Positions 1 to 34,783 of a stretch of 34,783 bases of DNA are shown here, in pieces. The stretch is taken from positions 1-34,783 of the forward strand of contig SKJG01000185.1 in the NCBI GenBank assembly GCA_007116035.1, written 5' to 3'. The stretch comes from Thioalkalivibrio sp. Lineage in GTDB: Bacteria > Pseudomonadota > Gammaproteobacteria > Ectothiorhodospirales > Ectothiorhodospiraceae. The notes under the pieces are model-generated. The model made no database searches. It was given only the letters and a program-made list of their open reading frames with translations, and had not been told where the DNA came from. Numbering within the stretch: the stretch's first letter is position 1; every line of letters starts with the position of its first letter. The position numbers and the translations under genes were made by a program.

Positions 1-789
1 CAGCCTCTCGGCCAATACGCCCAGCACCGCAACGAGTTCCGGTTCACGGGATGTTCCGTAGAGATCACAGGTCAAGGTGCGGCTGCCGGGGCACAGCGGA
101 TAGACCACCACGTAGCCCAGATCACCGCCCGTGAAGTGGAACGCATCGGATGGTGTCGCGTCGCGCCGCTGCATGGAACCCAGCAGCGCGGCCCGCATGT
201 TCGGCACCGCATCCATGTCGAGGCCAATCATCCGCAGCGTATCCTCCCTCTCCGGTTCCACCAGGACCGCGGGGAAGTAGACCGCCTTTTCCGGAACGGC
301 ATGCCACTGCCGGTCCATTTCGTACGCGAACTGTCGCAGTTGAAAATCAGGCCAGCCATTCGCCCGCATCCGTGACTCGAAGGCCGCCCGCTCGTGCATC
401 TCCACCCGCTCTGCCACACCAACCAGGTGCACGTGCGGGTACTGCTCCAGTGTCTTCCGCGCGTAGGTTCTCGCTCCCGACCCGAGACCCTCCAGGGAGA
501 CCGCATCGAGAGCGGCCGCAAGTCCTTTAATGATGGCGTCGTTCAAGTACGCGTTTCTTGTCAGATCGGACTCCAGCCCCCGGACATCCCGCTCCAGGCG
601 CAGCTTTGCCGCGCCCATATCACGGTACACGGCAACCCAGAACAAGGCCAGGGAAACCACCAGCCAGGCGAGCAGCAGCGCTTTCCAGGGGAGCAACGTT
701 GCTTTGATCAATGCCGCTTCGTCAGCACGCTCAGGAGCCTGCGTTGGCTCCTGCGGATCCCGGTCAGCGATGGGCCGGGGTTCATTCAC
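1..789 (-). CDS. CHASE-domain membrane sensor protein, C-terminal part beyond the window
   Basis: An open frame runs off the left edge, so only the first 263 residues are visible. A GTG at 787-789 is the likely start: a stop lies just upstream, at 814-816, and GGGGA sits before the GTG. A charged N-terminus of about 30 residues precedes one membrane helix (about residues 40-60, rich in L, V, A and W). The following periplasmic region matches the CHASE ligand-binding family: it has the pattern of a valine-rich start, an AAFESRMRANGWPDF block, then a VYFPAVLVEPE block and a GLDMDAVPNMRAAL block. CHASE domains sense small extracytoplasmic ligands and feed a histidine kinase, diguanylate cyclase or similar output. 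That output domain lies outside the window, so the signalling class is unknown. It is the last minus-strand gene after the thiol/cytochrome cluster and could be its sensor, but this is inference. Confidence 0.72.
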   Translation of the reverse strand, partial: MNEPRPIADRDPQEPTQAPERADEAALIKATLLPWKALLLAWLVVSLALFWVAVYRDMGAAKLRLERDVRGLESDLTRNAYLNDAIIKGLAAALDAVSLEGLGSGARTYARKTLEQYPHVHLVGVAERVEMHERAAFESRMRANGWPDFQLRQFAYEMDRQWHAVPEKAVYFPAVLVEPEREDTLRMIGLDMDAVPNMRAALLGSMQRRDATPSDAFHFTGGDLGYVVVYPLCPGSRTLTCDLYGTSREPELVAVLGVLAERL

Positions 790-900
790 GGTGGTCCCCG
801 CAACGTTTCGTCCTCATCCAGCGTCCTCTCTCGCAAAAGATCCACTACGCTTTGATCTTCATACCCCTCCATCTCTATTTAGCATGAAAGTCACGGCCCC

Positions 901-950
901 GTCGGTCGGGTTAGCGCAGCGTAACCCGACGACGTCCCGGGGACGACGCT
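901..950 (+). repeat. Dispersed palindromic repeat, type B copy 1
   Basis: A 50-bp unit whose core is the palindrome GTCGGGTTA...TAACCCGAC, followed by a GTCCCGGGGACGACGCT tail. It matches the copy at 2116-2165 at 48 of 50 positions in inverted orientation, and shares the palindromic core with the repeats at 2036-2085 and 28777-28826. It lies between the CHASE sensor gene and the small ORF at 985-1149. As RNA the core would form a stable hairpin, so it may act as a terminator or mRNA stabiliser. Confidence 0.85.
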
Positions 951-984
951 TTCGCGACTTTCCGTGTTTCCGAGGCGCGCTTTT

Positions 985-1149
985 TCATTGCAAGGGCCGC
1001 CGCGCGTCTGAGGACACGACAGCCAGGCCCAGGGAAAGGGCAAAAAAACCGCTCCGCCCCCAGGCCCGTGCGACGTGAACAAGCCTTTGTCGAGCCGCCG
1101 TTCCCGCGTTCGCCGCAATGACGGCAGCGAACCCGGAAAAATCGTTCAT
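985..1149 (-). CDS. Possible 54-residue protein, translationally coupled to the DsbA-like gene
   Basis: The ATG at 1147-1149 overlaps the TGA stop of the DsbA-like gene (1146-1148) in a classic ATGA arrangement, with AAGGA about 6 nt upstream as ribosome binding site. The frame encodes 54 residues: a basic N-terminal half, then a hydrophobic stretch GFFALSLGLAVVSS (about residues 34-47) that could form a short membrane helix. I recognise no family. Third-position composition is less biased than in neighbouring genes, which weakens the case. The start context resembles that of the CHASE gene (GGACCACC before the start codon). It could be a small membrane protein or a fortuitous frame. Confidence 0.3.
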   Translation of the reverse strand: MNDFSGFAAVIAANAGTAARQRLVHVARAWGRSGFFALSLGLAVVSSDARRPLQ

Positions 1150-1952
1150 GGTGGTCCTTGTGAGAGACCCGCGGCGTCGGGTGGCAGGGTGCCCTGAGCC
1201 TTCAGCGCCACGTCGATCTCGGTGCGAAAGAGTTCCAGCGGCTGAGCACCGGCAATGCGCCGATGCACAAGGACATGGCCGTCATCGTCCGCCGGCTGGC
1301 CCAGGAAGAAGAATGGCGTACCCCGTACGCCCAACTGCTGCCCGAGGGCCATGTGCGCTCGGATGGTCTCTTCATGCGTGAGCGCCTCGATGCAGGCGGT
1401 GTATGCCGCCGGCTCGAGACCGAGCGCGTTGCCCTGAGCCACCAGACCCGCAGCGTCCAGGCTGTAGGGATTCCTGTAGAGGCTTTCGCGCATCTGCGGG
1501 TACTTCCTCTGGTCGGCCGCGCAGTGAGCCGCATTGGCGGCCCCGAGTGCCTGCGGGTTCTGATCCACGACCGGAAACTCCATGAAGACGTAAAGCACTC
1601 GGCCCGTGTCCAGGTATTCCTCGATCAGCGCGGGCATCACGGTGAACTGGTGACGGCGGCAGAAACCGCACTCGTAATCGGCAAATTCGACCAGCACCAC
1701 CGGGGCCTCCGCCGCACCCAGCGTCGCGGCGCCGGTCACATCGATCTCGAGAGCGACGCTGGCGACGGGCGAGCGTGCCGCCGACATCAGCTGGAGCAGG
1801 ACCTCCCGCTCGCGGGCGACTTCCTCCGGAGAGAGGGTATCCGCCGATGACACTCCGGGGTCGGCCGATGCGGAACCCAAGCACACGACCAGCAAGCCGG
1901 CCACGAGCGAAAGGGTTAGCGATCGCCAAGAAGGAATCCCGTTCAGCCACAT
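1146..1952 (-). CDS. Secreted DsbA-family thiol:disulfide oxidoreductase
   Basis: The protein has 268 residues with a Sec signal peptide (about residues 1-30, ending SASA). A short charged linker is followed by a thioredoxin-fold domain with the active site YECGFCRRH (C95 and C98). The cis-proline loop reads GVRGTPFFFLG. The insertion of a helical region between the CXXC and the cis-Pro is typical of the DsbA/DsbG/BdbD 'thioredoxin_4' group. It probably oxidises or isomerises disulfides of periplasmic proteins. The ATG at 1950-1952 is chosen because GGGAG lies 8 nt upstream and the signal peptide begins there; the frame is open further upstream. In the same direction upstream lie two cytochromes c and a SoxY/TlpA group, so its substrates may be periplasmic sulfur-carrier cysteines (inference). 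Inverted copies of a 50-bp repeat flank it. Confidence 0.88.
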   Translation of the reverse strand: MWLNGIPSWRSLTLSLVAGLLVVCLGSASADPGVSSADTLSPEEVAREREVLLQLMSAARSPVASVALEIDVTGAATLGAAEAPVVLVEFADYECGFCRRHQFTVMPALIEEYLDTGRVLYVFMEFPVVDQNPQALGAANAAHCAADQRKYPQMRESLYRNPYSLDAAGLVAQGNALGLEPAAYTACIEALTHEETIRAHMALGQQLGVRGTPFFFLGQPADDDGHVLVHRRIAGAQPLELFRTEIDVALKAQGTLPPDAAGLSQGPP

Positions 1953-2035
1953 GTTATTTCTCCCGATTCGAGGTGCATCCATGGCACCACGGCAAGCCAG
2001 CTCATTGTCAGGGCCCTGCGCCACCCCCGATGATG

Positions 2036-2085
2036 AAAAGCCGCAAACGGTAGGTCGGGTTAGCCCAAAGGGCGTAACCCGACGG
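2036..2085 (+). repeat. Dispersed palindromic repeat, type A copy 1
   Basis: A 50-bp unit that begins AAAAGCCGCAAAC and contains the palindrome GGTCGGGTTAGCCC...GGGCGTAACCCGAC. It matches 28777-28826, 26.7 kb away, at 48 of 50 positions in the same orientation. It lies in the 264-bp gap between the dihaem cytochrome gene and the DsbA-like gene, just before the type B copy at 2116-2165. Confidence 0.85.
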
Positions 2086-2115
2086 GCCTCGAACCCCACC
2101 CCATGGGCGCAAAAT

Positions 2116-2165
2116 AGCGTCGTCCCCGGGATGTCGTCGGGTTACGCTGCGCTAACCCGACCTAC
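2116..2165 (-). repeat. Dispersed palindromic repeat, type B copy 2 (inverted)
   Basis: The reverse complement of 901-950 with two mismatches. Together with that copy it brackets the DsbA-like gene and the 54-residue ORF, leaving about 1.17 kb between the copies. Because it follows the stop of the dihaem cytochrome gene (2217) in transcription direction, its hairpin could end or stabilise that transcript. Confidence 0.85.
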
Positions 2166-2216
2166 TCGGCTGTGACTTTTACGTTAACCAGCCAACCTTG
2201 ATGGTGCGGGCCATGG

Positions 2217-2831
2217 TCAGTCCTGGCTGGCGATGTAGTGGCCCAACGCGCGAAGTTCATGGTCAGAGAGTCCCTCCAGGGCCCGGCGCATGCGCGCGGG
2301 CTGCTGCATGCCCTCCGGGCGATCACGGCGTGCGAAGAGCTGCATCAGCAGGTAATCCGGCGCCTGACCGGCAACGCGCGGCATATCCCGGTCCTGATAC
2401 CGCCCCCCCTGTTCGTGACATTCTTCGCACAATGCCTGATGCAGGCGCTGCCCGGTGACAAACAGCGCGGGGTCCCGCGGGCCTGCGGGAAAATTTTCCC
2501 AGGACTGGTCGGCGTAGTAGGACGCCAGCAGGTTGATCTGCTGCGGCGTGTAGCCCTTCATCACCCGACCCATGATGGTGGAATAGCGGACTCCGGTGCT
2601 GAACTCCCGCATGACCCGAGCCAGGTAGCGACGGTCGAACCCCGCGATCGAAGGCATGGAGGCGGCCCGGCTCACCCCGGTGTGCCCATGGCACCCGCCA
2701 CAGGCGCCGGAGAGGAGTTCGCCCTCCGTGAACCCCGCGGTCACCGGTCCAGCCATGATTCCGGTCATGCCAACGGCAAGAAAAAGGCGGCGCATCCAGT
2801 CCCGAAAAAGGGCGCGCCGCCTCTCATCCAT
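2217..2831 (-). CDS. Periplasmic dihaem cytochrome c (c4 / FccA-like)
   Basis: The protein has 204 residues with a signal peptide (about residues 1-32, cleaved after PVTA) and two class I haem c domains. The haem motifs are CGGCH (C44, C47, H48) and CEECH (C135, C138, H139), with likely Met ligands in the MGRVMKGY and MQQPARMRRA stretches. Two tandem domains of this size are typical of cytochrome c4 and of the dihaem subunit of flavocytochrome c sulfide dehydrogenase. No flavoprotein FccB is nearby, so I keep the call general. It should carry electrons from periplasmic sulfur oxidation to the terminal oxidase. The ATG at 2829-2831 has GGAG at good spacing; an in-frame TTG at 2844-2846 is less likely. 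It follows the monohaem cytochrome gene by 18 nt, so the two are probably cotranscribed. Confidence 0.88.
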   Translation of the reverse strand: MDERRRALFRDWMRRLFLAVGMTGIMAGPVTAGFTEGELLSGACGGCHGHTGVSRAASMPSIAGFDRRYLARVMREFSTGVRYSTIMGRVMKGYTPQQINLLASYYADQSWENFPAGPRDPALFVTGQRLHQALCEECHEQGGRYQDRDMPRVAGQAPDYLLMQLFARRDRPEGMQQPARMRRALEGLSDHELRALGHYIASQD

Positions 2832-2849
2832 GCCGTTGGGCTCCAACCC

Positions 2850-3203
2850 TTACAGCGTGGCCAGCCAATCCGTGATCCTCTTGATCTCCGCCTCGCTCGG
2901 CGGCGCATCGCAGGCCTGGCTGTAGGCAACGGCCGACTTCATCAGCTTGGCCTCCTCCGAATCGGTTTCGCCCCGGAGGATCTTCATTGCGTTGGTCTGG
3001 AGCTCGTCCGCGTTCTTGCCTGCAAGCTTCGGTACCAGCCTGCTGACGGGATCGTTGCCCTGGGCACCGTGACAGTTCGCACAGGCGTGGAATGCAAACA
3101 ATTTCTCACCGTCCATCTGCGCGCGATCCGCGGCAACGGTGAACGAACTCGCACCCATCAATGCGACACCAAAAGCCAATGCCAGTGCTGTAGATTTGAC
3201 CAT
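2850..3203 (-). CDS. Periplasmic monohaem class I cytochrome c
   Basis: The protein has 117 residues with a signal peptide of about 25 residues (ending TVAA) and one haem motif CANCH (C41, C44, H45). M88 in the KLMKSAV stretch is the probable axial ligand. A C-terminal helix, EIKRITDWLATL, closes the fold as in small c-551/c-553 type carriers. An additional cysteine (C98) is present. The ATG at 3201-3203 is preceded by AAAGGAG, a strong ribosome binding site. It is the first gene of a two-cytochrome unit and lies downstream of the SoxY/DsrE-like genes on the same strand. The role is probably soluble electron transfer between a periplasmic sulfur or thiol oxidising step and the membrane oxidase; the partner is not shown by the sequence. 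Confidence 0.9.
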   Translation of the reverse strand: MVKSTALALAFGVALMGASSFTVAADRAQMDGEKLFAFHACANCHGAQGNDPVSRLVPKLAGKNADELQTNAMKILRGETDSEEAKLMKSAVAYSQACDAPPSEAEIKRITDWLATL

Positions 3204-3254
3204 GGGTTTTTCTCCTTTGAATGAGCTTCTTTTCTAATGATCGAGCGAAAACCC

Positions 3255-3298
3255 GATACAGTGGTGGACGCTTTGAGAAACGGCTCGTCACCTGTATC
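3255..3298. repeat. Inverted repeat GATACAG...CTGTATC upstream of the cytochrome genes
   Basis: Seven-base arms at 3255-3261 and 3292-3298 are separated by 30 bases. They lie 52-95 nt upstream of the monohaem cytochrome start, in the 277-bp gap between that gene and the DsrE-like gene. The position would suit an operator for the cytochrome promoter. I see no convincing -10/-35 pair, and the rest of the gap shows nothing recognisable. Confidence 0.3.
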
Positions 3299-3480
3299 AA
3301 GCATGGACCATGAATGCGTAGAAATACTTGGGAAGAATCCCGGATTGAGCTAAGCAAAAGTCTTGGCTGTGGTTGGGGTTTCTCCTAGTAACGCCGAAGA
3401 ACGGGTCAAGAATGGCCGTGAACCGCCAGATCCCCCAGCAGGATCGCTCCGGCGACCCGGAGCGGCACTGGAGGTTTCGT

Positions 3481-3939
3481 TTACGGGCTGATCAGCGTGT
3501 AGCCGGCCGCGGTCAGGTCCAGGATGCGCACCACGCCCGCGTCAACGGGTGTGGCTCGCGCGTGCAGTTCAGGGGCCGTTCCGCGCATGCGGGTGACGGC
3601 AGCGATGGTGTTCTCGCAGGCGGCGAAACGGATGCCCGCATCGACTGCCAGGTCGTCGATCCGACTGGCCTGGGGATTGTCGGCAAACAGCAGGCTCAGG
3701 CCCGGACCGAAGGCAACGATCTCGACGTCGATCTTTTCCGGGCCGTAGTGCCGGATGGCATTGTTGGCGACATTCAAAACCAGGTTTTGCCGGGCCGGGT
3801 CACCGTTGCTGATCTGGAGGACGAGCTTGTGTTCCGCGAACGGTTTGTCGTCGGGTGCCTCGGCCTGGGCGCCCATCGCCAGCAGCAGCAGAGGAAGGGC
3901 AATCATCGCCGAACGCAGGGTGTTGAGAAACGGGTTCAC
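3481..3939 (-). CDS. Secreted DsrE/DsrF-like sulfur-relay family protein
   Basis: The protein has 152 residues. A signal peptide (about residues 1-26, ending GAQA) is followed by a DsrE/YchN-type fold: a first strand KLVLQISNGD, a helix, a strand VEIVAFGPG, and a conserved cysteine (C108) in RFAACENTI at the position where DsrE-family proteins often carry the sulfur-binding cysteine. DsrE relatives transfer persulfide sulfur, usually in the cytoplasm; this one appears exported. The start is GTG at 3937-3939, supported by AAAGGAGAT about 8 nt upstream. It comes 131 nt after soxY, where soxZ would normally be. A role as partner or acceptor for SoxY-bound sulfur is a hypothesis from position and family only. 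Confidence 0.8.
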   Translation of the reverse strand: MNPFLNTLRSAMIALPLLLLAMGAQAEAPDDKPFAEHKLVLQISNGDPARQNLVLNVANNAIRHYGPEKIDVEIVAFGPGLSLLFADNPQASRIDDLAVDAGIRFAACENTIAAVTRMRGTAPELHARATPVDAGVVRILDLTAAGYTLISP

Positions 3940-4070
3940 CTTGTGGATCTCCTTTGACCTTCCGTCACCGGCCCCGAAGGGAACGCATCCGGCAACGTCT
4001 TTGGTGGGATGGTTGTGGTGTTTTGGCGGAATCCGGTTGCCGCGGTCTGACCCCGGCGCGATCCGGGCTA

Positions 4071-4541
4071 TCAGCCGCCGCAGCCGCCGAGGGTGACCTT
4101 CACCTCTCGGGAAGCGCCGTACCAGGCGCCGCCGGATTTGACGGCGGCGACCACGTCGGAGGTTTCCGCCATCTTGACGCGAATCGAGACCATCGGTTGG
4201 GCGGACGCGCCCAGCAGGAACGTGGCCGCCAGCGGCTGACCGTTCTGGACTACGAACAGGGCTATCTCGCTGACATCCGGCATGCCGCTTTCGATGGTCA
4301 CCGAGACCATGGCGCCGTTCTCGGCAATCTCGGGGGCGAAGATCTCGATGTCGCCTGCCGGGAGGTCGGAGGTTCCGGTGACGGCCTTCAGGGATGCTTC
4401 GTGGTTACGCAAGACGAAGGCATCCGCGGGCCAGGCGGCCAGAACCCGGATCGGGGCCAGCAACCCGGCTGCGGCAGCGATGCCGACCGTGCTGGCGGCA
4501 ATGCTGCCTTTCAGGAAAGTGCGGCGCTTGTTATTCGGCAT
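4071..4541 (-). CDS. soxY: SoxY, thiosulfate-oxidation sulfur-carrier subunit
   Basis: The protein has 156 residues. A twin-arginine signal (KRRTFLKGS, Arg 6-7) precedes a hydrophobic stretch ending VLAA. The SoxY immunoglobulin-like domain follows, and the chain ends in GGCGG with C154 on the swinging arm. In the Sox pathway this cysteine carries the thiosulfate-derived sulfur while SoxY is paired with SoxZ in the periplasm. The ATG at 4539-4541 has GGGAGG 5 nt upstream. The neighbours are a TlpA-like thioredoxin upstream (stop at 4634) and a DsrE-like gene downstream. No soxZ-length frame exists between 3940 and 4070, and no soxX, soxA, soxB, soxC or soxD is in the window. The Tat signal fits co-export of a folded pair, so a SoxZ may be encoded elsewhere. 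Confidence 0.93.
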   Translation of the reverse strand: MPNNKRRTFLKGSIAASTVGIAAAAGLLAPIRVLAAWPADAFVLRNHEASLKAVTGTSDLPAGDIEIFAPEIAENGAMVSVTIESGMPDVSEIALFVVQNGQPLAATFLLGASAQPMVSIRVKMAETSDVVAAVKSGGAWYGASREVKVTLGGCGG

Positions 4542-4633
4542 GGAGGCCTCCCGGCAGTGGTTTGGAATCAAGCCAACGCTCACTTGATCAGCAGGAAATC
4601 GGATGCGGTGGTGGCACATTGCGCGCACAGGGG

Positions 4634-5242
4634 TCAGAGCGCTGGCGCCGTCCGGTTAGCTTCCGCGTCACCGGAGCCCGGCAGCAACGCCTGGATCTGT
4701 CCGCGCAGATCAGGGCTGTCGAAATCGACCTCACCCACGGCCCGGAGTACGATATGGCCATACCGGTCCACCACCACGGTCGTCGGCACCACGCGCGCGT
4801 GCCACGCCTGCGACACCGAGCCATCTGGATCGAGCAGCATTGGAAAGGCGGGCAGTACGGGGAGCGTCTGCAGGAAGTCCTGAATGCGTTCCACGGACTC
4901 GCCCACGTTCACGCCGACCACCTCGAAATCCGCGCCCTGGAAATGCTGCGCCAGCCGCGCCAGCGCCGGCATCTCCTTGCGGCATGGGGGGCACCAGGTG
5001 GCCCAGAAGTTCACCAGGATCACCCGGCCCTCGAAATCGGCAAGGCCGTACTCCCGGCCGTCGAGGGCCTCGAGCCCCAGCGCTGGCGCCGCGCGCGGCT
5101 CGGCCAGCGGCTTAAGAAGCTTTGCCGGAACCCCGGACTGTGCCCAGAGGGGCGCTGCCAACAACAGCAGCACGACCGCCAGAACACCCCGGACGCGCCA
5201 ACGCTGCCCGCCGCGTGAGCGGCAGACCGCGACGCTGCGCAT
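4634..5242 (-). CDS. TlpA/SoxW-like periplasmic thioredoxin
   Basis: The protein has 202 residues with a basic N-terminus and a signal or anchor helix (about residues 18-35, ending LWAQ). It has a TlpA-type thioredoxin domain with VNFWATWCPPCRKEMP (C84, C87) and a cis-proline in ARVVPTTVVVD. TlpA/ResA/SoxW proteins reduce periplasmic cysteines; in sox clusters such a protein is thought to keep the SoxY cysteine reduced. The gene ends 92 nt before soxY and starts 8 nt from the preceding hypothetical gene, so an operon is likely. The ATG at 5240-5242 is chosen. A TTG at 5255-5257 would overlap the upstream gene, and neither start has an obvious ribosome site. Confidence 0.87.
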   Translation of the reverse strand: MRSVAVCRSRGGQRWRVRGVLAVVLLLLAAPLWAQSGVPAKLLKPLAEPRAAPALGLEALDGREYGLADFEGRVILVNFWATWCPPCRKEMPALARLAQHFQGADFEVVGVNVGESVERIQDFLQTLPVLPAFPMLLDPDGSVSQAWHARVVPTTVVVDRYGHIVLRAVGEVDFDSPDLRGQIQALLPGSGDAEANRTAPAL

Positions 5243-5250
5243 GGCCGGCT

Positions 5251-5601
5251 TCAGCAACCTTCGTCCTGCAGAACGAACATCCCGGCGTCATCCATCTGGG
5301 GCACACCGTCGTCGTCGGTGATGATGGTGCCGACGAACATCATGCTCCGAATGCGGTGCGGGTGGAGAGACATTGCCGACTCGACCTGCTGGTCGGTGAG
5401 GCCATCGTAGATCACGACCTCGCCCAGCACCTCGCGCAGGAGCTCGCTTTCGGTGGGCCGCATCAGTCGCCGCAACTGCCAGTTGTCCGCGTACACCGGG
5501 ACCGCGGCGCCAGGCGCCTCCGCCAGAACCGCGGAGGCTGGAACGCCTCCGAGCAAGGCCATGAGAAGCAGACACTGCAACGGATACATCGTTCGGTTCA
5601 T
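5251..5601 (-). CDS. Hypothetical secreted protein ending in cysteine
   Basis: I do not recognise the family. The 116 residues start with a signal peptide (about residues 1-28, LLLMALLGGVPASAVLA). The mature part is mixed and acidic (YADNWQLRRLM, EVVIYDGLTDQQVESAM, GTIITDDDGVPQMDD), and the chain ends in EGC, so the last residue, C116, is the only cysteine of the mature protein. The ATG at 5599-5601 has GGAGGG at good spacing; a GTG at 5623-5625 is possible but would add residues before the signal. It is the first gene of the TlpA-SoxY-DsrE-like run. A C-terminal cysteine beside SoxY, whose own cysteine is near the C-terminus, suggests a thiol or sulfur-handling role, but nothing proves it. 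Confidence 0.7.
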   Translation of the reverse strand: MNRTMYPLQCLLLMALLGGVPASAVLAEAPGAAVPVYADNWQLRRLMRPTESELLREVLGEVVIYDGLTDQQVESAMSLHPHRIRSMMFVGTIITDDDGVPQMDDAGMFVLQDEGC

Positions 5602-5691
5602 GGAGATGCCCTCCGCGTGCTGCACGGGTCAACGTCAAAGCGCGACTCGCGCTTGATCGACATGGGACCAAGAGTATTCCCGAAAGCGGTA

Positions 5692-5737
5692 GGTTTCATG
5701 AGAGAAACCGCCAGGGAGGCTAGGAAAAAGTCCTAGC
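5692..5737. promoter_or_regulatory. Two short palindromes upstream of the SoxY cluster
   Basis: In the 190-bp gap between the narL-like gene and the first gene of the SoxY cluster there are two perfect inverted repeats. GGTTTC-N6-GAAACC is at 5692-5709 and GCTAGGA-AAAAG-TCCTAGC is at 5719-5737. They may be operators for the SoxY-cluster promoter or a terminator hairpin behind the response-regulator gene. There is no clear U-tract and no convincing sigma-70 promoter that would decide. Confidence 0.35.
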
Positions 5738-5791
5738 AGGAAGTGCAATGCGCAGGGCCGCTCGCGTGGTGGTCCTGCGATTCAGGTTTGC

Positions 5792-6439
5792 TCAGAAACT
5801 GCGTCGCCGGCGCTGCTCAAGGCACCATAGCGCGGCCTCCACCCGCGAATGCAGGCCCAGCTTCTTCAGCAGGTGTTTCACGTGCACCTTCACGGTGGCG
5901 TCTGAGATCTGCAGCTCGGCCGCGATCTTCCGATTGCTGTGGCCGGCGGCGATGCATTCGAGGATCTGCCGTTCACGGCTGGTCAGGCCGACAAGGTCCA
6001 TCGCCACACACCCGCCGTCGTCGCGGATCGACCGGGCCAGGGATTCCCCCAGCCCCTCGGCGAGCACCAACTGGCCGGCAACGACCCGGCGCAGCTGCGC
6101 GAGCAGTGCATGCGGCTCCGCGTTCTTCAGCAGGTACCCGTCGGCGCCGGCGCGCAGCGCCGCCTGCAGGTGTGCCGGGTCGCGCGAGGCGGTGATAACC
6201 GCGACCCGCAACCCGACGCCCGCCTCGCGCAGGCGGCGCAGGGCACCGATCCCGTCCATGTCACCCAGCCTGACGTCGAGCAGCACGAGATCGGGCTGGA
6301 GCGCGAACGCCAGCTCCAGTCCCTCACGGCCCGAGCCCGCCTCGCCGACGACGCGGAAGCCGCCGCCGCGCTCCATCAGGTCGCGCGCGGCCCGACGAAA
6401 GAGGGGGTGATCGTCGACGACCACGGCCCGGGCCGGCAT
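5792..6439 (-). CDS. NarL/FixJ-family response regulator
   Basis: The protein has 215 residues. The receiver domain (about residues 3-120) has the acidic pair DD at 9-10, the phosphoacceptor D55 in LVLLDVRLGD, and the conserved lysine in YLLKNAEP. The LuxR-type helix-turn-helix (about 148-207) reads LTSRERQILECIAAG and ATVKVHVKHLLKKL, closest in style to NarL/NarP. No sensor kinase gene is adjacent; the CHASE sensor at the left edge is a remote candidate. The ATG at 6437-6439 gives the normal family length. The frame stays open upstream, and an ATG at 6539-6541 would add 34 residues. It is divergent from the Dnr-like gene and lies upstream of the SoxY cluster on the same strand, which suggests anaerobic or nitrate-linked control of respiration. 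Confidence 0.88.
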   Translation of the reverse strand: MPARAVVVDDHPLFRRAARDLMERGGGFRVVGEAGSGREGLELAFALQPDLVLLDVRLGDMDGIGALRRLREAGVGLRVAVITASRDPAHLQAALRAGADGYLLKNAEPHALLAQLRRVVAGQLVLAEGLGESLARSIRDDGGCVAMDLVGLTSRERQILECIAAGHSNRKIAAELQISDATVKVHVKHLLKKLGLHSRVEAALWCLEQRRRRSF

Positions 6440-6602
6440 CCGGGCCCGGGCGACCTCCTCGACCTGCTGCCGGCTGGAGGCCAGCCGGGCGGGTCCGGGG
6501 ACCTGGTTCCAGGTTATGATCTGTCGCTGCGGTGCAGACATGATGGGGACCGGTGACCGTTGCATGGTCCCTCGAAACTGCACTCCCATCCGCCTCATGT
6601 CC

Positions 6603-6616
6603 TTGACCTTCGTCAA
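6603..6616. promoter_or_regulatory. FNR/DNR-type box TTGAC-N4-GTCAA
   Basis: A perfect inverted repeat TTGAC-CTTC-GTCAA matches the general FNR/DNR recognition pattern (TTGAY-N4-RTCAA). It lies in the divergent region between the narL-like gene and the Dnr-like gene. Its centre is 27 nt upstream of the dnr-like ATG, too close for class II activation of that gene but suited to autorepression. If it sits at -41.5 of the other promoter, the narL-like transcript would start near 6568. The binding protein is probably the adjacent Dnr-like regulator (inference). Confidence 0.72.
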
Positions 6617-6636
6617 GACAACCCTTGGCTGCAACG

Positions 6637-7308
6637 ATGCTGGATCCGAAGATCATCGAAGACATCCCGCTCTTCGAACCGCTGGACGCCGAGCAGAGAC
6701 AGCGGGTCCTCCACTCGGCACGGATCCTGCGCCTGAACCGGGGCCAGGCGCTGTTCGCGCGCGGCGCTCCAGCGCGGCACTTCTACCTGGTGCTGGAAGG
6801 CAGCATCAAGCTGTACCTGCTGTCGCCCGAGGGCGAGGAGAAGGTGGTTGAGGTCATGCATCCGGGCCAGACCTTCGCCGAGGCGGTGATGTTCATGGAA
6901 CAGGAGGCATACCCGGTCAATGCGAGCGCGTTGACGGACCTGCGCCTGGCTGCGTTCAGCAACGCGGTCTTCGTCCAGCTGCTGCGCGAAAGCCCCGAAC
7001 TGGCCCTGCGCTTGCTGGGCACGCTCAGCCGGCGCCTGCATGCGCTGCTAAATCAGATCGACGAACTGGCCCTGCACGATGCCACCCGTCGCCTGGTCGC
7101 CTACCTGCTGACCCTGCCGCGCAATGCGGAGGACAGGATCGATCTCGACCTCCCCAAGCAGGTGATCGCCGCACGGCTCGCGATGAAGCCCGAGACCCTG
7201 TCCCGAACCCTTGCCGCCCTGCGCGAACGTCAACTGCTGGCGGTGGAGGGCGATCGCATCCTGCTGCTGGACCTCGAGTCCCTGCACGGCCTGCTGGCGC
7301 AACGCTGA
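6637..7308 (+). CDS. Crp/Fnr-family regulator, Dnr-like
   Basis: The protein has 223 residues. A cyclic-nucleotide-type sensor domain (FYLVLEGSIKLYLLSPEGEEKVVEV, then HPGQTFAEAVMFM) is followed by a dimerisation helix and a Crp-type helix-turn-helix near the C-terminus (KQVIAARLAMKPETLSRTLAAL). No cysteine cluster for an iron-sulfur centre is present, so it is not a classical FNR. The FAEAVMFM and YPVNASA blocks resemble Dnr, the haem-dependent NO sensor controlling denitrification genes. The ATG at 6637-6639 is chosen; a TTG at 6625 is in frame. The ribosome site is weak for both. The divergent narL-like gene and the FNR/DNR box between them indicate cross- or auto-regulation. Confidence 0.87.
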   Translation: MLDPKIIEDIPLFEPLDAEQRQRVLHSARILRLNRGQALFARGAPARHFYLVLEGSIKLYLLSPEGEEKVVEVMHPGQTFAEAVMFMEQEAYPVNASALTDLRLAAFSNAVFVQLLRESPELALRLLGTLSRRLHALLNQIDELALHDATRRLVAYLLTLPRNAEDRIDLDLPKQVIAARLAMKPETLSRTLAALRERQLLAVEGDRILLLDLESLHGLLAQR

Positions 7309-7330
7309 CGCGCCCCCCCAAGCGAGGGTC

Positions 7331-7933
7331 TCAGGCGCGGCCGCCGGGCGCCTCGGCCCCGTTTGACGCGCTCGGCAGGGCGAGCAGCAGACCATGCGCC
7401 TGCCCGCCGATGCGTTCGCGGAGAATCTCCCAGTCCGACGGCGCGGGGAGGCCGCTCTCCTGCTCCACGTAAACGCGGGCGCCGGGGGCCAGCCAGCCGC
7501 CGCCACGCAACTGCTCGAGCACGGGTGCGATCAGGCCCTTCGCGAATGGCGGGTCGATGAAGACGATATCAAAGGGTGCAGGCCCCAATGCCTGCGGACC
7601 CTGCGCAAGCAGGCGCAGGGCATCGCCCTGTTGCACCCCCACCTGTCCCGCGCCGAGCAATCGACAGTTCGCCTCGAGCTGTGCGGCGGCCGCCGGGCTC
7701 TTCTCCACCAGCAGCACCGCACCGGCACCGCGTGAGGCCGCCTCAAGCCCCAGCGCACCGGTGCCGGCGAACAGATCCAGGACCGACGCCCCGGGCAGCC
7801 GGGGCTGCAGCCAGTTGAACAGCGTCTCGCGCTGGGCGTCGGCGCTGGGCCGCAGGCCGGGCACCGGCGCCACCGGCAGCCAGCGCCGGCGCCAGGCCCC
7901 ACCGATGATCCGCACCCGGGCCGCACGGCCCAT
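7331..7933 (-). CDS. rsmD: 16S rRNA (guanine966-N2)-methyltransferase RsmD
   Basis: The protein has 200 residues, normal for RsmD. It has the N-terminal RIIGGAWRRR block, the substrate loop LRPSADAQRETLFNWL, the SAM-binding motif DLFAGTGALGLEAASRG, and the catalytic motif DIVFIDPPF. It methylates G966 of 16S rRNA in the cytoplasm. It starts 5 nt after the stop of the M16 gene upstream on the same strand, so it is probably cotranscribed, and it converges with the Dnr-like gene. The rsmD-M16-M16 / ftsYEX arrangement is familiar in gammaproteobacteria. Confidence 0.95.
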   Translation of the reverse strand: MGRAARVRIIGGAWRRRWLPVAPVPGLRPSADAQRETLFNWLQPRLPGASVLDLFAGTGALGLEAASRGAGAVLLVEKSPAAAAQLEANCRLLGAGQVGVQQGDALRLLAQGPQALGPAPFDIVFIDPPFAKGLIAPVLEQLRGGGWLAPGARVYVEQESGLPAPSDWEILRERIGGQAHGLLLALPSASNGAEAPGGRA

Positions 7934-7937
7934 AGGG

Positions 7938-9242
7938 TCACTCCTCCCCGCCGACCACGACGGTCACGAGTGCCTCGGGATCGATGTGCCGCTGGATGAC
8001 CGCGTGCACCTCTTCCCGGCTCACGGCATCGATCCGGTCGTTGTGCGCGGCGAGGAAGTCCAGCGGCAGGTCGTAGAAGCCCATCATGCCCAGGTTCTGG
8101 ACGATATCGCTGTTCGACGCCAGCCTCAGCGGGAAACCCCCGGTGATGTTGGCCTGCGAGGCCTCCAGTTCGTCCGGGTCCACGCCTTCCTGGTGCAGGC
8201 GCTGCAACTCCTCGCGCAGCACCTGCAGGGCCTCGTCGGTCTGATCGGTGCCGGTCTGCATGCCGATCAGGAACGGACCCTCCGCCGCCATCGGACGGAC
8301 GGCACTGTGGACCGAGTAGGCCAGCCCCCGCGCCGTGCGCACCTCGCGGAAGAGACGCGAGGTGAAGCCACCCCCGCCCAGCGCGTGGTTGCCGACCGTC
8401 ATGGCGTAATAGTCGGCGTCGTCGCGGCGCAGCGCCGGGGCACCCATGAAGATATGTGCCTGCTCCGAGGGGAAGGCGATCCGCTCCGTCACCGGCCCTT
8501 CAAGCTTCGGCACGGGCGGCAGCGCGGGCGCCCGCCCGCCTTCGGGGAGCGCCCGCGCGATACGCTCGGCCAGCGCCTCGGCGTCTGCGCGCGAGATCGC
8601 CCCGGTCATGGCCAGCACCGCATTCCCGGCCGTGTAGTACTGCCGGAAGAAGGACTCCACCTCCGCACGCGTCAGCGTCGGGATGGTGTCCTCGCTGCCG
8701 CTGGGCGCGTTGCCGTAGGGGTGCTCGCCGTACATCAGCTGGTAGAAGCGCCGGCTGGCCACCGATCCGGGTTCCTGGCGCTCCCGCTGCAACGCCTGCA
8801 GCATCTGCCGGCGCTCACGCGCCAGATCGTCCTCCGGGAAGGCCGGCGCCGCCAGAATCTCCGTCAGCACATCGACGGCCTCCGCCATCCAGTCGGGCTC
8901 GGTCAGGGTGCGCAGGGTCACGATGCCCATGTCGCGCGCGGACGTCGTGTTGAACTGGGCGCCGACCGCCTCGAAGCGCTCGGCCACCGCGTCCGCGTCC
9001 ATGTCGGCGGTGCCGTGGGCCAGGGCATTGCTGGTCAGGCGGGCGAGGCCGTTACGGTCACCGTCACGAGCGGCTCCCGCGTCGAAGGTCAGTCGGACGT
9101 CCAGCATCGGCAGGGTCGGCGCCGGGGCGAACAGCACCCGCATGCCCTGCTCGGTCTCCCAGCGCTCGATATCCACCGCCTGCGCCGCCGGCGCGAGACC
9201 GATGGCGGCGACGACCAGCAGCAGCATGAACCAGAAGCGCAT
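7938..9242 (-). CDS. M16-family peptidase-like protein, non-catalytic partner
   Basis: The protein has 434 residues with a signal peptide (MRFWFMLLLVVAAIGLAPAAQA). There are two M16 domain halves, but the zinc motif is lost: where HXXEH should be, the sequence reads GLARLTSNALAHGT. The conserved second-half motif is kept (GGGGFTSRLFREVR then RGLAYSVHS), which fits the R/Y subunit of two-part M16 peptidases. It should pair in the periplasm with the zinc-bearing protein encoded just upstream. The ATG at 9240-9242 is chosen for its GAGGGTT site and clean signal peptide. An ATG at 9288-9290 overlaps the previous stop as ATGA and would add 16 residues. Confidence 0.92.
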   Translation of the reverse strand: MRFWFMLLLVVAAIGLAPAAQAVDIERWETEQGMRVLFAPAPTLPMLDVRLTFDAGAARDGDRNGLARLTSNALAHGTADMDADAVAERFEAVGAQFNTTSARDMGIVTLRTLTEPDWMAEAVDVLTEILAAPAFPEDDLARERRQMLQALQRERQEPGSVASRRFYQLMYGEHPYGNAPSGSEDTIPTLTRAEVESFFRQYYTAGNAVLAMTGAISRADAEALAERIARALPEGGRAPALPPVPKLEGPVTERIAFPSEQAHIFMGAPALRRDDADYYAMTVGNHALGGGGFTSRLFREVRTARGLAYSVHSAVRPMAAEGPFLIGMQTGTDQTDEALQVLREELQRLHQEGVDPDELEASQANITGGFPLRLASNSDIVQNLGMMGFYDLPLDFLAAHNDRIDAVSREEVHAVIQRHIDPEALVTVVVGGEE

Positions 9243-9286
9243 GGGCGAACCCTCGTATCCCGTATGAATCGCTTGGTGGAGGGCCT

Positions 9287-10630
9287 TCATGCGCCGCCCC
9301 CGATCGGCAGCGGATCCAGGATGCCCACCGTGCGCCGTTCCGGCACCAGGTACTCGCGGACCACCCGCTGCACGTCCTCCGCGGTGACCTCGCGGATCCG
9401 GTCCACGTATTCGTCGACAACCTCCCAGCCGAGCCCCACGGTCTGCGCCGCGCCCAGTTCGAAGGCCTGGGACTGGATCGAATCGCGGCGGAAGATTTCC
9501 TGGGCGATCACCCGGGCCTGCACGCGCTGCAGTTCACTCGCGTCGATCGGCTCGTCCCGCAAGCGATCGATCTCGTCCAGCAACGCCTGCTCCAGCGTCT
9601 CCATGTCGGTGTCCCCGGTCGGCACCGCGGCCACCGTGAACAGCGAGTCCAGACGGCTGAACGGGCTGTAACGCGCGGAGGTGCTGTTCGCCAGTTCCCG
9701 GCCACGCACCAGTTCGCGCGCGAAGCGCGAGGCCTCGCCCGAATCGAGCACGCCCGCGGCGACGATCAGCGCGTAGGCGTCGCTCGGATCGTCGAGCGTG
9801 ATCAGCACCGGGGTCTTCCAGCCCATGATCAGATAGGGCAGTTCGGCCGGGATCTGCAGGGTCGTGCGGCGCTCGCCACGCTGCGGCGTCTCCGCACGCG
9901 GCTTGCGCGCCGGGAGTTCGCGCGCCGGGATCGGCCCGTAGTGCCGCTCGGCTGCGGCGATCACCGCCTCGGGATCGACGTCGCCGACCACCACGACCAC
10001 CGCATTGTTCGGCGCATACCAGGCGTCGTACCAGTCCTGCAAATCCTCGACGGTGTAGGCGTCGATGTCGGTCATCCAGCCGATGATCGGGTGGCCATAG
10101 GGCTGGTTGAAGAAGGCGGTCGCGTAGAACTGCTCCTGCAGCAGGGAGTTGGGCCGGTCCTCGGTGCGCAGGCGCCGCTCCTCCACCACCACGCGCCGCT
10201 CCGGCAAAAACTCCTCCTCGGAGAGCTTCAGCCCGCGCATGCGCTCGGCCTCCATCGCCATCACCGTCTCCCAGTGCTCGCTGCCGACCACCTGGAAGTA
10301 GCCCGTGTAATCGCGTCCGGTGAAGGCATTCTCCCGGCCGCCGAGGCGGGCGACGATGCGCGAGAATTCGCCGGGCGGGTATTGCTCGCTGCCCTTGAAC
10401 ATCATGTGTTCGAGCATGTGCGAGATACCGGTGATACCGCTGTGTTCGTCCATCGAGCCGACCCGGTACCAGACCTGGTTGGTCACCACCGGCGCCCGTG
10501 CATCCGGGAGCACCAGTACCGTGAGCCCGTTCTCGAGCCGGTGTTCCACCACGTCCGCGGCCACGCTGGCGTTGACCGCCGCCAGGACCAGCCAGCCGCA
10601 CAACAGCGAAAGAAAGACGCGTCTCATCAT
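9287..10630 (-). CDS. M16-family zinc metallopeptidase, catalytic subunit
   Basis: The protein has 447 residues with a signal peptide (about residues 1-25, ending SVAA). The zinc-site motif HMLEH is complete (H71, E74, H75), with the probable third ligand E150 in RRVVVEERR, 74 residues further on as the family expects. The arrangement of insulysin-like N-domain, linker and second domain is the processing-peptidase type. It probably degrades or processes peptides in the periplasm. The ATG at 10628-10630 has GAGGG 6 nt upstream; an ATG at 10649-10651 is in frame but has no ribosome site. It heads a three-gene minus-strand unit with its non-catalytic partner and rsmD, and is divergent from ftsY with only 52 bp between. 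Confidence 0.93.
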   Translation of the reverse strand: MMRRVFLSLLCGWLVLAAVNASVAADVVEHRLENGLTVLVLPDARAPVVTNQVWYRVGSMDEHSGITGISHMLEHMMFKGSEQYPPGEFSRIVARLGGRENAFTGRDYTGYFQVVGSEHWETVMAMEAERMRGLKLSEEEFLPERRVVVEERRLRTEDRPNSLLQEQFYATAFFNQPYGHPIIGWMTDIDAYTVEDLQDWYDAWYAPNNAVVVVVGDVDPEAVIAAAERHYGPIPARELPARKPRAETPQRGERRTTLQIPAELPYLIMGWKTPVLITLDDPSDAYALIVAAGVLDSGEASRFARELVRGRELANSTSARYSPFSRLDSLFTVAAVPTGDTDMETLEQALLDEIDRLRDEPIDASELQRVQARVIAQEIFRRDSIQSQAFELGAAQTVGLGWEVVDEYVDRIREVTAEDVQRVVREYLVPERRTVGILDPLPIGGGA

Positions 10631-10682
10631 TTTCAACCCTCGTGATAGCATTGCCAGACCTTATGCCTTGACCACGGCCAAC

Positions 10683-11657
10683 ATGTTCGGTTTCCGAAAA
10701 AAAGAAACTCCCGCCGCCGAAACCCCGGAACGGGCCGGCCTGTTCCAGCGCCTGCGCAAGGGCCTGGCGAAGACCGGCAAGGTGCTCAGCACCGACATCC
10801 GCGAGCTCCTGCGGCGCAGGATCGACGACGAACTCTTCGAGGAACTCGAGGAGCGCCTGCTGCTGGCCGATGTCGGCGTAGACGCGACCCGGCGCATCAT
10901 GGACCAGATCACCCGCGCCGTGAAGCGCGGCGAACTCGACGACGCCGAGGCGCTGATGCAGGCCCTGGAACGGGCGATGACCGAGATCCTCGTGCCGGTC
11001 GAACGGCCCCTGCGGATCCAACCGGGCTCGGGCAAGCCCTTCTCGATCCTCGTGGTCGGCATCAACGGGGCCGGCAAGACCACCACCATCGGCAAGCTGG
11101 CCCATCACCTGCGCGCCGAGCGCTACACGGTACTGCTCGCCGCCGGCGACACCTTCCGCGCCGCCGCGGTGGAACAGCTGCAGACCTGGGGCGAACGCAA
11201 CGCGGTACCGGTGATCGCCCAGGGGAGCGGCGCCGACTCGGCCTCGGTGGTGTTCGATGCCCTGCAGGCCGCGCAGTCCCGCCGCATCGACGTGATGATC
11301 GCCGATACCGCCGGCCGCCTGCACACCCAGCACAACCTGATGGACGAGATCCGCAAGGTGAAGCGGGTGATGGGGCGGCTCGATCCCGAAGCGCCGAGCG
11401 AGGTCCTGCTGGTCATCGATGGCGGCACCGGCCAGAACGCGATCAACCAGGTCCGGCAGTTCCACGAAGCCCTGGGCGTGACCGGGCTGGTGGTGACCAA
11501 GCTCGACGGCACCGCCAAGGGCGGCGTGCTGTTCGCGCTCGCCGCGCAGATGGGCATCCCGGTCCGCTTCATCGGCGTCGGCGAAAAGGCCGAGGACCTG
11601 CAGCCCTTCGAAGCCCGCGCCTTCGTGCGCGCCCTGTTGAACCGCGACGCCGCCTGA
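10683..11657 (+). CDS. ftsY: Signal recognition particle receptor FtsY
   Basis: The protein has 324 residues. After a short basic/acidic N-terminus comes the NG domain: an N helical bundle (about 30-110), the P-loop GINGAGKTT (from G126), DTAGR in the G3 region, and [10 protein letters not shown] in G4. FtsY is the membrane-associated GTPase that docks ribosome-SRP complexes at the translocon. The chain is much shorter than the E. coli protein because the long acidic A domain is almost absent, as in many proteobacteria. The start at MFGFRKKE is set by family similarity; the ribosome site is weak. The open frame extends upstream into antisense of the M16 gene. It is followed by ftsE after 20 nt. 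Confidence 0.96.
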
Positions 11658-11677
11658 GTGTCCTTGAGGCCGCGCCC

Positions 11678-12361
11678 ATGATCCGGTTGCAGCGCGTAAC
11701 CAAGCGTTTCGACGGCGGCTCAGAGGCCTTGAGCAACGTGAGCCTGCGCGTGGACGACGGCGCACTGGCCTTTCTGACCGGGCCCTCCGGAGCCGGCAAG
11801 AGCACCCTGCTGCGCCTGATCGCGCGGCTCGAACGCCCGACCCGTGGCCGCATCATGGTCAACGGCAAGGACCTCGAAACGCTGCCCCGCAGCGAAGTGC
11901 CCCGATTCCGACGCAGCATCGGCCTGGTGTTCCAGGACCACCGCCTGCTGTTCGACCGCCCGGTGCACGCCAACGTCGCGCTGCCGCTGGAAATCCTCGG
12001 CTACCGGCGCGCCGAAGCGCGTAAGCGGGTGCGCGCCGCGCTCGACAAGGTCGGCCTGCTGCAGAAGGAAAACGCCCCGCCGCAGACCCTCTCCGCCGGG
12101 GAGCAGCAGCGGGTGGGGATCGCCCGGGCGATCGTGCATCGCCCCGCGCTGCTGCTGGCGGACGAGCCCACCGGCAACCTCGACCCAACGCTCTCGCGCG
12201 AGATCATGCAACTGTTCCTGGACTTCAACCGTGTGGGCGTCACCGCACTGATCGCCAGCCACAATCTGGAACTGATCTCGGGCCTGGGCATGCCGATCCT
12301 GCATTTGGAGAACGGCAACCTCGAGGCCCGCCACGTGACCCAGGCGCGGAGTGCCGGGTGA
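11678..12361 (+). CDS. ftsE: Cell-division ABC transporter ATP-binding protein FtsE
   Basis: The protein has 227 residues, normal for FtsE. It has Walker A GPSGAGKST, a Q-loop in VFQDHRLL, the ABC signature LSAGEQQR and Walker B LLLADEPTGNLD. With FtsX it forms the complex that couples cytoplasmic ATP hydrolysis to activation of septal murein hydrolases. Its stop overlaps the GTG start of ftsX (GTGA), giving tight translational coupling. Confidence 0.96.
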   Translation: MIRLQRVTKRFDGGSEALSNVSLRVDDGALAFLTGPSGAGKSTLLRLIARLERPTRGRIMVNGKDLETLPRSEVPRFRRSIGLVFQDHRLLFDRPVHANVALPLEILGYRRAEARKRVRAALDKVGLLQKENAPPQTLSAGEQQRVGIARAIVHRPALLLADEPTGNLDPTLSREIMQLFLDFNRVGVTALIASHNLELISGLGMPILHLENGNLEARHVTQARSAG

Positions 12362-13281
12362 AGGACGGAGGCGAGCGCGCCGGCTCTCTGGAATCGTGGC
12401 TGTACAACCATGCCGACGCCGCGCGCAGGAGCTTCCGGCGGCGGATGGACGCACCGGGTCAGACCCTGATCATGATCGCGGTGCTCGGATTCATCCTCGC
12501 CCTGCCGGCCTACCTCTGGCTGTTGCTCGACAATGCGCGGGCCCTGTCGGCGGGCATCGACCACGAACCGCGCATCGCGCTTTATCTGGACGATACCGAC
12601 ACGGATGCCCTCGCCGGCGCCGCCGCGCGGATCGCGGCCCTTCCGGGCGTGGCCCAGGTCACGCCGATCGGTGCCGACGAGGCGCTGGACGAATACCGCG
12701 CCAGCCTGCCTGATCCGGCGCTGCTCGACTGGCTGGAGGCCAATCCGTTGCCGGCGATCATCGAGGTCGTTCCCGCGGAGAGAACGCCCGAGGCGGTCGA
12801 GGCGCTGGAATCGCGCCTGGCGATACTGTTGCCCGAAGCGACGAGCATCAGCGACCACGAATGGGTGCGGCAGCTCCAGGCGCTGCACGCGGCCGGCCTG
12901 CGCATCCTGTTGATCGTGGCCGGCCTGCTGGCGCTCGGGGTCACGCTGATCCTGTCGGTGGCCGCGGCTTCGGAACTGCGGGAGCGGCGCGAGGAGATCG
13001 CGATCTCGCGGATCTCCGGCGCCACGGATCGCTTCCTGCGCAGGCCGTCGTTGTACGGGGGGCTGCTGCTCGGCCTGGGCGGTGGGGTGTTCAGCCTGAT
13101 CCTGCTCGGGGCCGGCGTGATCCTGACCCGAACCCCGGTCGAAGCCGCCGCCTCGGCGTTTGGCCTGCCTCTGGTGTTCGCAGCGCCGGAGGCACGCGTC
13201 GGCCTGATCCTCCTCGGCACCGGACTCGTGCTCGGCTGGATCGGCGCCCGCCTCGGCAGCGGCGCGGCCTTGCGGGAGTGA
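12358..13281 (+). CDS. ftsX: Cell-division protein FtsX
   Basis: The protein has 307 residues. A cytoplasmic N-terminus with SWLYNHADAARRSFRR is followed by a first membrane helix (about 38-60), a periplasmic domain (about 65-175) and three further helices (about 180-205, 225-255 and 275-300). A KISGAT-like motif (SRISGATDRFLRRP) is present in the cytoplasmic loop, as is typical. It is the membrane partner of FtsE. The start is GTG at 12358, overlapping the ftsE TGA. It ends 105 bp before rpoH, and the CIRCE/promoter element lies in that gap. Confidence 0.95.
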   Translation: MKDGGERAGSLESWLYNHADAARRSFRRRMDAPGQTLIMIAVLGFILALPAYLWLLLDNARALSAGIDHEPRIALYLDDTDTDALAGAAARIAALPGVAQVTPIGADEALDEYRASLPDPALLDWLEANPLPAIIEVVPAERTPEAVEALESRLAILLPEATSISDHEWVRQLQALHAAGLRILLIVAGLLALGVTLILSVAAASELRERREEIAISRISGATDRFLRRPSLYGGLLLGLGGGVFSLILLGAGVILTRTPVEAAASAFGLPLVFAAPEARVGLILLGTGLVLGWIGARLGSGAALRE

Positions 13282-13328
13282 AGCTCAAACGGAAACCCCA
13301 CGCGATGCAAGGGGAACAACCCAGGTGT

Positions 13329-13355
13329 TTAGCACTCTAACCGCCAGACTGCTAA
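13329..13355 (+). promoter_or_regulatory. CIRCE operator (HrcA site) upstream of rpoH
   Basis: The 27-bp element reads TTAGCACTC-N9-GACTGCTAA. The CIRCE consensus is TTAGCACTC-N9-GAGTGCTAA, so 17 of 18 arm positions match with exact 9-base spacing. It overlaps the predicted rpoH promoter, the position expected of a repressor site. HrcA is the known CIRCE-binding repressor; its gene is not in this window. Confidence 0.85.
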
Positions 13356-13358
13356 TAT
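13329..13358 (+). promoter_or_regulatory. Predicted sigma-70 promoter of rpoH
   Basis: A -35-like TTAGCA at 13329-13334 and a -10-like TAATAT at 13353-13358 are 18 bases apart. Transcription would begin near 13365, giving a leader of only about 22 nt before the rpoH ATG. The -35 matches the consensus at four of six positions, so the prediction depends partly on its coincidence with the CIRCE element. Confidence 0.5.
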
Positions 13359-13386
13359 CGAGCCAATTTTCAAGGGGGACACCTTC

Positions 13387-14250
<864 letters not shown>

Positions 14251-14297
14251 GACCCGGCCCGGTCACGGCCGGGCGCAACCAAGGAGAACCCGGACCG

Positions 14298-14837
14298 ATG
14301 CCTGGAACACGGTGTTTCGCCCGCCTCGCGGGCGTATTGCTGCTCGGCCTCGGCCTGACCAGTCCCCTGTCTGCCCAGCTCGCAGCGGACCAGGCGCCCG
14401 AAGCCTGCGTCTGCCCGGACGAGGTGACGCTGGTCGAGCCCGCCTGGATCCGCCTGCCCCCGCCGAACCTGTCGGTGACAGCCGCCTACATGACCCTCGG
14501 CAACCGCGGTGACGACGAGCTGACGGTCGTTGCTGCCGAATCCCCGATGGCGGGCACGGCCGAGCTGCACGAACACCGGCAGGACGCCGCCGGCGTGATG
14601 CGGATGCGCCAGGTGGCGTCGCTGTCACTGCCCGCCGGCGGCAGCCTGGCCATGGAACCGGGCGGACTGCACCTGATGCTGATCGACCTGCAGCAGCCTC
14701 TGGCCGAGGGCGAGATCGTACCGGTCACCCTGCACCTTGCCGACGGCCGCTCGCTGGAAGTCGCCGCCGAGGTACGCCGCGCCCCGCCGGGCCGCGACCA
14801 TGAGGCGCATCACCACCACGGCCACCGGCACCACTGA
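14298..14837 (+). CDS. Periplasmic copper chaperone, PCu(A)C family
   Basis: The protein has 179 residues with a signal peptide (about residues 1-27, ending PLSA). The PCuAC cupredoxin-like domain covers about 45-160, with copper ligands in the order H91/H93, M103, then H125-L-M127; the M-X21-H-X-M spacing matches the family. A C-terminal tail rich in histidine (from about residue 168, HHHHGHRHH) probably binds additional copper. Two cysteines (C37 and C39, CVC) lie just after the signal region. PCuAC proteins deliver Cu(I) to the CuA or CuB sites of haem-copper oxidases. No Sco gene is adjacent, but the cbb3 locus is 2.2 kb away. AAGGAG supports the ATG at 14298. Confidence 0.9.
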   Translation: MPGTRCFARLAGVLLLGLGLTSPLSAQLAADQAPEACVCPDEVTLVEPAWIRLPPPNLSVTAAYMTLGNRGDDELTVVAAESPMAGTAELHEHRQDAAGVMRMRQVASLSLPAGGSLAMEPGGLHLMLIDLQQPLAEGEIVPVTLHLADGRSLEVAAEVRRAPPGRDHEAHHHHGHRHH

Positions 14838-14869
14838 CCCTATGGAGCCCAGGAGCCCGCTCCCGCTTT

Positions 14870-14987
14870 GTGGGAGGCGAGCCCTCTCGGCGACCGAACG
14901 GCGGCAAACCTTCGCCCAGAGGCTGCCCTCCCACAGGGCGTGGGAGGCGAGCCCTTGTGGGAGGCGAGCCCTCTCGGCGACCGAACG
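14870..14987. repeat. Cluster of GTGGGAGGCGAGCC repeats
   Basis: Two identical 31-bp copies lie at 14870-14900 and 14957-14987. Between them are a truncated copy (14940-14955) and an inverted partial copy (14918-14934). The unit begins GTGGGAGGCGAGCCCTCTCG and ends GACCGAACG. The 229-bp gap between the PCuAC gene and the cysteine desulfurase is almost entirely made of this material. A diverged relative is at 16923-16988. The pattern is REP/BIME-like: short GC-rich units in alternating orientation, outside genes. Confidence 0.8.
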
Positions 14988-15078
14988 CCGTCCCTTGTGG
15001 GGGGCGTCCCCTGAAACTTCCGCAATCCGACCACCTGCGGAGCTTTTGTGCCAAGCAAGAATTGCTATGCTTCGCTTC

Positions 15079-16230
15079 ATGCAGCGGATCTATCTGGACT
15101 ACAACGCCAGCACGCCGATCGCGCCCCAGGTCGCCGAGGTGATGCACCGGATGACGGGCGAGGCCTTCGGCAACCCCTCCAGCAACCATTGGGCCGGGCG
15201 CCCGGCGCGGGCGGCGGTGGAGACGGCACGGGGACAGGTCGCCACGCTCCTGGGCTGCAGTCCCGAGGAGATCGTCTTCACCAGCGGCGGCAGCGAAGCC
15301 AACAATTTCGCCCTGAAGGGCCTGTTCTTCGCCAAACCGCGCGAACATGCCCACATCATCACCACGCAGGTCGAACATCCCGCCATCGTCGAGCCCTGCC
15401 GTTTCCTGGAACGGCTCGGCGCCCGTATCACCTGGCTGCCGGTGGACGCCAGCGGGCGCGTCGATCCCGAGGACCTGCGGCGCGCAATCACCGCCGAGAC
15501 GCTGCTGGTCAGCGTGATGCACGCGAACAACGAGGTCGGCACCATCCAGCCGATCGCCGAGTGCGCGGCGATCGCGCGCGAACACGGCGTGCCGTTCCAT
15601 ACCGATGCGGCGCAGTCGGTCGGCAAGATCCCCACCCGGGTGGACGATCTCGGCGTCGACCTGCTGACCCTCGCCGGACACAAGTTCTACGGACCCAAGG
15701 GTGTCGGCGCGCTGTACGCACGGGCGGGCACCGCACTGGAGCCATTGATCCACGGCGCGGCGCACGAGAGCGGACGGCGCGCCGGCACCGAGAGCGCGCT
15801 CCTCGCGGCAGCGCTGGGCGAGGCCAGCACGCTGGCCGGCGACCTGGCCCCGATGCAGGCGGTCAAGACCCTGCGCGACCGCCTCCGCGACGCCCTCTCG
15901 GCGGAGCTCGGCGCGCAGGTGGTGTTCCATGGCCATCCGGAATGCATACTGCCGAACACGCTGAACGTGTCCTTCCTCGGCGCCACCGGCGCGGAGGTGC
16001 TGGCCGGTCTCGAAGGGGTTGCGGCGTCGACCGGTTCCGCGTGTCACTCGGGGCGGGTGGAATTGTCACCGGTGCTGCACGCGATGGGCGTGCGTCCCGA
16101 GACCGGACAGGGCGCGGTGCGCTTCAGCCTGGGTCGGGAGACCACGGCCGCAGAGGTCGATGCGGTGCTGCGGCGGATCGCCAGGGCGTCCTGGCGGCGG
16201 GCACGGACGCCGGTGTGGGCAGCGCCATGA
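15079..16230 (+). CDS. Cysteine desulfurase (NifS/IscS family)
   Basis: The protein has 383 residues. It starts RIYLDYNASTPI, and continues with the PLP-fold motifs GNPSSNHWAGR, FTSGGSEANNFALKG and HADAAQ-like HTDAAQSVGKIP. The PLP lysine is in TLAGHKFYGPKG, and the active-site cysteine loop is STGSACHSG. The enzyme takes sulfur from cysteine to form a persulfide for Fe-S cluster or tRNA thiolation. The short loop around the cysteine and the isolated position suggest a NifS-like or group II-like paralogue rather than the isc-operon enzyme; no iscU, iscR or hscA is near. An ATG at 15067 would add four residues; neither start has a strong ribosome site. The stop overlaps a bridging mini-ORF. 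Confidence 0.9.
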   Translation: MQRIYLDYNASTPIAPQVAEVMHRMTGEAFGNPSSNHWAGRPARAAVETARGQVATLLGCSPEEIVFTSGGSEANNFALKGLFFAKPREHAHIITTQVEHPAIVEPCRFLERLGARITWLPVDASGRVDPEDLRRAITAETLLVSVMHANNEVGTIQPIAECAAIAREHGVPFHTDAAQSVGKIPTRVDDLGVDLLTLAGHKFYGPKGVGALYARAGTALEPLIHGAAHESGRRAGTESALLAAALGEASTLAGDLAPMQAVKTLRDRLRDALSAELGAQVVFHGHPECILPNTLNVSFLGATGAEVLAGLEGVAASTGSACHSGRVELSPVLHAMGVRPETGQGAVRFSLGRETTAAEVDAVLRRIARASWRRARTPVWAAP

Positions 16231-16262
16231 GCTGGGCGGGCGCAGACGTTCGGTACGGCTGA
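16227..16262 (+). other. 11-codon bridging ORF linking the desulfurase to the next gene
   Basis: ATG at 16227 overlaps the desulfurase TGA (ATGA). The frame encodes MSWAGADVRYG and stops at a TGA (16260-16262) that overlaps the ATG of the next gene (TGATG). A terminating ribosome could reinitiate twice and so reach the hypothetical gene, which lacks its own clear ribosome site. The peptide itself need not be functional. Confidence 0.4.
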
Positions 16263-16861
16263 TGGACGATCGGGGAAGCTTGCGACCCGGGGAACTCTGG
16301 CCGTCGGCGGCCTACTCGCGCCAGGTGCAGACACTGCGCGCGGCGGTGGGTCGCACGGTCTACCTGGTCGAACTCGCGGCCACGCCGATCCATCTCGGGA
16401 TCCGCCAGACGGGTCAGCCGCACGTGCTGCTGGACGTGATCGACTTCTCGCGCCCGGACCCGGCCCGCGGCCTTGCCCCGCACATGATCATCCTCGACGA
16501 TGGCCGCGGCATCAACCTGGGCCAGCTGCTGCGCATCAGCCTGGAGCGGCCGTTCGATCCAGCCCCGGGGCAGGTCCTTTACCAGGACGACGAACTGCGG
16601 CAGCAACTCTTGTTGCGGGAAAGAAAGCTTTCGAGGAAGTTCATCGCCGAACGGGCAAGGCTGCTGCTCGGCCAGGTGCTGGGTCGCTCGGCGCCCCCGT
16701 CGCTTGCGGGCCCGGAGCCGACGCGCGGGCTTCCGTCAATCGGCGAAGAGGATCACCGAGAAAAAGCTGAGCCAGGAGACGACGATCAGGATGACGATCA
16801 GCGTCAGTGGGAGATTTTCAAAGGTAAACCAGTCGCGCATCGCCAAAAATCCCGTCAATAA
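16262..16861 (+). CDS. Hypothetical protein downstream of the cysteine desulfurase
   Basis: I do not recognise the family. The 199 residues show a plausible globular part up to about residue 145 (RTVYLVELAATPIHLGIRQTG, HMIILDDGRGINLGQLLRI, then basic helices LLLRERKLSRKF). The tail after about 150 is very polar and of low complexity (EPGDDDQDDDQRQ). That tail is antisense to a possible small membrane-protein ORF at 16736-16840, so its composition may simply mirror the other strand. The start is ATG at 16262, reached through the TGATG overlap. Cotranscription with the desulfurase suggests a link to sulfur transfer, but no motif shows this. Confidence 0.6.
   Translation: MDDRGSLRPGELWPSAAYSRQVQTLRAAVGRTVYLVELAATPIHLGIRQTGQPHVLLDVIDFSRPDPARGLAPHMIILDDGRGINLGQLLRISLERPFDPAPGQVLYQDDELRQQLLLRERKLSRKFIAERARLLLGQVLGRSAPPSLAGPEPTRGLPSIGEEDHREKAEPGDDDQDDDQRQWEIFKGKPVAHRQKSRQ
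16736..16840 (-). CDS. Possible 34-residue single-helix membrane peptide
   Basis: The frame reads MRDWFTFENLPLTLIVILIV and continues VSWLSFFSVILFAD: a short polar N-terminus, then one strong membrane helix of about 22 residues. This is the composition of genuine small membrane proteins. It is antisense to the last third of the hypothetical gene 16262-16861, whose tail looks non-globular. The ribosome site is weak (GGGAT at poor spacing). The gene would share its strand with the cbb3 locus and lie 229 nt beyond ccoS. Confidence 0.42.
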   Translation of the reverse strand: MRDWFTFENLPLTLIVILIVVSWLSFFSVILFAD

Positions 16862-16922
16862 CTTTCATCCGAAGGGTATGCCGAAGCACGCCCGGACGCA
16901 AGAACAACCCGCGCCCGAGCCC

Positions 16923-16988
16923 GTAGGAGGCGAGTCCTCTCGCCGATCTGGCGCCGGAAAACCCATCGGCCAGGGGCTGGCCTCCTAC
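16923..16988. repeat. Inverted pair of GTAGGAGGCGAG repeats (BIME-like)
   Basis: One copy lies at 16923-16947 and an inverted copy at 16965-16988 (GTAGGAGGCCAGCCCCTGGC in reverse). They face each other across 17 bp, so the whole could fold into a long hairpin. They are relatives of the units at 14870-14987. They occupy the gap between the hypothetical gene and ccoS and could form a bidirectional terminator. Confidence 0.72.
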
Positions 16989-17068
16989 CGCCGGGCCCCT
17001 CGAAACAACACGAATCTGGGCGCCGACGGAGCTTTCGTGATCATCAGCAGGTGGAGCCGCGCGGCGTC

Positions 17069-17290
17069 TTAGGGCTTGTGGTCCCCGTTGCGGTCATCCT
17101 CCTCCGGTGTCCGCTCCTGCTCGCGGTCTTCGTTGCCGGGGATCATCGGGTCGTCGTCGTCCATCAGGATGCGGTACGCCGGGCCCTCCATGTCCTCGTA
17201 CTGCCCGGACCGGATTGCCCAGAAAAAGGCGAGGCCGATGATCAGCACGAGGACGAGCGCAATCGGAATCAGCAGGTAGAGTACTTCCAT
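17069..17290 (-). CDS. ccoS: cbb3 oxidase maturation protein CcoS
   Basis: The protein has 73 residues. One N-terminal membrane helix (about 2-25) is followed by the diagnostic block FFWAIRSGQYEDMEGPAYRILMDDD and a polar tail. CcoS (FixS) is needed for insertion of haem and copper into the cbb3 oxidase core subunit. The tail after the DDDD stretch is long and charged compared with the usual 50-60 residues. It lies 35 nt after ccoI and is the last gene of the cbb3 locus. Confidence 0.93.
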   Translation of the reverse strand: MEVLYLLIPIALVLVLIIGLAFFWAIRSGQYEDMEGPAYRILMDDDDPMIPGNEDREQERTPEEDDRNGDHKP

Positions 17291-17325
17291 ACCCGAAGTG
17301 TAGCAGCCTGATCCGCGAACGCGGA

Positions 17326-19896
17326 TTACCCATTGCGCGCCGGACGGATCACGGTGGCGGGCAGGGGCGGCCTACCCTTCCGGCCAGACAGGATCTCCTC
17401 GTTCTCGCGCCGCAGCCGCAGGGCATTACCCACGACGATCAGGGAACTGAGCGACATGCCGAGCGCGGCCAGCCAGGGCGTCAGGAATCCGGTCGCGGCC
17501 ACGGGGAGCGCGATGCCGTTGTAGCCGATCGCCCAGATGATGTTCTGGCGAATGATCCGCAGCGTCTCGCGCGACTGCCGGATCGCGGCCGGAATCGCAT
17601 CCAGGCGATCCGACATCAGGACCAGGTCGGCCTGGGTCTGGGCGATGCGCGTGCCGCTGCCCATCGCCAGCGAGACATCGGCGCCGGCGAGCACCGGCGC
17701 ATCGTTGATGCCCTCGCCGGCCATCAGCACGACCTCGCCGCGCGCCTGGCGCCGGCGCACGTATTCGACCTTGTTCTCGGGTGTCATGCCGCCACGCGCC
17801 TCGCTGATGCCGACGCCCGCCGCGAAGAGGGCGACCGACTCGGGACGGTCACCGGAGAGCAGCACGACCTCGAGCCCGAGTTCCTGCAGCTCCGCCACCG
17901 TCTCGCGCACCCGCGGGCGTGGCTGATCGGCCAGCCAGAACATCCCGACGACCTCACCAGCACGCGCGAGCCATACCGCGGTCGCCTGCGCATGCGTCAC
18001 GGGCGGCTGGACACCCTCGGGCACCCGCTCGAGCCCGACGAATCCCGGGGTTCCCACCCGGATCTCGACACCATCCAGCAGCCCCGAAAGGCCCCGCCCG
18101 GGCACATTGCGAACGTGCTCCAGCGGCGGTGCCGGAACCGCGCCCGCGGCCTGCACCAGCGCCTTGGCCAGCGGGTGCTCGGAGTGGCGCTCGAGCGCAG
18201 CCGCCATCTCCAGCAGTTCGCGCTCGCCGTAACCGGGCGCCAGCACCCGGGTGGCCACCCATTCCGGCTGCCCCACGGTCAGGGTCCCGGTCTTGTCGAA
18301 GCAGACGACGTGGGTCCTGGCCATGTCTTCCACGGCCTGCCCGCGAGTCAGCAGCAGGCCGATGCGCGACAGCACCCCGGTGGTCGTGGTGATCGCCACC
18401 GGGGTGGCCAGCGCGAGCGCGCAGGGACAGGTGGCGACCAGCATCGCGACCACAACCCAGAAGGCCCGGTCCGGCGCGATCCAGAGATACCAGACCATGC
18501 CCACGAGTGCGGTCAGGATCAGCACCGCGGCGGTGAAATGCCCGGTGCCCTTCTCGGCCATTCGGGCCAGCCGGGGCTTGTCGGTCTGTGCGCGGTCCAG
18601 CAGGCGCTGGATCGCGGCCAGCGTGGTCTCCGCGCCGACGCGGGTCACCCGCACCACCAGCGGACTGTCCACGTTCACGGTGCCGCCGGTCACGGCGTCG
18701 CCGGCCTTGCGCAGGCAGGGCTCGGGCTCGCCGGTGAGCAGCGCCTGGTTCACGGTGGATTCGCCGGCCTCGACCAGGCCGTCGGCAGGCAGGGGCTCAC
18801 CGGGCCGGACACGCACGCAGTCGCCGGGTGCCAGCTCGGCCACCGGCACCTGCTCGTCGCTGCCGTCAGCCGCGACACGCGTGGCCAGCGCGGGGATCAG
18901 CCGGTCCAGGCGGTCGATCGCCTGGCTCGAGCGCTGCCGCGCCATCAACTCCAGGTAGCGGCTCGTCAGCAGGAAGAAGACGAACATCGCCACGGACTCG
19001 AAATACACGTGCTCGCCGGTCCCGAGCGCCACCGAATACACGCTGGCGAAGTAGGTGCTGAGGATCGCGATGCTGACCGGGACGTCCATCCCCAGCCGCC
19101 GGTGCTCCAGGTCGCGCCAGGCGCTCCGGAAGAACGGCAGCGCGGAATAGAAGACGACCGGCGTCGTGAGACCCGCGGCGACCCAGCGCATGAACTGCAG
19201 CAGGTTGGCGTAGGCCTCGTCGCCGGCGCCCAGCCACAGTGCCACGGCGAGCATCATCACCTGCATCATCCCCAGTCCCGCCACCGCCAGGCGACGCAGC
19301 GCGACGTGGCGCTCGCGCTGGAAGGCCTTGTCGCGGGTACCGGGATCGTAGGGGTGTGCGCGGTAGCCGATGCCGCGGATCGCCTGCAGGATGTCGGACA
19401 GCGCCAGGCGCTCGGGATCCCAGCGCACCCGAGCCCGGTGCGTGGCGTAGTTCACCGTGAAGTCGGTGACGCCGGGCAGCGCGCGCACGTGGCGCTCGTT
19501 CAACCAGACACAGGCGGCGCAGGTGATGCCCTCGAGAATCAGCGAGGCCTCCCGCAGCACCGTGCCGGATCGATCGGTCTCGTCGGTGACGAACTGCCGC
19601 TGCACCTCGGGTTGATCGAAGAGCTTGAGCTCGCGCAGCTCGTCCGGAATCAGCGGTTCGCCGGGACTGCCCGCAGGCGCGGTGCGGTGATGGTAGTACC
19701 CGCCCAGACCGTTCTCGATGATCGCGTTCGCGACCGCCTGGCAGCCGCCGCAGCAGGTCTCACGCGCCCGCCCCTCGAACTGCACCGGATAATGCGCCCC
19801 GCGCGGGACCGGCAGGCCGCAATGGAAACAGCCGGCATCCGCGGCCTGCGGTGCCGTGGCAGCCGCCGGTTCCGATGACGGTTCAACCGCAGCCAT
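17326..19896 (-). CDS. ccoI: Cu(+)-exporting P1B-type ATPase for cbb3 assembly (CcoI/FixI)
   Basis: The protein has 856 residues. The N-terminal metal-binding region has CFHC (C23, C26) and CCGGC (C48, C49, C52). The heavy-metal domain follows with GITCAAC (C126, C129), then eight membrane helices with the transport motif CPC (490-492). The phosphorylation site DKTGT has D534, and SEHPLA is the nucleotide-binding HP motif. The hinge motif reads AGEGINDAP rather than the usual GDGINDAP (E728 replaces Asp). The enzyme pumps copper to the periplasm for the CuB centre of cbb3 oxidase. The ATG at 19894-19896 is chosen; a GTG at 19969-19971 would add 25 arginine-rich residues without support. It is followed by ccoS. 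Confidence 0.94.
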   Translation of the reverse strand: MAAVEPSSEPAAATAPQAADAGCFHCGLPVPRGAHYPVQFEGRARETCCGGCQAVANAIIENGLGGYYHHRTAPAGSPGEPLIPDELRELKLFDQPEVQRQFVTDETDRSGTVLREASLILEGITCAACVWLNERHVRALPGVTDFTVNYATHRARVRWDPERLALSDILQAIRGIGYRAHPYDPGTRDKAFQRERHVALRRLAVAGLGMMQVMMLAVALWLGAGDEAYANLLQFMRWVAAGLTTPVVFYSALPFFRSAWRDLEHRRLGMDVPVSIAILSTYFASVYSVALGTGEHVYFESVAMFVFFLLTSRYLELMARQRSSQAIDRLDRLIPALATRVAADGSDEQVPVAELAPGDCVRVRPGEPLPADGLVEAGESTVNQALLTGEPEPCLRKAGDAVTGGTVNVDSPLVVRVTRVGAETTLAAIQRLLDRAQTDKPRLARMAEKGTGHFTAAVLILTALVGMVWYLWIAPDRAFWVVVAMLVATCPCALALATPVAITTTTGVLSRIGLLLTRGQAVEDMARTHVVCFDKTGTLTVGQPEWVATRVLAPGYGERELLEMAAALERHSEHPLAKALVQAAGAVPAPPLEHVRNVPGRGLSGLLDGVEIRVGTPGFVGLERVPEGVQPPVTHAQATAVWLARAGEVVGMFWLADQPRPRVRETVAELQELGLEVVLLSGDRPESVALFAAGVGISEARGGMTPENKVEYVRRRQARGEVVLMAGEGINDAPVLAGADVSLAMGSGTRIAQTQADLVLMSDRLDAIPAAIRQSRETLRIIRQNIIWAIGYNGIALPVAATGFLTPWLAALGMSLSSLIVVGNALRLRRENEEILSGRKGRPPLPATVIRPARNG

Positions 19897-20016
19897 GAAC
19901 GCCTGCGAACGCCCCGCGTCCCGGCAGTGCCGGGACACCCGGCGCGACCCCGCCGGACATCGCCGCGCCACGCCGCAGACGCACGCCTGTCCCGGTCGCC
20001 ATCAACTCAATCACCC

Positions 20017-20078
20017 TTCGCGCGCAAGGCGCGCTCCCACGGGCTCTTGCCGTTGTAGGAGCACGCCTTGCGCGCGAC
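20017..20078. repeat. Inverted repeat pair with GCCTTGCGCGCGA units
   Basis: Two 24-bp arms, 20017-20040 and 20055-20078, match at 21 of 24 positions in inverted orientation across 14 bp. Each arm has the form GTRGGAGCRCGCCTTGCGCG. They lie in the 256-bp gap between ccoH and ccoI. The form is REP/BIME-like, and the structure may attenuate or protect the cco transcript. The remainder of the gap shows no gene. Confidence 0.75.
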
Positions 20079-20152
20079 GATTTTGGCGGTGCCGCTGCGG
20101 TCCATGCGATTGTCCTTGCCTGCGGACGATTCGTGACGTTCCGCATGGCCCA

Positions 20153-20977
20153 CTAGCCGCGGCTCTCGCGCACCCGCGTGCTGGCCTGTTGCTCGTGCGT
20201 GTGGTCGCCGTGGCGGACGCGGAACAGGAGATCCCATCGGCCGGGCGCATCCAGCGTCACCTCGGCCTGGTACAGGCCGCCGCCGACCGGTCGCATCGCA
20301 AAGACCTGGTCGAGATTGAAATCCGACACGCGCATGAACTCCCCCTCGATGGCCGCGTCGGAAATCGGCCGACCCTCGCGGTCGAGCACCCGGACCTGGA
20401 ACACCGCCGGCTCCCCGACCTCGGGTCGTGCCTGCCAGCCCTGCTGCACCTGCCATCCCACGGTCTGCTGCTCCCGCATCGAGTCGAAATAGCCGGTCGC
20501 CAGGGCTTCCTTGCGTTCGCTGATGCGCGCCACCGTACCGGGAAAGCCGGAGGTGACCTCGGTCGCCTGACTCTGCGGCTGGGGCAGCAGCACGCCGATG
20601 AACTGGCTGGGCATGCCGTGGGTCGCCACCGACAGCAGGATCGCGTTGACCGTGGCGACGATGCCGAAGAAGACCAGGATGGTCATCGGCGCCCAGTGGA
20701 GGCGACCGCTTTTGGCCTTCCTGCCGTGTTCCGATTCCTGCTGCGTGGTGATGATGCCCAGTCCGTAGGGGACGATCACGTACAGCGCGAGGTGGATCGC
20801 GAAGACGTCGGCCCCGGCCCAGTTGAGCACCGAGAACGGGATGAAGAGCAGCATCGTGATCGCAAACACGAGCCCCGCGGTCTGGTAGCCACGCAGGCTG
20901 GTGAAGCGATAGATGAGGAAGAACAGGCCGGTGATCAGCGCGACCCCGACTCCAAGCGTTACGACGAGATTTTCCAT
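20153..20977 (-). CDS. ccoH: FixH/CcoH-family protein with multi-helix N-terminal extension
   Basis: The protein has 274 residues. There are four predicted membrane helices (about 5-25, 33-53, 58-80 and 96-117), followed by a periplasmic FixH-like beta domain (about 170-262). That domain contains AVFQVRVLDREGRPI, the MRVSDFNLDQVFAM block, and GLYQAEVTLDAPGRWDLLFRV. CcoH/FixH assists maturation and stability of the cbb3 complex. The usual protein is about 160 residues with one helix; here three extra helices precede the FixH part. An ATG at 20984-20986 is also possible; neither has a clear ribosome site. It stands between ccoG and ccoI as expected for ccoH. Confidence 0.85.
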   Translation of the reverse strand: MENLVVTLGVGVALITGLFFLIYRFTSLRGYQTAGLVFAITMLLFIPFSVLNWAGADVFAIHLALYVIVPYGLGIITTQQESEHGRKAKSGRLHWAPMTILVFFGIVATVNAILLSVATHGMPSQFIGVLLPQPQSQATEVTSGFPGTVARISERKEALATGYFDSMREQQTVGWQVQQGWQARPEVGEPAVFQVRVLDREGRPISDAAIEGEFMRVSDFNLDQVFAMRPVGGGLYQAEVTLDAPGRWDLLFRVRHGDHTHEQQASTRVRESRG

Positions 20978-21086
20978 GGCTACCATCAACGACCATCGTG
21001 AACGTTCAACGTACCGGCGACACGCTCCGGTTTCCAGTAACACCCCAATTCCCACCCCGGACGCGGCCCGATCCCAGGACGAATCC

Positions 21087-21162
21087 GGGAGCGCGGGCGC
21101 TTGCTCCCGCTTTCGCAGCGCCGGGATCCGCTCCAACACCCAAAGCGGCGGTAAGCCGCCGC
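21087..21162. repeat. Two small palindromes between ccoG and ccoH
   Basis: GGGAGC-N10-GCTCCC is at 21087-21108 and GCGGCGG-TAAG-CCGCCGC is at 21145-21162. The second resembles common dispersed REP-type palindromes. They fill the 217-bp gap in which no gene is visible, and may be processing or stabilising structures within the cco assembly transcript. Confidence 0.6.
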
Positions 21163-21194
21163 ACTCCATCGGCGCTCCGCGCCGGGCAAACCGC

Positions 21195-22592
21195 TCACGG
21201 CCGCAGGCTCAGCTGCGAGTCGATGCGCACCGGGTCCATCGCTCCGTCGCGGTCGCGGATCTCGAACCCGATCGGCAGCCGCGCGGGATCGCCGGGCTCG
21301 GCATGGTAGCGCACGCGGGCCAGCACCGTGGTGCGCTGCGACGGATCCAGCACGATCTCCTGTACCCGGCCGAGGTCCAGCAGCGCGCCTTCCAGCCCGA
21401 CCACGTCGATCTCCAGATCGAGGCGGTGCTGCGTCTTGTTGTTCAGCGCGATCTCGTAGCTGTTCTGGGTGCTGCCATCGGCCATCTGCACGAACAGCGG
21501 CTGCCGCACCTGGCTGACACTCGCGTCCAGGTCGGGGCGGTTGGCGATACTCAGTGCCAGCAGCACGGTGACGACCAGGATCGCCGCGCCATAACCGACG
21601 GTCTTCAGTTTCAGGAACCGGGTCTTCTTCCCCTCCAGCGCGCTCTCGGAGGTGTACCGGATCAGTCCGCGCGGCCAACCCTGCTTGTCCATGATCTGGT
21701 CACAGGCATCGATGCACAGCGCGCAGTGGATGCACTGGATCTGCAGTCCGTCGCGGATGTCGATCCCGGTGGGACAGACCTGCACGCAGTAGCCGCAATC
21801 GATGCAGTCCCCCACGCCGGCCTTTTGCCGCTCCTCGCGCGTCTTCAGATCCCGGGACGGCTTGGCACGCCCGGCGGGACCTTCGCCGCGCTCCTGATCG
21901 TACGAGACGATCAGGGTGTCGCGATCGAACATCACCGACTGAAAGCGCGCGTAGGGACACATGTAGGTGCAGACCTGCTCCCGCGCCAGGCCGGCGAACG
22001 TATAGGTCGTGAGCGTCAGCAGTCCTGCGGTGATGTAGGCCGCGTTCGCCGCTTCGCCCGTGAAGAAGGCGACGACCATGCTCGGCGCATCGGCCCAGTA
22101 GAGGACGAAGCCCAGACCGGTCGCGAAGGCCACCAGCAGCCAGGATGCGTGGGTGGCGCCGAGCTTCAGGACCTTCTCCGCATTCCAGGGCTGCTTCGCG
22201 AGGCGCAGGCGCGCCGGGCGCTCACCCTGAATGCGCCGCTCGAGGAACATGTAGACATCGGTCCACAGCGTCTGGAAACAGAAATAGCCGCAGAAGACTC
22301 GCCCGGCCAGGCCGGTGACGAAAAACAGCATCAGCGCGGCGATCATCAGCAGGCCCGCAAGCCAGAAGATGTCCTGCGCAAAGACGATCAGGTCGAAGAG
22401 GTAGAACTGCCGGTTCGGGATGTCGAACAGCACGGCCTGCGAGGGGCCGGTCTCGCGCTCCCAGCGCAGCCATGGCAACAGGAAGAACACACCGTAGGCC
22501 AGCACCAGAATGCCTGTCTTCAGATTCCGGAAGCGACCCGATACCGATCGCGGATGGATCGGAACGCGGGCCTCGAACAACGACTGCGACAT
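21195..22592 (-). CDS. ccoG: cbb3 oxidase assembly ferredoxin-like Cu reductase CcoG
   Basis: The protein has 465 residues. The N-terminal membrane part contains several helices and the GRVFCGYFCFQTLW and VCTYMCPYARFQ cysteine pairs. A double 4Fe-4S ferredoxin region follows (CIDCGYCVQVCPTGID and CIHCALCIDACD). After another helix there is a C-terminal immunoglobulin-like FixG domain. CcoG (RdxA/FixG) reduces Cu(II) for cbb3 biogenesis. The ATG at 22590-22592 with GGTGAG upstream is chosen. Two hairpins in the 248-bp gap separate it from ccoP. Confidence 0.94.
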   Translation of the reverse strand: MSQSLFEARVPIHPRSVSGRFRNLKTGILVLAYGVFFLLPWLRWERETGPSQAVLFDIPNRQFYLFDLIVFAQDIFWLAGLLMIAALMLFFVTGLAGRVFCGYFCFQTLWTDVYMFLERRIQGERPARLRLAKQPWNAEKVLKLGATHASWLLVAFATGLGFVLYWADAPSMVVAFFTGEAANAAYITAGLLTLTTYTFAGLAREQVCTYMCPYARFQSVMFDRDTLIVSYDQERGEGPAGRAKPSRDLKTREERQKAGVGDCIDCGYCVQVCPTGIDIRDGLQIQCIHCALCIDACDQIMDKQGWPRGLIRYTSESALEGKKTRFLKLKTVGYGAAILVVTVLLALSIANRPDLDASVSQVRQPLFVQMADGSTQNSYEIALNNKTQHRLDLEIDVVGLEGALLDLGRVQEIVLDPSQRTTVLARVRYHAEPGDPARLPIGFEIRDRDGAMDPVRIDSQLSLRP

Positions 22593-22746
22593 GATGAACT
22601 CACCGGCCGGCAATGGCCGGCGCACGACAGGGCTGTGACGCTTTGGCGCGGAACGGCCCGAAGGGAATCGCATCCGGGACACGGGCCATCACGTGCGTCG
22701 CCCGGGATTGTACCGCCCCATCCCCGGGCGCTGCCCAGAAGGCACG

Positions 22747-22776
22747 GCCAGCCTGTGGAAGCCTCCACGGGCTGGC
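22747..22776 (-). terminator. Strong hairpin between ccoP and ccoG
   Basis: The arms GCCAGCC-T-GTGGA and TCCAC-G-GGCTGGC enclose the loop AGCC, giving 12 paired bases with one mismatch. No U-tract follows in the minus direction, so it is more likely an attenuator or an mRNA-stabilising structure at the end of ccoNOQP than a full intrinsic terminator. Confidence 0.5.
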
Positions 22777-22804
22777 GGCCATCGCATTGCGGTGATGCGA
22801 CCCC

Positions 22805-22840
22805 GGCCGAGCAGAAGCGCCGGGCCGGGTCCGCTCGGCC
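22805..22840 (-). terminator. Hairpin immediately after the ccoP stop
   Basis: Eight-base arms GGCCGAGC (22805-22812) and GCTCGGCC (22833-22840) begin at the base next to the ccoP TAA (22841-22843). The 20-base loop is GC-rich and could add pairs. There is no U-tract. With the hairpin at 22747-22776 it probably sets different amounts of ccoNOQP and ccoGHIS mRNA. Confidence 0.45.
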
Positions 22841-23770
22841 TTACTGCCCGCCGCCCAGCGAGTGCACGTACGCGGTCAGGACCTTGATCTCGGTCTCGGA
22901 CAGGCGGTCGGCGAAGGCCGGCATCACGCGCTGGACGCCGTCGTGCACAAAGGCGGCAACGCGACGGACGCGTTCCTCGTCGTTGGCGGCCCCGGGAACG
23001 TCGACCAGCGCCCACAGGTTGTTGCTCAGGTTCGGGGCCCCCAGCGAGGCCAGGCCCTGCGCGTCCATGCCGTGGCACTGGTAGCAGCCGCCGAGATAGC
23101 CGTTGAAGATCTCGGCGCCCGCGGCCACCGCATCGGCGTCCAGATCGAAGCCGTTCATCGACAACACGTAGGACGCCACCTGATCCAGCTGTTCGCTGTT
23201 CAGGGATTCACGATAGCCGGGCATGTAGCCGTTGCGGCCCAGCACCAGCGTTTCCTCGATCTGGGCAACGGTCCCGCCCCACTTCCACTGGTCGTTGCGC
23301 AGGTTCGGATAGAGCCCGATCACGCCGGCCCCGCCGGTCTGGTGACAGGCGGCACACCAGGTACCGAACGAACCCTTCGCGTAGGCATTCACGAAGCTCA
23401 TCGCATCGACATCGGCGAGGATCTCGTCGTACTCCATCGCGCCGACGCGCTCGAGCATCTCGCGCTGGCGCACCGCGTGACGGCCGGTCTGCATGTCCCG
23501 GGCGAGCAACGAACGCGTGTTCCAGTGGGTTGTGACCTCCTCGCCGTCATCCATGAAGGTGATGGTGTTCAGGCCCTTGGTGAAGGTGCCGCCGATCGGC
23601 CAGGCGGGAAACAGGATCCAGTACACCACGGTAAACACGACGGTCGCGTAGAAGCCCCACAGCCACCAGCGCGGCAGCGGATTGTTGTATTCCTGGAGGT
23701 TCGAATCCCAGACGTGACCGGTGGTCTCGACCTCACCCGGCTTCTTGCTTGGCTTTTCGTTCGTGCTCAT
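22841..23770 (-). CDS. ccoP: cbb3 cytochrome oxidase dihaem subunit CcoP
   Basis: The protein has 309 residues. One N-terminal membrane helix (about 37-55) follows the motif HVWDSNLQEYNNPLPRWW. Two cytochrome c domains have haem motifs CAACH (C139, C142, H143) and CYQCH (C229, C232, H233), with likely Met ligands in NGYMPGYR and RVMPAFAD. CcoP passes electrons from soluble cytochromes to CcoO and CcoN. The ATG at 23768-23770 overlaps the ccoQ stop (ATGA). Confidence 0.97.
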   Translation of the reverse strand: MSTNEKPSKKPGEVETTGHVWDSNLQEYNNPLPRWWLWGFYATVVFTVVYWILFPAWPIGGTFTKGLNTITFMDDGEEVTTHWNTRSLLARDMQTGRHAVRQREMLERVGAMEYDEILADVDAMSFVNAYAKGSFGTWCAACHQTGGAGVIGLYPNLRNDQWKWGGTVAQIEETLVLGRNGYMPGYRESLNSEQLDQVASYVLSMNGFDLDADAVAAGAEIFNGYLGGCYQCHGMDAQGLASLGAPNLSNNLWALVDVPGAANDEERVRRVAAFVHDGVQRVMPAFADRLSETEIKVLTAYVHSLGGGQ

Positions 23771-23988
23771 GACCTTTCGCCCTTGTTGCGGTCGCCGGAT
23801 GCAGCATGCGGATCCAGGTGGGAATCCTCGTCATCCAGCGGGATGTAGCGGTATGACTCGAAGCGGGTGGAACGGCGACGATTGGAAAACAGGTAGATCA
23901 CGATCACGATGAAGGTGCTCATGAACAGCAGCAGCGCAACGATCTTGCTGTTGCCCAGATCGGTGATCCAGTTCCAGATCTCAGCCAT
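23767..23988 (-). CDS. ccoQ: cbb3 oxidase small subunit CcoQ
   Basis: The protein has 73 residues with one membrane helix (about 15-35, KIVALLLFMSTFIVIVIYLF). A basic patch and a polar tail with RYIPLDDED follow, matching CcoQ/FixQ. CcoQ stabilises the assembled complex. It starts 29 nt after ccoO and overlaps ccoP by four bases, the standard cbb3 order. Confidence 0.92.
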   Translation of the reverse strand: MAEIWNWITDLGNSKIVALLLFMSTFIVIVIYLFSNRRRSTRFESYRYIPLDDEDSHLDPHAASGDRNKGERS

Positions 23989-24017
23989 TCCTACACGTCT
24001 CCTTCTCGGCCGGCCCC

Positions 24018-24752
24018 TCAGCGGAACTCGGCAAAGTAGCCCTCGGAGTACTGGTTGAAGTCGACCATCGTCCCCAGCACCTGCAGGTAGGCGACCATCG
24101 CATCCATCTCGGAGATGAACGAGCGGTCACCGTCGAAGTTACCCTCCTGCGCCTGTCTGATCAGATTGTCCTCGGCCCGGTTGATGTCGAGCATCACCGC
24201 GGTTTCCTCGCCGAAACGCTCGACGTTGGCGTCGAACTCCTCCTGGTTGATCGAGTAGGGCACGCCGACGCGCCTCAGCGCGATCATCCGCTGCTCGATA
24301 TCGGAGTAGTCCAGCGGCGTGGTCGCCAGCCAGGGGTAGCCCGGCATGATCGACTCGGGCACCAGCGACTTCGGGTTGATCAGGTGCTGCACCTGCCACT
24401 CGTTCGAGTACTTGCCACCGACGCGGGCGAGGTCCGGTCCGGTGCGCTTGGAGCCCCACTGGAACGGGTGATCGAACTGTGACTCCGCCGCCAGCGAGTA
24501 ATGCCCGTAACGCAGCATCTCGTCACGGAACGGCCGCACCATCTGCGAGTGGCAGGTGTAGCAGCCCTCGCGCACGTAGAGGTCGCGCCCACGCTGCTCC
24601 AGCGGCGTATACGGCCGCACGCCCTCGACTTCCTCGATGGTGTCGTTGATGTAGAACAGCGGCACGATTTCGACCAGGCCGCCGACGCTGATGACCGCCA
24701 GGGTCAGGATGATCAGCAGGCCGGCATTGGTCTCGACGCTTTCATGCTTCAT
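24018..24752 (-). CDS. ccoO: cbb3 cytochrome oxidase monohaem subunit CcoO
   Basis: The protein has 244 residues. The N-terminal membrane helix (about 10-33) is followed by [23 protein letters not shown], giving the haem site C64, C67, H68. The expected MVRPF block and the SIMPGYPWL stretch that supplies the Met ligand are also present. CcoO relays electrons from CcoP to the CcoN haems. It lies 17 nt after ccoN. Confidence 0.97.
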
Positions 24753-24769
24753 GGTCTGGCGACTCCGAC

Positions 24770-26254
24770 TCAGGATGCGGTGGCGGCAGGGGCCCGGGAC
24801 GCATCGGTCACGGGCTCCGCGCGCTTCGCGGTAAGAATGGTCATGGCGACGTTGAAGGCCATGATGAGCATGCCGAGCAGGAAGAATCCGCCGCCGATCG
24901 CCCGCACCACGTAGGGCTTGTGCAGGAACACCACCGACTCGGTGAAGGTGTAGGCCAGGTTGCCGTATTCGTCAAAGGCGCGGAGCATCAGGCCCTGGCC
25001 GATTCCGGCCACCCACATCGAGACGATGTACAGCACGATCCCGATCGTCGCCAGGAAGAAGTGGATGTAGATCAGGCGCAGGCTGTAGATCTTGGTGTTC
25101 CACAGCCGCGGGATCAGGTGATAGAGCGAGCCGAAGGTGATCATCGCCACCCAGCCCAGCGCCCCGGAGTGCACGTGGCCGACCGTCCAGTCGGTGTAGT
25201 GCGACAGCGCGTTCACGCTCTTCAGCGACATCATCGGCCCCTCGAAGGTGGCCATGCCGTAGAACGACAGCGCGGTGATCAGGAACAGCATGATCGGATC
25301 GGTGCGCAGTTTATCCCAGGCCCCGGACAGCGTCATGATGCCGTTGATCATCCCGCCCCAGGAGGGCAGCAGCAGCAGGATGGAGAAGGTCGCGGCCAGC
25401 GTGGACACCCAGTCAGGCAGCGCCGTCCAGTGCAGGTGGTGCGCGCCCACCCACATGTACAGGAAGATGATCGCCCAGAAGTGGATGATCGACAGCTTGT
25501 AGGAGTAGATCGGGCGCCCGGCCTGCTTGGGCACGAAGTAGTACATCATCCCGAGGAACGCCGCCGTGAGGAAGAAGCCCACCGCGTTGTGGCCGTACCA
25601 CCACTGGGTCATCGCGTCCTGCACGCCGGAGAACAGCGAGTAGGAGTGCGGGCTGGTCAGGCTGACGGGAACCTGGATGTTGTTGAAGATGTGCAGCAGC
25701 GCGGTGGCCAGGATGAACGCCATGAAGAACCAGTTCGCCACGTAGATGTGCGGCTGGTTCCGGCGCAGCAGGGTCATCAGGAAGACCCAGAAATACACCA
25801 CCCAGGTCACGGCGATCAGGATGTCGATCTGCCAGTTGAACTCGGCGTACTCACGGCCCTGGGTGATGCCGGCCATGTAGGTGATCACGCCGAGGATCAG
25901 CGCGAGGTTCCAGCCGTAGAAGGTGAAGAGCGACAGCCGGTCGCTGTAGAGCCGCGTCTGGCAGGTGCGCTGAATGATGTAATACGATGTTGCGAACAGG
26001 GCGTTGCCGCCGAAACCGAAGATCACCAGCGTGGTGTGCACCGGCCGGAAGCGGCCGAAGGTGATTTGCGCGATGTCGAAATTCAGGAACGGCCAGGCGA
26101 GCTGCGAGGCGATCCAGACGCCCGCCGCCATCCCGAGCACGCCCCAGATGACCGCCGCGATCGAGAATTTCTTGACGATTTCGTAGTTGTACTGTTCCGA
26201 GGGAACAGCCGTCGAAGCCGGCACGGACCCGGCGGTTGCTGCGTTTTCCGACAT
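24770..26254 (-). CDS. ccoN: cbb3 cytochrome oxidase catalytic subunit CcoN
   Basis: The protein has 494 residues with about twelve membrane helices. Haem-copper signature blocks include [33 protein letters not shown] (CuB histidine helix), [15 protein letters not shown] (two adjacent histidines) and the late [14 protein letters not shown] block. CcoN reduces oxygen at high affinity and pumps protons, supporting microaerobic growth. The ATG at 26252-26254 has AAGGTGG upstream; the open frame before it holds no family sequence. It is the first gene of the cbb3 locus and lies 137 bp downstream of bioC on the same strand, so it could have its own promoter there. I see no FNR/ANR box in that gap. 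Confidence 0.97.
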
Positions 26255-26391
26255 GTCGATTATCCACCTTGCCTGCGGGGAATACGGTCTGCCCGGCTCG
26301 CCGGGACGTGAACTGTACCCCAAGAATCCACCAGAAAAAAGCAAATCCATTGCGCGAGGTCGGGGTCTTCTCCTGCCGCGGGCACCGCCGT

Positions 26392-27258
26392 TCAGCGCAC
26401 GGACCGGATCGGAATGACCGGCCCGGACACCCGCGACGGCGGTGGCGCCTCAGGCACCCAAGCGTGACCATAGACCACTTCCCAGGTCGCCGGTAAACGC
26501 CCCTGCTCGCCGTAGCGGGATCCGTAAACTTCTTCCACCGCGCGCAGGCGGCGCGGCCCGAACAGGCCCCGGGAGCGCCCGGCGAGTGCGTTGCGCACCC
26601 CGATGCCGCGCAGGTCGCGCAGCAGCGAACGGAAGTCCGGATAGGTCAGCGTCAGCGTCTCCTGGTCCATCACCGGGTCGGCGAATCCGGCGCGTACCAG
26701 CGCATCGCCGATGTCGTGCATGTCGATGAAGGCGTTCACGTGGACGGCGTCGCCGCCGTCCACTGCGGCAAAGGCCGCGCGCAGCTCCTTCAGGGTGTCC
26801 GGGCCGAAAGTCGCGAACAGCCACAGCCCGCCCGGGGCCAGGACCCGACGCACCTCGGCGAAGACCTGGTCGAGGTCGTTCACCCACTGCAGGGCCGCCG
26901 CGGAGACCGCGAGATCGAAGCTCCGGTCCGCCAGCGGCAGGCGCTCCATGTCGCCGCAGACGGCCCAGGGCCGACGCAGCCAGCGGCCCTGCACTCGGGC
27001 ACGCGCGGCCATCGCCGGCGCAAGATCCAGGCCCGCGACCCGCGCGCCCCGGTAGCGCTTCGACAAGGGCGTCAGCGCGGCGCCAGGACCGCAGCCGAGA
27101 TCGATGATGCGGCGCGGCTCGAGGCGGATCCAGTCCAGGCGCTCGAGCAGGCGCTGCTGCACCGCCTGTTGCAGCACCGCGTACTCGTCGTAGCCCGGGG
27201 CCGCTGCGTCGAACGCGGCGCGGACCTTGCGCTTGTCGATCTCGAACCCGTCCTTCAA
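26392..27258 (-). CDS. bioC: Malonyl-ACP O-methyltransferase BioC
   Basis: The protein has 288 residues. The typical [27 protein letters not shown] opening is present in two adjacent blocks, and the SAM motif is DLGCGPG (53-59). The family blocks [18 protein letters not shown] and [18 protein letters not shown] follow. BioC methylates malonyl-ACP so that fatty-acid synthesis can build the pimeloyl chain of biotin. The start is TTG at 27256-27258, overlapping the bioH TGA (TTGA) with GAGGTGA 6 nt upstream; no ATG or GTG fits. The rest of the biotin operon (bioB, F, D) is not in the window. Confidence 0.93.
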
Positions 27259-28031
27259 GCCATCACCTCGCGCAGAAATTGGGCAAGACCGGCCGCGTCC
27301 TCCCACCATGACACATGCCCGCCCGGCACGACATGCAAGCAGGCATCGGGACGCAGCGCGGCAAGCCCGGAAGCCACGCCCCCCGGAACCAGCGGGTCGT
27401 CGTCGGCGAGCCAGGCCCACACCGGGGCATCCAGGCCGGCCCAGACGTGCCGCAGGTCGGCCTGCGCCAGCGCTGCCAGCCCCGCGCGCAGGCCCGGGTC
27501 GGTGGCCTTGCTGCCCGCCATCAGGCCGAGCAGTTGCCGCCGCAGGTGCGCCGGCGCACGCCCACCGTGCGCGCACAACGCGGCGAAGCGACGCTCCAAC
27601 GCGGCACGATCCCGTTCCAGTTCGTCGCCGAAACCCGCCAGCGCCGCCGGATCGAGCGCGCAGGGCCAGCCCGGCGCCGCCGTGAACCGCGGCGTGGCGC
27701 AGATCAGCGCCAACCGCTGCGGCCCTTCCCATTGCTCCGCCGCGGCCAGCGCGACCACGCCGCCGAGGGACCAACCGACCCAGACCGGTTCCCGAATTCC
27801 CGCGGGCAGCTGCCCGCGCAGCACCCGCGCGGCGTCGTGGACATCGGCGAGCCGCTCGCCATTCGGGCAGCCGCCATGCCCCGGGAGTTCCGCAAGCACG
27901 ACCGGCAAGCCGCCCAGCGCCGCAACCACCGGTTCCCAGATCGTCCGGCTGAAGCCCCAGCCGTGGATCAGGACCAGGGTTCTGTCCGCCGCCGCGCTCA
28001 CCCGGCGCCACCACGCGACCGAACCGGGCAC
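27255..28031 (-). CDS. bioH: Pimeloyl-ACP methyl ester carboxylesterase BioH
   Basis: The protein has 258 residues with an alpha/beta hydrolase fold. The oxyanion region is LIHGWGF (23-26), the nucleophile elbow GWSLGG has S88, the acid is in WLADDDPLVP, and the histidine is in PGGHVSWW. BioH removes the methyl group added by BioC once pimeloyl-ACP is complete. The start is a GTG at 28029-28031 without a clear ribosome site, and no nearer alternative gives the family N-terminus. It is followed by bioC through a four-base overlap and is divergent from plsY. Confidence 0.9.
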   Translation of the reverse strand: MPGSVAWWRRVSAAADRTLVLIHGWGFSRTIWEPVVAALGGLPVVLAELPGHGGCPNGERLADVHDAARVLRGQLPAGIREPVWVGWSLGGVVALAAAEQWEGPQRLALICATPRFTAAPGWPCALDPAALAGFGDELERDRAALERRFAALCAHGGRAPAHLRRQLLGLMAGSKATDPGLRAGLAALAQADLRHVWAGLDAPVWAWLADDDPLVPGGVASGLAALRPDACLHVVPGGHVSWWEDAAGLAQFLREVMA

Positions 28032-28127
28032 CGGGCAACCGCCATCGCGTCCGCGGGTAATGAAGCCGGGGCACCGGGTTGCGTATCATGGCGGATTGGG
28101 CACAGCGCTGACATCGGGGCGACGGGC

Positions 28128-28745
28128 ATGGGAATCATGATCATGGGCATTCTGGTGGCATACCTGCTGGGATCGATCTCCTCGGCCATTGTCATCAGCT
28201 ACCTGCTCCGACTGCCGGATCCGCGCGCCACCGGCTCGGGAAATCCCGGCGCAACCAACGTCTTGCGCGCCGGCAGCAAGGTCGGCGCGGCGCTGACCCT
28301 GATCGGCGACGTCGCCAAGGGCTGGCTGCCGGTGTTCATCGTCATGCAACTCGGCGATTACCCGGGCTGGATGATCGGCCTGATCGGGCTGGCGGCCTTC
28401 CTCGGGCATCTGTACCCGCTGTATTTCGGTTTCAAGGGCGGCAAGGGCGTGGCGACGGCACTGGGCGTGATCCTCGCCATCAGCCCGCTCACCGCGCTGC
28501 TGGTGATCGCCACCTGGCTGCTGGTCGCCGTGATCCTGCGCTACTCCTCCCTCGCCGCCCTGGTCGCGGCCCTGGCAGCGCCCGTCTATCTCGCCTTCGT
28601 CTACCCCGACCCTTGGCTGGTCACCGCCGTGAGCGTGATGGCACTCTTCCTCTACGCCCGCCACTACGGCAACATCCAGCGCCTGCTGCAGGGCACCGAA
28701 CCCCGCATCGGCCAGAAGAAACCCGCCCCCGACAACGCCGGCTGA
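28128..28745 (+). CDS. plsY: Glycerol-3-phosphate acyltransferase PlsY
   Basis: The protein has 205 residues with about five membrane helices. The PlsY motifs are in order: GSISSAIVISYLL, GSGNPGATNVLR, and FGFKGGKGVATALG. It transfers acyl groups from acyl-phosphate to glycerol-3-phosphate in phospholipid synthesis. The ATG at 28128 is used; ATGs at 28137 and 28143 are also in frame and closer to the usual start. It converges with tsaD across a dispersed repeat. Confidence 0.95.
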   Translation: MGIMIMGILVAYLLGSISSAIVISYLLRLPDPRATGSGNPGATNVLRAGSKVGAALTLIGDVAKGWLPVFIVMQLGDYPGWMIGLIGLAAFLGHLYPLYFGFKGGKGVATALGVILAISPLTALLVIATWLLVAVILRYSSLAALVAALAAPVYLAFVYPDPWLVTAVSVMALFLYARHYGNIQRLLQGTEPRIGQKKPAPDNAG

Positions 28746-28776
28746 CTGTCACGCCCCCGCGCAACCCCTGACCAGA

Positions 28777-28826
28777 AAAAGCCGCAAACCGTAGGTCGGG
28801 TTAGCCCGAAGGGCGTAACCCGACGG
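28777..28826 (+). repeat. Dispersed palindromic repeat, type A copy 2, overlapping tsaD
   Basis: It matches 2036-2085 at 48 of 50 positions. On the minus strand it forms GTCGGGTTA-C-GCCC-TTC-GGGC-TAACCCGAC, a 13-pair hairpin with one bulged base, followed some 13 nt later by TTTTT. The hairpin includes the tsaD stop codon, so it may end transcription of both plsY and tsaD. Confidence 0.85.
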
Positions 28827-29829
28827 CGCCCGCCAGTTCCGTCAGCGGCCAGCGCGCACGGGCGTGGATCGCCAGCCCCGGATCGACCGCGCCGGCCTGC
28901 AGGCGCCGCAGCCCGGCCAACGCGATCATCGCGCCGTTGTCGGTGCAGAACGCCGGGCGCGGAAAGAACACCGGCACACCCTGCGCCTCGGCCATCGCCC
29001 GCAGACCGGCGCGCAGGGGGCGGTTCGCGGCCACCCCGCCCGCGACGACCAGCACCGGCGCCCCGCTCGCCTCCAGCGCCCGCCGGGTCTTTTCCACCAG
29101 GGTATCGGTCACCGCCTCCTCGAAGGCCCGGGCGATGACTTCGGGCGCATACTGTCCCTTCTGCACCACGGTCAGCACCGCCGTCTTCAACCCCGAGAAG
29201 CTCATGTCCAGCCCGGGCCGGTCCAGCATCGGACGCGGCAGGCGCAGATCCCCGGACGCCGCGGTCTCGGCCAGCCGGGACAACGCCGGGCCGCCCGGAT
29301 AACCCAGCCCCAGGAGCTTCGCGGTCTTGTCGAAGGCCTCGCCGGCGGCATCGTCGATGCTCTCGCCCAGCAGTTCGTAGTCCCCGAGCGCGCGCGCGTG
29401 GATCAGCTGCGTGTGCCCGCCCGACACCAGCAGCACCAGGAACGGGAATTCCAGCGCGCCGTCGTCCAGCAACGGCGCCAGCAGGTGCCCCTCGAGGTGA
29501 TGCACCGCCAGCGCCGGCACACCCCAGCCATAGGCCAGCGCACGCGCCACCGATGCCCCGGTCAGCAACGCGCCGAGCAGACCCGGTCCCGCGGTATAGG
29601 CCACCGCCGACAGCTCCGGACCGCGCACGCCGGCCTCGTCCAGGACCTCGCGCAGCAACGGCAGAATGCGCCGGATGTGATCCCGCGAGGCCAGTTCCGG
29701 CACCACGCCGCCGTACACCGCGTGCAGGTCCACCTGGCTGTACAACCGGTGCGCCAGCAGCCCCGCCTCGGCATCGACGATCGCGATGCCGGTCTCGTCA
29801 CAGGAGGTTTCGATTCCCAGAACACGCAT
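28801..29829 (-). CDS. tsaD: tRNA N6-adenosine threonylcarbamoyltransferase TsaD
   Basis: The protein has 342 residues. It has the ASKHA-type opening [17 protein letters not shown], the metal site [15 protein letters not shown], the [10 protein letters not shown] and [10 protein letters not shown] blocks, and [12 protein letters not shown]. It transfers the threonylcarbamoyl group to A37 of ANN-decoding tRNAs. Two adjacent ATGs (29830-29832 and 29827-29829) occur; the second has better spacing from AAGGGA. The last codons (AVGLRPSG and stop) are encoded by a dispersed repeat, so the C-terminus has been replaced or extended. Confidence 0.96.
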
Positions 29830-29902
29830 CATTCCCTTCCATTACCAGAAACTCGCTATCTCTGACCACAGGACAGCCGATTGGATCGCCGCGACGACGC
29901 GA

Positions 29903-30703
29903 TCAGAGGAAAACCCAGAGCAGGAAGGCACCCAGGAGCAGCCGGTAGACGATGAACGGCAACATGCCGATGCGTTCGATCAGCTTCAGGAACCAGTGCA
30001 CGCACAGCCACGCGGCGATGCCGGCGATCACCGCCCCGGCGAACAGCTGCGGCCAGTGGACCTGGTCCGGCGGCGACTGCACCAGCTTCAGGGTCTCGTA
30101 GGCACCCGCCAGAGCGATGATCGGGATCGCCAGCAGGAACGAATAGCGCGCCGCCGCCTTGCGCGAAAAACCGAGCAGCAGCGCGGCGGTCATCGTGACC
30201 CCGGAACGCGAAGTCCCCGGAATCAGCGCCAGGGCCTGCGCGCCGCCCACGATCGCGATGTCGCGCCAGCGGATGCTGAACTCGTCGCGGGCTCCGCGGC
30301 CGCGCCAGTCGGCCAGCCACAGCAGCAACGCGAAGCCGATGGTGGTGGTCGCGATCACCAGCGGCGATCGCAGGGAGTTCTCGATCACCCCCGCGAAGGC
30401 CAGTCCGGCGAGCGCCGCCGGCAGGGTGCCGAAGATCACCGCCCAGGCCAGCATCGACTCGGGGGTCGCGCCGCGGCCCCCGACCTGCCGGAACCACGCC
30501 TGGGTAATGGTGACGATCTCGTGCCGGAAGTAGGCCATGATCGCGACCAGCGTCCCGACATGCGTCGCCACATCGAAGGCCAGCCCCTGATCCTCCCAGG
30601 CCGTCAATACCGGCACCAGGATCAGATGCGCGGCGCTGGAGATCGGCAGGAATTCCGTCAACCCCTGCACCAGCGCCAGCACCCAGACCTGCAACCAATC
30701 CAT
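29903..30703 (-). CDS. uppP: Undecaprenyl-diphosphatase UppP (BacA)
   Basis: The protein has 266 residues with about eight membrane helices. The catalytic motifs are GLTEFLPISSAAHL near the N-terminus and PGTSRSGVTMTAALLLG in the second half. It recycles undecaprenyl pyrophosphate for cell-wall synthesis and confers some bacitracin tolerance. The ATG at 30701-30703 has GGGAGG at good spacing; a GTG at 30707-30709 is too close to that site. It lies between midA and tsaD on the minus strand. Confidence 0.96.
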   Translation of the reverse strand: MDWLQVWVLALVQGLTEFLPISSAAHLILVPVLTAWEDQGLAFDVATHVGTLVAIMAYFRHEIVTITQAWFRQVGGRGATPESMLAWAVIFGTLPAALAGLAFAGVIENSLRSPLVIATTTIGFALLLWLADWRGRGARDEFSIRWRDIAIVGGAQALALIPGTSRSGVTMTAALLLGFSRKAAARYSFLLAIPIIALAGAYETLKLVQSPPDQVHWPQLFAGAVIAGIAAWLCVHWFLKLIERIGMLPFIVYRLLLGAFLLWVFL

Positions 30704-30733
30704 GCGCACCCTCCCGGAAAAAATTTCGCCAGC

Positions 30734-31942
30734 TTACAGGCGTTCGCGGCGATCCGGGAAGGTGCCGGCCGTTGGCACGCCGCAGCCGCGCCCCAGCACC
30801 ATCACCTGGAAGCGCTCGCCCATCTCGCCGGGCAGGGTGAGCAACCGCACCTGCTGGGCCAGCTCCATGATGAGCCGCGGGTCGTCGCTGCCGGCGACGG
30901 ACTGCTCGAACAACGCGGGAAGGCCCGCGCCGAGCAGGAATTCACCCTGGGCCGCGTAGGCGAGGACGTCGAGCCCGGCGTCCTGCGCGCCCTCGGCCAC
31001 CGCGGTGAAATCGACGCTCGCGGTCAGGTCCATCAGGCCCGGCCAGGCGAAGGGGTCGAACACGACCTGTTGCCGATAATACCCCAGCAGCGTGCCCGTC
31101 CCACGCTCCGGCGAATAGAACGCGGAGCGCGGATGGCCGTAATCGGCAATCCAGACCAGCCCCTCCGCCAGCAGGTCGGCAACCGAGCGCAGCCACGGGC
31201 CCAGCGCCGGCCGCCACTCCGACACGTAGCCTTCGGGCCAGGGTCCGGTGGCCTGTTCCAGTTCCCGCACCACCCGCTGCAGCCCCGGTGGAGCCGGCCG
31301 CTCGGCGAACCCCAGGCCCTCGCCGACGACGGTGACACCGCACTGCAGGACCTGCCCATCCCGCCAGGCGAAAACTTCCACGGGCATCGCGTCCAGCACC
31401 TCGTTGGCCAGCACCACGCCACGGATCGGTTCCTCGGGAAGGGCATCCAGCCACTCGACACGGACCATGCGCTCCGAGCCCAGCCGCGTCGCGAGCAGCG
31501 CCTGCTGACGCGCGCGCAGGTCGGGGCTGACCTCGAGAATCCGGTATCGCTCCAGGCGCACACCGAGATCGTCGAGCCGGGTGATCACGTCGGCCGCCAG
31601 CCGCCCGCTGCCGGCACCGAACTCCAGGATCTCGCAGCGTTCATCGATCAGCACCGGCCCGAGCCACTGCGCGAGGGTGGCCCCGAACAGCGAGGACAGC
31701 TCCGGCGCGGTGACGAAATCGCCCTCCGGGCCGAACTTGCGCAGCCCGTTCACGTAATAGCCCAGTCCCGGCGCGTACAGCGCCAACTCCATGTACCGGG
31801 GAAACGGCAGGAATCCGCCGCCCTCGGCAATCTCGGCACGGACGAGATCGTGCAGGCGCACAGACAGAGCCCGCGACTCCGCGTCGGGCTCGGGCCCGGG
31901 CCGCGTCGTGGGCGCTGTGCTAGATTCTGGACGATCAACCAT
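30734..31942 (-). CDS. MidA/NDUFAF7-family SAM-dependent methyltransferase
   Basis: The protein has 402 residues. The family opening FLPFPRYMELALYAPGLGYY is followed by GPEGDFVTAPELSSLFG, the SAM motif ILEFGAGSGRLAADV and LANEVLDAMPVEVF. The late block WIADYGHPRSAFY matches the DUF185 family. The mitochondrial relative NDUFAF7 dimethylates an arginine of a complex I subunit; the bacterial substrate is not established by sequence. The ATG at 31940-31942 is only 5 bp from the start of the divergent SDR gene, and the first 25 residues are not conserved-looking, so the true start may be further in. Confidence 0.88.
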   Translation of the reverse strand: MVDRPESSTAPTTRPGPEPDAESRALSVRLHDLVRAEIAEGGGFLPFPRYMELALYAPGLGYYVNGLRKFGPEGDFVTAPELSSLFGATLAQWLGPVLIDERCEILEFGAGSGRLAADVITRLDDLGVRLERYRILEVSPDLRARQQALLATRLGSERMVRVEWLDALPEEPIRGVVLANEVLDAMPVEVFAWRDGQVLQCGVTVVGEGLGFAERPAPPGLQRVVRELEQATGPWPEGYVSEWRPALGPWLRSVADLLAEGLVWIADYGHPRSAFYSPERGTGTLLGYYRQQVVFDPFAWPGLMDLTASVDFTAVAEGAQDAGLDVLAYAAQGEFLLGAGLPALFEQSVAGSDDPRLIMELAQQVRLLTLPGEMGERFQVMVLGRGCGVPTAGTFPDRRERL

Positions 31943-31947
31943 CTGCC

Positions 31948-32733
31948 ATGACCGGAGAGACCCAGGTGCTGGAAACCAGTGCGGCGGCCAAAGACGGCCG
32001 GCCCCATGAAGTGGTGCTGATTACCGGCGCGGCGCGCAGGATCGGCGCCGAGGTCGCGCGAACCCTGCACCGTGCAGGCATCAACGTGCTGCTGCATTAT
32101 CGCGGTTCCCGGGAGGCCGCCGCCACCCTCGCCCTCGAATTGAACGCGGACCGGCCCGACAGCGCGCGCCTGCTGCAGGCCGATCTGCTCGACGAGCGCG
32201 CGACGACAGACCTTGGCGCACGCGCCGTCGCCGAGTACGGACACCTCAATTACCTGGTCAACAACGCCTCGACCTTCTACGCCACACCGCTCGGGACGAT
32301 CACCGGCGAACACTGGGATGACCTGATGGGATCGAACCTGAAGGCGCCGCTGTTCCTGACCCAGGCCTGCGCGCCCGCGCTGCGGGAAACCGGGGGCGCG
32401 GTGGTCAACATCGTCGATATCCACGCGCTGCGTCCGCTGAAGGGCTACCCGCTGTACTCCGCCGCCAAGGCGGGCCTGTGGGCGCTGACCCAGGCCTTCG
32501 CGCGGGAACTCGGCCCCGAGGTGCGCGTGAACGGCGTGGCCCCCGGCGCCATCCTGCTGCCGGAGGACGAGGCCAACGTCGGCACCCACGAGGCCATGGT
32601 CGAGCGCACCGCGCTGAAGCGCCAGGGCCACCCCAGCGACATCGCGCGCACCGTCCTGTTCCTCCTGCGCGACGCACCCTACATCACCGGCCAGGTGGTG
32701 CCCGTGGACGGCGGCCGTTCGGCGTCGCAGTAA
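31948..32733 (+). CDS. Pteridine reductase-like short-chain dehydrogenase (FolM/PTR1 type)
   Basis: The protein has 261 residues from the ATG. The Rossmann motif TGAARRIG has the TGXXXRXG form that marks pteridine reductases within the SDR family. NNAS is the structural motif, and the catalytic YSAAK contains Tyr and Lys (LYSAAKAGLWALTQ). It probably reduces dihydropterins or dihydromonapterin with NADPH. A GTG at 31966 has GGAGAG upstream at good spacing and would remove six residues, so it is a good alternative start. It is divergent from midA with 5 bp between start codons. Confidence 0.88.
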   Translation: MTGETQVLETSAAAKDGRPHEVVLITGAARRIGAEVARTLHRAGINVLLHYRGSREAAATLALELNADRPDSARLLQADLLDERATTDLGARAVAEYGHLNYLVNNASTFYATPLGTITGEHWDDLMGSNLKAPLFLTQACAPALRETGGAVVNIVDIHALRPLKGYPLYSAAKAGLWALTQAFARELGPEVRVNGVAPGAILLPEDEANVGTHEAMVERTALKRQGHPSDIARTVLFLLRDAPYITGQVVPVDGGRSASQ

Positions 32734-32806
32734 GGCCTCGGCATGAGAGAACTGCCGGCCCGGGTGCGTTATCCTGAGCGACAATCCTCACTCGCGGAGT
32801 AAACGC

Positions 32807-33082
32807 ATGATCGATCCGAAGACCTTCGACGACCTCGCCCGCCGCATCACCGAGAGCCTGCCGGAATCCGTGCGCAGCTTCCAGAAGGACGTGGAACGCC
32901 AGGTCCGCTCGACCCTGCACCAGGGCTTCGACCGCATGGACCTCGTCACCCGCGAGGACTTCGACGTCCAGGTCGCGGTGCTGGAGCGCACCCGGGCGCG
33001 CCTGCGCGAACTCGAAGCGCGGGTCGCGGCGCTGGAAGGCAAGCCGGCGACGCCCGACCAGGAAGCGTCCGACATCACCTGA
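32807..33082 (+). CDS. ubiK: Ubiquinone biosynthesis accessory factor UbiK
   Basis: The protein has 91 residues: an amphipathic N-terminal part (MIDPKTFDDLARRITESLP), a central QKDVERQVRSTLHQGFDRMDLVTREDFDVQ region in consecutive blocks, then a coiled coil (about 58-78, LERTRARLRELEARVAALE). This matches UbiK/YqiC (BMFP family), which works with UbiJ in the soluble Ubi complex. It lies 33 nt before comM, an arrangement common in gammaproteobacteria. Confidence 0.93.
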   Translation: MIDPKTFDDLARRITESLPESVRSFQKDVERQVRSTLHQGFDRMDLVTREDFDVQVAVLERTRARLRELEARVAALEGKPATPDQEASDIT

Positions 33083-33115
33083 CCGCTCACAACGCACTTC
33101 ACAGGAGGGGCAAGG

Positions 33116-34621
33116 ATGCCCATCGCAATGGTTAACGCGCGCGCCGTCGAGGGCATCCGCGCACCCCTGGTCCGGATCGAGACACACCTCGCCAACGGGC
33201 TTCCCAGCTTCCAGATCGTCGGGCTGCCCGAAGCGGCGGTGCGCGAGAGCCGTGACCGGGTCCGGGCGGCAATCCAGACCAGTGGGTTCGAGTTTCCGCG
33301 CCGGCGCATCACCGTCAACCTCGCCCCCGCCGATCTGCCCAAGGACGGCGGCCGCTTCGACCTGGGCATCGCCCTGGGCATCCTGGCCGCCAGCGACCAG
33401 GTGCCGAAGGCCGCGCTGGCCCGCCGCGAGTTTCTGGGTGAACTCGGTCTGGACGGCCGGCTGCGCGCGGTCGGGGGCACCCTCCCCGCGAGCCTCGCCG
33501 CGCGCGACAGCGGCCACCAGTTGGTCCTGAGCCGCGATGACGGGGCCGAGTCGGCACTGGCCGGAGGCGCCGACGTCGTCACCGCCGAACACCTGCTCGA
33601 CGTCTGCGCGGCCCTGCACGGCAAGGCAACCCTGCCCACCGCCGAGCCCCCGGAGCCGCAGCCCCTGAATCTCCCAGACCTCGCCGACGTGCGCGGCCAG
33701 CGGCAGGCCCGGCGGGCCCTGGAGATCGCCGCAGCGGGCGGCCATCACCTGCTGATGATCGGCCCGCCGGGCAGCGGCAAGTCGATGCTGGCGGCACGCA
33801 TCCCCGGCATCCTGCCGCCGATGACCGACGACGAGGCGCTCGAGACCGCGGCGATCCACAGCCTGCGCGGCTCCGACCACCTGCACAGGAACTGGCGCTG
33901 CCGGCCGTTCCGTTCGCCGCACCACACCGCCTCCGGGGTCGCCCTGGTTGGCGGAGGTTCCAACCCGCGGCCGGGCGAGATCTCTCTCGCCCACAACGGC
34001 GTGCTGTTCCTGGACGAAATGACGGAATTCGACCGGCGCGTGCTGGACGTGCTGCGCGAGCCACTGGAGACCGGGGTCATCCATATCGCCCGCGCGGCGC
34101 GCCAGGCCGAGTATCCGGCCCGATTCCAGTTGGTGGGGGCGATGAACCCCTGTCCGCAGGGCTTCGACTGCGACCTCGCCGACCGCTGCCAGTGCTCGCC
34201 CGAGCAGCGCGCGCGGCACCGGCGGCGCCTCTCGGCCCCGCTGATCGACCGCATCGACATCGCGGTCGAGGTGCCGCGCCTGCCGACCACCGAACTGGTC
34301 CCGGTCCCCGGACAGGACGAGGACTCGGCGACCGTCGGCGAACGGGTTCGCCAGGCGCACGCGCGCCAGCGGGAACGGCAGGGAAAGATGAACAGCGTAC
34401 TCAGTGGCCGGGAACTGGACCAGCAGGCCCCGCTGGAAGGGGACGACCAGGTTCTGCTCGAGCGCGCGGTGGAGAAATTCCGGCTATCGGCACGCGCCTA
34501 TCACCGCATCCTCAGAGTGGCCCGCAGCATCGCGGACCTGACCGACCGCCGGGACATCGGAACCCCTCACCTGACCGAGGCCCTGGGCTTTCGCGCCCTG
34601 GACCGCTGGCGGCTGGACTGA
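33116..34621 (+). CDS. comM: YifB/ComM-family AAA+ ATPase
   Basis: The protein has 501 residues. An N-terminal Lon-like fold (GIRAPLVRIETHLANGLPSFQIVGLPEAAVRESRDRVRAAI in successive blocks) precedes an Mg-chelatase-type AAA+ domain. Walker A is GPPGSGKS (216-223) and Walker B is LFLDEMTEF, followed by the FRSPHHTAS block. A zinc-like cluster CPQGFDCDLADRCQCSP and the C-terminal chelatase domain complete it. ComM is a hexameric helicase that aids branch migration during natural transformation. AGGAGG precedes the ATG at 33116. Confidence 0.95.
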   Translation: MPIAMVNARAVEGIRAPLVRIETHLANGLPSFQIVGLPEAAVRESRDRVRAAIQTSGFEFPRRRITVNLAPADLPKDGGRFDLGIALGILAASDQVPKAALARREFLGELGLDGRLRAVGGTLPASLAARDSGHQLVLSRDDGAESALAGGADVVTAEHLLDVCAALHGKATLPTAEPPEPQPLNLPDLADVRGQRQARRALEIAAAGGHHLLMIGPPGSGKSMLAARIPGILPPMTDDEALETAAIHSLRGSDHLHRNWRCRPFRSPHHTASGVALVGGGSNPRPGEISLAHNGVLFLDEMTEFDRRVLDVLREPLETGVIHIARAARQAEYPARFQLVGAMNPCPQGFDCDLADRCQCSPEQRARHRRRLSAPLIDRIDIAVEVPRLPTTELVPVPGQDEDSATVGERVRQAHARQRERQGKMNSVLSGRELDQQAPLEGDDQVLLERAVEKFRLSARAYHRILRVARSIADLTDRRDIGTPHLTEALGFRALDRWRLD

Positions 34622-34693
34622 GGCCCTCCGGCCGGCCGGTTGGGCGAGCGCAGCAAATCATGTCGGCGGAACTCCCCGGCTCAGCAGCTTGTG

Positions 34694-34748
34694 GGTCGCG
34701 GCGTCCCGCCCCGCTGCGCTCGAAACCGAAGGCGGGCTTCTCGCGACC
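34694..34748. repeat. Nested inverted repeat after comM
   Basis: The outer arms are GGTCGCG (34694-34700) and CGCGACC (34742-34748); the inner arms are CCCGCC (34705-34710) and GGCGGG (34731-34736). All four arms pair perfectly. The structure lies about 70 nt beyond the comM stop in the otherwise featureless last 162 bp. It may be a terminator without a U-tract or a dispersed palindrome. Confidence 0.5.
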
Positions 34749-34783
34749 TGATTATCGCGGAAGCTCCGCAGGCAATCCGCTCG

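Follow-up and report, generated by a model that had tools for sequence, protein, structure and literature searches.

We identified, in the Thioalkalivibrio-like genome of a sulfur bacterium from a soda lake, a soxY gene (soxY2) that is under purifying selection and has no soxZ beside it. The evidence supports SoxY2 as a distinct paralogue and not a recent stray copy. It is encoded in the window, the whole 34,783-nucleotide stretch of DNA analysed here (contig C134 of genome G000), next to genes for a small secreted protein ending in cysteine (SmallC), a TlpA-like thioredoxin, and a DsrE-like protein (Table 1). We give roughly an even chance to the reading that SoxY2 is a lineage-specific accessory carrier, which borrows the sole SoxZ of the genome and is serviced by the TlpA-like and DsrE-like proteins, perhaps for sulfane-sulfur unloading.

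ORF calls and family searches recovered every gene named in the original prediction, all on the minus strand, and the gap between soxY2 and dsrE measures 131 bp, as it had stated. The tlpA gene, called from a TTG at 5257 with an alternative ATG at 5242, overlaps the end of the SmallC gene. Its product carries the WCPPC motif and AhpC-TSA/Redoxin domain of TlpA/ResA thioredoxins and scores under the NCBIfam cut-offs for TlpA and ResA. The genes of the cluster are presumably co-transcribed; the mono-haem cytochrome c gene, which a 278-bp gap separates from dsrE, is probably a unit separate from the SmallC-TlpA-SoxY-DsrE genes.

Table 1. Features of the soxY2 region, in window coordinates
Feature	Position	Strand	Evidence
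SmallC, small secreted protein ending in Cys	5251..5601	-	ORF call
TlpA/ResA-like periplasmic thioredoxin	4634..5257	-	PF00578 5.5e-26, PF08534 6.4e-23; PDB relatives ResA, TlpA
SoxY2, Tat-type SoxY, arm VTLGGCGG	4071..4541	-	TIGR04488 148.6 bits; tree, residues, dN/dS 0.22
DsrE-like protein, secreted	3481..3939	-	Profile and AlphaFold matches; Cys108
Mono-haem cytochrome c, secreted	2850..3203	-	PF00034 1.1e-6
Di-haem cytochrome c, secreted	2217..2831	-	PF00034 3.6e-10; NF049874 (PdsA-like) 93.7 bits, cut-off 330
NarL-type response regulator	5792..6538	-	NF007935 234.9 bits, cut-off 250
GACTTTTTCCTAG, putative regulatory element	5720..5732	-	~119 bp upstream of operon
GACTTTTGCTTAG, two-mismatch copy of the GACTTTTTCCTAG element	3350..3362	-	Upstream of cytochrome pair

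Family searches located soxYZ on contig C180, soxB on C130, and soxAX on C83 of the same genome. The claim that the window has no other sox gene therefore holds for SoxZ, SoxB, and SoxA and does not extend to the genome, and a genome without canonical Sox is ruled out. The only SoxZ match in the genome lies at C180:6149-6430, with none on the window contig; the directly adjacent soxZ that marks a canonical SoxYZ operon is absent at soxY2. Because soxYZ, soxB, and soxAX are found on other contigs, the cluster is not the self-contained sulfur route that had been proposed, and with ordinary sulfur-oxidation genes elsewhere it probably represents a specialised offshoot of a known pathway rather than a pathway of its own. 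The original interpretation survives in part: a distinct SoxZ-less paralogue, purifying selection, and an upstream element common to related units are supported, but self-containment is not. Each of the three genomes with a lone soxY (G000, its relative G036, and G028) encodes one SoxZ and two SoxYs, and SoxAX and SoxB are encoded in G000. These counts suggest that SoxY2 most likely would pair in trans, as a heterodimer, with the one SoxZ its genome encodes.

SoxY2 matched PF13501 at 3e-30 and scored above the 125-bit cut-off of the "true SoxY" model TIGR04488 (148.6 bits), as did the remaining two lone SoxYs (150.7 and 147.5 bits). Like the SoxY of canonical SoxYZ (TIGR04488 plus TIGR04490), it is a full member of the family, with a Tat-type signal (KRRTFLKG) and a GGCGG arm bearing the carrier cysteine (C-terminus VTLGGCGG); it differs in lacking an adjacent soxZ and in the leucine of its arm (VTLGGC). 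This leucine is common to the lone SoxYs and occurs in 2 of 71 other SoxYs, among which VTIGGCGG (50) and VTVGGCGG (15) prevail. Met76, also common to the lone SoxYs, occurs in none of the 71. The three lone SoxYs retain every one of the 18 columns with at least 95% conservation among those 71 proteins, as expected if body and arm still work. At columns at least 80% conserved, SoxY2 departs at 6 of 54 and its sister canonical proteins at 1 to 2, within the range across all 71 SoxYs (median 3, range 1 to 23); the departures of SoxY2 suggest that its pairing with SoxZ may be changed. The lone-SoxY changes at 76 (V to M) and 78 (P to S/A), which fall in a conserved stretch, fit an arrangement that we consider unlikely, in which SoxY2 acts independently of SoxZ, either as a homodimer or together with SmallC or the DsrE-like protein, in a dedicated sulfur-release route. 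Retention of the most conserved SoxY columns and the presence of SoxZ in the same genomes argue against such a route.

A soxY without soxZ is rare. Across the 47 genomes of the order, soxZ is adjacent to 45 of 48 non-fragment soxY genes and absent beside three, each in a different genome. It was also adjacent at every one of 33 soxY loci taken from 19 further gammaproteobacterial genomes, each with at least two soxY genes; these loci are part of 49 SoxY matches in those genomes, drawn from the matches listed, and the 16 left out include long frames taken for SoxYZ fusions, so that a lone soxY among them is possible. That soxZ is missing at all three lone loci against this background is a point for the SoxZ-independent arrangement. 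It also bears on the very unlikely case that SoxY2 is extra dosage of the ordinary carrier, with its neighbours there by chance. The same family model and the same arm cysteine would suit that case, but soxZ would be expected alongside, as at the 33 sampled loci, and several soxY pairs of multi-soxY genomes are near-identical copies in the tree, whereas SoxY2 and SoxY1 are 65% identical. In the tree, the lone SoxYs group together on a single branch (support 100/98), and approximately unbiased (AU) tests did not reject independent origins of the lone genes (p = 0.178 and 0.0581). In the accessory-carrier reading, soxY would have been duplicated without soxZ inside one Thioalkalivibrio sublineage to give SoxY2. 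Searches of the available literature found no paper on SoxY without SoxZ or on an orphan, second, or additional soxY.

The four-gene order SmallC-TlpA-SoxY-DsrE is intact in 2 of the 47 genomes, the window genome and its close relative G036, where the cluster contig (C13) ends after dsrE, placing the cytochromes beyond view. One more genome (G035) holds a deleted remnant, and another has just the first two genes. The lone soxY of G028 is flanked by genes for a lactate permease and a helicase, and neither TlpA nor DsrE is encoded next to it, indicating that these are not obligatory partners; the absence of SmallC and DsrE there also counts against a SoxZ-free route. Between G000 and G036, dN/dS was 0.22 for SoxY2, 0.17 for DsrE, 0.30 for TlpA, and 0.34 for SmallC; SoxY2 is far above SoxY1 (0.03). 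We also hold it improbable that soxY2 is a leftover duplicate of little function, kept by chance in a decaying cluster. That lone soxY occurs in only 3 of 47 genomes, that SoxY2 has a higher dN/dS than SoxY1, and that G035 keeps only cluster pieces (a truncated tlpA and a junction of soxY with dsrE) would accord with decay, but dN/dS is well below 1 for all four genes, and the lone SoxYs of G000 and G028, although only ~65% identical, both keep the signal, the arm, and the conserved body. An exact upstream element common to related units likewise opposes decay, and the deletions in G035 may be artefacts of its ~240-contig assembly.

At E 0.01, neither Pfam nor NCBIfam matched the DsrE-like protein. 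Its profile matched MTH1491 (1l1s, 3.8e-19) and ST0148 (2pd2), and its AlphaFold model (mean pLDDT 88.2) matched 1l1s, DsrEFH, and TusBCD. Cys108 is invariant in 16 aligned homologues. It has both the fold and the conserved cysteine of the DsrE/DsrF superfamily, and it resembles MTH1491 (1l1s), ST0148 (2pd2), and DsrEFH (2hy5) in fold and invariant cysteine, and the first two in profile as well. DsrEFH and TusBCD are cytoplasmic; the window protein differs in its signal-peptide-like N-terminus, which makes it probably periplasmic. Its homologues adjoin varied other genes and are ruled out as a marker of the cluster: in the neighbourhoods retrieved, adjacent genes judged by eye resemble pyruvate oxidoreductase subunits, a PHO4-type transporter, and a sulfide:quinone-reductase-like gene (the latter two each tested for one locus), among others.

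SmallC had no Pfam or NCBIfam match, and three of its homologues had no Pfam match either. Its AlphaFold model was of low confidence (mean pLDDT 51.5, pTM 0.31), and a PDB search for the protein gave a best E of 0.061. Single-sequence search found SmallC in 4 of 47 genomes of the order and a genome-collection scan found 2 loci; a profile found the family in 14 of 369 genomes of the class, with up to 4 copies in one genome, so it is not unique to the cluster. None of 20 SmallC-homologue neighbourhoods held a SoxY, SoxZ, or DsrE-profile match (in one, L177, the gene caller missed the expected SmallC gene), and the lack of SoxY and SoxZ there speaks against a SoxZ-independent partnership. In two of the 20 (L161 and L164), a frame a few kb off is weakly like the window TlpA (30% and 40% identity).

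Upstream of the operon lies a 13-mer, GACTTTTTCCTAG, a putative regulator site. Exact copies number three in the 47 genomes, one of them in the window genome, and precede the window operon, a small-protein/TlpA pair, and an unlinked lone soxY. This tie between lone soxY and the SmallC-TlpA pair, even when unlinked, would also suit SoxY2 acting without SoxZ. For GACTTTTGCTTAG, 0.15 matches with at most two mismatches are expected per shuffled window. Near-matches of GACTTTTTCCTAG were not enriched (31 with at most one mismatch in the 47 genomes versus 140 for the backward pattern, a sum of control columns with exact and one-mismatch copies not separated), so a large regulon is not indicated. 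The longest frame downstream of each of the 28 one-mismatch copies was judged by eye, except for one examined by family search, which had a receiver-domain match of 26.4 bits, below the cut-off of 30.2. No promoter turned up in a sigma-70 scan of 2100-5860, and a search of the available literature found no paper linking part of the element with LuxR. From its position, the NarL-type response regulator possibly regulates the operon; it is absent from the corresponding place in G036. We regard as quite doubtful a more elaborate scheme in which the lone SoxY branch left SoxZ and, with SmallC or the DsrE-like protein, strips sulfane sulfur from the carrier, switched on by a regulator that reads GACTTTTTCCTAG.

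The lone SoxYs' TIGR04488 scores, the dN/dS values, the single branch, the shared leucine and Met76, and the placement of GACTTTTTCCTAG argue for the accessory-carrier reading, and the much higher dN/dS of SoxY2 than SoxY1, the order in only two genomes, the G028 context, and the AU p values weaken it. Under this reading, SoxY2 would receive its sulfur through the ordinary SoxAX/SoxB set or from polysulfide, the TlpA-like thioredoxin encoded next door would reduce or unload the cysteine arm of SoxY2, and the periplasmic DsrE-like protein could accept the sulfur. The thioredoxin step has a possible analogue in SoxS, a periplasmic thiol-disulfide oxidoreductase that, according to excerpts of PMC10451225, acts on SoxYZ by reducing false mixed disulfides. 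As with SoxS/SoxW in those excerpts, a secreted thioredoxin-type protein is encoded with a Sox carrier; in the window, it is of TlpA/ResA type and the neighbouring soxY has no soxZ. The available part of PMC11237559 describes an expanded soxY family in lucinid symbionts and relatives (SoxY-S1b, S1c, and S3, and the fused SoxYZ-S2 and S4), with S1b and S1c one residue away from signature 1a (VTIGGC). Several SoxYs per genome, altered arms, and new neighbours recall the present case, but those SoxYs, unlike SoxY2, adjoin DMSO reductase, octahaem tetrathionate reductase, alcohol dehydrogenase, and others, and that part of the source contains neither a SoxY-TlpA-DsrE set nor a SoxY stated to lack SoxZ. 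Searches of the available literature likewise found no paper on SoxY together with DsrE and TlpA.

SoxY is usually treated as half of SoxYZ, and here a SoxY branch is maintained without its own soxZ. Encoded in one unit with a thioredoxin and a DsrE-like protein of the periplasm, this SoxY offers a case for asking whether several SoxYs share one SoxZ or whether a SoxY can act free of it. Removal of sulfane sulfur from the Sox carrier in Thioalkalivibrio is marked as of unknown mechanism in the Figure 6 legend of PMC6382920, and the SoxY2 unit also lends itself to studying how this sulfur is released from the carrier where the Sox pathway is truncated.

The source genome of the window (G000; 3.03 Mb in 186 contigs, 99.67% complete; the window is contig C134) encodes other sox genes on separate contigs: soxYZ on C180 (SoxZ, 120 bits; its canonical partner SoxY1, 150.4 bits), soxB on C130 (793.9 bits), and soxA and soxX on C83 (189.5 and 77.9 bits), all above curated cut-offs. 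The window SoxY, here SoxY2, is therefore a second SoxY without a SoxZ of its own. Because SoxAX, SoxB and SoxYZ are all present in the genome, the original prediction of a self-contained sulfur-handling route was not supported. The label assigned to the DsrE-like protein from sequence held: although no Pfam or NCBIfam model matched at E 0.01, both its profile and its AlphaFold model matched DsrE-type structures. Elsewhere in the window, a pair of 72-nt inverted repeats (879-950 and 2116-2187, 89% complementary) lies on either side of a DsbA-like gene (1146-1952).

Genes of the SoxY2 cluster in transcription order
Feature	Position	Strand	Remarks
Small Cys-ended secreted protein	5251-5601	minus	first
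TlpA/ResA-like thioredoxin	4634-5257	minus	second; overlaps the end of the small protein gene
SoxY (SoxY2)	4071-4541	minus	third; true-SoxY model 148.6 bits, cut-off 125
Secreted DsrE-like protein	3481-3939	minus	fourth
Mono-haem cytochrome c	2850-3203	minus	fifth; 278-bp gap from dsrE
Di-haem cytochrome c	2217-2831	minus	sixth

A SoxY lacking an adjacent SoxZ was rare in the genomes surveyed. Across 47 genomes of the order, we detected 50 SoxY and 47 SoxZ matches. With two SoxY fragments left out (both in G044), comparison of coordinates by eye placed SoxZ next to 45 of 48 SoxYs, and a script confirmed this for the 38 that were available as loci. The three lone SoxYs were those of G000 (C134), G036 (C13) and G028 (C310). 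Within the Gammaproteobacteria, SoxY was present in 190 of 369 genomes. SoxZ was adjacent in all 33 loci sampled from 19 genomes with at least two SoxY matches each; this non-random sample, drawn among the matches listed, comprised 33 of 49 SoxY matches, long frames that looked like fusions being among those excluded.

A tree of 74 SoxYs grouped the lone SoxYs in one branch (support, 100/98) whose sister comprised canonical SoxYs of the same sublineage, although the program warned that the bootstrap was unsettled and flagged the lone gene of G028 as one of the long end branches. Constraining lone genes to group with the canonical copies of their own genomes was not rejected for G028 (AU P = 0.178) or for G000 and G036 (AU P = 0.0581), so separate duplications are possible. 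All three lone proteins end in VTLGGCGG and carry Met at position 76, a residue found there in 0 of the 71 others. The latter end mostly in VTIGGCGG (50) or VTVGGCGG (15), the rest having other forms, with Leu at the variable position in two. Identity is 65.6% between the lone SoxYs of G000 and G028, and 63 to 65% between the three lone proteins and the canonical copies from these two genomes. None of the three departs from the 18 columns conserved at ≥95%. At the 30 columns conserved at ≥90%, the lone SoxYs deviate at 2, 2, and 3 positions, compared to 0 to 1 in the sister canonical proteins; at the 54 columns conserved at ≥80%, they deviate at 6, 6, and 8, compared to 1 to 2 in the sisters and a median of 3 (range, 1 to 23) across all 71 others.

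Relatives in the genome collection include the Thioalkalivibrio sp. MAGs LCM1.Bin42 and CSSed162cmA_425. The order small protein-TlpA-SoxY2-DsrE was complete in G000 and G036, whose DsrE-like proteins are 95% identical; the G036 contig stops directly past dsrE. By a Nei-Gojobori type count between these two genomes, dN/dS was 0.22 for SoxY2, 0.17 for DsrE, 0.30 for TlpA and 0.34 for the small protein, compared to 0.03 for SoxY1, 0.08 for SoxZ and 0.09 to 0.15 for three flanking genes. All four genes are under purifying selection, looser than that on core genes. The fragmented assembly of G035 retains the same order with deletions, which may reflect gene decay or an assembly artefact; in its remnant (L054, 1500-2360), tlpA is shortened and there is a junction of soxY with dsrE. 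In G031 (58% complete), the small protein and TlpA have no SoxY behind them. In G028, a lactate permease gene lies on one side of the lone soxY and a DEAD-box helicase gene on the other; the DsrE-like gene is on a different contig. A lone soxY thus need not be accompanied by tlpA and dsrE.

Secreted DsrE-like genes also occur in other settings. In two relatives (L040, 4543-6684; L041, 4823-7193), one lies near a gene for an FAD protein with a Tat-like start, which in L040 resembles sulfide:quinone reductase (NF049943, 192.4 bits, below the cut-off of 525). A second type, in several relatives (L046, 189-7153; L048; L050-L053), follows a transporter gene, of the PHO4 family in L046, itself preceded by what appear by eye to be pyruvate:ferredoxin oxidoreductase subunit genes.

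The small Cys-ended protein belongs to an unnamed, secreted gammaproteobacterial family that extends past the cluster, as a three-sequence profile detected it in 14 of the 369 class genomes with up to four copies each. We called 21 homologous frames; in all 19 whose C-terminus lay within the locus, Cys was among the last three residues. The family consensus (window 5251-5601; L159-L176) reads WQ..rL..Ps......E..G.v.IYdGl.d..V..Am...fdRi..MMFv.tv.T...G...D..tG....eddgC. A Pfam search at E 0.1 gave nothing for three homologues, and none of the members tried was recognised by a Pfam or NCBIfam model. The 20 neighbourhoods retrieved for homologues held no SoxY or SoxZ match; two held a frame weakly similar to TlpA.

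Inspecting upstream sequences by eye, we spotted GACTTTTTCCTAG ahead of the operon in G000, the small protein-TlpA pair in G031 and the unlinked lone soxY of G028, with an altered copy at the same place in G036. Since the element was chosen from those sequences, its occurrence in them cannot serve as a test; that the 47 genomes contain no exact copy beyond these three is informative. Another 28 copies had one mismatch, and the 31 matches with at most one mismatch, against 140 for the reversed control pattern, count against a wider regulon. Shared stretches of at least 13 occurred in 117 of 20,000 random pairs of 250-bp windows from G000 and G028 loci (0.00585), a control that includes homologous coding stretches. 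A two-mismatch copy precedes the cytochrome pair (3350-3362); shuffling of the window gives an expectation of 0.15 matches with at most two mismatches. Most simply, the copies would descend from an ancestral single operon with this promoter region that has since lost pieces, or would mark one small regulon. From its position directly upstream, the NarL-type response regulator gene (5792-6538) is a candidate regulator. It and a Crp/Fnr regulator gene occupy 5792-7308, between the cluster and an rsmD-like gene; neither is at the corresponding place in G036.

A literature search, with subscription journals mostly outside its scope, found no paper on a SoxY without SoxZ or a SoxY-TlpA-DsrE combination. 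The available portion of one source describes an expanded soxY family in which arms vary and neighbours are new; it mentions no SoxY-TlpA-DsrE set (PMC11237559). Precedent for a thiol-handling partner comes from SoxS, which acts on SoxYZ according to the portion available of PMC10451225. Most likely, SoxY2 would pair in trans with the only SoxZ of the genome to form an alternative carrier, TlpA would keep the SoxY2 cysteine reduced or free its sulfane sulfur, and the DsrE-like protein would accept that sulfur.
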